Shown one piece after another: positions 1 through 64,000 of a DNA stretch of 64,000 nucleotides (positions within the stretch are counted from its first letter, which is position 1; the number at the start of each line of letters is the position of its first letter). The notes under the pieces were generated by a model. The model searched no databases, was not told the DNA's origin, and saw only the letters and a list, made by a program, of their open reading frames with translations. Source of the stretch: Haloarcula marismortui ATCC 43049 (GTDB taxonomy: Archaea > Halobacteriota > Halobacteria > Halobacteriales > Haloarculaceae); contig NC_006396.1 in the NCBI RefSeq assembly GCF_000011085.1, forward strand, positions 682,001 to 746,000. The letters run 5' to 3'. The position numbers were made by a program, and so were the translations under genes.

Positions 1-275
1 CAGAGGTATCGGTGACGGTTATGGGACCCACAGATGACGGGGACGTTACGGTTGCGGTCGCTGATAACGGTCCCGGACTCCCTGACCGAGAGCAGGAGGT
101 GATCGAAACGGGGACAGAAATGGCTCTCAAGCACAGCAACGGGCTGGGTCTCTGGATCGCCTACTGGACTATCACTACCTCCGGCGGAACCATCACGTTT
201 GCCGAGAATACGCCACGAGGTTCGGTCATCACTATTCGCCTGCCATCTGCTTCAGCAGAACAGCCGAAGCCGTGA
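1..275 (+). CDS. Histidine kinase, C-terminal ATPase fragment (partial)
   Basis: This is the last ~91 residues of a gene that begins left of the window; the open frame runs in from base 3 without a start codon being needed. The sequence shows the end of a HATPase_c domain: a G1 box (D-N-G-P-G-L) near the left edge and a G2-like box (G-L-G-L-W-I-A) about 30 residues later, then a beta-strand-rich end. The sensor and dimerisation regions are outside the window, so the signal is unknown. The fragment fits the HATPase end of haloarchaeal PAS/GAF kinases. Confidence 0.85.
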   Translation, partial: EVSVTVMGPTDDGDVTVAVADNGPGLPDREQEVIETGTEMALKHSNGLGLWIAYWTITTSGGTITFAENTPRGSVITIRLPSASAEQPKP

Positions 276-346
276 CCGCCACTGTCGCCCCCTCCAGTCA
301 GTAGTTGTGTGTCTCAATAGCGCCGCTTCAGTATATCTCAAACCGC

Positions 347-1123
347 TCAGACCGCGTCCTTGATGAACTCCTTCAGGAGGTCGTTGAACGTCTCGGCCTG
401 TTCGACCATCGCCAGATGGGCAGCGTCGGGGACAAACGACACCTCTCCGTCGGGGATCTCGTGAGCCAGTGTCTCGTGATACGCGCGCGGAGTCAGTTTG
501 TCGTGTTCGCCGCAGACGGCCAGCACGGGCACGTCAATCTCGCCCAGTCGCTCGCGCACGTCGAAACCGTGACACGTCATGAAGTCGCGGCGGGTTACCG
601 CCTGCCCGACCGCCGCCATCTGCTCGCGGGAGCGAGACGCGGCCTCGTGGCCGGTGTCGTGGAACAGGCGGTCCCGTTCGTGCAGGAACTCGACGGCGCG
701 GTCCCAGTCATCTGCGAGCCATTCCTGCAGCCCGTCGAACACCGGGAGTTCGGGGCCGGTCCCCAGCAACACTATCGCCTCGGGCGTCCAGTCCCGCTCC
801 AGCGCGACCCACTGGGCGACGGCCCCGCCCAGCGAATTGCCGACCAGCACATCCGCGTCTGTCTCCTGCCCCACCGCAACAACATCGTCCGCGTAGGCGT
901 CAAGTGTCGTGGTCCCGGTCCCGCTGTCGATGTCGTCAGAGTCCCCATGGCCTGACAGATCCAGCGCGACGGCGGGATGGGTCGGTCCGGACGGGGCATA
1001 CTGGCGGCCCCACACACGGTGTGTCGCACCGCTGCCGTGGACATACAACGCTGTCGGCCCTGTGCCAGCAGACTGTGTTCGTCTGTACGCTGTGACTCGC
1101 CCATCGTGATCGACCTGTTCCAT
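347..1123 (-). CDS. Alpha/beta hydrolase
   Basis: A 258-residue alpha/beta-hydrolase-fold enzyme. The sequence shows an oxyanion-hole H-G-S-G near residue 29, a nucleophile elbow G-N-S-L-G-G with Ser97, an acid in G-E-H-D-K (Asp198) and the catalytic His in D-A-A-H (His226): a complete Ser-Asp-His triad. I chose the ATG at 1123 because a TATA-like TTTTATCC lies about 28 bp upstream, which fits a leaderless message; a longer in-frame reading to 1195 adds a non-conserved extension. The substrate cannot be read from the sequence. MenH, a step missing from the men genes in this window, belongs to the same superfamily, but the gene stands alone and far from them, so that link is only a possibility. 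Confidence 0.85.
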   Translation of the reverse strand: MEQVDHDGRVTAYRRTQSAGTGPTALYVHGSGATHRVWGRQYAPSGPTHPAVALDLSGHGDSDDIDSGTGTTTLDAYADDVVAVGQETDADVLVGNSLGGAVAQWVALERDWTPEAIVLLGTGPELPVFDGLQEWLADDWDRAVEFLHERDRLFHDTGHEAASRSREQMAAVGQAVTRRDFMTCHGFDVRERLGEIDVPVLAVCGEHDKLTPRAYHETLAHEIPDGEVSFVPDAAHLAMVEQAETFNDLLKEFIKDAV

Positions 1124-1148
1124 GCGGCACCGTTCGGAAGCGGTGTGG

Positions 1149-1155
1149 ATAAAAG
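1149..1155 (-). promoter_or_regulatory. TATA-like box for the alpha/beta hydrolase
   Basis: On the minus strand TTTTATC lies 26-32 bp before the ATG at 1123, the usual distance between an archaeal TATA box and the start of a leaderless message. Confidence 0.4.
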
Positions 1156-1237
1156 ATTGGCGCACCCATATAGAGTGTGAACCGCATTCAAGCAACTCTC
1201 CTCATTTTTCTGCAGTACGGCGTATTTCGGCGATGAG

Positions 1238-1245
1238 TTTATATA
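1238..1245 (+). promoter_or_regulatory. TATA box of the Hsp20-like/cdc48 unit
   Basis: TTTATATA is a strong archaeal TATA match. It lies about 26-33 bp upstream of the ATG at 1271, implying transcription start within a few bases of the start codon. Confidence 0.6.
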
Positions 1246-1270
1246 CTTATAGCACTTACTTTTGGTTAGC

Positions 1271-1516
1271 ATGACTTCAGAACAGCAGTTGTTCGACGAG
1301 ACGCCCCTCCGCCGATTCGAGTACGACGACAGCGTCGTGTTCGCGGCGGACGTGGGACCTGCCGCCGATGCGAGTGTCGATGTGGTCGACGGGACCGTCA
1401 TCGTCGTCGCTGACGGCCACCAGTACGAACAGGAGATCCCCGCTGGCGACGCACGAGCGTTTATCAACCACGGGGTTCTCACTATCGAACTGTCAGGCAG
1501 CGAGGGAGATTACTGA
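1271..1516 (+). CDS. Small Hsp20-like (alpha-crystallin fold) protein
   Basis: An 81-residue acidic protein made mostly of predicted beta strands. It ends in a G-V-L-T-I-E-L stretch, which resembles the G-x-L-x-(I/L/V) strand that closes alpha-crystallin domains; it is shorter than a full Hsp20 and lacks a distinct C-terminal I-x-I tail. I place the start at ATG 1271, not the TTG at 1262, because of the TATA spacing. Its stop overlaps the cdc48 start (TGATG), so the two are almost certainly co-transcribed and translationally coupled. I infer a chaperone or adaptor role beside the Cdc48 unfoldase. The name rests on fold-level resemblance only. Confidence 0.7.
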
Positions 1517-3789
1517 TGAGACTCACTGTTAAACCACTCAAACAGAAAGACGCTGGCCGAGGCCTCGCGGCTATCGACCGCGCCGCGATGGACGAACTCG
1601 AACTCGAGAACGGCGACTACATCGTTCTCGAAGGGAAACAGGACAGCCGCGCAGTCGCCCGGGTCTGGCCCGGTTACCCCGAGGACGAAGGGAACGGCAT
1701 CGTCCGTATCGACGGGCAGCTCCGCCAGGAAGCTAACGTCGGCATCGACGACCCCGTCAACATCGAAAAGGCCGATGTCAACCCCGCGACATCGGTCACC
1801 GTCGCGCTGCCCCAGAACCTCCGGGTTCGGGGCAACGTCGGGCCGATGATTCGCAACAACCTCAGCGGGCAGGCCGTCACGCAGGGCCAGACGGTTCCCG
1901 TTAGCTTCGGTCTCGGACCGCTTTCCTCGATGTCCGGCCAGAAGATCCCGCTGAAGATCGCAGAGACCGAGCCCTCCGGCACGGTCGTCGTGACCGACTC
2001 CACAGACATTCAGGTCAGCGAGATGCCCGCCGAGCAGGTCCACAGCGGCGAGGGCGCACCTGAAGCGAGCGACACGCCCGATGTGACCTACGAGGACATC
2101 GGCGGCCTCGACCGCGAACTCGAACAGGTCCGCGAGATGATCGAGCTGCCGATGCGCCACCCCGAACTGTTCCAACAGCTCGGCATCGAGCCGCCGAAGG
2201 GCGTCCTCCTGCACGGCCCGCCCGGCACGGGGAAGACGCTGATGGCCAAGGCCGTCGCCAACGAAATCGACGCGTACTTCACCACTATCTCCGGGCCGGA
2301 GATCATGTCGAAGTACTACGGCGAAAGCGAGGAACAACTCCGGGAAGTCTTCGACGAGGCCTCCGAGAACGCCCCCGCTATCGTCTTCATCGACGAGATC
2401 GACTCCATCGCCCCGAAGCGTGGCGAGACCCAGGGCGACGTGGAGCGCCGCGTCGTCGCCCAGCTGCTCAGCCTGATGGACGGGCTCGAAGAGCGCGGAC
2501 AGGTCATCGTCATCGGCGCGACCAACCGCGTCGACGATATCGACCCCGCCTTGCGCCGTGGCGGCCGCTTCGACCGCGAGATCGAAATCGGCGTCCCGGA
2601 CAAGAAGGGCCGCAAGGAGATCCTGCAGGTCCACACCCGCGGGATGCCCCTCTCCGAGGAGATCAACATCGAGAACTACGCCGAGAACACCCACGGCTTC
2701 GTCGGCGCTGACCTCGCGACCCTCACGAAAGAGAGCGCGATGAACGCCCTCCGGCGCATCCGACCCGAACTCGACCTCGAATCCGACGAAATCGACGCCG
2801 AGGTGCTCGAACGCCTGGAGATCAGCGATAAAGACTTCCGCGAGGCGATGAAGGGCATCGAGCCCTCCGCGCTCCGGGAGGTCTTCGTCGAAGTCCCGGA
2901 CGTCACCTGGGACTCCGTCGGTGGGCTCGAAGACACCAAGGAACGGCTCCGGGAGACTATCCAGTGGCCCCTCGAGTACGAAGACGTGTTCGAGTCGATG
3001 GACCTCGAAGCCGCGAAGGGCGTGCTGATGTACGGTCCGCCCGGCACCGGGAAGACGCTGCTAGCGAAGGCTGTCGCCAACGAGGCCCAGTCCAACTTCA
3101 TCTCCGTGAAGGGGCCAGAACTCCTGAACAAGTTCGTGGGTGAGTCCGAGAAGGGCGTCCGCGAAGTGTTCAGCAAGGCCCGCGAGAACGCCCCGACCGT
3201 GGTGTTCTTCGACGAGATCGACTCCATCGCCGGCGAACGTGGCGGCGGCACGACCGACTCCGGCGTCGGCGAACGCGTCGTCTCCCAGCTCCTGACGGAA
3301 CTGGACGGGATCGAGGACATGGAGAACGTCGTGGTCGTCGCGACCACGAACCGGCCGGACCTCATCGACGACGCGCTCCTGCGCCCCGGCCGACTCGACA
3401 GGCACGTCCATGTGCCCGTCCCGGACGAGGAAGCGCGCCGCGCCATCTTCCAGGTCCACACCCGCGACAAGCCGCTGGCCGACGGCGTCGACCTCGACGA
3501 ACTGGCCAGCCGCACGGACGGCTACGTCGGCGCGGACATCGAAGCGGTCGCCCGCGAGGCGTCGATGGCCGCGACCCGGGAGTTCATCAACAGCGTGGAC
3601 CCCGAGGACATCGGCGACAGCGTCAGCAACGTCCGCGTGACGATGGACCACTTCGAGCACGCGCTCTCTGAAGTCGGCCCCAGCGTCACCGAGGAGACCC
3701 GCGAGCGCTACGACGAAATCGAGCAGCGCTTCGACCGGGCCGAACCCGGCGTCACTGACGAGAGCACGGCCAGTCGCACCTTCCAGTAG
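1516..3789 (+). CDS. cdcH: Cdc48/VAT-type AAA+ ATPase
   Basis: A 757-residue archaeal Cdc48 (VAT, p97 family), a hexameric ATP-driven unfoldase expected to feed substrates to the proteasome in the cytoplasm. The sequence shows a CDC48 N-domain (residues 1 to ~185), a short acidic linker, then two AAA+ domains. D1 has Walker A G-P-P-G-T-G-K-T with Lys240 and Walker B D293-E294; D2 has Walker A with Lys513 and Walker B D566-E567. Both carry the second-region-of-homology pattern ending in arginines. The acidic tail lacks the HbYX proteasome-docking motif, ending T-F-Q instead. It is the second gene after the Hsp20-like protein. A paralogue is at 14882. Confidence 0.97.
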
Positions 3790-3843
3790 CGACGGTCGGC
3801 ACTGACGCCGATTTTTGCGTAATAGAGCGGTTTGCTGGCTGCG

Positions 3844-4596
3844 TTATTCGTCTGCAACCCTGTCTATCGTGATTTTGAGACACTCATAGGCTTCCTTCGT
3901 GGCACCGGACCCGCCGACAGTGACTGGTCCGTCCTCGGTCTCGATGGTGAGTGACCGTTCGGCCGGGTTCTTGCTCGATGCGGGATAGACGAGACTCTGC
4001 CGGGCGTTTATGACCGGCCCCGATATCGTTGTTTCAGTTCGGTCCGCAGTCGAGAGTACCCGGGCGCGAGCAGTGATCGGCGTCCCCGCGCGAAGCGCCA
4101 GCGCCGACATGAGCACCGCGAACTGAAAGGCAGAGAACGTCCGCGGGAACTCACACACGTCGGCGACGTAGCGTTCCGTCCCCATCAGCCAGTGGCTACC
4201 GAGAAACATCGTGAACTGGTCGTGCGCGAGGTTCTTGTTATCGAACTTGGTTGCCTGATATTCTGCAATCGAGTCAGTCAGCATTCCAGAATGCCCAGTG
4301 AGTCCACGCTGAGTGTCGGCGGTCACGAGCAACGGGGTGATGTTGCTCTCGATTGTCCTGACCGCTGTTGCGATATCCTCGTATGCGGGCGTCGGTGCCG
4401 TCGCATCGCCGTGGACCAGTAACAGTACCAGTACATCCCGCTCGATAGCGGCGCTGAGTTGCGGGACAAACTCCGGGAGGGACGATTTCGGGACCGCAAC
4501 CGTGAGGCTCTCCTCGGCACTGTCGATAAGAGATTGTATCGCATCGATGACTGCCGACTGGGTCCGATGTATTTCCAGCCCCGGTTGTGCCATCAT
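3844..4596 (-). CDS. Orphan TrmB-type effector-binding domain protein
   Basis: A 250-residue protein resembling the C-terminal half of TrmB-family sugar-responsive regulators: an opening stretch on self-association of a helix with a PLD-like strand pattern (S-L-T-V-A-V-P), then an effector-binding region. The usual N-terminal winged-helix DNA-binding domain is absent. A clear TATA element 22-27 bp upstream of the ATG fixes the start, so the missing domain is not a mis-called start. TTG at 4599 is an alternative start, and the ATG at 4593 is equally possible. It is monocistronic. I infer a sensor or decoy partner for a full-length TrmB protein; DNA binding on its own looks unlikely. Confidence 0.65.
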   Translation of the reverse strand: MMAQPGLEIHRTQSAVIDAIQSLIDSAEESLTVAVPKSSLPEFVPQLSAAIERDVLVLLLVHGDATAPTPAYEDIATAVRTIESNITPLLVTADTQRGLTGHSGMLTDSIAEYQATKFDNKNLAHDQFTMFLGSHWLMGTERYVADVCEFPRTFSAFQFAVLMSALALRAGTPITARARVLSTADRTETTISGPVINARQSLVYPASSKNPAERSLTIETEDGPVTVGGSGATKEAYECLKITIDRVADE

Positions 4597-4617
4597 CAAA
4601 GGATACGGTGCCGTGTG

Positions 4618-4623
4618 TATAAA
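4618..4623 (-). promoter_or_regulatory. TATA box of the orphan TrmB domain gene
   Basis: The minus strand reads CGATTTATACAC here. The TATA core centre lies about 25 bp from the start codons at 4593-4596, so the message should be leaderless. Confidence 0.55.
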
Positions 4624-4697
4624 TCGTCCCCTGAAATGGGCAATAGTGTCGCTGAGATGGTGGAGGTGTCAATAATGGAGTGTTTCGTGGTGTAACT

Positions 4698-4704
4698 TCT
4701 TTAT
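4698..4704 (+). promoter_or_regulatory. TATA-like box of the pseudo-receiver kinase
   Basis: A TTCTTTATGC stretch lies about 27 bp before the ATG at 4728, giving leaderless spacing. Confidence 0.35.
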
Positions 4705-4727
4705 GCGTGTGTCTCCTCGGAAGGGTG

Positions 4728-6263
4728 ATGAAGTCACAGCCCACCGTCCTGTTTGTCCGTAGTCCGAGCCAGGACAGGGCCGCGATTTCGATGCTCCGGG
4801 ACAGTGATCTCACCGTCCACGAGTTCGACGGTGTTCGCGATCTGGAGTGTGCGCTCGGCGACTACGACACGGACTGTGTCGTCACGAACTGCGAAGTGGA
4901 GAACCCGGACGGGACACAGTATCTCGGTGGGTTGACCCTTATTGATCGACTGCAACGAAATCACCCCGAACTCCCGGTCGTCCTCTTTGCCGAGGTGACA
5001 AACGGCGACATCGCCCGCGAGGCCTACAGCCGCGACGTGTTCAGCTACGTTCCGAGCACAGTGAGCGACGCTCACCAGCGGCTTCTGGCGCGGGTCGACG
5101 CCGCCGTCGCTTCCAGCCCGGCCCGTCAACGGGCGAACAAGCGAAAACAGCTCAACGAGGCCGTCCGGCTGGTCAATCAAGCGCTCGTCCGCTCACAGTC
5201 GCGGGTGGATATCGAACGCGACGTCTCGGCGGTTCTGGCGGGCACAGCCAGATACAGCGAAGCCTGTACGGTGACCTGTCAGCACGACAGGCCGGTCGTT
5301 CGAGCGCTGGGTTCACAGCGGGACCGCGTCTCCATCACCGTGCCGGAGCCGTTGTGCCGCGCCGAGTCGGAGGACCGACTGGTCGTTGCGGATATCGACC
5401 CAGCAACGTTCGCAAATGACACAGACGCACTGGAAACGGACTGCGCCCGAGTTCTCGCTGTCCCACTGGTGTACGATGGGACATCGTACGGCGTCCTCGG
5501 AGTGTACGCCGACCGCGTCGATATCTTCGACACGGAAGAACAGGACACGTTCCGGGAAGTCGGCCACAACATCGCGCTGGCTATCGACGCGAGCCAGACG
5601 AAAGACGCGCTCCAGCAGCGGTCGACGGAACTGGAACGACAAAAAGAGCGACTCCGAGAGCTCGCACAGATCATCTCACACGAACTCCGGAACCCGCTTC
5701 AGGCAGCGATGGGACGGGTCGAACTCCTCGCCGCTGAACACGCCGCCGAAGAGTTTGACGCCATCCAGCGCAGCCACACCCGTATTTCGTTCCTCATCGA
5801 CGATCTCATGGAAATCGCGCGACAGGGCGGCAGACAGTACACTGTCGAGCCGGTCGCGCTCTCCGACGTGATGGGGGACGCCTGGACGACGGTCGACACC
5901 GATGGGTTGACCATCGAAATCGACTGTACCGAGACGATATTGGCCGATAGCACCCGGCTGTGTCAGCTCGCAGAGAACTTCTTTCGGCTCGCCACGGACC
6001 AGGCCGACACCGGGAAGGTAACGATCACGGACACGGCCGATGGGTTCGCCCTCGAACACGACGGCCCTCCGTTGGAGGCGGGAAACGAGGGGCCGTTTGA
6101 ACTCTACTACGCCTCCACTGATGAAGGAGTCGGGCTCCACCTCGCCGTAATTCGGGAAATCGCACACGGTCACGGATGGGAAATCACCCTTGCCAACGAA
6201 TCGACGGGACGGGTCCGGCTGAATGTAACCGACGTTGAGCGGCCGTCAGCGAAAACCACGTAG
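4728..6263 (+). CDS. Histidine kinase with degenerate receiver and GAF domain
   Basis: A 511-residue soluble kinase. Order: receiver-like domain (1 to ~125), linker, GAF-like domain (~150-295), coiled coil, HisKA (~308-375) and HATPase (~400-505). The H-box S-H-E-L-R-N-P is intact with His318. The receiver is degenerate: the N-terminal acidic pair is replaced by R-S-P-S, and the phosphoacceptor position reads V-V-T-N54-C where active receivers have Asp. The ATPase region is weakened too: the N-box Asn is kept, but the G1 motif reads H-D-G-P-P and G2 reads G-V-G-L-H-L. I chose ATG 4728 for the TATA spacing; an upstream in-frame start at 4680 is less likely. I infer that it senses through GAF and that the receiver is structural or binds something other than phosphate. 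Confidence 0.85.
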   Translation: MKSQPTVLFVRSPSQDRAAISMLRDSDLTVHEFDGVRDLECALGDYDTDCVVTNCEVENPDGTQYLGGLTLIDRLQRNHPELPVVLFAEVTNGDIAREAYSRDVFSYVPSTVSDAHQRLLARVDAAVASSPARQRANKRKQLNEAVRLVNQALVRSQSRVDIERDVSAVLAGTARYSEACTVTCQHDRPVVRALGSQRDRVSITVPEPLCRAESEDRLVVADIDPATFANDTDALETDCARVLAVPLVYDGTSYGVLGVYADRVDIFDTEEQDTFREVGHNIALAIDASQTKDALQQRSTELERQKERLRELAQIISHELRNPLQAAMGRVELLAAEHAAEEFDAIQRSHTRISFLIDDLMEIARQGGRQYTVEPVALSDVMGDAWTTVDTDGLTIEIDCTETILADSTRLCQLAENFFRLATDQADTGKVTITDTADGFALEHDGPPLEAGNEGPFELYYASTDEGVGLHLAVIREIAHGHGWEITLANESTGRVRLNVTDVERPSAKTT

Positions 6264-6323
6264 GACCCCGCCTCGCCGTACGCGACTCGAAACCGTATTC
6301 TGGATTCAGTCCGGAGTTGTGGT

Positions 6324-6884
6324 ATGGATCTTCAGGCTCGGTATCGCGTGCCAGCACTCACTGGCCTGTTGACGGTCGTGTCGCTTGCGCTCGTGTTCGG
6401 GGCCGTTCTCGGGGCCATTCCCCAGTCGGCTCTCCCCGCTGCGCCCGCGAGCGTTCTCGGGGCCATTCCCCACGCCAACGCCGTAGTCAGCGCTCTCGCT
6501 ATCGGAACAATCATCGGCGGTGTCCGGGCCATCCGCCGCGGAAACATCGCTCGACACCGGAAACTGATGCTCTCCTCGTTTGGCCTGTTCGCCCTGTTTC
6601 TCGTGCTGTACCTCTACCGGATAACGCTTGTCGGGCCGACGGACTTCACCGGCCCGTCGGTCGTCGAGACCTACTTCTACCTGCCGTTTCTCGCGGTCCA
6701 CATCTTGCTCGCCATCATCGCCATTCCGGCGGTGTACTACGTCCTGCTGCTGGCTTACACATACCCCGTCTCGGAACTGCCATCGACAAACCATCCGCGA
6801 GCCGGAAAGCTGGCCGCAAGCCTGTGGCTCATCTCCTTCTCGATGGGTATCGTTGTGTACGCGATGCTGTATCTGGTCTGGTAA
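6324..6884 (+). CDS. DUF420 family membrane protein
   Basis: A 186-residue integral membrane protein with about five hydrophobic segments. The pattern H-A-N-A, G-x-x-A-I-R-R-G-N-I-A-R-H-R and paired histidines near the helices (H-R-K-L-M, V-H-I-L-L, N-H-P-R) are characteristic of DUF420/YozB, a family often found near haem-copper oxidase genes and thought to be linked to respiration. Its exact role is unknown. An internal 21-bp repeat duplicates the codons for V-L-G-A-I-P. Its stop lies 3 bp from the convergent acetyltransferase stop. Confidence 0.85.
   Translation: MDLQARYRVPALTGLLTVVSLALVFGAVLGAIPQSALPAAPASVLGAIPHANAVVSALAIGTIIGGVRAIRRGNIARHRKLMLSSFGLFALFLVLYLYRITLVGPTDFTGPSVVETYFYLPFLAVHILLAIIAIPAVYYVLLLAYTYPVSELPSTNHPRAGKLAASLWLISFSMGIVVYAMLYLVW
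6404..6472 (+). repeat. 21-bp perfect direct repeat, 48-bp period, within the DUF420 gene
   Basis: The same 21 bases occur at 6404-6424 and 6452-6472. The 48-bp period is exactly 16 codons, so the reading frame is kept and the protein carries V-L-G-A-I-P twice, between the first and second membrane helices. It looks like a recent short tandem duplication. Confidence 0.85.
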
Positions 6885-6887
6885 GGA

Positions 6888-7448
6888 CTACTCGCGCTCC
6901 GTTCGGAGCAGGCCGAACCACAACATGTCTCGCCACGCGCCGTCGAGATACCACTCCTGACGGTGTGTCCCTTCCTTCGTGAATCCCAGCCGTTCGACCA
7001 CCGCGACGGAGCGGTCGTTCCCGCCCACGATTTTCGCCGACCACTTTCGGAGCGCCCGCTGGTCGAAGCCATACTTGACCAGCCTGCCCGCCGCCTCAGT
7101 GGCGTACCCTTGACCCCAAGCGTCCGGGTCAAGCCAGTATGCCAGTTCGGCTGTGCCGCGCTCCGTGTCGTGGTCCGTCATAGCGACGAGTCCGACCGGC
7201 TCGGTCCGCTCCTCGACCGGGCCGGGACTCCCGGCCGGGTCGATACAGACCAGTAGATGGACCGAGTCCTCGTCGGAAAGCGTCTCTTCGTAGTATGTTT
7301 CCATCTGGTCGGTGGTCGGCGGGCGGGCGTACGTCCCCAAGCCCCAGACCTGCTCGTTGTGAAAGACGTGCTGTATCCAGTTGAGGTCGTCTCGCTCCGG
7401 GGACCGGAGGGCGGTTCGGTCGGTCGCGAAAAAGGACGGCCCTGGCAT
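6888..7448 (-). CDS. GNAT family N-acetyltransferase (RimJ/RimL type)
   Basis: A 186-residue acetyl-CoA-dependent acetyltransferase. It opens with the R-T-x-L-R pattern of RimJ/RimL-like enzymes. The central strand and acetyl-CoA loop are seen at A-Y-W-L-D-P-x-x-W-G-Q-G-Y-A-T-E-A, followed by N-D-R-S-V-A-V-V-E-R-L-G-F, the typical end of the fold. The acceptor (protein N-terminus, antibiotic or small amine) cannot be told. ATG 7448 fits the family start; an upstream in-frame reading to 7496 would add 16 non-conserved residues. Confidence 0.88.
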   Translation of the reverse strand: MPGPSFFATDRTALRSPERDDLNWIQHVFHNEQVWGLGTYARPPTTDQMETYYEETLSDEDSVHLLVCIDPAGSPGPVEERTEPVGLVAMTDHDTERGTAELAYWLDPDAWGQGYATEAAGRLVKYGFDQRALRKWSAKIVGGNDRSVAVVERLGFTKEGTHRQEWYLDGAWRDMLWFGLLRTERE

Positions 7449-7504
7449 GGGCAACGCCTCACTCGGAGTAGGCAAAAATGTAGTGCTGTGCAGCACCGAC
7501 GACG

Positions 7505-8947
7505 CTAGTCGTCAGCCGGGCTCGATTGGGTCCCGATATCCGGGCGGACAACGTCGCGGTCCGTCGCCTCGCCCTCGATGTCGTAGGGGTATTCGCCGGT
7601 GACACAGCCGAGACAGAGGTCAGTCCGGCTCTTGTCCAGCGTTTCCGCGATGGCGTCGATAGAGAGATACGACAGCGAGTCCGCCTCGATTTCGTCGCGG
7701 ATTTCCTCGACGGACTGATTCCCGGCGATGAGTTCGTCGCGGGAGGCCATGTCGATACCCATGTAACACGGAGCGACGATGGGCGGCGCGCCGATGCGCA
7801 CGTTGACCTCTTCGGCACCGGCATCCTTCAGCAACTTGATCAGTTGCGTCGAGGTGGTCCCGCGGACGATAGAGTCGTCGATGATGGTGACGCTTTTGCC
7901 CTCGATTGTGGACTTGATGGGGTTGAGCTTCAGTCGGACAGCCCGCTCGCGTTCGTCTTGCGTCGGCATGATGAACGTACGGCCGACGTACCGGTTTTTC
8001 ATCAGCCCTTCGGCGAACTCGATGTCCGAGCCGTCGTCCTGTGCGGCCTCAGCGTATCCGGAGGCGAACGCACGCCCGGAGTCGGGCACCGGCAACACCA
8101 CGTCCGACTCGACGCCGGACTCCTCCCAGAGTTTCCGACCGAGTTCGCGCCGGACCTCGTAGACGAGGTTCTCGTCGATGGTCGAGTCCGGTCGCGCGAA
8201 GTAGACGTGTTCGAAGAAGCAATTGGCCGTGTTCTCCGGTTCGACGAGCTGATAGGTGTCGTAGCCGGTGCCGTCGGCGTGCAGGACGACGAGTTCGCCG
8301 GGCTTGACGTCCCGGATCAGTTCGCCGTCGAGCGTATCGATGGCGGCTGATTCGGAGGCGAGGACGTAGCCGTCCTTGAGTTCGCCGATACACAGCGGCC
8401 GGTTCCCCTGCGGGTCGCGCACGCCGAGGACCGTCTCGTCGTGCATGATGGTCAAAGAGTACGACCCGTGGATGCGGTTCATCGTCCGCTTGACAGCCCG
8501 AACCAGATCCTCCTCGAGGAGATTACGCGCGAGGTCGTGGGCGATGACCTCGGTGTCGCCATCGGAGGTAAAGGCGTGGCCGAGGTCAGCCAGTTCGTCG
8601 CCGATCTCGTCAGCGTTGACGAGGTTCCCGTTGTGGGACAGTCCCAGCGACCCCGACTTGAACGAGACGGAGAACGGCTGGGCACAGCAGGCGTTGACGC
8701 TCCCGGCAGTCGGGTATCGGACGTGGCCGATACCGTTCGAGCCGTTGAGCGCCTCCAGATCGCCGGGGTCGAATGCGTCACCGACGAGTCCCATTTCGAC
8801 GTGGCTGTACTGCTGGAACCCGTCGTGGGTGACGATGCCGGCCGATTCCTGGCCGCGGTGCTGGAGCGCGTACAAGGAGTAGTAAAGCGGTCGGGCGGCG
8901 TCACGGTCCTCCAAAGAGATGCCAACAACGCCGCACTTCTCGTGCAT
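7505..8947 (-). CDS. purF: Amidophosphoribosyltransferase
   Basis: 480 residues; first committed step of purine synthesis, PRPP plus glutamine to phosphoribosylamine. Cys5 follows a short propeptide (M-H-E-K-C-G-V) as in class II glutamine amidotransferases. The C-terminal half has the PRPP loop D-D-S-I-V-R-G-T-T. Cysteines placed like the four Fe-S ligands of the Bacillus enzyme are present (N-C-F-F-E, A-P-C-Y-M-G and L-C-L-G-C), so a [4Fe-4S] cluster is expected. The Cys position fixes the start at 8947. It lies 14 bp after rpl37e on the same strand, making it the third gene of an LSm-L37e-PurF operon. Confidence 0.97.
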   Translation of the reverse strand: MHEKCGVVGISLEDRDAARPLYYSLYALQHRGQESAGIVTHDGFQQYSHVEMGLVGDAFDPGDLEALNGSNGIGHVRYPTAGSVNACCAQPFSVSFKSGSLGLSHNGNLVNADEIGDELADLGHAFTSDGDTEVIAHDLARNLLEEDLVRAVKRTMNRIHGSYSLTIMHDETVLGVRDPQGNRPLCIGELKDGYVLASESAAIDTLDGELIRDVKPGELVVLHADGTGYDTYQLVEPENTANCFFEHVYFARPDSTIDENLVYEVRRELGRKLWEESGVESDVVLPVPDSGRAFASGYAEAAQDDGSDIEFAEGLMKNRYVGRTFIMPTQDERERAVRLKLNPIKSTIEGKSVTIIDDSIVRGTTSTQLIKLLKDAGAEEVNVRIGAPPIVAPCYMGIDMASRDELIAGNQSVEEIRDEIEADSLSYLSIDAIAETLDKSRTDLCLGCVTGEYPYDIEGEATDRDVVRPDIGTQSSPADD

Positions 8948-8961
8948 TTGTGTTGAGTGTG

Positions 8962-9135
8962 TTATTCGCCTGCTTTCGACTGCCACTCGTAGTCACGCCG
9001 CTTGGCCGACTTGCCGAAACCGCACGACGAGCAGACCTTCTTTTTCGTGTGATACGACTTTTCACCACACCGTCGACACTTCGTGTGCGTCGTGGTGTTT
9101 TTCTTGCCCTGACTCGGAGTTCCTGCGCCAGTCAT
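8962..9135 (-). CDS. rpl37e: Ribosomal protein eL37
   Basis: A 57-residue basic protein with the eL37 zinc-finger pattern: C-R-R-C-G, then C-S-S-C-G about a dozen residues later, followed by a basic segment with [10 protein letters not shown]. It is a large-subunit protein bound to 23S rRNA, with one Zn2+. Length matches haloarchaeal eL37. The start codon overlaps the LSm stop (ATGA), and purF follows 14 bp after its stop. Confidence 0.95.
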
Positions 9136-9314
9136 GGAGTAATTGAGACGACGTTATCGCCGCGTATAATCGTTGTGTCTTCATCCTCGACGACGAGGTT
9201 CATGTGTTGGTCGTAGCCAGTGAGTTCCCCCTCGAACAGTTCGCCACCCTTCAGCTGTACGGTGACTGTCTCACCGAGGGACGCTTCGAGTACATCTAGC
9301 GGTCGTCCACTCAT
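9132..9314 (-). CDS. LSm (Sm-like archaeal) RNA-binding protein
   Basis: A 60-residue minimal Sm-fold protein. The Sm1 motif (V-x-L-K-G-G-E-x-F-x-G-x-L-x-G-Y-D-x-H-M-N-L-V) and the Sm2 motif (I-I-R-G-D-N-V) are both complete. Archaeal LSm proteins form heptameric rings that bind U-rich RNA; haloarchaeal versions are unusually short, as here. It is the first gene of the unit with rpl37e (4-bp ATGA overlap) and purF. A TATA-like element sits at about 9340. Confidence 0.95.
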
Positions 9315-9338
9315 GTACGGTTTGGATAGTGATGGCCG

Positions 9339-9345
9339 CTTAAAC
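9339..9345 (-). promoter_or_regulatory. TATA box of the LSm-rpl37e-purF operon
   Basis: The minus strand reads CGTTTAAGC, centred about 28 bp before the LSm ATG at 9314, which gives leaderless spacing. Confidence 0.5.
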
Positions 9346-9385
9346 GTACCGTTTGTCTGATGGCGCGCGAGAGCGTTCAGATATC

Positions 9386-10444
9386 CTACACGTCGACGCT
9401 AAAGGGCGCTTGCTCGGCCGCTCGGACGGCGAAGCCAGCCAGCAGGTCTGCGAGCGCGTCGAGGTCGTCCGGGTCGATGACTTCGACCGGCGTGTGCATG
9501 TAGCGGTTCGGCAGGCCGACGTTGACTGACGGAATCCCACCGCGGGAGGTGTAGAAAGCGTCCGCGTCGGTCCCGGTCCGGATACCGGTCGCCTGTAACT
9601 GGATGTCAATGTCCTCGGCGTCGCTCGTTTCTCGAAGCGCATCGACGGCGACCGGATGGTTCGCGCTCCCGCGGGCAACGACCGGTCCCTCGCCGAGTTC
9701 CACACCCGTCGCGGCTTTGCCCGGCGAGCCCGGTGCGTCCGTTGCGTGCGTCACGTCCGCTGCGATGGCGACATCGGGCGCGAGGTCGAATCCGACCATC
9801 TTCGCACCCTGTACGCCGACTTCTTCCTGCACCGTCGAAACAGCGTACACCGTTGCGTCCGCATCTGACTCTGCTGCGCGGCGGAGTCCCTCAGCGGCCG
9901 CCCAGATGCCGATACGGTTGTCCATCCCCCGTGCAGCGAGGCGGCCGTTCTCCAGTTCACTCAGCGTCTGGACGAATGTCACCGGGTCGCCGCGGTCGAC
10001 GAGCGATTCTACCTCGTCGCCGTCCACTGCCCCAACGTCGACGTGCTGTTCGGAGATTTCGGGGACTGAATCGTCGTCCGAATCCCGGAGGTGAATCGCA
10101 GTCTGTCCCACGACACCCGAAACGGGACCGTCAGCCGTGTGAATAGTGACGTGTTGCCCGCGTGAGACGGTCTTGTCAGAGCCGCCGATGCGGCCCAGTT
10201 TGACGAAGCCGTCGTCTGTGAAGTCCCGAACGATGAACCCGATTTCGTCGCCGTGGCCCGCGAGCGCAACGGTCGTGTCGCCGCCCTCGACCTTCGCGAC
10301 AGCGTTCCCGTAGTCGTCCGTTCGGACCTCGTCAGCGAACTCACTGACGTAGTCGAGCCACACCCGCTGGCTGTCGGCCTCGTATCCAGACGGGCCGGGC
10401 GTTGTCAGCAGCGATTCAAGGAACTCTCGTCGTCGTGTGTCCAT
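9386..10444 (-). CDS. M42 family metallopeptidase (aminopeptidase)
   Basis: 352 residues; a cobalt- or zinc-dependent M42 (TET-type) aminopeptidase, cytoplasmic and usually dodecameric. Metal ligands are recognisable: His in A-G-H-G-D-E-I-G, Asp in G-M-D-N-R, the general-base and metal pair E-E-V-G-x-Q-G-A, Asp in A-x-D-V-T-H-A, and His in Y-M-H-T-P-V-E near the end. The family opening L-x-x-L-L-x-T-P-G-P-S-G-Y-E is present. ATG 10453, three codons earlier, is equally possible. It is monocistronic. Confidence 0.93.
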   Translation of the reverse strand: MDTRRREFLESLLTTPGPSGYEADSQRVWLDYVSEFADEVRTDDYGNAVAKVEGGDTTVALAGHGDEIGFIVRDFTDDGFVKLGRIGGSDKTVSRGQHVTIHTADGPVSGVVGQTAIHLRDSDDDSVPEISEQHVDVGAVDGDEVESLVDRGDPVTFVQTLSELENGRLAARGMDNRIGIWAAAEGLRRAAESDADATVYAVSTVQEEVGVQGAKMVGFDLAPDVAIAADVTHATDAPGSPGKAATGVELGEGPVVARGSANHPVAVDALRETSDAEDIDIQLQATGIRTGTDADAFYTSRGGIPSVNVGLPNRYMHTPVEVIDPDDLDALADLLAGFAVRAAEQAPFSVDV

Positions 10445-10558
10445 ATGGAGCATAATCGCCCCGTGGTGATGAAATCAACGGACGGCAGACGGTCTACGAC
10501 CATCCCAGCGTGGTCCCGGTACCGCCACGGCTAAGAGTCGCGGTATCGAACTGTCAGT

Positions 10559-10843
10559 ATGGCAGAATTCACCTTCCTCGAACTGCATCTCGACGGCGCG
10601 GAGTTCACTGCGAACGCCCCATTCAGCGCTGCTGACGATGACGACGAATCGGAGCGCAAATCGCGGTGGTCGCGGTCCCAGACGGAAAAAGCGAGCGACG
10701 AAACGGACGCAGAAGGCGGCAGTGGCCCCAGCATCGGTCGCATCGCGCTCGCGGTCCTCGGTGTCGTCGCAGTTGTCGCGCTCGTTTTGCGCCTGTATTT
10801 CGGCGGGTCTGCCGCTGATGACGACAGCGACGAAGCGCTGTAG
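10559..10843 (+). CDS. Small acidic protein with one C-terminal membrane helix
   Basis: 94 residues. The first ~50 are polar with Asp/Ser/Glu runs, and one hydrophobic helix (I-A-L-A-V-L-G-V-V-A-V-V-A-L-V-L, ~60-80) precedes an acidic tail. I do not recognise a named domain. Strong acidic bias and a good start codon argue that it is real. The topology suggests a tail-anchored membrane protein. It lies 94 bp before the zincin gene on the same strand. Confidence 0.6.
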   Translation: MAEFTFLELHLDGAEFTANAPFSAADDDDESERKSRWSRSQTEKASDETDAEGGSGPSIGRIALAVLGVVAVVALVLRLYFGGSAADDDSDEAL

Positions 10844-10937
10844 GGCCACGTCTCGTGCCACAGCGAGCAACGAACCGAACGCTAGTGGTCGTTTTCACAG
10901 GGAGAAGGCCTATTTTGTCCCGCCACATTTCAGACGT

Positions 10938-11888
10938 ATGGGATTATACCACAGCGTTCAGGCTGTCGCCAGCGCGACCGGCGACGGCCCCATCGACTGG
11001 AGTGCTGTCGCCGACGCCGCGAAGGGTGCCACAGACACGGGTGACCTCACCGTCGAGACGCCCGAACGCGACGGCTACGCGACCGACGTTCGGGACGCAC
11101 GGGATCGCGTCCGGGAGGTCGGCGAACTTGCCTTTGATCTTCCCGAAACCGTCGAAATCCAGAACCGGCATCACTGGATCGACGCCAACGTCGCCACGTT
11201 CAGCCGCGTGATGGAGCCGATAGAACAGCAGGCCGAGTATATGCCCGGCATCGCCCGCGTCGTCAACACCGGATCGATGGCCGTTGCGCTGTCGTTTCTT
11301 GGAAACAACGTCTTGGGCCAGTACGACCCCGTCTTGCTCGCGGACAACGACGCCCACGCGCTGTACTTCGTGCGCCCCAACATCCACCGGGTCGCCGACC
11401 AGTTGAACGTCGAGCGGGACCGCTTCCGCCGCTGGATTGCATTCCACGAGGTCACACACGCGGCGGAGTTCGGCGCGGCCCCGTGGCTGTCCGACCACCT
11501 CGAAACGGCGATGGAGGACGCCATCGACAACCTCACCGACGGCAACATCGACCGCACAACGCTTGGCGAACTCGATACGACGATGACTGCCGTCGAAGGG
11601 TACGCGGAACTGCTGATGGACCGTGCCTTCGACGACGAGTACGACGACCTGCGGCGGAAAGTCGACGAGCGCCGACAGGGACGTGGCCCCATCGCGTCGC
11701 TCATGCGCCGACTGCTCGGCCTCGGAATGAAACGCCAGCAGTACGAACGCGGGAAGGCGTTCTTCGACACGGTCGCCGACGCCCGCGGCGTCGCTGCGGC
11801 CGGACGCGTCTGGGATTCGCCGGACACCCTCCCCACCGAAGACGAGATAGAGACGCCGACGCTGTGGATCGACCGCGTCGATCCCTGA
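10938..11888 (+). CDS. Zincin-like metallopeptidase (F420-associated DUF2342 type)
   Basis: A 316-residue soluble protein with a zinc motif H-E-V-T-H at residues 170-174. It matches the zinc-dependent 'coenzyme F420 biosynthesis associated' family (DUF2342), shared by actinobacteria and haloarchaea and named from co-occurrence with F420. A second acidic ligand is likely in the region after E-G-Y-A-E-L. No F420 gene is seen nearby, so a direct link is not supported by context here. I chose ATG 10938 because homologous sequence starts there; an in-frame opening to 10638 overlaps the previous gene and is poor. Confidence 0.82.
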   Translation: MGLYHSVQAVASATGDGPIDWSAVADAAKGATDTGDLTVETPERDGYATDVRDARDRVREVGELAFDLPETVEIQNRHHWIDANVATFSRVMEPIEQQAEYMPGIARVVNTGSMAVALSFLGNNVLGQYDPVLLADNDAHALYFVRPNIHRVADQLNVERDRFRRWIAFHEVTHAAEFGAAPWLSDHLETAMEDAIDNLTDGNIDRTTLGELDTTMTAVEGYAELLMDRAFDDEYDDLRRKVDERRQGRGPIASLMRRLLGLGMKRQQYERGKAFFDTVADARGVAAAGRVWDSPDTLPTEDEIETPTLWIDRVDP

Positions 11889-11924
11889 AAGCGCTACAGC
11901 ACGCTGCGTGGTCGCACGGAACGG

Positions 11925-12455
11925 TTATTTTTCCGGTTCTTCTACAGGCCCTTCTATTTTCGCGACGTCGAGGAGGATTTCGCTGTTCGATTCGTCGACA
12001 GCGACAACTGTCCCGGCGACGACGAGCTTCGATATCGGCGTCGGGCCGAGAATGACGGCCTGTCCCTCACTGAAATCCTGCACCGAACTCTGGAGGTGGA
12101 ACCGGGCGCGGCACTTCTCCGGGTCGTGAACGTTCGTGAAATTAATTTCCTCGACGGTGACGTCGACCCGGTCGTAGTCGTGGGCGACGACGACGCTCTC
12201 TGCCTCGTCTATCTGCTGGCGGTCGATTGCGTCGAATGCCTCGGACGTCGGCTTGTAGCCGCCCGTCGGGCCGGGAATACCTTCGACAAGTCCCAGCGAG
12301 GTCAGACTCTGCATCTGGTTCCGTACCGTTCCGGGGTTCCGGTCGATCTCCTCCGCGATTGTCTCGCCGGTAACCGCCTCACCGGTCTGTTGATACCTGT
12401 TTACCAGCGTCGTAAGCATCGTTCGCTGGCTGTTGTTCAGATCGATGCTAACCAT
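11925..12455 (-). CDS. Winged-helix regulator, Rrf2-like
   Basis: 176 residues. The N-terminal half is a winged helix (N-S-Q-R-T-M-L-T-T-L-V-N..., T-G-E-T-I-A-E-E-I-D-R-N-P-G-T-V-R-N-Q-M as the helix-turn-helix, then a wing with G-P-T-G-G-Y-K-P). The G-G-Y wing and helix order resemble Rrf2/BadM regulators, but the Fe-S cysteines of Rrf2 are absent. The C-terminal ~90 residues look like a beta-barrel ligand or interaction domain. Its target is unknown; autoregulation is plausible because it stands alone, with only 75 bp to the next gene upstream. Confidence 0.75.
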   Translation of the reverse strand: MVSIDLNNSQRTMLTTLVNRYQQTGEAVTGETIAEEIDRNPGTVRNQMQSLTSLGLVEGIPGPTGGYKPTSEAFDAIDRQQIDEAESVVVAHDYDRVDVTVEEINFTNVHDPEKCRARFHLQSSVQDFSEGQAVILGPTPISKLVVAGTVVAVDESNSEILLDVAKIEGPVEEPEK

Positions 12456-12530
12456 ACCGGAGTGTATCGGGAGCGGCTACTTATCCCATTGGGTTCACTC
12501 ATTCACCGCCAGTCGCTCTCACGGAGGTGG

Positions 12531-14075
12531 CTACTCCATGTATCCCAGTTGCTTCAGGCGGTCCTCGACTGCGTCGCCGTCATCGCTTCCGAGGGCGTCC
12601 TCGATACTGAGCGGGTCACGTTCGCCGATGGCGGGGTCCTCAGGGAACACCGGGAGCACTTCGCCGCGCATATCAGTCGGGATAGCACAGCCGTGGGCGG
12701 CCAGCACCGTCGGCGCGATATCGAGAATGCTGATTCTGTCGAGTTCGCCCTGTGGCTCGAAGTCCGGCCCGCTGGCGGCGAAAATGCCGTAGGGTGTGTT
12801 CTCGGCCGCCCAGCGGTCGGGGCCGCTCTGGATGGTCCCGCCGCCGATGCCGTCGTTGACGTGGACGCCCGGGCGCTGGTCGACGACGACCTCCGGGCCG
12901 GCGTCGACGTAGGGGCCGTTGTACACGTCCTCGCCTCTGTACACGTCAGTGAACAGCGGCCCGTGCTCGTCTTCGACCTCGCTGAGGTCGGCCATCAGCG
13001 ACTCACGGACCGATTCCACGTCGAATCGGGGATTGATGTACACCGGCCCTTGCCCGCTGGCGACGACCTTCGTCTGTTCCAGGTCGATGGCTTCGAGCTT
13101 TCGGTCCCGTTTGACGCCGTCGCGTTGCGGGACGAGTTGCTGGATAGACTCGGGGACGACGCGGGCAAGTATGTCGACCAGTCCAGCCCGCTTTGCGACC
13201 GCGAGCAGGTTCTCTCGGTCGAGCCCGATTCGGGTGAGCACGGCGTCGACGCTCGTGTCCCGGACTTGGTAGCCGTTCTCGGCCAGCCACTCGTTGATGT
13301 AGAACTCCGTCTGAGTCGCGTCACAGCCGTGGTCGGACATCAGGACGAGATTCAGGTCCTCGCGGTCGTCGAGCCGGCCGACCCACTCATCAACGATTTT
13401 CCATGCGCGCAGGCTCGGCTCGTCGTCCCAGAAGAAGTGATGCAGGACGTTGAGATAGAACAGCGTGACGTGGACGAAATCGAGGTCCCGCTCGTCCATG
13501 AGTGTCGTGGCAACCTCGAAGCGCTTCTCCAGCAGGTCCAGAATGGCCTCGACTTCCGCGCCGCGCTCGTCGTTCGAGGACAGCAGCGGGTCCGGGTGGA
13601 CGCTGTAGTCGAACCGCGATTCGAGTTCCTCGGCCAGTTCCGGCGGCGAGGTGTAGCCGGAACTGATCGAGCGGTACTCCCCTTCAACGGCGTCCGGGCC
13701 ACCGGCAACCACGAGGTCGTCGATGTCCCGCGGGGGGTACATCGTCGGCATGTTGACGACGCCAGCCGACTGCCCCTCGTCGTTGAGGTAGTCCCACAGC
13801 TCGGCGGTGTCGTAGTCGCCGCCGTTCATCACGTTGATCTCGCCCGCGGCGAGGTCGACGTTCTCGAACCAGAAGACGCCGAACCCGCCGGGGTCCTTAC
13901 CCGAGGAGTAACACTTCCAGTTCGGGAACGTGACTGGCGGCAGACAGCTCCGCGTCCCCGCCCAGGTGCCGGTGTCCCGCAGCGCGGCCAGGTTCGGGAG
14001 CTCGCCGGCCTCGATCCACGGGTCGAGCAGTTCCCAGCTCGCTCCGTCAAGCCCGACGACGAGGGTCTTCGTCAT
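12531..14075 (-). CDS. Alkaline-phosphatase-superfamily hydrolase (type I phosphodiesterase-like)
   Basis: 514 residues, acidic, no signal peptide, so probably cytoplasmic. It opens with V-V-G-L-D-G-A, the first metal aspartate (Asp10), and has the nucleophile region P-P-V-T49-F-P-N-W typical of type I phosphodiesterases and nucleotide pyrophosphatases, where Thr forms the intermediate. Further metal ligands are seen in M-S-D-H-G-C-D, and the C-terminal A-A-S-G-P-D-F with A-P-T-V-L is the usual close. The substrate is unknown; haloarchaea carry many such proteins, some near glycan loci, and no glycan gene is adjacent. Confidence 0.85.
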   Translation of the reverse strand: MTKTLVVGLDGASWELLDPWIEAGELPNLAALRDTGTWAGTRSCLPPVTFPNWKCYSSGKDPGGFGVFWFENVDLAAGEINVMNGGDYDTAELWDYLNDEGQSAGVVNMPTMYPPRDIDDLVVAGGPDAVEGEYRSISSGYTSPPELAEELESRFDYSVHPDPLLSSNDERGAEVEAILDLLEKRFEVATTLMDERDLDFVHVTLFYLNVLHHFFWDDEPSLRAWKIVDEWVGRLDDREDLNLVLMSDHGCDATQTEFYINEWLAENGYQVRDTSVDAVLTRIGLDRENLLAVAKRAGLVDILARVVPESIQQLVPQRDGVKRDRKLEAIDLEQTKVVASGQGPVYINPRFDVESVRESLMADLSEVEDEHGPLFTDVYRGEDVYNGPYVDAGPEVVVDQRPGVHVNDGIGGGTIQSGPDRWAAENTPYGIFAASGPDFEPQGELDRISILDIAPTVLAAHGCAIPTDMRGEVLPVFPEDPAIGERDPLSIEDALGSDDGDAVEDRLKQLGYME

Positions 14076-14196
14076 GGTGAGACGGAGACAGGCGAGTCAC
14101 TAGTCCCTTTCGCACCCTGTCTGTGGGATTGCAGGACGGTCACTCGACCCAGACCGACAACGCGTCACTTTTGAGCGCGCCGCCGGAAGGGCTGGT

Positions 14197-14622
14197 ATGA
14201 GCAACCGGTCGGACATCGCACCGGACACCGTCTCGGTCGAATTAACCGAGGACGGCGTCGTCGTGGAGTACCTCGACGGCCGCCAGGCGTTCTATCACGG
14301 CGTCCCAACGACGGTCGAGGGGAGTATCCAAACTGCGCCGGGAAAAGACACACACGTCCTGATTACCGACAAGACGGAGACGTCAGGTATCCTCGTGTAC
14401 GTCAACGACCTCCGGACGCACGACGACATTCTCGAAGAAACGGGCGTCGGACGGGTCATTCTTGACGACGGTGAGGAGGACGAACTGTTCCCGGGAGTCA
14501 CGGTCCGGGATAATCAGATGCGGACGGCGGTCGAGGTGGACTACGACGTGACGAACGGCCGGGTGTTCGTCTTCGAGGAGGACGAACTCGGCGAGCGGAG
14601 CTACGAAATCGTCGAGGGGTGA
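14197..14622 (+). CDS. DUF5796 family protein
   Basis: A 141-residue acidic, mostly beta-strand protein conserved in haloarchaea without known function; I place it in DUF5796 from the pattern V-x-Y-L-D-G-R-x-x-x-Y-H-G-V-P. There is no signal peptide, cysteine or catalytic motif. It is transcribed away from the AP-superfamily gene with a 121-bp gap that should hold both promoters. Confidence 0.75.
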   Translation: MSNRSDIAPDTVSVELTEDGVVVEYLDGRQAFYHGVPTTVEGSIQTAPGKDTHVLITDKTETSGILVYVNDLRTHDDILEETGVGRVILDDGEEDELFPGVTVRDNQMRTAVEVDYDVTNGRVFVFEEDELGERSYEIVEG

Positions 14623-14661
14623 GACTACGGTGGGACAGGCGCGACTGCGGGGCGAGGACCG

Positions 14662-14796
14662 TTACTGGATGTAGGACGGGTCTTCGTCGTCACAGTTCTC
14701 CTCGTGCTGGCGCGCGTCGTTCTGGTCGTCGAACATCAGGCCACAGGTCTCGCACTTGTACCACATGACCTCGTCTCGCTCAGTTTGGACAACCAT
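14662..14796 (-). CDS. Small C2H2-like zinc-finger protein
   Basis: 44 residues with one treble-clef or zinc-finger-like unit: C-E-T-C-G, then H and C in Q-H-E-E-N-C, a C-x2-C...H-x4-C arrangement, then an acidic tail. Haloarchaea carry many such one-finger 'micro-proteins' (this type is called DUF7128). It is expected to bind Zn2+ and perhaps nucleic acid or protein. It is transcribed away from the second cdc48 paralogue; the shared 85-bp gap has AT-rich ATATTATTTT that may serve both. Confidence 0.75.
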   Translation of the reverse strand: MVVQTERDEVMWYKCETCGLMFDDQNDARQHEENCDDEDPSYIQ

Positions 14797-14881
14797 ATCA
14801 GAACCTCGAATTGCCGTCCGTATATTATTTTCCCGCAACACAACGGGAACCCTCAAGGGAGTCGGATTGCAAGAAGGCGGC

Positions 14882-16999
14882 ATGAGCGGGTCCACTGAGG
14901 CCGGTGTCGAACTCACCGTCGAGGGTGCGAACAAGCGCGACGCCGGGCGCGGTATCGCACGACTGCCGGAGTCCGCACGGACTGAATTGGGCGTGCTGAG
15001 CGGGTCGCCCGTCATCATCGACGGGGATGACATGACTGTCGTGAAAGTCTGGCCGGCTGACGATGACGGCTCGTTTGTCCGTATCGATTCGGACACTCGG
15101 GCGAACGCCGGCGTCAACATCGGCGACACTGTCACAGTAACAAGCGGGTCGGTCTCAGAGGCCACCGAAATCGCCGTCCAGCCGGTCGAACCGATGCCGG
15201 GGAGCGAGGACTATGAGAGTCTGGTCAGGAAGCGTCTCGTCGACCAGATTATTCAGGCCGACGAACGGACGCACATCGATGGATTGGGGACCTTCCTCGT
15301 CCGCAAAACGTCTCCGTCGGGGCCGGTCCGGGTTACCGACGCGACAGCGGTGACCGTGCTGCCGGGACTCGACGGCGGCAGCGGCGCGGGCCAGTCGTCA
15401 TCCGACGAGGCAACAACAACGAACACGCCGACCGCCGAAACAGAGTCCGGGGTGAGCTACGAGGACATCGGCGGCCTCGACGAGGAACTGGATCGCATCC
15501 GCGAGATGATAGAGATGCCGCTCTCGGAGCCCGAGGAGTTCCGCCGTCTGGGTATCGACCCGCCAAGCGGGGTCCTGCTGCACGGCCCGCCCGGGACGGG
15601 GAAGACCCTCATCGCCCGCGCCGTCGCCAACGAGGTCGACGCCTACTTCGACACCATCTCGGGCCCCGAAATCGTCTCGAAATACAAGGGCGAAAGCGAG
15701 GAACGGCTCCGCGAGGCCTTCGAGAAAGCCGAAGCGAACGCGCCTGCCATCCTCTTCGTCGACGAGATCGACTCCATCGCTGGCTCCCGAGACGAGGACG
15801 CCGACATGGAGAACCGGGTCGTCGCCCAGTTGCTTACGCTGATGGACGGCCTCGAAGACCGGGGCCGCGTCGTCGTCATTGGCGCGACGAACCGCGTCGA
15901 CGCCATCGACCCGGCGCTGCGCCGCGGTGGCCGCTTCGACCGCGAGATTGAAATCGGCGTCCCCGGCGAGCACGGCCGCCGCGAGATTATGGACGTCCAC
16001 ACGCGGGACATGCCGCTGCACGACGACGTGGATCTGGACCGGATCGCCGCACAGACCCACGGCTTCGTCGGGGCTGACCTCGCATCACTGACTACTGAGG
16101 CCGCGATGGCCGCGCTCCGGACCGACCGCGATGATGGCGATGTCCACCAGGACGACTTCGAGACCGCGCTTGCAACGGTCGACCCCAGTGCGATGCGGGA
16201 GTATGTCGCCGAGTCGCCGACGGCGACCTTCGACGATGTGGGCGGGCTGGCCGAGGTCAAGCAGACGCTGACCGAGACCATCGAGTGGCCGCTGTCGTAC
16301 GGTGAACTGTTCACCGCGACGAACACCGACCCGCCAAGCGGCATTCTACTCTATGGCCCGCCGGGGACCGGCAAAACCCTGCTCGCTCGGGCCGTCGCCG
16401 GCGAGAGCGACGTGAACTTCATCCACGTCGCCGGCCCCGAAATCATGGACCGCTACGTCGGCGAGAGCGAGGAAGCGGTCCGGGAACTGTTCGAACGCGC
16501 CCGCCAGACTGCGCCGAGCATCATCTTCCTCGACGAGATAGACGCCATCGCCAGCCACCGCGGTCAGGGCAACGAAGTCACCGAGCGCGTCGTCTCCCAG
16601 CTGCTCGCTGAACTCGACGGCATCACCGAGAACCCCAATCTGGTCGTACTGGCTGCGACTAACCGCCGGGACATGATCGACGATGCGCTCCTGCGACCGG
16701 GTCGCCTCGAACAGCACGTCGAGGTCCCGAACCCCGACCGTGACGCCCGCGAAGAGATTCTCGCCGTCCACACCGCCGGGAAGCCACTCGCCGCTGACAC
16801 CGATATCGAGGACCTTGCCGAAAAGACCGACGGCTTCTCTGGCGCAGAGCTGGAGGCCGTCGTCCGCGAAGCGTCAATGCTGGCTATCCGGGAGGTCGCG
16901 TCCGCCTACGGACCAGAAGAAGCCACCGAGAACGCTGAGGAAGTGGAGATCACACCAGCACACTTCAGCGAAGCGCTTGAACGGGAACGCACGCGGTAG
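14882..16999 (+). CDS. Second Cdc48-type AAA+ ATPase
   Basis: 705 residues with the same architecture as the Cdc48 gene at 1516: CDC48 N-domain (to ~165), a longer Ser/Thr/Gly linker, D1 (Walker A Lys241) and D2 (Walker A Lys498), both with D-E-I-D Walker B. It diverges in the linker and at the C-terminus, which lacks the acidic extension and ends R-E-R-T-R. Haloarchaea typically keep several Cdc48 paralogues; partner or substrate choice is expected to differ through the N-domain. ATG 14882 aligns with the N-domain start of the paralogue (V[11 protein letters not shown]). Confidence 0.95.
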
Positions 17000-17263
17000 C
17001 TCGCGTGGCTCGCTGGGAATCTTGGTCGGACTATCCGCTGAGCGGGAGCGCTTCGTCGGTAGTATCCGAAAGACGAGGAGAGGCGAAAGGGTCGACTCCG
17101 GGAGAGGAGTGAAAAGGCTGTCCGGACAGCCTTGGCGGACGAGCGACGCCGAGTGGCCGAGCAGCGAGACGGGCGTTAGCGCCGGCATCGACGTGAAAAG
17201 CGCCTTGCCGGCAGGTACTCGTAGCGAGTGCACACGCAAAAAAGGCCCGGTGTCGGGTTTCGG
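17000..17263. other. 264-bp convergent intergenic region with a perfect 20-bp palindrome
   Basis: This gap lies between the ends of two convergent genes, where most such gaps in this window are under 60 bp. It holds a perfect 20-bp palindrome at 17114-17133 (AAGGCTGTCC then its complement), a GGCGTTAGCGCC near-palindrome, an ACTCG-TAG-CGAGT hairpin and an A-run near 17237-17243. Open frames across it have no family resemblance. It could be a dispersed repeat, a small RNA or a bidirectional terminator. Confidence 0.5.
17114..17133. repeat. Perfect 20-bp palindrome
   Basis: AAGGCTGTCC|GGACAGCCTT reads identically on both strands with no loop, midway between convergent genes. Function unknown: terminator stem, binding site or end of a repeat. 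Confidence 0.8.
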
Positions 17264-18277
17264 CTACGCGTCGTCGTCGGGCGACTCATCAGTCGGTTCG
17301 GGAGTTGGTTCCTGCTGTGGGTCGCTACTGCCGTCGTCGCCGTCTTCTATGGCCGATTCAGACGTGCCACGTCGGCCCAGCACCGAGAGCGACCGACCGC
17401 GGAGGAGTCGGCGGCCGCCGACGACTGGGACGGCGAGGACGACGAGCCACGGCGCGAGACTCGCGGCGGTCACCAGCAGCCCACGAGTGAACACGTACAC
17501 GTCGGTCACTGACGAGAGGAACGCAGCGACAAGCGACTGCTCGTGGTACGGCACTTGCTGGGCCGACGGCTCGGGCGCTGGCTCATGGATCTCGACGCGC
17601 AGCGTCGAATAGGCGACCCGCTGTTCGAGCGAGCGCTTCTGTGCTTCGAGGCGTTCGATGTCACTCTGAACCGACGACAGTTCCTCTTCGATGCGGAGCA
17701 GTTCCTCCGTGCTGTTAGCTCGCTCGTAGAAGGTCCGCAGTCGGTCGCGGCGCTCCCGGAGGTTGGTCAATCGCGCTTCGAGGTCGACCAGTTTGTCGGT
17801 CACGTCTTTCGTCGTTGTTTCCTCGGAGCGGACCGTTCCCTGCTTGCTCACCATCGACTGCGTCGGCTCGTACTCCTCGCTTGGCACTCTGACGACGATG
17901 TAGCCGGTGTACCACGTCTCGCCGTCGTCACGGTGGAGTTCGCGGTTCGAGTCGCTCACGTATCCGCCGGACGTGCGAGCGCGAGCGGCAATTGCATTGG
18001 CTGTCGCGGAGTAGTTCTCCACTTCGACCACCATCCGTCCGTTGCGAATGATTGCCCGGTCGGCCGCCGCGTCGCCGGCCTGAATGTTTTCGCTATCGCC
18101 AGCGCTCGCCTTGGAATCCGCTTCGACGGGCTGACTCGACCCGTCGCCGCCGCTGGACATCTGTGCGCCATCGCCGCCGCCCTGTGCCTCGCCCGCATCG
18201 CCACTTCCGCCCATGCCGGTACAGCCGGCCAGCAAGAGGAGACCGACGACAGCGAGGACCCTGATTCGGGAAGCCAT
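17264..18277 (-). CDS. DUF4349 lipoprotein
   Basis: 337 residues. It has an N-terminal signal peptide with lipobox L-L-A-G-C, so it should be lipid-anchored outside the membrane. A Gly/Ser/Gln-rich low-complexity stretch follows, then the DUF4349 domain (R-N-G-R-M-V-V-E-V-E-N through V-R-V-P-S-E-E-Y), a long coiled coil (L-E-A-R-L-T-N-L-R-E-R-R-D-R...), a C-terminal membrane helix and an acidic tail. DUF4349 proteins occur in bacteria and archaea without proven function. I chose ATG 18277 for the signal peptide and for the TATA element about 27 bp upstream. Confidence 0.85.
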   Translation of the reverse strand: MASRIRVLAVVGLLLLAGCTGMGGSGDAGEAQGGGDGAQMSSGGDGSSQPVEADSKASAGDSENIQAGDAAADRAIIRNGRMVVEVENYSATANAIAARARTSGGYVSDSNRELHRDDGETWYTGYIVVRVPSEEYEPTQSMVSKQGTVRSEETTTKDVTDKLVDLEARLTNLRERRDRLRTFYERANSTEELLRIEEELSSVQSDIERLEAQKRSLEQRVAYSTLRVEIHEPAPEPSAQQVPYHEQSLVAAFLSSVTDVYVFTRGLLVTAASLAPWLVVLAVPVVGGRRLLRGRSLSVLGRRGTSESAIEDGDDGSSDPQQEPTPEPTDESPDDDA

Positions 18278-18303
18278 ACGGGACGTACTCGTTCTGAGAG
18301 CAG

Positions 18304-18309
18304 TATAAT
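18304..18309 (-). promoter_or_regulatory. TATA box of the DUF4349 lipoprotein gene
   Basis: Minus-strand ATTATA, 27-32 bp before the ATG at 18277. Confidence 0.45.
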
Positions 18310-18322
18310 GACGGCGAACGCT

Positions 18323-18338
18323 CAAAAACCGCTTTTTG
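18323..18338 (-). terminator. Possible T-rich hairpin terminator after the nitrilase gene
   Basis: Minus-strand CAAAAAGCGGTTTTTG forms a 6-bp stem with a T-run, 18 bp past the stop of the carbon-nitrogen hydrolase. Weak stem, but in the right place. Confidence 0.3.
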
Positions 18339-18355
18339 TCAAACAGCGACTGCAG

Positions 18356-19174
18356 TTACGGCCAGTCCGTCCGGCGGTCAGCAAGCGCCGGGAACTCCTC
18401 GCGGACCTGCTCGACGCGCGCCGGGTCGAGGGTGGCAGTCACCAGCGCCGGGTGGTCGTCAGCGCTGGCGAGTGTCGTCCCCCACGGGTCGTACACCGTC
18501 GACCGCCCCAGCAGTTCCGCCTCCTCGAACTGTCCGACGCCGTTCGCCGCGGCGACGTACAGTTGGTTCTCGACGGCACGGGCGCGACCGAACAGTTTCC
18601 AGTGTTCGACGCGCGGATACGGCCACGCACTGGGCACGAGCGTCAGCGTCACACCTTCGTCGACGAGGTGGCGATACAGCTCGGGGAACCGGAGGTCATA
18701 GCAGGTGGTGACTCCGATGGTGAATTCCTCAAAGTCGACAGTCGGAACCGTCTCACCCGGCTCCAGTAACTGGGATTCCGCAGAGTCGTAGCCGAACAGG
18801 TGGTGCTTGCGATACACCGCCCGGCGTTCCCCGTCGCGGTCGAAGAATACAGCAGTATTGGCCAGCCCCTCATCCGCGGGCACGTCGAACCCGCTGTCAG
18901 CGCTGGCCGCGAGGTCCTCGACGACGCTGCCGGCCAGCACCGCCACGTCGTGGTCCGCGGCGACGCTGCGAACCTGGCTGAGCGTCTCGCCGTTCAGTCC
19001 CTCCGCCTCGCGAGCGTAGCGGTCGAAGGCGAAGTACCCGATGCTGAACAGTTCCGGGAGCACAACGAGGTCCGCGCCCTCCGCGGCCGCGTCCCTGATG
19101 GCGGTCGTCGCGCGACTGACGTTCTCGGTCACCGAATCCGACGATACGTCTGTCTGGGCAAGCGTGAGCCTCAT
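18356..19174 (-). CDS. Carbon-nitrogen hydrolase (nitrilase/omega-amidase superfamily)
   Basis: 272 residues with the complete Glu-Lys-Cys triad: Glu41 in L-P-E-L-F, Lys123 in Y-R-K-H-H-L-F and Cys158 in T-C-Y-D-L-R-F-P-E. The pattern around Lys and Cys is closest to the omega-amidase (Nit2) and NitFhit branch, which hydrolyse small omega-amides; the exact substrate is inferred only. It is cytoplasmic. Its start overlaps the stop of the upstream SRPBCC gene by ATGA, so the two form a coupled pair. Confidence 0.92.
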   Translation of the reverse strand: MRLTLAQTDVSSDSVTENVSRATTAIRDAAAEGADLVVLPELFSIGYFAFDRYAREAEGLNGETLSQVRSVAADHDVAVLAGSVVEDLAASADSGFDVPADEGLANTAVFFDRDGERRAVYRKHHLFGYDSAESQLLEPGETVPTVDFEEFTIGVTTCYDLRFPELYRHLVDEGVTLTLVPSAWPYPRVEHWKLFGRARAVENQLYVAAANGVGQFEEAELLGRSTVYDPWGTTLASADDHPALVTATLDPARVEQVREEFPALADRRTDWP

Positions 19175-19602
19175 ACTTCGACTTCGAGGTCGTCCCGCAG
19201 CGCCTGTTCGAGGTTTTGCATCTCATCGTCGAGGTTCCGCTTGAAAAACCGCTCGACGCCGGGGAGTTTGCCGTCGACGATGAACCGGTTCGTCAGTTTC
19301 GTCCCGCCGTCGGCCGTCTCTTCGAGTTCGTGCTCGCCCTGGACGGTCATCACCTTCGAGCGACCGATAAAGCGGGCGTACTCCGGGCGGCGCTGTTCGA
19401 CGTCCTCAGTTTTTACCGTCATTGTCTGACTGACCACCGGAATTGGGAGCTCAATCGACCAGTTTGCGTGTGTGTCGTCGATGATTTCCCAGTCAGTGAC
19501 GACGCTAATTGGCCGGGCCCGTTTATCCGGGTCGGTGATGAATTCCCAGACACGTTCCGGTGTGGCCGGCACAGTCATCGTTCGTTCGACCCGGACAGTC
19601 AT
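19171..19602 (-). CDS. SRPBCC (START/polyketide-cyclase-like) domain protein
   Basis: 143 residues with the SRPBCC signature: an opening strand E-R-T-M-T-V-P-A-T-P-E-R-V-W-E-F-I-T-D-P, curved beta-sheet, and a long C-terminal helix (M-Q-N-L-E-Q-A-L). The fold makes a hydrophobic cavity for lipids or cofactors; no catalytic residue is evident. It is the first gene of a two-gene unit with the carbon-nitrogen hydrolase. Confidence 0.85.
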   Translation of the reverse strand: MTVRVERTMTVPATPERVWEFITDPDKRARPISVVTDWEIIDDTHANWSIELPIPVVSQTMTVKTEDVEQRRPEYARFIGRSKVMTVQGEHELEETADGGTKLTNRFIVDGKLPGVERFFKRNLDDEMQNLEQALRDDLEVEV

Positions 19603-19669
19603 GGAAGGTACTGAGGACTACTGGCCGATGAATCCACCGATTGTCACAGTGCGTAAAACCCGACGGGGG

Positions 19670-19897
19670 CTATCCGGTCGGCGTGACGCGCCACGTCGTC
19701 GACCGCGCTCGGCCCCACTTCTCGATTTCGACTTCGTCGGCCTCTTCAGCTAAGCGTGGCAGCCGCGCTCCCACTTGCTTCGACGAGAGGCCGAGCTGCT
19801 CAGCGATGTTCTTCGCGCGGAAGTAGCTCTCTCCACGCGAGACGCTGTCCCGGAGATATTCGAGAATGCGTCGGTCTTCCTCGCTGTAATCGGCCAT
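19670..19897 (-). CDS. DUF7123 winged-helix protein
   Basis: 75 residues, almost entirely one winged helix: helices from S-E-E-D-R-R-I-L-E-Y-L, then A-K-N-I-A-E-Q-L-G-L-S-S-K-Q-V-G as the helix-turn-helix and W-G-R-A-R-S-T-T-W-R-V as the wing. This small haloarchaeal family is called DUF7123. It is probably a DNA-binding protein or regulator; the target is unknown. Confidence 0.8.
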   Translation of the reverse strand: MADYSEEDRRILEYLRDSVSRGESYFRAKNIAEQLGLSSKQVGARLPRLAEEADEVEIEKWGRARSTTWRVTPTG

Positions 19898-19960
19898 ACA
19901 AGAGATACGGTCTCTGCGTTTTTAACGGTTCCCTTCACAGTCTTGCGGCTGATACCAGTA

Positions 19961-20191
19961 TCAGGCGTCGTAGGCGTGGATCGCCACGATTGCCACGGCC
20001 GCGGCCAGCATCGCAAGCCCGAATGCGCCGCCAGATGTCACGAGCAGGTTCCCCGTCTCAAGTTCCTGTGCGTGCAGAATCGCGTAGTTATAGCTGTTTG
20101 TTGCTGTGACCACGGCCGCGCCGACAGAGACGAGCCCGAACAGTAGGGCCAGGCCCGTCCCCATGTCGCTTTTGGACGCCTTGGAACTCAT
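19961..20191 (-). CDS. Small two-helix membrane protein (DUF7525 type)
   Basis: 76 residues with two clear hydrophobic helices (residues ~12-33 and ~50-72) joined by a polar loop. It resembles a haloarchaeal family of unknown function (DUF7525). No motif shows a role. It is transcribed away from the LEA-like gene. Confidence 0.75.
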   Translation of the reverse strand: MSSKASKSDMGTGLALLFGLVSVGAAVVTATNSYNYAILHAQELETGNLLVTSGGAFGLAMLAAAVAIVAIHAYDA

Positions 20192-20278
20192 GTACGACGC
20201 TTTCGGTGTTGCCCACTTAGTTCATTCGGGCTGGAGCCACAGAACATATACCTCCCCATGGGAGATGGATGTGCAACT

Positions 20279-21103
20279 ATGGGTCGGTTGAAAATAGTTG
20301 GCGTGCTGGTTGTCGCAGTCGCTGCTGTCGCGGGGGGCAGCGTCGCACTCGGCGTCCTGGGCACGCCCAGTGTCGCGTCGGTGGACAATCACTTCGCAGG
20401 TGTCTCGAACCAGACGACTACCGTGGCGACGGACCTGACCGTGACCAATCCCAACCCGGTCGGCGTCCAGCTGGGCGGCGTCGGACTCAATTACACGGTC
20501 TCAATGAACGGCGTAGAGATGGCACAGGGCGACAGGCAGGGCATCGGTCTCGGCACCGGCAACTCGACGCTACAGTTCACCACCGACATGCAAAACGACC
20601 GTATCCCGCCGTGGTGGGTCACTCACATCGACAACGGCGAGACGACGACAGTAGGTATCGACGCCACCGTCACGTCCTCGATGCTCGGCGGACAGTCAGT
20701 GTCCTTCAGTCAGGAACGAACTATCGAGACGGACCTCCTCAGCCAGTTCAACTCCACCGAGACGCGGCCCGTTGAGGCAGACCAGCCGCTCGTGTCGGAC
20801 CCCGTCCTCTACATCAACGAGACCCGCGGCGCGTGGGACCAGGAGAACCTCACCCAGTCCGAGACACCACTGAACCTTGCCTTCGACGTGTACAACCCAA
20901 AGCCGTACCCTTACACAATCACCAAAGTCGGCTACACCATTCGGATGAACGACGTGACCGTCGGCGAGGGCGAAACGGATCGTGGCTACGTCCTCAACCC
21001 AGGCGAGAAGACGACACTCGAAGCGAACACCGCTATCCAGAACGAGAATCTAGACCGCTGGTGGGTGACCCATCTCCAGCGAAATCAACAGACAGACCTC
21101 TAC
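20279..21103 (+). pseudogene. LEA-type membrane-anchored protein, 5' part, split by an IS element
   Basis: The first 275 codons of a protein with an N-terminal membrane anchor (V-V-A-V-A-A-V-A-G-G) and two tandem LEA14/WHy-like domains (first V-A-T-D-L-T-V-T-N-P-N-P-V-G-V, second L-N-L-A-F-D-V-Y-N-P-K-P-Y-P). The second domain is cut just after W-W-V-T-H. Reading through into the element gives about 21 foreign residues and a stop at 21164-21166. Deleting 21104-23111 joins this part in frame to 23112-23480 to give 397 residues. In the joined sequence the two repeats align without gaps from W-W-V-T-H to I-E-T-D (37 residues each), which proves the join. ATG 20258 is an alternative start. Confidence 0.9.
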
Positions 21104-21122
21104 AGGCGGAGCAGGCCGAGTG

Positions 21123-21143
21123 CCTCGGGGCTTGACCCCGAGG
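21123..21143. repeat. Left-end subterminal hairpin of the IS
   Basis: CCTCGGGG-CTTGA-CCCCGAGG: an 8-bp stem with a 5-base loop, identical to the copy at 23083. Subterminal hairpins are the substrates recognised by Y1 TnpA. Confidence 0.85.
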
Positions 21144-21162
21144 GTGAAGGCCGTAAGCCCCG

Positions 21163-21561
21163 TTAAACGTGTTCCGTTCGCTCGATATACTGCTCAATCG
21201 TGTCGGTCGAAACATCACCCGCCGTCCCCACGTAGTACGATTCCTCCCAGAACCCACCTCCCCACAGATACTCCTCCAAGTACGACTCGTACTGTTCCCA
21301 CATCTCCCGCGCCGTGATGCTCTTGACCGTTCGCACAATCTCGCTCGGCGCATGCTTCGGGTGGGCTGACAGGAACAGGTGTACGTGGTCGGGTGAGATG
21401 TGGAGCGACAGTATCTCGTAGCCGTACTCGTCGCACATGGCACGGAAACTCGCTTCCAGCGAATCCTCGATTGGTTCGAGAATGGTGTGGCGGTACTTCG
21501 GACACCACACGAAGTGGTAGTTAATGTTGTACACCGTGTGGTTCGACCGCTTCTCGCCCAT
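21163..21561 (-). CDS. tnpA: IS200/IS605 transposase TnpA (Y1 HUH)
   Basis: 132 residues, the normal length for the single-domain Y1 transposase that cuts and rejoins single-stranded DNA. The metal-binding HUH motif is H59-V-H61 in S-P-D-H-V-H-L-F, and the catalytic tyrosine is Y109 (or Y110) in E-S-Y-Y-V-G-T-A-G. The family opening Y-N-I-N-Y-H-F-V-W-C-P-K-Y-R is intact. ATG 21561 fits that start; a longer frame to 21609 adds unrelated residues. It is probably active. Confidence 0.95.
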   Translation of the reverse strand: MGEKRSNHTVYNINYHFVWCPKYRHTILEPIEDSLEASFRAMCDEYGYEILSLHISPDHVHLFLSAHPKHAPSEIVRTVKSITAREMWEQYESYLEEYLWGGGFWEESYYVGTAGDVSTDTIEQYIERTEHV

Positions 21562-21627
21562 ACATACCAATACAACGACCAATCGAAAGTATTCTCTGAA
21601 GTGACTCACAGACTACCACAAGTGAAC

Positions 21628-21633
21628 TTTTAA
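21628..21633 (+). promoter_or_regulatory. TATA-like box ahead of the RHH-tnpB unit
   Basis: TTTTAA lies 24-29 bp upstream of the GTG at 21657. This is leaderless spacing and supports transcription beginning at the small RHH gene. Confidence 0.45.
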
Positions 21634-21656
21634 CTGTGGAAGAACAAGGGGTAGAC

Positions 21657-21800
21657 GTGACGAAACAACTCAAGGTATCCGACACCGTGTACGACGACCT
21701 TGACGAACTCAAGGACGAGGAGGGCCACACGAGTTTCGACAGCGTACTCCGCACGCTCCTCCTCCACTACCGTCACGTCCAACCCAACGAGCAGGAATGA
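21657..21800 (+). CDS. Small ribbon-helix-helix/antitoxin-like protein in the IS
   Basis: A 47-residue reading frame with a GTG start. It has a short strand (K-Q-L-K-V-S-D), a helix (T-V-Y-D-D-L-D-E-L-K), a turn at E-E-G-H-T-S-F-D, and a second helix (S-V-L-R-T-L-L-L-H-Y), the plan of a minimal RHH or VapB-like antitoxin domain; haloarchaeal relatives are called DUF7557. Its stop overlaps the tnpB start (ATGA), so the two are translationally coupled. No toxin accompanies it. I infer it may repress the element's own promoter or limit tnpB expression. Confidence 0.75.
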   Translation: MTKQLKVSDTVYDDLDELKDEEGHTSFDSVLRTLLLHYRHVQPNEQE

Positions 21801-23071
21801 CCGACTCACAGGCACTCGTCAAGACGCTGGACTTCCAACTCGACATCCAGAGTGACAACGAGAGCCTGCTGTACGACGCCACCCTCGAAGCGCGGTCGGT
21901 GTACAACGAAACCATCCGTCTCGCCAAGCAAGGCGTCGACTGGGACGCGATTCCCGACCGTGTAGCCGACGACGCCAACCTCGTGAAAAACACGACACAG
22001 CGCGTCGTCGCCAAAGCACTCGGCGCGATGGAGAACTACTACGAGTACGACGACTTCGGCAAACCCAGTCACACCAAGGACGGCGCGTACCCCCTCCGAG
22101 CGAACTACGAGGAGGGGTACAACCTGTCGCTCACCGACGACGGCGACGTGGCGTTCCGCATCAGCGCGAAGCCGTACAAGCACGTCACGGGCGTCCTCAA
22201 AGGGAGTGACGCCAACCTCGACATTCTCCAGACCGCACTCGAAAGCGATGAGTGGAAGATTGGGACGGCGGAAGCCCTGTTCCACAACGACAACGCTGAG
22301 TTGCACGTCAACGTCACCAACACCGAACAGACCGTTCGAGACAAGCAGGACTCGCGGACGGTCGTCGGTGTGGACGTGAACGAAGACAACGTGGCTCTCA
22401 CCGCTCTCTCCGAGGATGGCATTGAGGACTCGTTGGTTATTGACTTCCCCGAAATCAAGTTCGAGCGCCACCGCTACTTCACGATGCGGAAGCGCGTCCA
22501 GAACGCGGGGAAAGACAGCATCCACGACACGCTGGAAGGGCGTGAGGAACGGTTCGTCCGTGACCGACTCCACAAGGTGTCTCGACACATCGTGGAGTGG
22601 AGTCGTCAGTTCGAGAAGCCGTGCATCGTCTTTGAAGACCTCAAAGAGATGCGCGACAGTATCGACTACGGCACGCGGATGAACCGACGCTTGCACCACC
22701 TTCCGTTCCGCGCCCTCCAGTTCTATACGTCGTACAAGGCGTCGTTCGAGGGTATCCCGACTGCGTGGATTAACCCCGAGTACACGAGCCAACGGTGTCC
22801 GATGTGCGGACACACGGAACGTGCGAACCGTAACAAGAAACGGTTCAATTGTTGGGACTGTGGGCATCAAGACCACAGCGACCGTGGTGCAAGCGTCAAC
22901 ATCGCCGTGAAAGGCGTGAAGAAACTCGATTGGAATGTGCCTGCTCTCAACAGCCTTCCCGTTGTTCGGAAGGTGCGACGGCGGGCATCGGGGGCCGTGG
23001 ACGCCCCGACCGTGACCCAACCGACCGTTCGAGGCTATCAGGCCGATGGTCGGATGGGAGTGTCCGACTAA
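21797..23071 (+). CDS. tnpB: RNA-guided endonuclease TnpB
   Basis: 424 residues, full length. The split RuvC triad is intact: Asp193 in G-V-D-V-N, Glu280 in V-F-E-D-L and Asp362 in H-S-D-R-G-A. A zinc ribbon (C-P-M-C-G-H ... C-W-D-C-G-H) lies between the last two. TnpB of these elements is a transposon-encoded nuclease that uses an RNA from the element's right end to cut the donor or empty site, favouring retention. Its start overlaps the RHH stop by ATGA. Nothing suggests decay, and codon use matches the genome, so the element is well adapted to haloarchaea. Confidence 0.96.
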   Translation: MTDSQALVKTLDFQLDIQSDNESLLYDATLEARSVYNETIRLAKQGVDWDAIPDRVADDANLVKNTTQRVVAKALGAMENYYEYDDFGKPSHTKDGAYPLRANYEEGYNLSLTDDGDVAFRISAKPYKHVTGVLKGSDANLDILQTALESDEWKIGTAEALFHNDNAELHVNVTNTEQTVRDKQDSRTVVGVDVNEDNVALTALSEDGIEDSLVIDFPEIKFERHRYFTMRKRVQNAGKDSIHDTLEGREERFVRDRLHKVSRHIVEWSRQFEKPCIVFEDLKEMRDSIDYGTRMNRRLHHLPFRALQFYTSYKASFEGIPTAWINPEYTSQRCPMCGHTERANRNKKRFNCWDCGHQDHSDRGASVNIAVKGVKKLDWNVPALNSLPVVRKVRRRASGAVDAPTVTQPTVRGYQADGRMGVSD

Positions 23072-23111
23072 ACCACGGGAAGCCTCGGGGCTTGACCCCG
23101 AGGCGGTTCAC
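22970..23111 (+). ncRNA. Predicted omega/reRNA of TnpB (approximate 5' end)
   Basis: By family knowledge, TnpB guide RNAs span the 3' end of tnpB and the right end, and sense RNAs overlapping the ends of IS1341-type tnpB genes have been reported in haloarchaea. Here the segment would end with the right-end hairpin (23083-23103), and the guide would continue into host DNA from 23112. The 5' boundary is a guess. Confidence 0.35.
23083..23103. repeat. Right-end subterminal hairpin of the IS
   Basis: The same 21 bases as at 21123-21143, 8 bp before the right end and 11 bp after the tnpB stop. Likely both the TnpA recognition hairpin and a part of the guide RNA scaffold. Confidence 0.85.
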
Positions 23112-23480
23112 CTCGTGCTTGAGGGCGACAACGAGCAGTTCAGAGTTGACCTAGACTCTATTGACTACCAGCAGGAGATAGAGACAGATATCTTCGGCAC
23201 CAAGGCGCAGCACCCGACCGGTGATGGGACTGCTGACGACTCCAGCAATGGGTCCGACCGTTCGACAGCCGACAGCGCGACTGCAACCCCAACACCCGCG
23301 GAAACCGAAACAGACGGCGGATTACTGGACAGTGGGGACACAGAGACGGATGACGGCCTGCTCGACGACGGAGAGACGGAAACGGAAACCACGACGACGA
23401 CCGAGACACCCACAGCGACCCCGACGGAGACGGCCACGCCGACTGAAACCGAGACAGACGATGGCGGCCTCCTCGGGTAG
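23112..23480 (+). pseudogene. LEA-type protein, 3' part beyond the IS
   Basis: The last 122 codons of the gene interrupted at 21103. It resumes at L-V-L-E-G-D-N-E-Q and completes the second LEA-like domain, then gives a Thr/Glu/Asp-rich low-complexity tail with two G-L-L-D units (T-E-T-D-G-G-L-L-D, T-E-T-D-D-G-L-L-D) and a final G-G-L-L-G. The tail suggests a flexible surface stalk. It has no start codon of its own at the junction; an upstream frame from 23046 begins inside tnpB and is not a gene. Confidence 0.88.
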
Positions 23481-23499
23481 CCGATAGTAGTCTGCTCCC

Positions 23500-23730
23500 T
23501 CAGTTCTCGACACAGAGTGTCCCCGTGTCATCGACTGATACCGTATAGCCACAGTACTGGAACAGCATCGGTAACTCCTCTGACGGGGCATCCAGCACCG
23601 CGTCCAGTCGTTCACCGTCAACGACCATCTCAAGGCTCCCAAGTTGTGTAGGGTGGCAGTCCTCAAGTGCCGCGATGGTCTCTTTGACGGCGATATGAAC
23701 GGGTGTCGATGGGTCGACAGGCCGCTTCAT
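23500..23730 (-). CDS. HalOD1 output domain protein
   Basis: A 76-residue stand-alone HalOD1 domain: opening helix (V-H-I-A-V-K-E-T-I-A-A-L-E), L-G-S-L at the turn, D-A-V-L-D and the closing pattern Y-C-G-Y-T-V-S-V-D-D-T-G-T. This domain is common in haloarchaea, alone or fused to receivers, and is predicted to act in signalling output; its biochemistry is unknown. It is convergent with the LEA-like gene. Confidence 0.85.
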   Translation of the reverse strand: MKRPVDPSTPVHIAVKETIAALEDCHPTQLGSLEMVVDGERLDAVLDAPSEELPMLFQYCGYTVSVDDTGTLCVEN

Positions 23731-23873
23731 ACTGGACCGTTCACGATGTCCGATGAAAGGTGCAGGTGTTTTTCACAGCAACCGATCGTGGTAGTGAAAC
23801 TGCCAAATTACGTGGTAGAGTCGGAAAACAGGACTGTCGCTGCGAACCGCAACTGCGGGCAGCGGGAGCCGCC

Positions 23874-24908
23874 TCACTCGATTGTCGTGTGCTCGGACTC
23901 CTCGTTGAGCGCGAGGTTCGTCGCGATCTCTGCGCTCCGGACCGCGAACTCGGCGGTCTGCTGGAGGCTGACAAGCACTTCACGCACTTCCAGTAGCGCC
24001 TCGTTGTCCATCTCCGGCAGGTCGTCGAGGATTTCGTGTTCCTTGTCGCCGATATCCTTGTACAGTTCTCGGACCTGAATCGCGGTGTCGTAGTTACGGT
24101 CGACAGCCGCCTGCACCGCCAGCTCGGTGATGTCGTTGACCTGGTCGGTAAACTCGCGGATGCGGCGCATCGTGGAGCTGTCGACGTTGAGCGAGTGGTC
24201 CTCGGTCTCCAGGGCGATCTCGGCGATGTCCTCGGCGTTGTCCGCCGTCAGTTCGAGGTTCTTCGCAATCGACCGATAGCCGATGAGCGGGAAGCCGTCG
24301 TTGAGGCCGATAGCCCGCGCGAGGTTGGGGTTCTGGTAGGCCGTGAAGATGAGCCGTAGCAGCAGGACGAATATCTTGTTGGCCTGTCGCTCGCGGTTGA
24401 GCGCCCGCTGAGCGAGGTCGGGGTTGCCGTGGGCGAGGGATTTCACCGCCTCGTTTCGCATTGTCGAGCCGGTGGATTCCAGCCGTTCGAGGAGGTTGTT
24501 GAGCGTGAAGTCCTCCGGGTCGACGGAGCAGCGAATCGCGATTCTGTCCGGCGTCTCCTCGATGACGCCGAGGCCCATCAGCTGGGTTTCGGCGTTGTAG
24601 ACGGCGTTGATGTGGGACGATTCTAGCGTCTCGCCTTCTGGGGCTTCGACGTGGATGACGCGCCGACCGAGCACATACTGGGCGACGATAGCCCGCTCGA
24701 CGGACGCGGCATCGAGATTCTCCGCGTGGATGATAGCCTCTGACTCCTCAGTCTGGACGGACTCGGGCATGACTGTCAGCGTGCCTTTGCCGCCCATCCG
24801 CAGTGACACTTCGTCGCCTTTCTCGACATCGTGCGCACTGGCCCACTCCGCCGGCAACGTCATCGCGAGTGTCGACGGTCCCAATCGCTGGACTTTCCGG
24901 GTTTCCAT
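23874..24908 (-). CDS. AbrB-PhoU type phosphate-signalling regulator
   Basis: 344 residues. The N-terminal ~50 residues form a SpoVT/AbrB-like swapped-hairpin domain (R-K-V-Q-R-L-G-P-S-T-L-A-M-T-L-P-A-E-W), and the rest is two PhoU-like helical bundles (for example N-E-A-V-K-S-L-A-H-G and L-A-V-Q-A-A-V-D-R-N). Archaeal proteins of this type are thought to regulate phosphate uptake genes. No pst gene is nearby. A CATGATA/TATCATG inverted repeat lies 42-72 bp upstream of its start and may be an operator. Confidence 0.88.
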   Translation of the reverse strand: METRKVQRLGPSTLAMTLPAEWASAHDVEKGDEVSLRMGGKGTLTVMPESVQTEESEAIIHAENLDAASVERAIVAQYVLGRRVIHVEAPEGETLESSHINAVYNAETQLMGLGVIEETPDRIAIRCSVDPEDFTLNNLLERLESTGSTMRNEAVKSLAHGNPDLAQRALNRERQANKIFVLLLRLIFTAYQNPNLARAIGLNDGFPLIGYRSIAKNLELTADNAEDIAEIALETEDHSLNVDSSTMRRIREFTDQVNDITELAVQAAVDRNYDTAIQVRELYKDIGDKEHEILDDLPEMDNEALLEVREVLVSLQQTAEFAVRSAEIATNLALNEESEHTTIE

Positions 24909-24949
24909 ATGTCCTTTGTGGGGCGTGAGATACCTTAATCTTGACTATA

Positions 24950-24980
24950 CATGATAAAATGCCGGGAGCGATATATCATG
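24950..24980. promoter_or_regulatory. Inverted repeat CATGATA-N17-TATCATG upstream of the PhoU-type gene
   Basis: Perfect 7-bp arms at 24950-24956 and 24974-24980, just upstream of an AT-rich TATA-like ATTAAGG near 24932. The position suits an operator for autoregulation; this is inference. Confidence 0.4.
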
Positions 24981-25006
24981 GCTTGCTGTCATCGGCTGTA
25001 GGAGTT

Positions 25007-32800: not shown

Positions 32801-34177
32801 TTACTGGTTCATCGCGCTGTTGATTTCAGACGTGTAGGAGGACTGCTGTTGTTCGAAGCCGACCTGATTGACGATGGTCCCGCCTTCCGCTTCGAACGCG
32901 CCGGCGAACGCCTCCTGTAGCGCTTGGCCGTAGCTGTTGTTCACGTACAGCGTCGATGCGGTCTCCGCACCGAGTTCGCCCACGCCGACTTGCGCCAGGA
33001 CCTGTCCCTGCAGCGCGTCGCTGGGCGGGGTGCGGAACATGTAATCGTTGTCTTCGAGGTCAGTAATCGTCGGTGACGTGGACGCTGGCGAACAGCCGAC
33101 GACGCCGCTATCGATGAGCACGTTTCTGGCGACCTGAATCGACGTTTCGGAGCTGGCCGCCCCGGTTATCGACGGATAGCCTGCGCTGACGAGAGAGTTG
33201 GCCGCGTCGATGCCCGCCTGCGCCTGCGTCTGGGTGTCACCGACCTGGTAATCGAACTCGAAGTCGACTTCGCCTTCGAGTTGCAGGGCCGGGAGTAGCG
33301 CCCCGTCGCGGATTGGCCTGCCGAGCGGCCCAAGGTCGCCGGTTTCGGGCATCAACACGCCGAACTTGATCGTCCGTCCGGAGTCGCTCCCGGAGCCGTT
33401 CGGTTCCGGCTGCGGGATGTCGCTGCCAGCGCTGAAGTCGACGGTGCTAAGCGTATCGACACCCCCACCGTCCTGAAACCCGAAGACCTGGTACTGCGCC
33501 GAGGCCATATCCCCGTTTTCGTCGAAGTTGACCGCACTCGAAGCCCCTTCGTACTGGATGTTCTCGCCCGCCGCGGCCGCTTCGACGGCCGCTGGCAACT
33601 CGGAGGGGCCGTACGACTCGCCGCCCGGGTTGGCGACGACGCGCATGTGGTCCCGGACGGCTTGCCCGTCGTTTTCGCCGGCCAATATGTTCGCGAGTAT
33701 CTGGACCGCCGTCGCGTCGTAGGCCTGTGACGTAAACACGCCGGCCTCTTCGTAATCGAACTCGGAAGTGAACTGCTCTGTGAACGTATCGACGCCGGGC
33801 CCGGCCGCCGATGGGGCCGTGCCACGGACATTCGACATATCGTCGCCGACGTTGCTCGGCAGTTCGCCGTCCTGCAGTCCGTCGGTGACGAGGATGTCGG
33901 CGGCGTCGTCGCCGTAGTCGGCGTAGAAGTCCTTGAACAGTTGCACACCGCTCTGGGGATAACCGACGACCATCAGCACATCCGGCGACTCCGGACCGCT
34001 GTCGCCACCGGACTCGGTCCCGGTTCCGGTCATCCCACCGTCGCCGCCGTCGCCGCCATCTCCACCGTCACCGCCGGTCTGTTCGGTTGAACAGCCTGCC
34101 AATCCGCCAAGCAGACCAACAGTGGTTACCGCTCCAGTGCGCTTCAGGAACGCTCGCCGATTGGTATCGCTACTCAT
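32801..34177 (-). CDS. Branched-chain amino-acid-type substrate-binding lipoprotein
   Basis: 458 residues. It opens with a Tat signal (N-R-R-A-F-L-K-R) and lipobox L-A-G-C, then a Gly/Asp-rich linker (repeated G-G-D) and two ANF-receptor-like lobes that resemble LivJ/LivK-type proteins (F-G-V-L-M-P-E-T-G-D-L-G-P-L-G, then I-G-A-A-S-S-E-T type regions). The anchor puts it on the outer face of the membrane. It is transcribed toward livHMGF from its own promoter rather than within the operon, so the two can be expressed at different levels. The ATG at 34177 is fixed by the Tat motif and by a TATA box 24-31 bp upstream. Confidence 0.92.
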   Translation of the reverse strand: MSSDTNRRAFLKRTGAVTTVGLLGGLAGCSTEQTGGDGGDGGDGGDGGMTGTGTESGGDSGPESPDVLMVVGYPQSGVQLFKDFYADYGDDAADILVTDGLQDGELPSNVGDDMSNVRGTAPSAAGPGVDTFTEQFTSEFDYEEAGVFTSQAYDATAVQILANILAGENDGQAVRDHMRVVANPGGESYGPSELPAAVEAAAAGENIQYEGASSAVNFDENGDMASAQYQVFGFQDGGGVDTLSTVDFSAGSDIPQPEPNGSGSDSGRTIKFGVLMPETGDLGPLGRPIRDGALLPALQLEGEVDFEFDYQVGDTQTQAQAGIDAANSLVSAGYPSITGAASSETSIQVARNVLIDSGVVGCSPASTSPTITDLEDNDYMFRTPPSDALQGQVLAQVGVGELGAETASTLYVNNSYGQALQEAFAGAFEAEGGTIVNQVGFEQQQSSYTSEINSAMNQ

Positions 34178-34200
34178 ACCACTTACCACTGATTCACATC

Positions 34201-34208
34201 TTATAAAA
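34201..34208 (-). promoter_or_regulatory. TATA box of the binding-protein gene
   Basis: Minus-strand TTTTATAA, 24-31 bp before the ATG at 34177; leaderless spacing. Confidence 0.6.
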
Positions 34209-34365
34209 CTATATCCTCCCGTGCCACTGCCGTTCCGTAGTCTGCTACAGTCTCGCCGATATTTTTTGTTGGTATCGTTAGATATTAACGGCGGACTGAA
34301 CGCAACCGACCCAGATACCGCTCGGGCTCTCGGCACAGCCGCAAAAAAACGTCGGGTGTCGCCCG

Positions 34366-34977
34366 TTACTCGAAGTGACTGACCGACTTCTCGTACTCTT
34401 CAGCAGCCTTGTCCCAGTCGACAACCTCGAAGAAGGCGTCGATGAAGTCACCACGGGCGGGACCGTAGTCGTAGTAGTAGGAGTGCTCCCAGACGTCGAG
34501 TGCGAGGATGGGATGGGAGCCCCAGAGCGCGCCCTGGTCGTGCTTGTCGACCGGCACGTTGCGCAGTTGCTTGGCAACGGGGTCGTACACGAGCAGCGCC
34601 CAGCCGCCAGCAGCTGATGCAGCGGCTTCGAACTCGCCCTTCCAGCCCTCGTAGGAGCCGAAGTCCTCCTCGATGCGGTCGAGGAGTTCGCCTTCCGGCT
34701 CACCGCCGCCGTTGGGGTCCATGTTCTCCCAGAACAGCGTGTGGAGATAGTGACCACAGCCGTTGTGGGTGACGTTACCCATCGCAGCAGCGCTTGAACC
34801 GAAGTCACCGGCGTCGCGGTTCTCTGCAAGCGTCTCCTCGGCCGATTCGAGGCCGTTTACGTACCCCTGATGGTGGGTGTCGTGGTGCCAGGTGAGCACC
34901 TGCTCGGAGATGTGTGGCTCCAGTGCGTCGTAGTCGTACGGGAGCGGTGGCAGTTCGGGATTTGAATGTTCGGACAT
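34366..34977 (-). CDS. sod: Superoxide dismutase (Mn/Fe type)
   Basis: 203 residues; converts superoxide to oxygen and hydrogen peroxide in the cytoplasm. Metal ligands are recognised: His in W-H-H-D-T-H-H, His in G-H-Y-L-H-T-L-F-W, Asp and His in L-D-V-W-E-H-S-Y-Y. The pattern fits haloarchaeal Mn-dependent enzymes. A TATA-like stretch near 35019 and a ~15-base leader are likely. It is separated from photolyase by 180 bp. Confidence 0.96.
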   Translation of the reverse strand: MSEHSNPELPPLPYDYDALEPHISEQVLTWHHDTHHQGYVNGLESAEETLAENRDAGDFGSSAAAMGNVTHNGCGHYLHTLFWENMDPNGGGEPEGELLDRIEEDFGSYEGWKGEFEAAASAAGGWALLVYDPVAKQLRNVPVDKHDQGALWGSHPILALDVWEHSYYYDYGPARGDFIDAFFEVVDWDKAAEEYEKSVSHFE

Positions 34978-35157
34978 ATGAAAACGCCTCCATCAGTATT
35001 GTCGCGCGGCTGCCTGTTAAACGTTTAGGAGCCATTTGGTAGCACTCAACAAGGGCAGCGAGACGGAGCCGTATCTGCCCGCGGCACTGACGCCAGCACG
35101 TGGCCTCGTCCCGCGTGTAAGCACTCAGGAGAGTTCAATGGATCTGAACGAACCGCT

Positions 35158-36555
35158 CTAGTCGTCTCCTCTGGCCCGCTCGAACATCGCCAGCGCCTCC
35201 TCCCGGCGCTCGCTGTGGTCGACGACGGGGTCCGGGTACTCCGGTGCGGCGCTGCGCCGTTGTGTGAGGGAACAGTCGTTCCAGTCGTGGATGATCTCGG
35301 GTGCAGCGTCCCGTAGCTCCGGGACGTATTCCTTGATATACTCGGCGTTCGGGTCGTAGTCTTCGCCCTGTGTCATCGGATTGAAGATGCGGAAATAGGG
35401 CTGCGCGTCGGTCCCCGTGGAGGCCGCCCACTGCCAGCCACCGTTGTCGTTTGCCGTGTCGTGATCGACCAGTTTCTCCCGGAACCACTCGTAGCCGTGT
35501 CGCCAGTCGATGAGCAGGTCCTTCGTGAGGAAGGAGGCGACGATCATCCGGACGCGGTTGTGCATGTACGCCTCGTCACGGAGCTGTCGCATCCCAGCGT
35601 CGACGATGGGGTAGCCCGTATCGCCGTCTTTCCAGGCCTGTAACAGCTCTTCGTCGTTCTCCCACTCGATGGGGTTCTCGTATGATTTGTAGTTCGAGCT
35701 CACGACGTGTGGATGGGCAAACAGTACCTGTGTGTAGAACTCCCGCCAGGCCAGCTGGGACTGGAACTCCCGGACGGAGTCCCGGCGGTCGCCGCCGGTC
35801 CCCTCCTTGGCAGCCTGTGTCCGGTCGTACACCTCCCGAATACCGATAGTTCCGAACTTCAGATGGGCCGAGAGCCGCGAGGTGCATTCGTCGGCCGGGA
35901 AATCCCGTCGCTCCTCGTACTCGTAGACGTTCTCGTCGAGGAAGTCATCAAGCAGGGCGCGCGCTTCTTCGGTTCCTGCTGCGGGCACGTCCGCTTCTGG
36001 CTCCTCGAAGCCGAGGTCAGCCAGTGTCGGGAGCGCGTCGCCGTCGACATCGGCCAGTGTGTCGGCCGACGGGGGGTCGTAGGGGGCCGCCTTCTCGCGG
36101 TCGTGCCACTTCCGGCCGAAGTAGGTGAAGACGCTGTAGGGGTCGCCGTCGTTCGTCGTAATCTCGCCCGGTTCGTGCAATACAGCGTTCTGGACGGCCT
36201 CGCGGGCCACGTCGGCGTCGTCGAGCGCTTGCCGGACAGCTGCGTCGCGTTCCCGTGCGAGCCCGGAGTAGTCCTTGCCCCAAGTGACCTTCTCTGCGCC
36301 GTGCTGGGCTGCCAGTTCTGGCAAGACGGATGTGGGGTCGCCCTCGGCAACGACGAGGTCACTACCCTTGTCGCGGTACCACTCGCGCAAACTGTCGAGC
36401 GCGTCAAGCATGAACGCGACCCGGGGCGGGCCGGCGTGGTCGAGAACGGCCGTGTCGAAAATGAATACCGGGACGACCGGGTCAGATGGGGTCGCCGCGG
36501 CGAGGCCAGCGTTGTCCGTTGCCCGGAGATCACGGCGATGCCAGTGCAGGCGCAT
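35158..36555 (-). CDS. phr: Deoxyribodipyrimidine photolyase (class I)
   Basis: 465 residues; uses FAD and light to split cyclobutane pyrimidine dimers. The N-terminal antenna-binding alpha/beta domain (M-R-L-H-W-H-R-R-D-L-R) and the C-terminal FAD domain are both present, with W-R-E-F-Y-T, A-G-M-R-Q-L and the conserved N-G-G-W-Q-W-A-A-S-T-G-T-D-A region that lines the FAD site. ATG 36555 matches the family start. Suits an organism in sunlit brine; another photosensory protein, a LOV kinase, lies at 51130. Confidence 0.95.
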   Translation of the reverse strand: MRLHWHRRDLRATDNAGLAAATPSDPVVPVFIFDTAVLDHAGPPRVAFMLDALDSLREWYRDKGSDLVVAEGDPTSVLPELAAQHGAEKVTWGKDYSGLARERDAAVRQALDDADVAREAVQNAVLHEPGEITTNDGDPYSVFTYFGRKWHDREKAAPYDPPSADTLADVDGDALPTLADLGFEEPEADVPAAGTEEARALLDDFLDENVYEYEERRDFPADECTSRLSAHLKFGTIGIREVYDRTQAAKEGTGGDRRDSVREFQSQLAWREFYTQVLFAHPHVVSSNYKSYENPIEWENDEELLQAWKDGDTGYPIVDAGMRQLRDEAYMHNRVRMIVASFLTKDLLIDWRHGYEWFREKLVDHDTANDNGGWQWAASTGTDAQPYFRIFNPMTQGEDYDPNAEYIKEYVPELRDAAPEIIHDWNDCSLTQRRSAAPEYPDPVVDHSERREEALAMFERARGDD

Positions 36556-36661
36556 ACCTAGTACACGGACTAGCCCGGGCAAAAGGTACTGCCCAACGAT
36601 GTTGGTCTGTCAGGCGCTGACGGACACCACTGTTATCTTTCCGCCGGTCAAGTGCCCACAC

Positions 36662-37456
36662 ATGGAAGACGCGACCGTGACGCAGTCTGTTGACGACGGG
36701 ATCGCTACAATAACGCTGAACCAGCCGGAGTCGCGAAACGCCCTGTCAGCGGAGTTGGCCGACGCGCTCACTGCCACGTTCGAATCGGTGACCGACAGCG
36801 ACGCCCGGTGTGTCGTACTGGAAGGCGCAGGCCCAGCCTTTTGCGCTGGCGGGGACATCAATGCGATGTTACAGGGCGTGAAACACGACCGACCGCCGGC
36901 CACACAGGTCGAACTGGTGGTTTCGTCACTCCATGAAGCGATCCGGACCGTCCACAGCTGTCCGCTCCCGGTCGTCGCGAAAATCGACGGCCCCGCCTTC
37001 GGTGCCGGTGCAGGACTCGCGCTGGCCTGTGATACACAGGTCGCAAGCACTGACGCCCAGATCGGCTTTGGCTTCCGGCAGGTCGGCCTGGCAAGTGACT
37101 CCGGCGTCTCCTATTTCCTGCCACGTATCGTCGGCCCGAACAAGGCCAAGGAACTCCTGTTTACCGGCGAACTGCTGGATGCTTCGACAGCCGAGGAACT
37201 GGGGCTGTTCACCCGTGTGTTCGACACAGAGACGTTCGAATCAGCCTTTTCGGAGCTCGTTACAGACATCGCCGCTGGACCGACAGTCGCGCTCAGCCAC
37301 GCCAAGCGGCTGGTCAACCGGAGCTTGGACAGTTCGCTGGAACAGGCACTCGAAAACGAAGCCACCGCGCAGGGGCTCGCGTTCACGACTGACGACCACG
37401 AGGAAGGGACGACCGCGTTCGTCGAGAAGCGTGACCCAGAGTTCACGGGCCAGTAA
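36662..37456 (+). CDS. Enoyl-CoA hydratase/isomerase family protein
   Basis: 264 residues of the crotonase fold: N-Q-P-E-S-R-N-A-L at the start, G-A-G-P-A-F-C-A-G-G-D as the first oxyanion loop and D-G-P-A-F-G-A-G-A-G-L-A as the second. A Glu at the hydratase position is visible near G-F-R-Q-V-G-L-A, where hydratases usually have E; here it reads Q-V-G, so hydratase activity is not assured. An AsnC-like regulator follows. Fatty-acid or amino-acid breakdown is likely. Confidence 0.85.
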   Translation: MEDATVTQSVDDGIATITLNQPESRNALSAELADALTATFESVTDSDARCVVLEGAGPAFCAGGDINAMLQGVKHDRPPATQVELVVSSLHEAIRTVHSCPLPVVAKIDGPAFGAGAGLALACDTQVASTDAQIGFGFRQVGLASDSGVSYFLPRIVGPNKAKELLFTGELLDASTAEELGLFTRVFDTETFESAFSELVTDIAAGPTVALSHAKRLVNRSLDSSLEQALENEATAQGLAFTTDDHEEGTTAFVEKRDPEFTGQ

Positions 37457-37513
37457 GCTGATTAGCGTGGCCGACACCACCACTGATTCAGCAACCAGAG
37501 ACCAGACAGACAG

Positions 37514-37609
37514 ATGGTACCTACGAACGTTCCAACACTGACTCGACCGACCACCGACACTGACACCGAGCGCGCCTGTGCTCCCAGTGGGAGGGAGGCC
37601 ACAGCATGA
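37514..37609 (+). CDS. Possible 31-residue upstream ORF coupled to the AsnC-like regulator
   Basis: A short open frame with ATG at 37514 and a Thr/Pro/Asp-rich product. Its stop overlaps the next gene's ATG (ATGA), the arrangement of many coupled genes in this window. No family is recognised. It could be a leader peptide or chance. Confidence 0.25.
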   Translation: MVPTNVPTLTRPTTDTDTERACAPSGREATA

Positions 37610-38124
37610 CCGACAACGCCCCGGACTGGGAGTTCAGTGAGCGGGATATGTGCATTCTGCGCGAACTCTCAGCGGACCCCAAGCGCTCGTCCCGCGAGCT
37701 TGCGGATCTCCTCGAATCGAAGTACGACATCGACGTGTCCCATGTGACTATCAGTGAATCGATTCGGGAGATGCGCAACGAAGGCGTCTTCAGGGAAACT
37801 ATCGTCCCGAACGAGGAGCTGTTCAATTTCGCGCTGTTTGAGTTTAAGTTCAACCCTGAGCATTTTGCCGACTCCTGGCACGACGCGATGGTGTCCATCC
37901 GGGACGACCGGCACACGCTGTTTTACTTCCTCTCCGACGGCGAATATCAGTGGAAATCAGTGATGATGTTCCCGAGCCGGACGGCTGAATCCCGCTGGAT
38001 ACACGACTTCTACAAGGAACACGGCGATGTGATTCAGAACATCCGGAACTCGGTCGTTCACAACGTCCTGAAGTTCAAGACGGACCCAGAGCTGTTCACC
38101 GAGCTTGACGGCGAGAGATCGTAG
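37606..38124 (+). CDS. AsnC/Lrp-type winged-helix regulator
   Basis: 172 residues. The N-terminal 65 are a winged helix (D-M-C-I-L-R-E-L-S-A-D-P-K-R-S-S-R-E-L-A-D-L-L, V-S-H-V-T-I-S-E-S-I-R-E-M), the Lrp/AsnC manner of opening. The C-terminal ~100 residues are a ligand or dimer domain not exactly like the RAM domain of Lrp. It follows the enoyl-CoA hydratase gene by 150 bp, so it may govern that gene; no site was recognised. Confidence 0.8.
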   Translation: MTDNAPDWEFSERDMCILRELSADPKRSSRELADLLESKYDIDVSHVTISESIREMRNEGVFRETIVPNEELFNFALFEFKFNPEHFADSWHDAMVSIRDDRHTLFYFLSDGEYQWKSVMMFPSRTAESRWIHDFYKEHGDVIQNIRNSVVHNVLKFKTDPELFTELDGERS

Positions 38125-38180
38125 CCAAGAGGAGACAGATCGAAATAAAGACGAGAGGGCGCGACTCAGGACCGGCCTGG

Positions 38181-38462
38181 TTACAGTTTCCGCTCGGCGT
38201 CCTCGGCCAGTTCCTTCATCCGCTTGCTGACCCGACCCGCATCCGAGAACTCGTCTTCGCTCATCGCCGTCGCCAGCGAGTTCCCAAGTACGAACACGGC
38301 GTGTTTGTGCTCGCTTTTCGATTTGTGGACATCCGATGGCCGCACGTCAAGTTCCTGGTACGCGTCGAACAGGTCCGGGTCGACTGAGTCCATGTCGTCG
38401 CGGAAGTACTCCATAATCGTCACCATCTGCTCGTGTAGCTCGAGAAGCTCGTCTTTGTGCAT
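38181..38462 (-). CDS. UPF0058 family protein
   Basis: 93 residues, nearly all helical: H-K-D-E-L-L-E-L-H-E-Q-M-V-T-I at the start is diagnostic of UPF0058, an archaeal family of unknown function. The helices look like a coiled or four-helix unit. ATG 38462 is the family start; a longer frame to 38483 adds seven residues. It is convergent with the AsnC-like gene. Confidence 0.88.
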   Translation of the reverse strand: MHKDELLELHEQMVTIMEYFRDDMDSVDPDLFDAYQELDVRPSDVHKSKSEHKHAVFVLGNSLATAMSEDEFSDAGRVSKRMKELAEDAERKL

Positions 38463-38533
38463 AGCTACAGTATGCGGTGGCACGTCTATAAGAATTGCTT
38501 GAGAAGGGATACCAGACGCTCACGCCTGTATTT

Positions 38534-38749
38534 TCAGAAGACGTACTCGTCGTCGTGGCCCATCATGCCGTCTTCTTCGAACCCTGGCTCCTCGTCTTCG
38601 TCCTGTGGTCCGGAGGTTTTGTACGCCTTGAGCCCGGTCGACAGGAGGTCCTCAATGGCTTCCTCGCGGTTGAGGAACTCGCCTTTCTCGACGAGTTGCG
38701 CGATTTGCATCTCCAGGTGTTCCGGGATATTGATCTCTACCTTAGGCAT
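38534..38749 (-). CDS. CopG-like ribbon-helix-helix protein (DUF7120 type)
   Basis: 71 residues. The first ~45 are an RHH domain (M-P-K-V-E-I-N-I-P as the DNA-contacting strand, then M-Q-I-A-Q-L-V and E-E-A-I-E-D-L-L helices). The acidic tail with E-E-D-G-M-M-G-H-D-D is haloarchaeal. It is probably a DNA-binding repressor working as a dimer. It lies 71 bp upstream of the UPF0058 gene on the same strand. Confidence 0.82.
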   Translation of the reverse strand: MPKVEINIPEHLEMQIAQLVEKGEFLNREEAIEDLLSTGLKAYKTSGPQDEDEEPGFEEDGMMGHDDEYVF

Positions 38750-39017
38750 CGCAACATAGGGGGCTTCGACTATGCCCTATTTAAACTTGACGGGGGTATG
38801 TTCGTAGATTGCAGAATTACAATTGTAGAACTGAGAGAGGAACTTTGTGAACCCAGATATTAATTTCTATGAATCGGAATCCGAGAGCCGCCATGTCGTG
38901 CGGCGGCCCGGAGCGGCGTGAAATCGGCCGCGCCACGACAGCGGTCCGATCGAAGTTCACTGTGTGGAATCGAGCGTATAGTTAGGCTCAAAGGTGCGCA
39001 ATCCTAAGGCATGGCTG
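38750..39017. other. 268-bp intergenic region upstream of menF with GC-rich hairpins
   Basis: The region between the divergent RHH gene and menF contains an AT-rich left part (promoter area of the RHH gene) and a GC-rich middle that can fold: GCCGCC (38887-38892) with GGCGGC (38902-38907), and TGTCGTG (38894-38900) against CACGACA near 38940. No open frame is convincing. It may be a structured leader or small RNA. Confidence 0.35.
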
Positions 39018-40355
39018 ATGGAACCACTGCGTGGTGACGAGACGACGGTTGGTGAGACAACGGTCGTCGCACGCGGGTGTCGCCTCGACGATGCACCGGT
39101 GCGGTCGGTACTGGTGACGGACGCTCGCCCCCGGTTCTTCTGGGCGGCCGGTACAGAGTCAATCGCGGCCCGCGGGAGCGCGGCGACTGTGACTGCCGAC
39201 GGGCAGTCGCGGTTCGACGACGTGCGGACAGCAGTCGAAGCACTGTTCGATGACTGCTCAGTGCCCGACAGCCTCCCGAGCATCGCTCGACCGCGAGCGT
39301 TCGGCGGGTTCGCTTTCCACAACGGAACGCATGAAGGAGAGGACTCTCCCTGGGATGGGTTCCCCAGTGCGGCGTTTTTCCTCCCCGAAATACAGGTAAC
39401 CAGAAGGGACGACGATGCCTGGCTCACAACGGTCGCGACAGGACCTGAGGCCGCGACCGAAGCGGAGGCGCTACTGGAGGAATGGCGCGACCGACTGGTC
39501 GCAGACTCCGAGCGCAATCCGGGTACGCCGCCGGGAATCTCACACCGGAAGCGCACGCCAACACAGGACGGCTGGCGCGAGCAGGTGGCGGCCGCCACAG
39601 AGAGTATCGACCGGGGCGAGCTCCAGAAGGTCGTGCTCGCCCAGAGTCTCAGCGCCACACTGGACGCGGAGCTATCGGTCCCGGACGTGATGGCCCGGTT
39701 GTCGAAGACGTACCCCGACTGCTACCGGTTCATGTTGTCGCCCGACTCCGGCGGCACCTTCTTCGGAGCCACGCCGGAGCGGCTGGTCTCAGTTCGCGGG
39801 CGAACCGTCCGGACGGAGGCGCTGGCCGGTTCAACGGGACGGGGCGACACACCCGCCGAGGACGAGTGGCTCGCCGCCGAACTCCTCGACAGCGAGAAGG
39901 ACCGCCACGAGCAGAAGCTCGTCGCCGACGCGATACGGGACCAACTGGAACCGTTCGCTTCGACGGTCCGCATCGGCGACCGGACCGTTCGCCGACTCGC
40001 CACGGTTCAGCACCTTCGAACATCGATAACAGCTGAACTGGACGACGATGAGCACGTCCTCTCGCTCGTCGAGGCGCTCCACCCGACGCCAGCCGTGGGC
40101 GGACTGCCCCCGGACGCGGCGCTGCGGACTATCCGCGAGACAGAGGCATTCGATCGGGGCTGGTACGCCGCCCCGGTCGGTTGGGTCGACGCCGCCGGCA
40201 ACGGCACCTTCGCCGTCGGCATCCGCTCGGCCGTTGCCACGGAGCGCGAGGCGACGCTCTTTGCAGGCGCGGGCATCGTCGCGGACAGCGACCCCGACCG
40301 CGAATGGGACGAGGTCCAGCTCAAATACCGGCCGATACTCGACGAGCTAGAATGA
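39018..40355 (+). CDS. menF: Isochorismate synthase
   Basis: 445 residues; converts chorismate to isochorismate, the first menaquinone step. The chorismate-binding domain is recognised by the run from W-R-E-Q-V-A-A-A-T-E-S-I through L-Q-K-V-V-L-A, F-F-G-A-T-P-E-R-L-V, A-L-A-G-S-T-G-R and the final E-V-Q-L-K-Y-R. Mg-binding glutamates fall at E-K-D-R-H-E and E-W-D-E. The start was set at 39018 (M-E-P-L-R-G-D-E); an earlier start at 38994 is possible. It overlaps menD by 4 bp (ATGA). Confidence 0.93.
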   Translation: MEPLRGDETTVGETTVVARGCRLDDAPVRSVLVTDARPRFFWAAGTESIAARGSAATVTADGQSRFDDVRTAVEALFDDCSVPDSLPSIARPRAFGGFAFHNGTHEGEDSPWDGFPSAAFFLPEIQVTRRDDDAWLTTVATGPEAATEAEALLEEWRDRLVADSERNPGTPPGISHRKRTPTQDGWREQVAAATESIDRGELQKVVLAQSLSATLDAELSVPDVMARLSKTYPDCYRFMLSPDSGGTFFGATPERLVSVRGRTVRTEALAGSTGRGDTPAEDEWLAAELLDSEKDRHEQKLVADAIRDQLEPFASTVRIGDRTVRRLATVQHLRTSITAELDDDEHVLSLVEALHPTPAVGGLPPDAALRTIRETEAFDRGWYAAPVGWVDAAGNGTFAVGIRSAVATEREATLFAGAGIVADSDPDREWDEVQLKYRPILDELE

Positions 40356-42130
40356 CGGCCCCGAACGTCAACACGCTGTGGGCCGAGACACTCGTGGGCG
40401 AACTCGTCGCCGGCGGCGTCGACGCGGTGTGTCTCTCGCCCGGCAGTCGCTCAACGCCGCTGACGGTCGCATTCGCCGAGCATCCTGATATTGAGGTGTT
40501 CTCTCACCTCGACGAGCGGTCGGCGGCCTTTTTTGCGCTTGGACGCGCCCGCCGGACCGGCGAGCCGACGCCGCTGGTCTGCACATCGGGGACCGCCGCG
40601 GCGAACTACCACCCGGCGGTCATCGAAGCCAACCAGTCGGGCGTCCCGCTGCTCCTGCTGACGGCGGACCGCCCGCCGGAACTCATCGACAGCGGAGCGA
40701 ACCAGACTGTCGATCAGGAGAAACTGTACGGCGACGCTGTCCGTTGGTATCGCGATATGCCAGAGCCGGAGGCCGAGCCACGGAAGGTCCGGATGTTGCG
40801 GACCACGGCGGCCCGCGCACTCGCGGAGAGTACCGGTAGCGACCCCGGCCCAGTTCACCTGAACTGCCGGTTCCGGAAGCCACTGGAGCCGACGCCGATG
40901 CCTGAGGACGACCCGGCAGGCGTTCCGGCCGACTGGGCGGGCGGTGACAACGGGGCCAAAATCGGCCGCGATGGCCCGTTCGTCACGACGAGTGAGGGCG
41001 TCGAGACACCGGACGAGCAGACAGTGCGCCGCGTGCAGGACGCACTTGAGGCCGCCGAACGAGGCCTCATCGTCGCTGGGCCGGCCGACCAGGGACTCAG
41101 TGCAGATTCGCTTGAACGGCTGGCGGCAGCCACGGGCTTCCCTGTTCTGGCGGACCCGCTGTCGGACCTGCGGTTCGGCCCCCACGTCGACCGGCTCGAT
41201 GTGCCGGTCTGTGGCGGCTACGACGGCTATCTCGGAAGCGACAGCGTCGACCAGTGGGACGACCCCGATGTCGTCGTCCGGTTCGGTGCGTCGCCGACCT
41301 CGAAGCCACTGCGTCACTACCTCCGGGACGCCGACTGTCAGCAGTTCCTCGTTGACCCGGCCGGCGGCTGGTCGGAGGCCGAGTTCACCGCCACGAACCT
41401 ACTTGTTGCCAACCCCGACGCCACCGCAGATGCGCTCGCGGGCGAGACGCTGGGTGGCGTTGCAGCGTCGTGGCGAGAACAGTTCATTAGGGCGGAGCAA
41501 ACCCACTGGGACGCCGTTACTGAAACCGCTTCGGAGACCTACTGGGAAGGGGGCGTCCTCTCAGATGTGACTGCGTTGGCCCCGGACCCGGCTACACTGT
41601 TCATTTCGAACAGTATGCCGATACGAGATATGGACCGCTTTGGCGGCCCCCGTGACGCCGACCTGACCGTACTGGGTAACCGCGGGGCCAGCGGTATCGA
41701 CGGCATCACTTCGACGGCGCTCGGGGCCGGCAGCGCGACATCCGACCCGCTCGTGCTCGTCACCGGCGACCTGGCGTACTACCACGACATGAACGGCCTG
41801 CTCGCGCTCGGCCGCTGTGCGGTAGACGCGACGGTCGTCCTGCTCAACAACGACGGCGGCGGCATCTTCCACATGCTGCCCATCGAGGACCATCCCACCT
41901 TCGAGGACCAGTTCCGAACGCCACACGGGCTCGATTTCGAGCCGACGGAGGCGCTCTATTCCCTGCAGTTCGAACGGGTGGCCGACCGCCGGCAGTTCCG
42001 CGAGCGGTTCGCCGAATCAGTCCAGACAGATGGGACACAGGTCATCGAGGTCCGGTTCGACGCGGGTGACAGCCACGCAGTCAGAGACCAGCTTACCGAA
42101 CAGGTCGCCGAAACCCTTGCTGGCGACTGA
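40352..42130 (+). CDS. menD: 2-succinyl-5-enolpyruvyl-6-hydroxy-3-cyclohexene-1-carboxylate synthase
   Basis: 592 residues; a thiamine-diphosphate enzyme that adds a succinyl-semialdehyde unit to isochorismate. The N-terminal Pyr domain has S-P-G-S-R-S-T-P and the activating Glu in L-D-E-R-S-A-A-F. The C-terminal PP domain has G-D-L-A-Y-Y-H-D-M-N and N-N-D-G-G-G-I-F, the ThDP and Mg2+ motif of MenD. Coupled to menF by ATGA overlap. Confidence 0.96.
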   Translation: MTAPNVNTLWAETLVGELVAGGVDAVCLSPGSRSTPLTVAFAEHPDIEVFSHLDERSAAFFALGRARRTGEPTPLVCTSGTAAANYHPAVIEANQSGVPLLLLTADRPPELIDSGANQTVDQEKLYGDAVRWYRDMPEPEAEPRKVRMLRTTAARALAESTGSDPGPVHLNCRFRKPLEPTPMPEDDPAGVPADWAGGDNGAKIGRDGPFVTTSEGVETPDEQTVRRVQDALEAAERGLIVAGPADQGLSADSLERLAAATGFPVLADPLSDLRFGPHVDRLDVPVCGGYDGYLGSDSVDQWDDPDVVVRFGASPTSKPLRHYLRDADCQQFLVDPAGGWSEAEFTATNLLVANPDATADALAGETLGGVAASWREQFIRAEQTHWDAVTETASETYWEGGVLSDVTALAPDPATLFISNSMPIRDMDRFGGPRDADLTVLGNRGASGIDGITSTALGAGSATSDPLVLVTGDLAYYHDMNGLLALGRCAVDATVVLLNNDGGGIFHMLPIEDHPTFEDQFRTPHGLDFEPTEALYSLQFERVADRRQFRERFAESVQTDGTQVIEVRFDAGDSHAVRDQLTEQVAETLAGD

Positions 42131-42133
42131 TTT

Positions 42134-43087
42134 TCAGAGCCGCAACACCGATGCTGTCAACAGCGACAGTCCGAACGGGAGCCACGTCCCCGACAGCGCG
42201 AGGGCCCCCACAAGCGAGAACGCGCTGATATTCAACGTGACCAGCAGCACCGCCGTCGTCAGACTCCAGCTCCCGAACACCATAATTGCGATAGTAGGTT
42301 CGGACTGGAGGTAGCCGATCATGAAGAGGGTACAGACCCCAATTGTCAGGTTCACCCACAGCGGGAACGCCGGGAGTAACGCGCTGAACAGCAGTACCGG
42401 ATAAAGCGCGAACGTGATGGCAAACAACGTCAGCCCCCGGCCGGTCGGCATCTCCAGAAGCGACCCGCGGGACGGGGTGTCAGTCTGGCGGACGGAGTAC
42501 GCGGACGAAGAACTCCAGGTGGCACCGTTGCCGGCGTTGTCGCTGAAGCCGCTGGTCGCGGTGGCCCCGGAGCGCCGGGTCGACGCAGAGTTCGACGCGG
42601 TCGCCGTCCCGCTGGTCGTATCAGTCGATTGCTCGTTGCTCGACGACGCATCAGTGTCGGTGGTTGATCGCTCGTCTCTGTCATCGGCGACGCGGTCTCT
42701 GGCAGCCCGTTCACGTCGCGCCCGATCCCGGGCGTTTGTCCGGGCTGTACTTCGGTCAGTGCTCGCTTCGGTTCGGTCGCCGGCCGACGCAGACCCGTCG
42801 TAGCCCGCGCGCCGTGCCGCTTCGGAGACGTTACTGCCGCCGTCGTCCGGTATATCATGTTTGCCCGCAACATAGGCGTCGTGACCCAGCCGATCGTATC
42901 GCGCCCGCTCGCCCTCGTCGGTGAGCACGTCGCGGGCTTCAATGAGCCGCTGTGTCGCCTCGCCGGCGTCGGCCGCATCGCTCACGTCAGGATGGGTTTC
43001 CTTCAGTCGCTCCCGATAGGCCGCTTCGATAGCCGCCGTCGAGGCGTCAGTTGGAACGCCCAGTACCTCGTAGAACGTCTCTGTCAT
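42134..43087 (-). CDS. J-domain membrane protein
   Basis: 317 residues. The J-domain is at the N-terminus (Y-E-V-L-G-V-P-T-D-A-S..., H-P-D at 32-34), followed by a long Ser/Thr/Asp/Arg-rich disordered part (~70-215) and a C-terminal section with three or more hydrophobic helices. The HPD motif should stimulate an Hsp70 ATPase at the membrane face. It is not DnaJ itself: no Gly/Phe or zinc domains. Convergent with menD; not part of the men unit. Confidence 0.85.
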   Translation of the reverse strand: MTETFYEVLGVPTDASTAAIEAAYRERLKETHPDVSDAADAGEATQRLIEARDVLTDEGERARYDRLGHDAYVAGKHDIPDDGGSNVSEAARRAGYDGSASAGDRTEASTDRSTARTNARDRARRERAARDRVADDRDERSTTDTDASSSNEQSTDTTSGTATASNSASTRRSGATATSGFSDNAGNGATWSSSSAYSVRQTDTPSRGSLLEMPTGRGLTLFAITFALYPVLLFSALLPAFPLWVNLTIGVCTLFMIGYLQSEPTIAIMVFGSWSLTTAVLLVTLNISAFSLVGALALSGTWLPFGLSLLTASVLRL

Positions 43088-43145
43088 GCCGGGGGTAGCA
43101 CCTGCAAGCGAGTGAGCGAGGGGAGCTGCACGCGACCGCCGTCGG

Positions 43146-43457
43146 TCACTCGTTCTCTACGCCTCCTTTGGTTTCCGTGCTGTGTCCGTATGACTCCGAC
43201 GGCCGCTGGTAGTCTCCAGCGGGTCCATCCCTATCTGGTTCCGACTCGCGGGCACGCGCTGTCGCAAGCCGTTCCAGTGCCGTCGCGATCCGTTCGAGCG
43301 TGAGGATGAACCGCACGAGAAGGTAGAGGAACCAAGGGACCACGGCCACAATCAGTCCGAGTAGAATCTGTTGGACGATGATGAGGCTGTACACGACAAC
43401 AACGATAGAGAGGCCAGCGAGTATCCCTATCACCGCTTTCCTCGATGTGGAGGGCAT
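43146..43457 (-). CDS. Small membrane protein, unknown function
   Basis: 103 residues with two hydrophobic helices near the N-terminus (A-V-I-G-I-L-A-G-L-S-I-V-V-V-V and L-L-G-L-I-V-A-V-V-P-W-F-L-Y-L-L), an amphipathic helix (L-E-R-I-A-T-A-L-E-R-L-A) and a polar tail. I do not recognise a family. It lies 58 bp upstream of the J-domain gene on the same strand, so it may share its transcript. Confidence 0.65.
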   Translation of the reverse strand: MPSTSRKAVIGILAGLSIVVVVYSLIIVQQILLGLIVAVVPWFLYLLVRFILTLERIATALERLATARARESEPDRDGPAGDYQRPSESYGHSTETKGGVENE

Positions 43458-43552
43458 CGCTAGTCGGTTCACGTGCGCGACACCAAAGGGTTTGCTCTGC
43501 TGTGGGAACACGTACGAGGAATCTTTTTGCGAAGGCCGTCCCGAGCCACGGT

Positions 43553-44506
43553 ATGGTCTCTGAGCTATTCGACCCGGAGCGGTGGACAGCCATCGACCGG
43601 TTCGACTTCGCCGACATCACCTATCACCGCTCGACCGACACGGGCGCGGTCCGAATCGCCTTCGACCGGCCGGAGAAGCGCAACGCCTTCCGCCCGGAGA
43701 CGGTTGACGAACTTGCGACGGCGCTGGACCACGCCAAGCGCCAGACCGACGTGGGCTGCGTTCTCCTGACCGGGAACGGCCCCTCCGAGAAGGACGGCGG
43801 CTGGGCCTTCTGTGCCGGTGGGGACCAGAGCATTCGCGGTGAAAGCGGCTACGAGTACAGCGAGTCGCCACGCGACTCGGACACAGCGAGCGGGGAGCAA
43901 AGCGACCCACGAGAGACGAGCGACGGCGTAGAAGATGACGCGCCGGAGAACGTCGGCCGCCTCCACATTCTCGAAGTCCAGCGCCAGATCCGCCACATCC
44001 CAAAGCCCGTCGTCGCCGTCGTCCCAGGGTGGGCCGTCGGCGGCGGCCACTCGCTGCACGTCGTCTGTGACCTCACGCTCGCCAGCGAGGAGCACGCCAA
44101 GTTCCTTCAGACGGACCCCGACGTGGGGAGCTTCGATGGCGGCTTCGGCTCGGCGTATCTCGCGCGACAGGTCGGCCAGAAGAAGGCCCGCGAGGTGTTC
44201 TTCCTCGGCAAGACCTACGACGCCGCCGAAGCCGCCGACATGGGGATGGTCAACGACGTGGTTCCTCACGAGGACCTTGAGGACACTGCTATAGAGTGGG
44301 CCGAGCGCATGAACGAGAAGTCACCGACGGCGATGCGGATGCTCAAGTACGCATTCAATCTCGACTCCGATGGGATGGTCGGTCAGCAGGTGTTCGCCGG
44401 GGAGGCGACGCGGCTGGCCTACATGACCGACGAGGCCCAGGAGGGGCGGGACGCGTTCAACGAGGGCCGCGACCCGGACTTCGACGACGTGCCGTGGCAC
44501 TACTAA
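43553..44506 (+). CDS. menB: 1,4-dihydroxy-2-naphthoyl-CoA synthase
   Basis: 317 residues; crotonase-fold enzyme that closes the naphthoate ring. The MenB hallmarks are present: A-F-C-A-G-G-D-Q-S, P-G-W-A-V-G-G-G-H, T-D-P-D-V-G-S-F-D-G-G-F-G-S, and the C-terminal A-G-E-A-T-R-L-A-Y-M-T-D-E-A. An acidic insert (~residues 98-130) between the first loop and the helix is longer than in bacterial MenB. The start at 43553 fits the family; a TTTTT-type promoter element lies near 43525. Confidence 0.94.
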   Translation: MVSELFDPERWTAIDRFDFADITYHRSTDTGAVRIAFDRPEKRNAFRPETVDELATALDHAKRQTDVGCVLLTGNGPSEKDGGWAFCAGGDQSIRGESGYEYSESPRDSDTASGEQSDPRETSDGVEDDAPENVGRLHILEVQRQIRHIPKPVVAVVPGWAVGGGHSLHVVCDLTLASEEHAKFLQTDPDVGSFDGGFGSAYLARQVGQKKAREVFFLGKTYDAAEAADMGMVNDVVPHEDLEDTAIEWAERMNEKSPTAMRMLKYAFNLDSDGMVGQQVFAGEATRLAYMTDEAQEGRDAFNEGRDPDFDDVPWHY

Positions 44507-44527
44507 CGCACGCCGCGTAACCGTCGG

Positions 44528-44878
44528 TCAGTCCTCGTACGCGAGGGTCATGACCCACTGCGAGAAGGTGTCGTCGTGGGGGTCGACCTCTTCGTCGCCG
44601 ATAAACGGCGAGAGCTGGTCACCGGCCATCAGAAGCGAGAAGTCGAGGTCGCGGGCCGCGGGCGTCAGGTAGTACGTGTTGTGCCCCTCATACACCGTCT
44701 CCTCACGCTGGATGAGGTCCTTCTCGAACAGGGACTCGACGATGCGACTCCCCTTTCGCGAGGAGACGTCGAGTTCCTTCCAGAAGTCGCTCTGGTGGAT
44801 GCCACCGGACTCACGAATCAGTTCGAGCCCGGCCCGCTCGCCATCAGAAAGGTCCGCCTCCGACGCTGCTGAACTCAT
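44528..44878 (-). CDS. Winged-helix protein, MarR-like
   Basis: 116 residues. A winged helix occupies ~10-80 (G-E-R-A-G-L-E-L-I-R-E-S-G-G-I-H-Q-S-D-F-W-K-E-L and G-S-R-I-V-E-S-L-F-E-K as the recognition helix; wing at Y-E-G-H-N-T-Y-Y-L). The C-terminus is acidic. It lies between men genes and may control them, but no site was found; this is inference from location. Confidence 0.75.
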   Translation of the reverse strand: MSSAASEADLSDGERAGLELIRESGGIHQSDFWKELDVSSRKGSRIVESLFEKDLIQREETVYEGHNTYYLTPAARDLDFSLLMAGDQLSPFIGDEEVDPHDDTFSQWVMTLAYED

Positions 44879-44905
44879 GTATTACTCATACCGTGAGTCG
44901 GCCGC

Positions 44906-45643
44906 TTAAATCTGACCTTCGACCGGGCGGTACGGCGTCCGGCATGGCGGCCCGGCCGCGTGCCGATACTCGTGGGCAGCACCCAGTGTGATGAGCGACG
45001 ACGACCGCGTCCCGAATCCGTCACCGTGGACGCAGACGCCGTACTCGTGGTCGCTGATGGTTTCGCCTGCCCGATCAATCCATTCGTCGGCGGCTTCGCC
45101 GGGCTCCGGAACCAGCGCCTCGCGCAACCGCGTCGCGTTGTTCGCTTGCTCCTCGCCGGCATCGGGCCGATGGGCTGGAATCCGGTAGTCGCCGTCCGCG
45201 CCAACGTTGACGACGACGTGAACGCCGGGCTGGAAGTTCTGGACCGCGAGCTGGCCGTCCCATTCCAGCAGGACGGCGGCGTTCTCGTCTGCCAGCAAAA
45301 GGTTGAATCCCGAGTATTCGGCGTCTCTGGTCGCTTGCTCGACGGCGCGGGCGGCTGACTCCGCGCTCTCGTGACTCAGCGCGTCCCGGACGAGCAGGCC
45401 GCGCGAGCGGTCGCCGGCAAGGTCGGCGTCGACCCAGCGGTTCGTCACCGCCGCTAGCAGGCCGTGCTCGTTGTAGCCGATCCACGTCCCGTCGGCTTCC
45501 TCGTCAGCCGGTGCGACGACGCGACTGCCCCAGTGGCGCTGTTGTGGCGGCTGTGACGGCCTATCGAGTCGCTCGTCGCGGTTCGCTGCGACCGCGACCG
45601 GCGTGCCGTCGAAGACCTGCCACGCGAGGACGATTGTACACAC
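44906..45643 (-). CDS. NRDE/TANGO2 family protein
   Basis: 245 residues. It begins M-C-T-I, with Cys2, and has the N-R-D-E motif (A-A-N-R-D-E-R), W-I-G-Y-N-E-H-G-L and A-A-V-T-N-R-W, a pattern of the TANGO2/Ntn-like family. Conserved Cys2 fixes a GTG start at 45643; no in-frame ATG is nearer. Function is unclear across all domains of life (haem or acyl-lipid handling has been suggested). It lies between the MarR-like gene and menE, all on the minus strand. Confidence 0.88.
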   Translation of the reverse strand: MCTIVLAWQVFDGTPVAVAANRDERLDRPSQPPQQRHWGSRVVAPADEEADGTWIGYNEHGLLAAVTNRWVDADLAGDRSRGLLVRDALSHESAESAARAVEQATRDAEYSGFNLLLADENAAVLLEWDGQLAVQNFQPGVHVVVNVGADGDYRIPAHRPDAGEEQANNATRLREALVPEPGEAADEWIDRAGETISDHEYGVCVHGDGFGTRSSSLITLGAAHEYRHAAGPPCRTPYRPVEGQI

Positions 45644-45697
45644 GGAACTGCATACGCTATCGACGTAGAAAACCGCTTGGCCGCGAGCCCCAATCCG

Positions 45698-47221
45698 CTA
45701 TGCCGATTCGTTCGACTCGCTGGCAGTCCCGAAATGCGACCGGACGGCGGCCCGGTCTACGGTCCCTGAGGCCGTCCGTGGGAGCGCGTCGGCGATTCGA
45801 ACTGTCTTCGGAACCTCGTACGGCGCGAGTCGCTCAGCACAGTGGTCGCGAACCGCCGTAGGCGATACGTCTCCGACGACCAGCGCGGCGACCCGCTGCC
45901 CCCACTCTTCATCCGGAAGGCCCACGACGGCCGCGTCCTCGACTGCCGGGTGTTCGCGAATGGTGTCAGCAACCGTCGACGCGTCGACGTTCTCTCCGCC
46001 GGTCACGATCTGGTCGTCGACACGGCCTTCGACCCAGAGGTGGCCGTCCGCGTCCCGGTAGCCGATGTCGCTGGTCCGAAAGCCGTGGTCGCTGAACGCG
46101 TCATCGTCGCCGTTCAGATAGCCCGGCGTCACCGTGGGGCCGTCGACGACTATCTCGCCACGTTCGCCGGGGTCACAGGCGGCCCCGTCAGCGACGACCG
46201 TCACGTCGGTGAACACGAGCGGCTGGCCGACGGTGCCGGCGTGTTCGAAGGCTGTCTCGGGCCGCGCCGTCGCTATCTGTGACGCCGTCTCGGTCATCCC
46301 GTAGGTGGGATAGACCGGTACGTCCCGCTCCCGACACCGTTCGATGAGCGTCTCGCTGGCCGGCCCGCCACCGAGCAGGACGAAGCGGAGCGAGGCCGGT
46401 GGTTCCCAGCCAGCGTCCAGCAGCCGCGAGAGCATCGTCGGCACCAGCGAGACGCCCGTCACCCCGTGTTCCGCGAGCACCTGCTGTGTCGCGTCGGCGT
46501 CGAACGACCGCTGGACGACGGCCGCAGTGCCGTATAGCGCGCTCCGGATGAACGGAGCCAGTCCGCCCATGTGGTAGGTCGGTAAGCAGACCAGCCAGCG
46601 GTCATCCGGAAGCACGCCGAGGCGGTACGACGACGCGACGGCGCTAGCGACGAGGTTGCCGACGGTCAGTCGGACGCCTTTCGGCTCGCTGGTCGTCCCC
46701 GAGGTGAAGATGACCAGCTGGGTGTCCGTGCGGGAGAGGGGTGCCGGGGTCACGTCGGTGGCTGTTTCATCAGCCGAACCCGCCGCTGCTGTCTCGTCGG
46801 CGACGGCAGCCGCTGACAGTTCCCTGTCGACCGAAACGGTGGGACAGCCGTCGATGTCGGCCGCCAGCGACGCGGTGCTGTCTCCACAGACCAGCAGGTC
46901 CGCGTCAACTGTCGAGAGCTGGCTTTGGAGCGTCGCCGCGTCGAGTTCGACGTTCAGCGGCGCGAGTGTCGCCCCCAGTCGCATCGCCGCAAACAGGAGC
47001 GTCCCGACCGCCGGCCGCGTCGGCAGGAGTGTCGCGACGGTGGCGTCCGGGGCGTCGACCCGCCGGTCGAGTTCGGCAGCCACCGCATCGACGGCAGCAT
47101 CGAGTTTCCGGTAGGTGACCGCGTTCCCGGAGGCCGCCGCGACCATCGCCGTCCGGTCGGGTGTCGTGTCGGCGCGGTGCGTTACGAGGTCCTGTGTCGG
47201 CCAATTGAGGGGGTCACGCAT
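45698..47221 (-). CDS. menE: o-Succinylbenzoate-CoA ligase
   Basis: 507 residues of the adenylate-forming family. The AMP-binding motif F-T-S-G-T-T-S-E-P-K-G is present, together with Y-G-M-T-E-T-A-S-Q and the C-terminal G-R-V-D-D-Q-I-V-T-G-G-E-N-V-D. Position after menC, the gap typical of menE and the short domain length favour MenE over a fatty-acid ligase. The start at 47221 overlaps the menC stop by 8 bp; an upstream in-frame start at 47284 would run deep into menC. Confidence 0.92.
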   Translation of the reverse strand: MRDPLNWPTQDLVTHRADTTPDRTAMVAAASGNAVTYRKLDAAVDAVAAELDRRVDAPDATVATLLPTRPAVGTLLFAAMRLGATLAPLNVELDAATLQSQLSTVDADLLVCGDSTASLAADIDGCPTVSVDRELSAAAVADETAAAGSADETATDVTPAPLSRTDTQLVIFTSGTTSEPKGVRLTVGNLVASAVASSYRLGVLPDDRWLVCLPTYHMGGLAPFIRSALYGTAAVVQRSFDADATQQVLAEHGVTGVSLVPTMLSRLLDAGWEPPASLRFVLLGGGPASETLIERCRERDVPVYPTYGMTETASQIATARPETAFEHAGTVGQPLVFTDVTVVADGAACDPGERGEIVVDGPTVTPGYLNGDDDAFSDHGFRTSDIGYRDADGHLWVEGRVDDQIVTGGENVDASTVADTIREHPAVEDAAVVGLPDEEWGQRVAALVVGDVSPTAVRDHCAERLAPYEVPKTVRIADALPRTASGTVDRAAVRSHFGTASESNESA

Positions 47222-48260
47222 CGGTCCCCACCTCTGTCGGATCGATTCCCAGACCGGTCGACTGGGGGACCGACATCGCACCATCCGTTACTGTCGTCGG
47301 GTCCGGCGCGAGGTCGGCCGCCAGTCGGTCGCCGGTCGCCAGACCGCACGCGGCCACGTCGGGAATCGCGGCGGCGACGTGCAGTGCCGCGAGGCGGGCA
47401 ACGACGGCGTCGATGGTCGTCGTGACGACCGGCTCGACACCCTGTTCGCGTGCCCGGAGTGCCAGCGTGTGGGCGTTGCCGGGGCCGCCCAGCACCATCG
47501 GCTTCAGTATCAGCACGTCGGCTGCGTCGGCATCGAGGACGCTGTCGACCCGGCGGTCAACGAGGGACTCGTCGAGCGCAACGCCGACCCCGTTGCCTCG
47601 AAGCCCGGCATGTCCCGTGAGGTCATCGGCCGGGAGTGGCTGTTCGACGTAGGCCACGTCCAGCGGCGCGAGGCGGTCGAAGGCCTCTTGCGCTCGGTCA
47701 CGGGACCACGCGCCGTTGGCGTCGGCCCGCAGGGTCACGTCGTCGCCCACCCGCTCGCGGACGGTCCGAACGCGCGCCACGTCTTCGTCGACGGTTCGCT
47801 TCCCGACCTTGAGCTTACAGCAATCGTAGCCGGCCTCAACCGCTCGCTCGACGGCGTCGGCGGTCTCGGCTGGAGACCCGTCGCCGACTGTCGCGTTGAC
47901 CGGGACGCGATTGCAGTGCCTCTCGGAGTCGAACCACTGGTACAGCGGCACGCCGTCGGCTCTGGCGTCGGCGTCCAGTAGCGCGGTCGCAAAGCCGTGT
48001 CGGGCGGCAGGAACCGATGCGGCGTCCAGCGACAGCAAGACATCTGTGTGCCCACCGCCGGCTGCGACCGTGGCAGCGTCGTTGAGCCCGCGCTGGCAGT
48101 CGTCGAGCGACTCCGTCCAGCCCGGGAGCGGCGTGGCTTCGCCGACGCCGGTTTCGCCGCGGTGGTCATAGCGGACGACGAACCCCGAACGCTGGCTAAT
48201 TGTCTCGCGGGCGGTCGCGAGCGGACTCGACAGCGGGAGGGAGAACGAATCGACCTTCAT
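47214..48260 (-). CDS. menC: o-Succinylbenzoate synthase
   Basis: 348 residues of the enolase superfamily. The K-x-K acid-base motif (C-C-K-L-K-V-G-K) is followed by metal ligands D (A-D-A-N-G-A), E (V-E-Q-P) and D/K in the later strands (L-D-E-S, L-K-P-M). Converts SHCHC to o-succinylbenzoate. Its start overlaps the menA stop (ATGA), and its stop overlaps the menE start. Confidence 0.93.
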   Translation of the reverse strand: MKVDSFSLPLSSPLATARETISQRSGFVVRYDHRGETGVGEATPLPGWTESLDDCQRGLNDAATVAAGGGHTDVLLSLDAASVPAARHGFATALLDADARADGVPLYQWFDSERHCNRVPVNATVGDGSPAETADAVERAVEAGYDCCKLKVGKRTVDEDVARVRTVRERVGDDVTLRADANGAWSRDRAQEAFDRLAPLDVAYVEQPLPADDLTGHAGLRGNGVGVALDESLVDRRVDSVLDADAADVLILKPMVLGGPGNAHTLALRAREQGVEPVVTTTIDAVVARLAALHVAAAIPDVAACGLATGDRLAADLAPDPTTVTDGAMSVPQSTGLGIDPTEVGTDA

Positions 48261-49216
48261 AGTAGCTGTGTGGCGGCGAGACCTGCCGCGAACAGGACGG
48301 AGTGGGCGAACAGCGTCTGGCCGACCCGTTCGAGCGTCGGGTTCAGTGCGTCGCCGCCGGTCTGTGTGAGGACTGTTTTCGAGATAGTCGCCGCCAGTGG
48401 CAGCGTCAGCAGCGGGGCCAGTGCCGCCAGTCCGTACTGGCTATCGAGGGCGAACACGACCGGGACGACGTAGGCCATCCCGACCATCAGGAGAAATTCG
48501 ACGCGGCTCCAGCCGTAGCCCAGATAGACGGCCAACGTCTTCTTGCCAGCGGCGCGGTCCGTCTCGCGGTCTCGGATGTTGTTGACGACGAGAATCGCCG
48601 TCGACAGCCCGGCCGCTGGGAGGCTTGCCGTGATGGCAGCAGCAGTGACCGACCCCGGCGGGAGCGTCATCGGGAACGTACCGACGCCGCTTGCGCTCGC
48701 CACGGCCTGCACGTAATATGTGCCGGTCACAGCGACGAGACCGAAGTAAACGAACACGAACAAGTCGCCGAGACCGCGGTAGCCGTAGGGGAACGGACCG
48801 CCGGTGTAGAGAACCCCGGCGGCGATGCCCGAGAGGCCAACCACGACGATGGGGAGACCGCCGACGGCGACGAGATAGACGCCGATGACGACAGCGAGGC
48901 CGTAGGTCGCTATCATCGCCCGTTTGACCTCCTCGGCGTCGATGAGGCCGCCAGCGGTCACACGGGTGAATCCCTCACGCTCGTCGGTGTCGGCCCCCTT
49001 TACCGCGTCGTAGTAGTCGTTCGCAAAGTTCGTTCCAATCTGGATAAGCAGCGCACCTACCAGCGCCGCGACTGCCGGCAACAGAGCGAAGACACCGGCG
49101 TGGACTGCCAGGCCCATCCCAACGATGACCGGCGCGGCCCCGGCAGGCAGTGTCTGTGGCCGCGCGGCCATCACCCACGCCTGCCGCTTCGAAACGTCTG
49201 CCGTCGCTGTACTCAT
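48257..49216 (-). CDS. menA: 1,4-dihydroxy-2-naphthoate polyprenyltransferase
   Basis: 319 residues with about eight membrane helices; UbiA family. Two aspartate-rich motifs are seen: N-D-Y-Y-D-A-V-K-G-A-D-T-D and N-N-I-R-D-R-E-T-D. The polar R-P-Q-T-L-P-A-G start is typical of MenA. First gene of the menA-menC-menE operon, all by overlap. Confidence 0.93.
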   Translation of the reverse strand: MSTATADVSKRQAWVMAARPQTLPAGAAPVIVGMGLAVHAGVFALLPAVAALVGALLIQIGTNFANDYYDAVKGADTDEREGFTRVTAGGLIDAEEVKRAMIATYGLAVVIGVYLVAVGGLPIVVVGLSGIAAGVLYTGGPFPYGYRGLGDLFVFVYFGLVAVTGTYYVQAVASASGVGTFPMTLPPGSVTAAAITASLPAAGLSTAILVVNNIRDRETDRAAGKKTLAVYLGYGWSRVEFLLMVGMAYVVPVVFALDSQYGLAALAPLLTLPLAATISKTVLTQTGGDALNPTLERVGQTLFAHSVLFAAGLAATQLL

Positions 49217-49350
49217 TGCTCAAAACTGGGGACGCTATCCTCAAAGCGACTGTGGTTCGACAGGCACCCTAAATATAACCGGTGCCGAGACAGCAAAATC
49301 AGGGGAGTATCACAACCACTTTATCATGATTAACCATACGATAGCCTGAG

Positions 49351-50970
49351 ATGCATAAGCCACTGCTTACCACGGATTTTCTCGACCGTGCGCGGGAATA
49401 CTACGGGGACAAAGAGGCTATCGTCGCCACGACCGGTGAGCGCTTCACGTACGACGAGTTCGGGGAACGAGCCGACGGGTTCTCGGCGGCGATGGCTGCC
49501 CGTGGCATCGAGAAGGGGGACCGGGTGGCCGTCTTGGACCCGAACACGCACTACCAGCTCGAAGCGGCCTACGGAACCATGCAGCTGGGCGCGGTCCACA
49601 CGCCGCTGAACTACCGGCTCGTGCCGGACGATTTCGAATATATCCTCTCGGACGCCGAAGTCGACGCCGTTTACGCGGACTACGAGTACGCGGACAAGAT
49701 CGAGCCGATCCGTGACGAGGTGCCCACCGACATCTTCGTGACTAACGACACGGATGCCGTCGACGGCGACTGGGAGTCCTTCGACGAAATCATCGAGGAG
49801 GCGGGAACCGACTACGAGCGGCCAGAGATGGACGAGGACGACCTTATCACCATCAACTACACCTCGGGAACCACCGGCGACCCGAAGGGTGTCTGTCGGA
49901 CCCACCGGACCGAGACACTCCACGCCTACATCGTTGCGCTCCATCAGGAAATCTCGGACGACGATGTCTACCTCTGGACGCTCCCGATGTTCCACGTCAA
50001 CGGCTGGGGCCACATCTTCTCGGTCACCGGGATGGGCGCGAAACACGTCTGCACCCGCGGTGTTGATGCCGAAGGCATCTTCGACGCCGTCAGGACTGAG
50101 GACGTGTCCTATCTCTGTGGCGCGCCGACGGTGTTGAACATCCTTGCGGATCGCTATGCGGCCCACGACGGGGAAATCGAGACGACCGGTGCGAACGACG
50201 TGCGCATCGCGACGGCCGGCAGCGCACCGCCGGAGGCCGTCATCCGAACCGTCGAGGACGACTTCGGCTGGTACCTGAAACACGTTTACGGCGCGACCGA
50301 AACCGGCCCGCTCGTCACGACCTCGGACGCCCGGCGCTTCTTCGAGGACGGGAGCAACGCCCGCTTCAGCGTCAAGAAGCGCCAAGGTATCGGCTACCTC
50401 GGGACCGATGTCCGGGTCGTCGACGAGGACGGCAACGACGTGCCACACGACGACGAGACGCTTGGGGAGGTCGTCGTCCGCGGCAATCAGGTGATGGACC
50501 GCTACTGGAACAAACCCGAACAGACGGAAGAGGCCTTCTCCGACCGCGTCGAGGGCTACTACCACATGGGCGACTTGGCGACGGTCGACGAGGACGGCAT
50601 GGTTGCCATCCGCGACCGCAAGAAGGACATCATCATCTCCGGCGGCGAGAACATCTCCAGCATCGAACTAGAGGACACGCTCTACGAACACGACGCCGTC
50701 AGCGATGTCGCAGTTATCCCCGCCCCGAGCGACGAGTGGGGCGAGACGCCGAAGGCCTTCGTCGTCCCGAATTCGGGCGATCCCGACAACCCGGGCGTGA
50801 CAGCCGAGGACCTCCGGACGTTCACCCGCGAACAGCTGGCGACCTACAAAGTCGTTCGCCGCGTGGAGTTCGTCGAGGAACTGCCCACGACAGCAACTGG
50901 GAAGGTCCAGAAGTACGAGCTCCGCGAACAGGAGTGGGAAGACGAAGACGAGATGGTCGGCCAGGGATAG
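49351..50970 (+). CDS. Acyl-CoA ligase (AMP-forming, fatty-acid type)
   Basis: 539 residues. Motifs: Y-T-S-G-T-T-G-D-P-K-G-V, Y-G-A-T-E-T-G-P-L-V-T, and the C-terminal D-R-K-K-D-I-I-I-S-G-G-E-N-I-S-S with a catalytic lysine in A-T-G-K-V-Q-K. Closer in look to medium/long-chain acyl-CoA ligases than to MenE. Starts divergently from menA across 134 bp with TATA-like TTTATCAT (49320-49327) about 27 bp upstream. Substrate inferred as fatty acid. Confidence 0.9.
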   Translation: MHKPLLTTDFLDRAREYYGDKEAIVATTGERFTYDEFGERADGFSAAMAARGIEKGDRVAVLDPNTHYQLEAAYGTMQLGAVHTPLNYRLVPDDFEYILSDAEVDAVYADYEYADKIEPIRDEVPTDIFVTNDTDAVDGDWESFDEIIEEAGTDYERPEMDEDDLITINYTSGTTGDPKGVCRTHRTETLHAYIVALHQEISDDDVYLWTLPMFHVNGWGHIFSVTGMGAKHVCTRGVDAEGIFDAVRTEDVSYLCGAPTVLNILADRYAAHDGEIETTGANDVRIATAGSAPPEAVIRTVEDDFGWYLKHVYGATETGPLVTTSDARRFFEDGSNARFSVKKRQGIGYLGTDVRVVDEDGNDVPHDDETLGEVVVRGNQVMDRYWNKPEQTEEAFSDRVEGYYHMGDLATVDEDGMVAIRDRKKDIIISGGENISSIELEDTLYEHDAVSDVAVIPAPSDEWGETPKAFVVPNSGDPDNPGVTAEDLRTFTREQLATYKVVRRVEFVEELPTTATGKVQKYELREQEWEDEDEMVGQG

Positions 50971-51039
50971 CGACCCGCAAGAACCTCACAGAAGTGTAAA
51001 TTATTTATAATTAAGCGGGGCCGAAAGATGGAACACGTA

Positions 51040-51056
51040 GCCCGTCAATGACGGGC
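51040..51056. promoter_or_regulatory. 17-bp inverted repeat upstream of the LOV kinase gene
   Basis: GCCCGTCA-A-TGACGGGC: perfect 8-bp arms around one base, between the acyl-CoA ligase end and the kinase start, 74 bp before its ATG. It may be an operator for the kinase or a terminator for the ligase. Confidence 0.4.
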
Positions 51057-51129
51057 ATATGTTAGCTTCCGGTTTCAGAGATGGTCTTTTAATTCAGCTT
51101 CCTATAATGTGTGACTACTACCCAAAGAT

Positions 51130-53376
51130 ATGACTGCTATCGCTGAGACAATTTGCATTCTCCACGTCGATGATGAACCGGGATTTGCCGACATGGCAGC
51201 GACGTTTCTGGAACGCGAGGACGACCGGGTAGACGTGCAGACTGCGACGTCCGCCACAGCGGGGCTAGAAATCCTAGCTGACAACGACATCGACTGTGTC
51301 GTCTCCGACTACGATATGCCCGAGCGGAACGGCATCCAGTTCCTCGAAGCCGTCCGCGAGGAATACGGGTCGCTTCCATTTATTCTGTACACTGGCAAAG
51401 GCTCCGAGGAGATCGCAAGCGACGCTATCTCGGCCGGAGTCACCGATTATCTGCAGAAAGAGAGCGGCACCGACCAGTACGCGGTGCTCGCGAACCGAAT
51501 CACCAACGCAGTGGAGTCTCAGCGTGTCAAGCGAGAGCGGAACCGCCAACTCGATGCCATCGAGACCGCACAGGAGGGCATCAGTATCCTTGACGAAGAT
51601 GGGGAGTTCATCTTCGTCAACGAAGCCTACGCGGACCTCTACGGCTACGAACCGGAGGAGATGCGGGGGCGACACTGGGAGCTGCTGTACCGGGACGAGG
51701 ACATCCCGCGTATCTACGACGACATCCTCCCGACTGTCGAGGCAAGCGGCTACTGGACCGGGACGACGACGGGGCTCCGTGCCGACGGGAGTACGTTCAC
51801 CGAAGACCACGTACTCGCGCGGACCGACCGCGGTGAGTTGGTCTGCACTGTCCGGGATATCTCCGACCAGCGAGACGGCGAACAGGAGCTCTCCCGGATC
51901 AAACGTGCCATGGACGAGGCCCCGGTCGGAATCACGATCACCGGCCCCAAACAGGAGGACACTCCGATCAGCTACGCGAACAGGCAGTTTCTGGAACTGA
52001 CCGGCTACACGGAGTCTGAGGTCCGCGGCCGGAACTGCCGGTTCCTCCAGGGCGAGGAGACCGAGGCAGAGCCGGTCGACGCGATGCGGGCGGCCATCGA
52101 CGCGGACGAACCCGTATCGGTCGAACTCCGGAACTACCGGAAAGACGGAACCATGTTCTGGAATCAGGTGTCTATCGCCCCAGTCCGCGACAACGACGGA
52201 ACGGTCGTCAACTACGTTGGGTTCCAACGGGACATTACCGAACGGAAAGAACACGAACGCCGCCTCAAAGCTCTCAGCGAGTCGGTGCAGGACCTGCTCC
52301 AGGCAGACACGCGCGAGGAAGTGGCCGAAATCGGTGTCGAGACGGCCCGCACGGTACTGGGACTCGAAGCCAACACGATCCACCTCTACAACGAGGCCGA
52401 ACGGACGCTCGAACCGGTCGCCGCCTCTGACGGGATATATGACCTGCTAGAGGATTTGCCGACCTTCACGCCCGGAGATAGCATCGCGTGGCGCGTCTAC
52501 GAGTCCGGCGACGCACTCGCAGTCGATGATGTCCACGCTGACCCGGACATCTACAACCCGGACACGCCAATCAAAAGCGAACTATATCTCCCGCTCGGCA
52601 GGCATGGAATCCTGCTGGCCGGTTCGGGGACAAACGCGGCGTTCGACCAGCGAGACGTCATTCTCGGAGAGATTCTGGCCGGACACATCATCAGCGCGCT
52701 CAAGCAGGTCGAAGGGACCGAACAGTTACGCGACCGCGAACGGGACCTCGAACAGCACAACGACCGGCTCGAAGCGTTCACGAGCGTCGTCTCACACGAT
52801 CTACGGAATCCGCTGAACGTTGCACAGGGACGACTGCAACTGGCACGCGAACAGTACGAGAGTGAGCATCTGGCCGCTGTCGAACAGGCACATGAGCGAA
52901 TGGACACGCTGATAACCGACCTGCTCACGCTGGCACAGGACGGTGAGACCGTCACCGACCGCGAATCGGTCGCGCTCGCGTCGCTCGCAGAAAATTGCTG
53001 GACGACCGTCGAGACGGCCGATGCGACACTCGTCACCGATATCGACCGGACTGTCCTGGCAAACGAGAGCCGCCTGAAGCAGTTATTCGAAAACCTCGTC
53101 CGGAACGCGGTCGAGCATGCCGGGGCAGACGTGACCGTAACGGTCGGAGCGTTAGACGACGGGTTCTACGTCGCGGACGACGGCCCCGGCATCCCCGAAG
53201 ACGAGCGAGAGACAGTGTTCGAAGCCGGCTACTCAACGAGTACGGAGGGGACCGGGTTCGGGCTCAGTATCGCCCGGAAAGTTGCAGCGGCACACGATTG
53301 GGAGATCAGCGTTCGGGATAGTGCTGATGGTGGCACACGCTTCGAGATTACCGGCGTCTCGTTTTGTGATTCGTAG
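51130..53376 (+). CDS. Receiver-PAS-LOV-GAF histidine kinase
   Basis: 748 residues, no membrane helices. Order: receiver (1 to ~125; acidic pair D14-D15, phosphoacceptor D60 in V-V-S-D-Y-D-M-P), PAS (~140-250), LOV-type PAS (~260-375), GAF (~385-530), coiled helix, HisKA (His556 in V-S-H-D-L-R-N-P) and HATPase (~640-745, D-D-G-P-G-I and G-T-G-F-G-L intact). The LOV domain has the photoactive motif G-R-N-C303-R-F-L-Q-G and the later N-Y-R-K-D-G-T-M-F-W-N and V-G-F-Q-R-D-I-T elements that bind flavin. I infer blue-light sensing through a Cys-FMN adduct with a receiver at the front of the kinase. AT-rich TATA-like stretches lie at 51001-51015 and near 51088. Confidence 0.93.
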   Translation: MTAIAETICILHVDDEPGFADMAATFLEREDDRVDVQTATSATAGLEILADNDIDCVVSDYDMPERNGIQFLEAVREEYGSLPFILYTGKGSEEIASDAISAGVTDYLQKESGTDQYAVLANRITNAVESQRVKRERNRQLDAIETAQEGISILDEDGEFIFVNEAYADLYGYEPEEMRGRHWELLYRDEDIPRIYDDILPTVEASGYWTGTTTGLRADGSTFTEDHVLARTDRGELVCTVRDISDQRDGEQELSRIKRAMDEAPVGITITGPKQEDTPISYANRQFLELTGYTESEVRGRNCRFLQGEETEAEPVDAMRAAIDADEPVSVELRNYRKDGTMFWNQVSIAPVRDNDGTVVNYVGFQRDITERKEHERRLKALSESVQDLLQADTREEVAEIGVETARTVLGLEANTIHLYNEAERTLEPVAASDGIYDLLEDLPTFTPGDSIAWRVYESGDALAVDDVHADPDIYNPDTPIKSELYLPLGRHGILLAGSGTNAAFDQRDVILGEILAGHIISALKQVEGTEQLRDRERDLEQHNDRLEAFTSVVSHDLRNPLNVAQGRLQLAREQYESEHLAAVEQAHERMDTLITDLLTLAQDGETVTDRESVALASLAENCWTTVETADATLVTDIDRTVLANESRLKQLFENLVRNAVEHAGADVTVTVGALDDGFYVADDGPGIPEDERETVFEAGYSTSTEGTGFGLSIARKVAAAHDWEISVRDSADGGTRFEITGVSFCDS

Positions 53377-53560
53377 CGACTGGCACGGCGTCCGTCTGGG
53401 GGCTTGCTGGCACTCGTTCAGTGACCCTCGTCACTCCACCGCTGTTCTGTTGAGAAATGGTCGTTGCCCGACCGCTGTTCGATAACGAGCAGACGCTATC
53501 TGTCGGAGTGAGATATCGCTGCCTCGTTTATCTGCAAAAACGTCGGCGAACCGAGTTCCG

Positions 53561-53995
53561 TTAGTCTTCGAGCGCGTCAGCGATGCGGTCGAGCGAGCGT
53601 CGCATATCGTGGACTTCGTCCCGGAGCTTTCGCATCTCTCGCGTAAGTTCCTCGTTGTCGCTCCCGCCCGATTCCTCGCGCTGCCCTGGCGGGCCGCCGC
53701 CCATGCCGCCGGGGCCGCCCGGACCGGGACCGCCGGGACCGCCGCCCATCATGCCGCCCATCATCTGTGCGAAGGGGTTGCCGCCGCCCATGCCGCCGGG
53801 GCCGCCGCCACCGCCCATCATCTCTTCCATGCGCTCTTCGCGGCTCATCTCTTCGCCGTCGCCCTCGCCTTCTTCGCGCTCCTCGGCGCGCTGCTGTCGG
53901 ATCTCCTCGACTCGCTCGCGGAAGGACTTCTCCTCGCCGCCTTCCTCGGTCGCATCCGCCGATTCGCCAGCGTCTTCAGGTTCATCGTCTGCCAT
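53561..53995 (-). CDS. Gly/Met/Pro-rich acidic protein
   Basis: 144 residues in three parts: an acidic helix (~1-55, E/R rich), a low-complexity central stretch (~58-105) with G-G-M-G-G-G and M-M-G-G repeats, and a charged C-terminal coiled-coil helix (L-T-R-E-M-R-K-L-R-D-E-V-H-D-M-R-R-S-L). I do not recognise a named family. The central Met-rich part could bind metal or act as a flexible linker. The acidic and coiled parts are typical of real haloarchaeal proteins. Confidence 0.7.
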   Translation of the reverse strand: MADDEPEDAGESADATEEGGEEKSFRERVEEIRQQRAEEREEGEGDGEEMSREERMEEMMGGGGGPGGMGGGNPFAQMMGGMMGGGPGGPGPGGPGGMGGGPPGQREESGGSDNEELTREMRKLRDEVHDMRRSLDRIADALED

Positions 53996-54061
53996 ACGCT
54001 CGGATTTGGTTGGGCCGCTGAAAAGGGTTGCCGTCCGAAGACAGACTTCATAAACGGTCGG

Positions 54062-55111
54062 TCAGCGAGGGACGCTGGTCCGGAGAATTGCGCCGTCTTC
54101 GGGTGACTGGTTCGCAAAGTTACAGATGAACAGCGACTCCTGCTGGTCGCCGGTCCGGAAGAGCACATCGGAAGGGAACACCAGCCCGTTGTCCGCCGTT
54201 GCGACGACGTCCGTGGTCCCGTCCGCAGTCACTCTGACGACGCGGTTCTGGCTGTTGGCCGCGACGTAGATGTCGCCGTCCCGGCTGGTAATCCCGTCGG
54301 CTCCAAATATCGCCCCACCCTCGAAGAACATCGAGGGCTCGCCGGCAGCGCCGTCCGACTCAACCGGAACGCGGAGCAAGCGGCCAGTTTCTTCGGGGGC
54401 TCGCGTCACTGCGACGAAGATGTCGCCGTCGGCGTCGCGGGTGATTCCGTTCGCGCCGAAACTCTCCGTTTCCAGCCGGTCGTCATCCAGCCAGGTCGAC
54501 CGCTCGCCGTCGGTCGTGACCGCGTAGACCACGCCGTTTTGCGATTCGGTCACCAGCAGGCGCTCCTGGTCAGCATCGTAGTGGATGTCGTTCGGGAACC
54601 CGCCCATCTCCACGAGTTGCGCCGCGTCGCCGTCGAGCGGGATTTCCCAGACGCCAGCCTGATCGTCCTGTGTGGCGACGGCGACGTATACCGTTCCATC
54701 GGGCGCTGCTTCGACGCCAATCGCGCCGGGCAGCGTCGCAATCTGTTCGGTATCTTCGAGGGAAAGGCCGGTCGCGCCGGTCTCTGCCGCAGGGACGCGC
54801 CGAACCTCGCCGGCCGTGATACCGAAGTACAGGCCGCCGTCAGGACCGAGGGCCATGTTCTCCGGTACGCGGTCGCCGCCGACCGAGACGAGCGTCTCGA
54901 CGGCTTCCTGGTCCGGCGTCGCTGTCGCGGTGTCGGTTGCCGGCGGCTCGTCGGTTGTCGTCGTGGGTTCGGCATCACCATCGTCAGTGGGTGACGGCGT
55001 CGAGTCAGTGGCAGTCGACTCATCGCCGCCGGTACAGCCGGCCAGCCCCACACTGGCGATGGCGCTGCAGCCCATCAGGAATCGTCGCCGCGTCGCGCGT
55101 CGTTGGGTCAT
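54062..55111 (-). CDS. Beta-propeller lipoprotein (SMP-30/gluconolactonase-like)
   Basis: 349 residues. A Tat motif (R-R-R-F-L-M-G) and lipobox (L-A-G-C) begin it, then a Thr/Asp-rich linker (~30-70), then a repeated strand pattern of a six-bladed propeller such as G-L-Y-F-G-I-T-A-G, D-G-T-V-Y-V-A, G-D-I-F-V-A-V and G-D-I-Y-V-A-A-N. Similar to SMP-30 and NHL-type propellers; catalytic metal ligands were not assigned. Exported, membrane-anchored. Confidence 0.82.
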   Translation of the reverse strand: MTQRRATRRRFLMGCSAIASVGLAGCTGGDESTATDSTPSPTDDGDAEPTTTTDEPPATDTATATPDQEAVETLVSVGGDRVPENMALGPDGGLYFGITAGEVRRVPAAETGATGLSLEDTEQIATLPGAIGVEAAPDGTVYVAVATQDDQAGVWEIPLDGDAAQLVEMGGFPNDIHYDADQERLLVTESQNGVVYAVTTDGERSTWLDDDRLETESFGANGITRDADGDIFVAVTRAPEETGRLLRVPVESDGAAGEPSMFFEGGAIFGADGITSRDGDIYVAANSQNRVVRVTADGTTDVVATADNGLVFPSDVLFRTGDQQESLFICNFANQSPEDGAILRTSVPR

Positions 55112-55202
55112 GATATCCCTCTCGACGTATGGCTGACAGGTGCCTGAAACCTCGGATTACTGAAACGCCGACTGTGGGTACCTGATATGGCTGGGGACGG
55201 GC

Positions 55203-55505
55203 TCAGGCGAGTCGTCGGACCAGCACCGAGAGCCCCAGTCCGCAGCCGAGCACCACGGCGAGGTTGAACGCCGCGTTGAACAGCGGTCGATATCTGTCGG
55301 TGACGAACGTATCAATCGCCGACGACGCGGAAAAGTAGAACTGGAGTGTCGCGATGAGCGCGACGAGCGTGAGGATAGCAAACACTGCCCACTGCGCGTA
55401 GAGGGCGATCGCCGGCCCCGAGTCCTCATCGGTCTCGCCGACAGCGTCGTCGGTATCCGCGTCAATATCCTGTGCCACTGTGTCGGTGTTGGAGGTATCA
55501 CTCAT
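55203..55505 (-). CDS. Small two-helix membrane protein
   Basis: 100 residues with an acidic N-terminal ~30 and two hydrophobic helices (~32-55 and ~75-95). Unknown function. Its start lies inside the end of the PGF-CTERM gene (8-bp overlap), so they form one unit. ATG 55505 is chosen because the upstream in-frame part reads as non-conserved and overlaps more. Confidence 0.7.
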   Translation of the reverse strand: MSDTSNTDTVAQDIDADTDDAVGETDEDSGPAIALYAQWAVFAILTLVALIATLQFYFSASSAIDTFVTDRYRPLFNAAFNLAVVLGCGLGLSVLVRRLA

Positions 55506-56514
55506 TGGTCTGTCTCCGTGCGATGAGGAGCGCGCTTGCGAGGACGGCAATCAGGCCGACCAGCGCCGTGAAGCCGGGACCTTCTCCGGCCGCAGTCTGC
55601 TGTGGTTCGTCCATCCCTCGTTCTTCGGGGCGGTCCTGCTCGAAGTCACTGGACTGGAAGCCGACTTCCTGCCGGGTTTCGTTCTCCTGCAGGCGCTCCG
55701 TCGGATGGAGGTTCGCCGGGGAACTTTCGGTCCCGACGATGACGCCGTCGGAGAGCAACATCCCGTCGAGCCAGTAGTTGTAGTCGTCAGGCACCGTTAG
55801 CTGGGTTCTGACGATCTCCGTTCGGCCGGGGCGAATCTGGCCGACCCGCACGGTCGACTCGTCGGCGATGACGTTCGAGTCAGCCTGCCGCGCCCGGAGG
55901 CGAAGCGAGAGGTCATCGGACGGGGTGTTGCCAGCATTTGTGACGTACACCGACACGTTCAGCGTCGTCTGATTGTCCGAGACGCCGTCGATCCGGTAGG
56001 TGATGGAATCGAGCGGCACGCCAGCGTTCTCGAAGCGCTGGAACGTCACGGTACTGCGGGCGTACGCCGGTGTGAGCGCGTCGACGTTCTGGACCGACTG
56101 CTGGCCGGTTTCGACCCGGTTCCCGTCCTCGTAGACGATCGTGTCTATCCGATAGCCGCCCGCCCGCTCGACTGTGATGTTTGACCGCACCGATACCTCT
56201 CGTTCCCCTTCGACTGTGCCGACCGACTGTCGCGTCGTCGTTGCGACGAGGCCGGTGTCCGCGTCGATAGCTCGCGTCTCGACGGTGACGTTCTCGGCGG
56301 GACCACCGCGGTGAGAGAGTCGGGCGTCGATGGCGAGCGTCACTGTCTGGCCGTCGACGGCGGCCGGTTCGATGGTCGTCTCGCGGAGGTCGAGATAGCT
56401 CTCACGAACGTTGTCCTCGGGTTCGGAGAGCGCGCCGGGGACCGCTGTTGCACCGATGAGCATGGTCAGGACGACCACGACCACGCCACCGGTCAGGAGG
56501 GTTTCACGTCGCAC
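55498..56514 (-). CDS. PGF-CTERM surface protein (DUF7490 type)
   Basis: 338 residues. Order: signal peptide (V-V-V-V-V-L-T-M-L-I-G), two beta-rich domains (DUF7490-like, ~30-300), a Glu/Gln-rich stalk, then P-G-F-T-A-L-V-G-L-I-A-V-L-A with R-R: a PGF-CTERM sorting signal that the archaeosortase system cleaves and lipid-anchors. The start is GTG at 56514, since no ATG precedes the signal peptide. Upstream of the small two-helix gene. Confidence 0.82.
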   Translation of the reverse strand: MRRETLLTGGVVVVVLTMLIGATAVPGALSEPEDNVRESYLDLRETTIEPAAVDGQTVTLAIDARLSHRGGPAENVTVETRAIDADTGLVATTTRQSVGTVEGEREVSVRSNITVERAGGYRIDTIVYEDGNRVETGQQSVQNVDALTPAYARSTVTFQRFENAGVPLDSITYRIDGVSDNQTTLNVSVYVTNAGNTPSDDLSLRLRARQADSNVIADESTVRVGQIRPGRTEIVRTQLTVPDDYNYWLDGMLLSDGVIVGTESSPANLHPTERLQENETRQEVGFQSSDFEQDRPEERGMDEPQQTAAGEGPGFTALVGLIAVLASALLIARRQTNE

Positions 56515-56591
56515 ACGAGGAAGGGCAACAGCCGCGTTTAAATGTCTTCTGCACTGTCAAGTGTGGATTACAGCGACGCCAGTCTCCAGTG

Positions 56592-57374
56592 TTACCCGAA
56601 CGCACCGAGGCTCGACTGGAGGTCGCGGTCGGTCCCGCCGTCGGTAAGTTCGTAGCCGACGAGCTGTCGGAGGTCGACAGCATAGACACTGCCGTTGTTC
56701 TCAAGCACGGCGACTCGTCCCTTCGTCCCCCGGACGGTCCCCGTCGCCAGGGTTTCGGCCATCGGACGGTCCGAGAGGGGCAGGTCGTACTCGAAGTCGT
56801 AGGTCGCCAGCGGGTCATAGCGCTCACAGAGCGACGCCCACCAGTCCGTGTCGACGGACTGGTCGAATCCCGATATCTTCGTGGGAACTCTGACCCGGTC
56901 GCCCAACTCAACGGCGATGTCGGCCTCGACCTGTCGGGCGATACGGCCGTCGGCGACGGTCCGGAGGTGGGCGGCCCTGTCAGCCCCCTGCTCACGGAGC
57001 CGTGTTTCCAGCCGCCAGGAGCGGGTGACGCCGACCTTGATGACATCCGGCGCGAACGCCGCCAGATACACCGCGTGTTCCTCGTCGCAGGTGTCGAGGG
57101 GCTTGTTGCAGTCACCGGTACAGCGGGCACACGGCCAGATGTCGGTGTGTTCCGGGCAGTACGGCGCAGAGTCATTGTCGCAGTGAAAATGTCGGTCGCC
57201 GTCGACCGCGCCGGCGCAGTGGCGCTCACCGAGCGTGTAGGAAAGGTCCGTGTTCGGGTCCAGTCGCTCAGTAGTCACGCTCCCGTCCTCGGCCAACAGG
57301 AGCGCGGCGTGTTCGTCGACCCGCGTGCGGTAGCCCACGACCTGCACGTCCGGCGGTTCGGCGCGGAGCCGCAA
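56592..57374 (-). CDS. DUF2797 family protein
   Basis: 260 residues with a Cys/His-rich zinc part (H-C-A-G, C-P-E-H, C-A-R-C-T-G-D-C-N-K-P-L, ~50-95) followed by a GIY-YIG-like fold core (Y-L-A-A-F-A-P-D-V-I-K-V-G-V-T-R), as in DUF2797. A nuclease role is suggested by the fold but unproven. The first codon in frame is TTG at 57374; a GTG seven to ten codons later is an alternative start. Divergent from the PEBP gene with only 48 bp between. Confidence 0.82.
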   Translation of the reverse strand: MRLRAEPPDVQVVGYRTRVDEHAALLLAEDGSVTTERLDPNTDLSYTLGERHCAGAVDGDRHFHCDNDSAPYCPEHTDIWPCARCTGDCNKPLDTCDEEHAVYLAAFAPDVIKVGVTRSWRLETRLREQGADRAAHLRTVADGRIARQVEADIAVELGDRVRVPTKISGFDQSVDTDWWASLCERYDPLATYDFEYDLPLSDRPMAETLATGTVRGTKGRVAVLENNGSVYAVDLRQLVGYELTDGGTDRDLQSSLGAFG

Positions 57375-57422
57375 ATGGCTGCCGGGACGACGTTTTTGTG
57401 TTTGTCTGTCATATCTCCTGAC

Positions 57423-57878
57423 ATGGCAGACCTACAGCTCCGAAGTCCGGCTTTCGACGACGGGGACCGTATCCCCGAGGAACACGGCTACTCGGCGGCA
57501 AACACGAACCCACCGCTAGAAATCGAAAACGTTCCGTCGGACGCGTCGTCGCTCCTCCTCATCGTCGACGACCCGGACGCCGAGGAGCCGGCCGGAAAGG
57601 TGTGGGACCACTGGCTCGTCTGGAACATCCCGCCGGATATTGGTCGGATACCGGCGGGGTGGGAGCCCGATGAGGCCACAGAAGGACAGAACGACTTCGG
57701 TGAGGTTGGCTGGGGCGGTCCGAATCCGCCGGACCGGGAGCACACGTATCGGTTCCTCCTGTACGCGCTAGATACGACGCTTGACCGCTCCCCGGCAGCC
57801 GATAAAGACGACGTGTACGACGCGGCCAGCGGCCACGTCGTGGAAAAAGCACAACTGAACGGTACGTACCCGGCCTGA
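57423..57878 (+). CDS. YbhB/YbcL family (PEBP-like) protein
   Basis: 151 residues. D-G-D-R-I-P-E-E-H-G, then the ligand-pocket strands D-D-P-D-A, W-D-H-W-L-V-W-N-I-P, and G-P-N-P-P-D-R-E-H-T-Y-R-F-L-L-Y-A-L-D mark the phosphatidylethanolamine-binding protein family. Its function in archaea is unknown; some bind small anions or inhibit kinases. Its end is 8 bp from the convergent epimerase stop. Confidence 0.92.
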   Translation: MADLQLRSPAFDDGDRIPEEHGYSAANTNPPLEIENVPSDASSLLLIVDDPDAEEPAGKVWDHWLVWNIPPDIGRIPAGWEPDEATEGQNDFGEVGWGGPNPPDREHTYRFLLYALDTTLDRSPAADKDDVYDAASGHVVEKAQLNGTYPA

Positions 57879-57886
57879 ATCCGCGC

Positions 57887-58813
57887 TCAGAGTTCTTCGA
57901 GCAGTTCGCGGGTCGACTGTCGCACCGCGTCGTCGCTCGACTGTTCGGGCTCCCAGCCCAGTGCTGAGAGCTTGTCGACGGAGAGGCGCATTCGCGGCAC
58001 GTCACCCGTCCAGCCGCGGTCACCGCCGGTGTACTCGTACTCGGGGTCGATATCCATCTCGTCAGCGACGATAGTGGCGATGCGGTCGACCGATGTGGTC
58101 GTCCGCGTCCCGAGATTGAACACGTTGTGGTCCTTGTCGGCGTGTTCGACGGCGAACAGCATCGCGTCGATGCACTCGGAGATGTGCATATAGGACTTCT
58201 CTTGACGGCCGTCACCGAGAATCGTCAGCGTCGACGAGTCTTCGGTGAGCTTCTCGATGAAGTCGGGGATGACCGCCCCGCGAAGGCGCGGGCCGACGAT
58301 GTTCGCAAACCGGAACACCCAGGACTGGATGTCGTGGCTGTGGGCGTACGTCGAGACGAGCGACTCCTCTGCGAGTTTCGTCGCGCCGTAGACACTGATT
58401 GGCTCAAGCGGCGCGTAATCCTCTGGAGTCGGTCGCGGCGCTTCGCCGTATACTGTAGATGACGACGTAAACACGAGGTTTTCGACGCCGGCTTCCTGCA
58501 TCTGTTCGAGAATGTTGTACGTGATGTCGCTGTTGTCCTCGAACTGCCGGCGGGGCGTGTCCGTGTCGACCAGTTTCGACGCCGCTAGATGGACGACGAG
58601 GTCGACATCGCTGGTGATAGCCTCGGCGACGGCGCCGGGGTCGGTGAGGTCACCATCCAGATAGGTCGCGTCCTCATGGACCCACTCGGATTGTCCGTTC
58701 GCTTCGTTGTCGACGACGACGACGTCGTTGTCCGGAACGAGGCGCTCGACCAGATGCGACCCGATAAAGCCTGCCCCGCCGGTAACGACTATTCGCTTCT
58801 CTGATACGTCCAT
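57887..58813 (-). CDS. NAD-dependent epimerase/dehydratase (GalE-like)
   Basis: 308 residues of the extended SDR family: G-G-A-G-F-I-G-S-H-L binds NAD, T-S-S-S-T-V-Y-G with Y-G-A-T-K forms the S-Y-K active site, and later R-F-A-N-I-V-G-P. The pattern is that of nucleotide-sugar epimerases. The sugar is not known. ATG 58813 fits the Rossmann start; the frame could open to 58882 without support. Confidence 0.9.
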   Translation of the reverse strand: MDVSEKRIVVTGGAGFIGSHLVERLVPDNDVVVVDNEANGQSEWVHEDATYLDGDLTDPGAVAEAITSDVDLVVHLAASKLVDTDTPRRQFEDNSDITYNILEQMQEAGVENLVFTSSSTVYGEAPRPTPEDYAPLEPISVYGATKLAEESLVSTYAHSHDIQSWVFRFANIVGPRLRGAVIPDFIEKLTEDSSTLTILGDGRQEKSYMHISECIDAMLFAVEHADKDHNVFNLGTRTTTSVDRIATIVADEMDIDPEYEYTGGDRGWTGDVPRMRLSVDKLSALGWEPEQSSDDAVRQSTRELLEEL

Positions 58814-58930
58814 AGGTGCGATGCTTCCTAGGCGAGAAAAAACGTTGTGGTCGCGGCCGATTCCGGCGGAGTCGGTAGGCAAGTAACGGATGACAACGTC
58901 GTTTTATAGCTTCCCCTGTGAGAGTCGGCT

Positions 58931-59599
58931 ATGACTCGATTCACTCGCCGCGGGCTGCTGGCGGCCACCGTCGGCGCTGTCGGCGCGATGGCCGGCTGTG
59001 CCGGCGGTAGCTCGGAGTCGGAATCAGCCGGGGAAACGGAGACGGCGACGCCGACGCCCGCACCGGGCCAGCCGCTCTCGACGCCCGTCGCGGGCGACCC
59101 AGAGGCCGACGTTACGGTTGCGGTGTACGAAGACTACGCCTGTCCACACTGTGCAACCTACTCGGAATCCGTCTACCCGCAGGTTCGGGAGGACTACCTC
59201 ACTGATGGAGCCATCCGCTATGAGTTCCACGACTTCCCGATTCCGGTCGATGAGGACGCCTCGTGGCAGGCCGCAAGCGCTGCGCGTGCCGTACAGGACA
59301 ACGTTGGCGACGGGGCCTTCTTCACCTACTCCGAGCGCCTGTTCGCGAACCAGAACCAGCTGGGGCCGGACACCTACGCCGACCTGACGGAGGGTATCGA
59401 CATCGACGGCGAGACTGTTCGAGCGGCCGCGACGGGAGAACTGTACCGCCCGACAGTTTCCGGTGACCGCGAAGCCGGCATTGACCGTGGCGTTCAGGGA
59501 ACGCCAGCCGTGTACGTCAACAACGAGCGGGTCGAATGGAGCGAGGTCTCCTACGAACCGGTCCGGGCCGCCATTGAAGCCGCACGGAGCGACGGATGA
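58931..59599 (+). CDS. DsbA-family thiol oxidoreductase, lipoprotein
   Basis: 222 residues. Tat signal (R-F-T-R-R-G-L-L), lipobox with Cys23, a low-complexity Thr/Glu linker, and a thioredoxin fold with C71-P-H-C74, the DsbA active site, followed by the helical insert and the cis-Pro loop (G-T-P-A-V-Y-V). It probably makes disulfides in exported proteins. Its stop overlaps the trm56 start (ATGA). Confidence 0.92.
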   Translation: MTRFTRRGLLAATVGAVGAMAGCAGGSSESESAGETETATPTPAPGQPLSTPVAGDPEADVTVAVYEDYACPHCATYSESVYPQVREDYLTDGAIRYEFHDFPIPVDEDASWQAASAARAVQDNVGDGAFFTYSERLFANQNQLGPDTYADLTEGIDIDGETVRAAATGELYRPTVSGDREAGIDRGVQGTPAVYVNNERVEWSEVSYEPVRAAIEAARSDG

Positions 59600-60138
59600 A
59601 GGATTCCCCACAGGTGACGGTGCTCCGACTGGGCCACCGGCCCGGCCGGGACGAGCGGATGACGACCCACGTTGGGCTGACCGCACGCGCGCTCGGGGCC
59701 GACAAGGTCGTGCTGGCCAACGCCGCGCGCAACCAGGCCGACACCGTCATCGATATCACCGACCGGTTCGGTGGCCCCTTCGACGTGGCTTCGACGGAGG
59801 AGCCAAAGCGGCTCATCCGCGATTTCGAGGGGCGCGTCGTCCACCTGACGATGTACGGCGAGCCAGTCCAGGAGGTCGAGGCCGACGTTCGAGAGGCCAA
59901 CACAGCGGAACCGCTGCTGGTCGTCGTCGGCGCGGAGAAAGTCCCCTTCGAGGTGTACGAACACGCCGACTGGAACGTCGGCGTCACCAACCAGCCACAC
60001 TCCGAGGTTGCTTCACTGGCCGTCTTCCTCGACCGCCTGTTCGAGGGCCGGGAACTGGACCGCGAGTGGGAGAACCCCGACCGGGTGGTCGTCCCGCAGG
60101 AAACCGGCAAGCGAGTCGTCGACCCCGACGAGGAGTGA
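59596..60138 (+). CDS. trm56: tRNA (cytidine-56-2'-O)-methyltransferase
   Basis: 180 residues of the SPOUT fold. R-L-G-H-R-P-G-R-D-E-R at the start, T-H-V-G-L-T-A-R-A-L-G, L-T-M-Y-G and V-V-G-A-E-K-V-P are characteristic of archaeal aTrm56, which 2'-O-methylates C56 of tRNA. Coupled to the DsbA gene by 4-bp overlap; the AP-superfamily gene follows after 55 bp. Confidence 0.93.
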   Translation: MKDSPQVTVLRLGHRPGRDERMTTHVGLTARALGADKVVLANAARNQADTVIDITDRFGGPFDVASTEEPKRLIRDFEGRVVHLTMYGEPVQEVEADVREANTAEPLLVVVGAEKVPFEVYEHADWNVGVTNQPHSEVASLAVFLDRLFEGRELDREWENPDRVVVPQETGKRVVDPDEE

Positions 60139-60193
60139 TACCCACGCAGTTGTGCCGCGGGCCTTTTATCGCTCGACGCTAACTCACGCTCAG

Positions 60194-61546
60194 ATGTCGC
60201 GTCACAACGTGTTGCTCGTCGTCGCTGACAGTCTCCGCGCCCGGAGCACCTCCGTACTGGGCTATCGCCGGGAGACGACGCCCTTTCTTGACGCCTTTGC
60301 CGAGGAGGCGACGGTGTACACGCAGGCTCGCAGCCCGAGCAACTGGACCGTCCCCAGCCACGTCAGCATGTTCACGGGCCACGAGACCCACGAACACGGT
60401 GTCGACCACACCGCTAGACTCGACGCCGGCCACACAATCTTCGAAGAACTGGCTGAAGCGGGCTATGACACGGGGTTGTTCTCCGACAATCCGTTCCTGA
60501 CCGACCACGAATCGGGGCTCGACGACGTGTTCCAGACGGCGGTCGGCTCGCCCGAGCAGTATGACTCGGCCTACGAGACGAACGGCTCGCTGGGCGATTG
60601 GCCCAACGGCTTCTGGTACGCCGACCGAACGCTGGAGTGGGTCGACGACCGGGAGAGCGAGTGGGCCGCCTGCATCAACCTGATGGATACCCACCGCCCG
60701 TACGAACCGCTCGCCGAGTACGACGAATGGAGCGACGAGCGCTCCCGCGAACTCCAGGAGTCGATGGGGTTCAAGTGGCACTGGGAGTTCCTCTCGGGGA
60801 ACCTCTCGCTTGGCTTTGCCAGCATTCTCGAACAGATATACGACGGCGCGGTCCGGCAGGCCGACGCTATCTTCGAGACGCTGATCCGGGGGTTGGACGA
60901 GCAGGGCGTGCTTGAGGACACGCTGGTCGTCTTCGTCGGCGACCACGGCGAGGGCTTCGGCGAACCGACAGCGATTCCCGAGGAACCACCAGCCGTCAGC
61001 CACCGTATCGGAACCCACGACAGTATGTATCACGTCCCGCTCGTCGTCCGTGCTCCCGGCCAGCGGGAGGGACACCGCATCACCGACCTGGCGACACTCA
61101 GCCGGTTCCCCGACGCCGTCCGCGCGATGGCGCTCGGCGACGGCAACGCGGACGGCCCGGCGTTTGCCTCGCCGAACGGGACTGTCGTCGCGTCACAGGC
61201 CCCCATCGGCCCGGCAATGCGCGAGGAGGCCGAACGGGTCTGTGGCGACGCTGTCCCGTTCGCAAAACATGCTCGCCTGGTCTACCACGACCGGCCCGGC
61301 GACGAGGTCCGAAAACGGGCGGCGTGGGGCGACAGTGCCCACGAATCCGTCATCAAAGGCTGTGGCGGCACGGTCGAGGACCGCGATATTGATGCCGCCG
61401 TCGTCCGGAACCACTTCGACAGCGACCGGTACGCCGACGTGGCTATCGCGACGCCGCTCGACGGCTACACCGAGTTCGAGGATGCGTCTGACACGCAGTT
61501 TGCCGGAGACCTTGACGACCGACTGGAGGCGCTTGGATACAAATGA
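60194..61546 (+). CDS. Sulfatase-fold hydrolase/transferase with a Thr-type active site
   Basis: 450 residues of the alkaline-phosphatase superfamily, cytoplasmic-looking (no signal). The opening N-V-L-L-V-V-A-D-S gives a metal Asp, the nucleophile region reads W-T-V-P-S-H-V-S-M-F-T-G, and V-F-V-G-D-H-G-E-G gives later ligands. Sulfatases carry C/S-x-P-S-R; here Thr and His replace Cys/Ser and Arg, so formylglycine-dependent sulfatase activity is unlikely. Phosphoglycerol or phosphoethanolamine transferase-like chemistry is possible. It overlaps the DHFR gene by ATGA. Confidence 0.85.
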   Translation: MSRHNVLLVVADSLRARSTSVLGYRRETTPFLDAFAEEATVYTQARSPSNWTVPSHVSMFTGHETHEHGVDHTARLDAGHTIFEELAEAGYDTGLFSDNPFLTDHESGLDDVFQTAVGSPEQYDSAYETNGSLGDWPNGFWYADRTLEWVDDRESEWAACINLMDTHRPYEPLAEYDEWSDERSRELQESMGFKWHWEFLSGNLSLGFASILEQIYDGAVRQADAIFETLIRGLDEQGVLEDTLVVFVGDHGEGFGEPTAIPEEPPAVSHRIGTHDSMYHVPLVVRAPGQREGHRITDLATLSRFPDAVRAMALGDGNADGPAFASPNGTVVASQAPIGPAMREEAERVCGDAVPFAKHARLVYHDRPGDEVRKRAAWGDSAHESVIKGCGGTVEDRDIDAAVVRNHFDSDRYADVAIATPLDGYTEFEDASDTQFAGDLDDRLEALGYK

Positions 61547-62100
61547 CGATGATACCCGACACCGAACTGGTACTCGTGGTCGCAGCCGACGAAAACAACG
61601 TCATCGGCCTAGATGGCGGCGTTCCCTGGCACTACCCAGAGGACGTGCGCCAGTACAAGAACCGCATCGCCGGCCACCCGATCATCCTCGGGCGGCGAAC
61701 GTTCGAATCGATGAAGCCCATCCCGGACTGCTACACCGTCGTCCTGACGAGCGACGACAGGCGGAGCGCCGATTCGGAGACAGTTGAGTACGCCACAACG
61801 CCGCAGATCGCTGTCGAAGCAGCCGCTCGCGCCGGCGCGAGCGGGGCGTTCGCTGGCGACAGCGCTGGCGCAGACAGCTCACCACCAGTCACCTACGTCA
61901 TCGGCGGCGAGGCGGTGTACGACCTGTTCCTCCCGTTCGCCGGCCGGGTTTTCCTCAGCCGTATCCACGAGCACAACGAGGGCGACCGGTATTTCCCAGA
62001 TCTGGGCGCGGAGTGGACAGAACTGTCCCGGGAGCCCCACGACGGGTTCGATGTCATCGAATACGAACAGGCATCGCCGCGACCGCTCGACGACCTCTGA
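61543..62100 (+). CDS. Dihydrofolate reductase
   Basis: 185 residues; reduces dihydrofolate with NADPH. The sequence shows N-N-V-I-G-L-D-G-G-V-P-W-H (Met20-type loop), the catalytic acid in P-E-D, I-I-L-G-R-R-T-F-E-S-M for NADPH and V-I-G-G-E-A-V-Y-D near the end. An insert of ~15 residues (G-A-F-A-G-D-S-A-G) before that motif is haloarchaeal. Its start overlaps the previous gene (ATGA). Confidence 0.95.
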   Translation: MTMIPDTELVLVVAADENNVIGLDGGVPWHYPEDVRQYKNRIAGHPIILGRRTFESMKPIPDCYTVVLTSDDRRSADSETVEYATTPQIAVEAAARAGASGAFAGDSAGADSSPPVTYVIGGEAVYDLFLPFAGRVFLSRIHEHNEGDRYFPDLGAEWTELSREPHDGFDVIEYEQASPRPLDDL

Positions 62101-62198
62101 CTGTTCGCCAGTCAACAAAGCCGCCTGAAACTGTCGGTGGCCTGAAAACCACAGCTGTTAAAGTAATTCAAATGACTACTATCCTGCAGCAACTCGTG

Positions 62199-62444
62199 AT
62201 GCTAGACAAAATCAAAAAATCCGTCTCGGATGTACTCTCGGGTGGGAAGGGGCAGTCAGACAACGGACCAGAGGCCGGTGCAGTGACGAACAACCGTGTT
62301 CAGGCTAGCTCCGCCGGCGGTGACGGCGCGGCCGACGAACCTGAGTCGAATCTCTACGAGTGTTCGTCCTGTGACTCCGTCTTCGTCGCTATCGACAAAG
62401 AGACCTGCTCCTCCTGTCGGACTCCAGTCGAGCAAATCGAATAG
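62199..62444 (+). CDS. Small zinc-ribbon protein
   Basis: 81 residues: a basic helix (L-D-K-I-K-K-S-V), a disordered middle, and a C-terminal zinc ribbon C-S-S-C ... C-S-S-C with ~12 residues between the pairs. It belongs to haloarchaeal zinc-ribbon micro-proteins, with function unknown. ATG 62172 would add nine residues; I prefer 62199 because the next is typical of related proteins and the upstream TATA-like TTAAAG (62158) also fits it loosely. Confidence 0.65.
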   Translation: MLDKIKKSVSDVLSGGKGQSDNGPEAGAVTNNRVQASSAGGDGAADEPESNLYECSSCDSVFVAIDKETCSSCRTPVEQIE

Positions 62445-62599
62445 CGGGGGTCGTGGCGACGGATTACGGTGACGGTGGTGCCCGAAAAAGGACTGCTGTC
62501 CGTCGCTGTTGCTGGCTGCCTGCGGGCACAACGAGTGCTTCCCACCAGTAGCATGGTCCCGGCCTCTGTGTCAGCGTTCAAGAGAGGACGACCCGATGG

Positions 62600-62605
62600 T
62601 TTTAA
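62600..62605 (+). promoter_or_regulatory. TATA box of the tfe operon
   Basis: TTTTAA within GGTTTTAACC, 27-32 bp before the tfe ATG at 62632; leaderless spacing. Confidence 0.5.
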
Positions 62606-62631
62606 CCACATGACTCCCGGATGTGCGGGTA

Positions 62632-63162
62632 ATGGCTTTTGAGGAACTCTTGGAGGACCCCGTCATACAGAAATACCTCCACGAGCTGGTCGGACCGAAA
62701 GGGATGCCGGTCGCCGCCGCGCCGCCGGACGGCGAAGTGACCGACGAAGAACTGGCCGAGGAGCTCGGACTCGAACTGAACGACGTTCGCCGAGCGCTAT
62801 TTATTCTCTACGAGAACGACCTCGCGACCTATCGTCGGCTCCGCGACGAGGACTCCGGGTGGCTCACGTACCTCTGGACGTTCCAGTACGAGAAGATCCC
62901 CGAACAACTGCAAGAGGAGATGCACCGCCTGCTCGACGGCCTCGAAGAGCGCCGCGAGTACGAGCGGGAAAACGAGTTCTACCTCTGTGAGCACTGCGGT
63001 ATCCGCTTCGAGTTCGGCGAGGCAATGGAGTTCGGCTTCGAGTGCCCCGAATGTGGCAATCAAGTCGAGACGATGGAGAACACCCGTCTCGTCACCGCGA
63101 TGGAGAATCGCCTCGAGGAGCTTAGAGACGAACTGAACGCTGACGTGGACGTGGAAGCCTGA
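62632..63162 (+). CDS. tfe: Transcription factor E, alpha subunit
   Basis: 176 residues. N-terminal winged helix (residues ~1-90; E-L-A-E-E-L-G-L-E-L-N-D-V-R-R-A-L) then a coiled-coil connector and a zinc ribbon (L-C-E-H-C-G ... E-C-P-E-C-G-N) ending in an acidic helix: the TFIIE-alpha homologue that helps RNA polymerase open promoters. ATG 62632 agrees with the winged helix start. The stop overlaps the DUF2110 start (TGATG). Confidence 0.95.
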   Translation: MAFEELLEDPVIQKYLHELVGPKGMPVAAAPPDGEVTDEELAEELGLELNDVRRALFILYENDLATYRRLRDEDSGWLTYLWTFQYEKIPEQLQEEMHRLLDGLEERREYERENEFYLCEHCGIRFEFGEAMEFGFECPECGNQVETMENTRLVTAMENRLEELRDELNADVDVEA

Positions 63163-63836
63163 TGGTCGTTCTCGGTACAAAAGTGTACGTCGCCGGCGAC
63201 GCCCGGGACCGTACGCTCGACGGCCTGCGCTCGATGGTCGGCAACGAACTCGGCGACCTCGACGTGGCGTACGACATCGGCCTCCGTGACGACGACTTCC
63301 CGACGGTGACCCTCGACGGCCCCGACGAGACGGTCGCGAAGAACCTGCTGCGCGAGGAGTTCGGCGAGCTGGTCGCCGACCACGAGGACGGCGAGACGTA
63401 CGTCGGAACGCTCGATAGCTGGGACGAGGACGGCTTCGTCCTCGATGTCGGCTTCGGCCAGACGGTCCGGATTCCGGCCGATGAGCTCGGTCTCGGGCAG
63501 GGGACGCCGTCACAGATCCGGAAACGGTTCGGACTGGTCCAGCACCTTCCGCTCCGGTTCGTCCCCGGCGACCCTGCAAGCCTTGCAGAGGTTGAGCAGG
63601 ACCGCCTGTACGAGTGGAGCCGTGGCAACAACGGTCGCATCAACGCGAACAGCGTGACACGCTCGGAAGCGCGTGCGACGGTCAACCGCGCCGGCCACGC
63701 ACAGGATATCGTCACTGTCGAACGTATCGGCCTGTTAGAACAGAGCATCATCTGCAACCCGGACACCGACCCGCCGGGGCTGCTCGCCGACATCGGGCAG
63801 TATATGCCGTCGGAGCTGCTGGCAATCGTGCCCTGA
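63162..63836 (+). CDS. DUF2110 family protein
   Basis: 224 residues, conserved in Euryarchaeota next to tfe as here. Recognised by the start V-V-L-G-T-K-V-Y-V-A-G-D-A and the S1-like beta part G-T-L-D-S-W-D-E-D-G-F-V-L-D-V-G-F-G. A nucleic-acid-binding role with TFE is likely from the fixed neighbourhood but unproven. Coupled to tfe by TGATG overlap. Confidence 0.88.
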   Translation: MVVLGTKVYVAGDARDRTLDGLRSMVGNELGDLDVAYDIGLRDDDFPTVTLDGPDETVAKNLLREEFGELVADHEDGETYVGTLDSWDEDGFVLDVGFGQTVRIPADELGLGQGTPSQIRKRFGLVQHLPLRFVPGDPASLAEVEQDRLYEWSRGNNGRINANSVTRSEARATVNRAGHAQDIVTVERIGLLEQSIICNPDTDPPGLLADIGQYMPSELLAIVP

Positions 63837-63845
63837 TTTCGAGCT

Positions 63846-64000
63846 ATGAAACGCCGCCACCTCCTGTTGGTTGCCGTTCTCGCACTGGTCGCCCTTTCGG
63901 GCTGTACCGGCTTCTTCGGCTCCGAAGAGGTCGACCCGGAGCGGCTGAACGAGAACGCGAGCTACGACTGGAACACCTCAGCTGACGGGACCATCGTCAT
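63846..64000 (+). CDS. Lipoprotein, 5' part only (partial)
   Basis: The gene runs off the right edge. A signal peptide with basic start (K-R-R-H) and hydrophobic core leads to lipobox A-L-S-G-C with Cys20, then a polar mature part (E-E-V-D-P-E-R-L). It starts 9 bp after the DUF2110 stop and may be the last gene of the tfe unit. Its function cannot be told from the visible part. Confidence 0.75.
   Translation, partial: MKRRHLLLVAVLALVALSGCTGFFGSEEVDPERLNENASYDWNTSADGTIV

Follow-up and report, generated by a model that had tools for sequence, protein, structure and literature searches.

A predicted LOV histidine kinase with an N-terminal receiver in Haloarcula, and a proposed route for its regulation by blue light

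A 2014 survey counted 167 archaeal LOV proteins and described those without an HTH as LOV kinases carrying RR, GAF and PAS units (PMC4844311). Natural LOV domains that lack the adduct cysteine, including a halobacterial version with proline, were reported in 2015 (PMC4682037), and in 2018 archaeal kinases that begin with a receiver (REC) were described as a class, none of them characterised at that time (PMC5847659). In 2025 one haloarchaeal LOV domain, ALovD-1, was found to photocycle, slowly and, as an isolated domain, at up to 3 M salt; the same work repeats the REC/PAS/GAF-LOV-kinase description (PMC12202551). Our literature search found no full-length archaeal LOV kinase that had been characterised, the laboratory data there being for isolated domains, and found no biochemistry, phenotype or expression data for the protein considered here. 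Because these studies describe such LOV and REC-first kinases, the class is known; the protein is a member of this already published class, which is found in most relatives.

The gene lies in a 64-kb stretch of DNA, here called the window (G000:C8:682001-746000), of a 4.27-Mb genome in nine contigs whose closest named relatives are Haloarcula species (82-89% protein identity). Its reading frame starts with ATG and runs for 748 amino acids uninterrupted by a stop. Pfam finds Response_reg at residues 10-115 (E = 1.3e-21), GAF_2 at 393-524 (8.8e-15), HisKA at 547-603 (1.3e-11) and HATPase_c at 645-741 (2.9e-22), with two PAS stretches between the receiver and the GAF domain; every domain clears its Pfam cut-off by a wide margin. 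The first PAS stretch begins at about residue 142; the second, at 266-371, is the stronger (PAS_9, 9.1e-37) and has the top score among the 93 PAS_9 matches genome-wide. Where a LOV domain would have its Cys helix, the first PAS domain reads GRHWELLY, and it is not a LOV domain. A 369-aa frame overlaps the gene on the opposite strand (51274-52383, -) and is taken as a by-product of the high G+C coding sequence. The first-pass annotation had read this protein as a LOV histidine kinase of archaeal type that begins with a receiver. The coordinates, motif positions and domain order that it gave are correct, and sequence, conservation and structural prediction all give the description good support. 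The features are collected in Table 1.

Table 1. Features of the kinase gene, with positions in the 64-kb window.
Feature	Position	Strand	Basis
LOV histidine kinase, 748 aa, REC-PAS-LOV-GAF-HisKA-HATPase	51130..53376	+	ORF call, Pfam
Receiver domain, aa 10-115, D14/D15/D60/T88/K110 present	51157..51474	+	Pfam, alignment
Codon of D60, receiver phospho-acceptor	51307-51309	+	Alignment
First PAS domain, aa ~149-246, non-LOV	51574..51867	+	Pfam, alignment
LOV domain, aa 255-380	51892..52269	+	Sequence match, alignment, model, Foldseek
Codon of Thr269	51934..51936	+	Alignment of LOV domains
Codon of Cys303, predicted flavin-adduct cysteine	52036..52038	+	Motif; 30/30 conserved
GAF domain, aa 393-524, between LOV and kinase	52306..52701	+	Pfam
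HisKA dimerisation/phospho-acceptor domain, aa 547-603	52768..52938	+	Pfam, alignment
Codon of His556, phospho-acceptor	52795-52797	+	Alignment
HATPase_c catalytic domain, aa 645-741; N, G1, G2 boxes present	53062..53352	+	Pfam, alignment

The second PAS stretch is confidently assigned, from its predicted structure, to the LOV-type PAS fold. Against the PDB, a 128-aa LOV stretch has B. subtilis YtvA as its closest solved sequence match (E = 5e-37), followed by aureochromes, CagFbFP, Brucella LOV-HK and phototropins. An AlphaFold model of the domain, built from 72 haloarchaeal LOV rows, has a pLDDT of 93.6, and in Foldseek its best solved neighbours are all LOV domains: MrLOVe, YF1 and Brucella LOV-HK at TM ~0.88-0.95 (MrLOVe itself at 0.94-0.95) and YtvA at 0.84. 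Identity as YtvA was rejected, the NCBIfam equivalog YtvA_fam scoring 178 bits against a curated cut-off of 250, with a best stretch that covers the LOV part only. The equivalog BluLightHisKinLov likewise matches the LOV part only (157 bits against a cut-off of 450), and the kinase part is a plain HisKA in Pfam.

The translation contains the three motifs noted in the first pass: GRNCRFLQG with Cys303, NYRKDG at 335-340 and VGFQRD at 363-368. All predicted flavin contacts are present (N302, C303, R304, Q307, R320, N335, N345 and Q366), and across 30 aligned REC-first LOV-kinase relatives each is invariant except N345, which is found in 29. In a wider alignment of 102 haloarchaeal LOV-like domains, 88 have Cys at the adduct position. 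The invariance of Cys303 in the REC-LOV-kinase line points to selection for adduct chemistry there, and the domain is very likely photoactive, as judged by analogy with characterised LOV proteins.

An alternative is that light is secondary and that reduction of the flavin makes the LOV domain chiefly a sensor of redox state or oxygen, the role suggested for LOV* of BAT, which is haloarchaeal and Cys-less. Such a role has precedent, in that Cys-less LOV variants still signal by flavin photoreduction and the halobacterial Pro-LOV* binds a flavin that is reduced both by light and chemically (PMC4682037). One relative of identical architecture (L217) has Pro at the Cys site, and within the order 36 of 392 genomes encode a Pro-LOV. 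Cys303 is nevertheless invariant across the 30 aligned relatives and is kept by all Haloarcula orthologues compared, and a mainly redox role for this LOV domain is improbable.

Thr269 occupies what we take to be the position of AsLOV2 Val416, from an alignment made through YtvA. Thr is the commonest residue at this site in haloarchaeal LOV domains (60/102). In AsLOV2, V416T makes dark recovery 21-fold faster (PMC3867380), and our guess, by analogy, is therefore that Thr269 would give the kinase LOV domain a faster dark recovery; ALovD-1 nevertheless recovers slowly (PMC12202551). Tyr362 stands at the site of Phe in non-archaeal LOV domains and matches the Tyr-for-Phe exchange reported as a hallmark of the Lake Diamante LOVs (PMC12202551).

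The receiver and the kinase had been said to look intact, and every catalytic residue checked is indeed present. In the receiver, D14, D15, D60, T88 and K110 form a complete active site; these are the residues of a phosphorylatable receiver (acid pair, Asp, Thr and Lys), which some members of the class are without. In the kinase, His556, N659, D683, G685 and G709 are present and invariant in the same relatives, and the H, N, G1 and G2 boxes are in order. This complement of residues in receiver, kinase and flavin site is far beyond chance, and the protein matches the archaeal REC-first histidine kinase plan of N-terminal REC, PAS/GAF and HisKA-HATPase. That it is an active histidine kinase is highly probable; that the kinase is under light control is likely.

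In the full-length monomer model, helical connectors at 245-263, 370-390 and 507-575 follow the usual signalling-helix layout, and a full-length fold search ranks the LOV kinase YF1 first. Because the global confidence of this model is low (pTM 0.43), domain packing is not interpreted and the receiver cannot be placed against His556. The parts conserved among relatives are REC, LOV and kinase. The first PAS domain is poorly conserved outside Haloarcula, falling to 25-30% identity in several relatives, and the slot between LOV and kinase holds a PAS domain, or nothing, in most of them. In relatives with PAS or LOV fused directly to the kinase, 27 residues lie between DIT and the His. The corresponding spacing in YF1 is 36, which puts those relatives at register +5. 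Light-activated variants of YF1 lie at register +1 (PMC11164954). This reading fails for the present kinase because the GAF domain sits between LOV and kinase; the sign of the light response cannot be transferred to it from helix register, which is only a lead.

The contribution of the receiver is best considered beside a close paralogue of the kinase. The same genome encodes a second REC-PAS-LOV-PAS-HK protein of 730 aa (C8:58263-60371, +; locus L101), the LOV domain of which is 70% identical in a domain search and has the motif GKNCRILQG. In its receiver the acid pair is replaced by Gly-Thr, as it is in relatives from three other genomes of the genus. As a paralogue similar in overall plan is present, the function of the kinase may be redundant.

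One proposal is a receiver-driven relay, in which phosphorylation of D60 by another kinase is the switch and LOV, PAS and GAF modulate only. The complete receiver pocket agrees with it, and activation of such kinases by receiver phosphorylation has been proposed in a study that had no characterised example to draw on in 2018 (PMC5847659). Against this, the receiver acidic pair is lost (GT for DD) in the paralogue and its three relatives, all of which still have the LOV Cys. A phosphorylatable receiver thus seems unneeded in the paralogue line, and with the pocket degenerate there, phosphorylation cannot be assumed essential. Overall, a relay driven by the receiver is very unlikely.

Because the receiver of the present kinase is intact, tuning by an upstream phosphate is possible, as suggested in the first pass, and that the blue-light signal is tuned through the receiver by another kinase can be entertained tentatively. 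A further reading, possible rather than probable, is that the kinase works as a gate with two inputs, its output being set jointly by a phosphorylatable receiver and by a LOV sensor of blue light on the same chain. If this is true, Haloarcula would hold a matched natural pair, one kinase competent in its receiver and a receiver-disabled paralogue that retains the LOV Cys, which would allow light to be compared with phosphate as an input within one cell. Within the main model there is also the question of whether the receiver is phosphorylated from His556 of the same protein, either within one chain or between the two chains of the dimer, and so acts as a feedback point or sink and not as an upstream input. 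Receiver and kinase share one chain with both active sites complete, and such fusions are common, 18 of the 40 receivers in the genome lying on kinases (a count that leaves aside three matches below the cut-off, two to the receiver and one to the ATPase). The monomer model does not position the receiver relative to His556, and this arrangement is rather doubtful.

Other relatives supply further natural contrasts. A plasmid protein of Salinibaculum sp. KK48 has the same architecture at 53% identity with Pro for Cys (GQNPRFLQG), and one of Halorubrum sp. PV6 keeps receiver, first PAS, GAF and kinase with a non-LOV PAS in the LOV slot. With the paralogue, these proteins show that the scaffold stays while the sensor slot changes, and all three are ready-made controls. 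Separately, a 550-aa REC-PAS-LOV-GAF frame (L143:2597-4246, +), close in plan to the kinase, apparently ends after the GAF domain with no kinase detected; it is either frameshifted or a genuine kinase-less form.

Of the 32 genomes of the genus, 13 carry an orthologue; those outside the genome of the kinase itself are 82-92% identical to it, and six named Haloarcula species share the gene neighbourhood. On the strength of that common neighbourhood, an unusual taxonomic spread or recent transfer into Haloarcula was rejected. Within the order, 114 of 146 genomes have a strong match to the LOV domain, and 280 of 392 contain the coding pattern for exactly GxNCRFLQG. A tree of LOV domains places Bacillota YtvA among the haloarchaeal LOVs without strong support; the domain is short, and a single origin is not settled by the tree. 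In a sample of 93 LOV ORFs, biased to close matches and with domains assigned by profiles built from this protein, 50 have a receiver, the commonest plan is REC-PAS-LOV-PAS-HK (15), and the GAF version with Cys is seen in Haloarcula only. Since the receiver-LOV-kinase plan is widespread, the architecture is ordinary, and the exchange of GAF for PAS is a lineage-specific detail.

Several other LOV-type proteins were seen in the survey. A 2318-aa multi-PAS histidine kinase of the same genome (G000:C9:141028-147033, -; locus L102) has two LOV-type domains, one with Pro at the adduct site (GRNPRFLQG) and one with Cys (GRNCRFLQR), and to judge by these motifs may hold both a Cys-less and a photoactive LOV domain on one chain. 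The Pro-LOVs of the order (GxNPRFLQG, other flavin residues mostly kept; loci L219-L238) are spread over 11 of 95 genera. At least three kinds of protein carry them: long multi-PAS proteins, short LOVs of ~190 aa and a ~680-aa family in one genus. Several genera have the same or almost the same 26-base motif, and the gene may thus be a conserved or a transferred one. A 193-aa short LOV-like protein (G000:C7:166233-166559, -; locus L103:2234-2566) has Leu at the Cys site (GENLRLLQG); the similar short proteins L222 and L223 have Pro.

On either side of the kinase are genes for metabolic or uncharacterised products: upstream an acyl-CoA synthetase-like gene identified by eye (49351-50970, +) and downstream a Met/Gly-rich protein without a Pfam match (53561-53995, -). 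No cognate response regulator was found near the kinase, its own receiver being the only one over the cut-off within the window. A histidine-kinase-like ORF at 4680-6263 (+) has GAF-HisKA; its receiver and ATPase matches fall below the cut-off, so that it may be divergent or degenerate. The window does contain a photolyase gene, as noted earlier, at 35158-36582 (-). This member of the photolyase/cryptochrome family scores 451 bits against an 8-HDF photolyase model, below that model's cut-off. Unrelated genes occupy the ~14.5 kb that separate it from the kinase, and the genome has two further DNA_photolyase-domain genes elsewhere (C8:623899 and C8:1732829); a link between kinase and photolyase was therefore rejected as evidence.

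Taken in aggregate, it is quite likely that in Haloarcula the gene product is a soluble dimer, a histidine kinase regulated by blue light. By analogy with characterised LOV proteins, the LOV domain would hold FMN non-covalently in the dark. Blue light would then cause Cys303 to bond the flavin C4a, with protonation of N5 and turning of Gln366, and the resulting strain would pass through the LOV beta-sheet to the flanking helices at residues ~245-263 and 370-390. From there the strain would travel via the GAF module and the long helix at 507-575 and shift the kinase/phosphatase balance at His556. The phosphate on His556 would then pass to the Asp of another protein, a response regulator whose gene lies elsewhere, and D60 of the N-terminal receiver, phosphorylated by its own or another kinase, could be a second input or a feedback point. 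The reading frame, domain order, full set of catalytic and flavin-site residues, fold, Cys conservation and the neighbourhood kept within Haloarcula are computed results; the partner regulator, the role of the receiver and the sign of the light response are guesses.

The protein is thus an intact-looking photoreceptor candidate, predicted from sequence and model. As the protein is intact, its host probably culturable and natural contrasts at hand, the way in which the receiver and light inputs are combined is open to experiment.

Compared with the known systems, the protein resembles the archaeal LOV kinases of Losi and colleagues in 2014 in joining a haloarchaeal LOV domain with RR, PAS and GAF units and a histidine kinase; that study differs as a sequence-only survey that reports a class (PMC4844311). 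The archaeal REC-(PAS/GAF)-HisKA-HATPase proteins share the N-terminal receiver, sensor modules and C-terminal kinase, but LOV is unmentioned there (PMC5847659). YtvA, closest in LOV sequence, has a STAS output. In YF1, the engineered YtvA-FixL kinase, LOV is joined straight to the kinase, in contrast to the intervening GAF and the leading receiver and PAS found here. Brucella abortus LOV-HK is a natural LOV-PAS-kinase whose LOV and full-length structures match, although its solved constructs are without an N-terminal receiver and have PAS, not GAF, before the kinase. ALovD-1 of Lake Diamante is likewise a haloarchaeal LOV domain, from a histidine kinase that contains PAS, and its motif is of the GXNCRFLQ type; there the motif Phe is Tyr and the isolated domain alone was studied, whereas the present protein has Phe305, a receiver and a GAF domain (PMC12202551).
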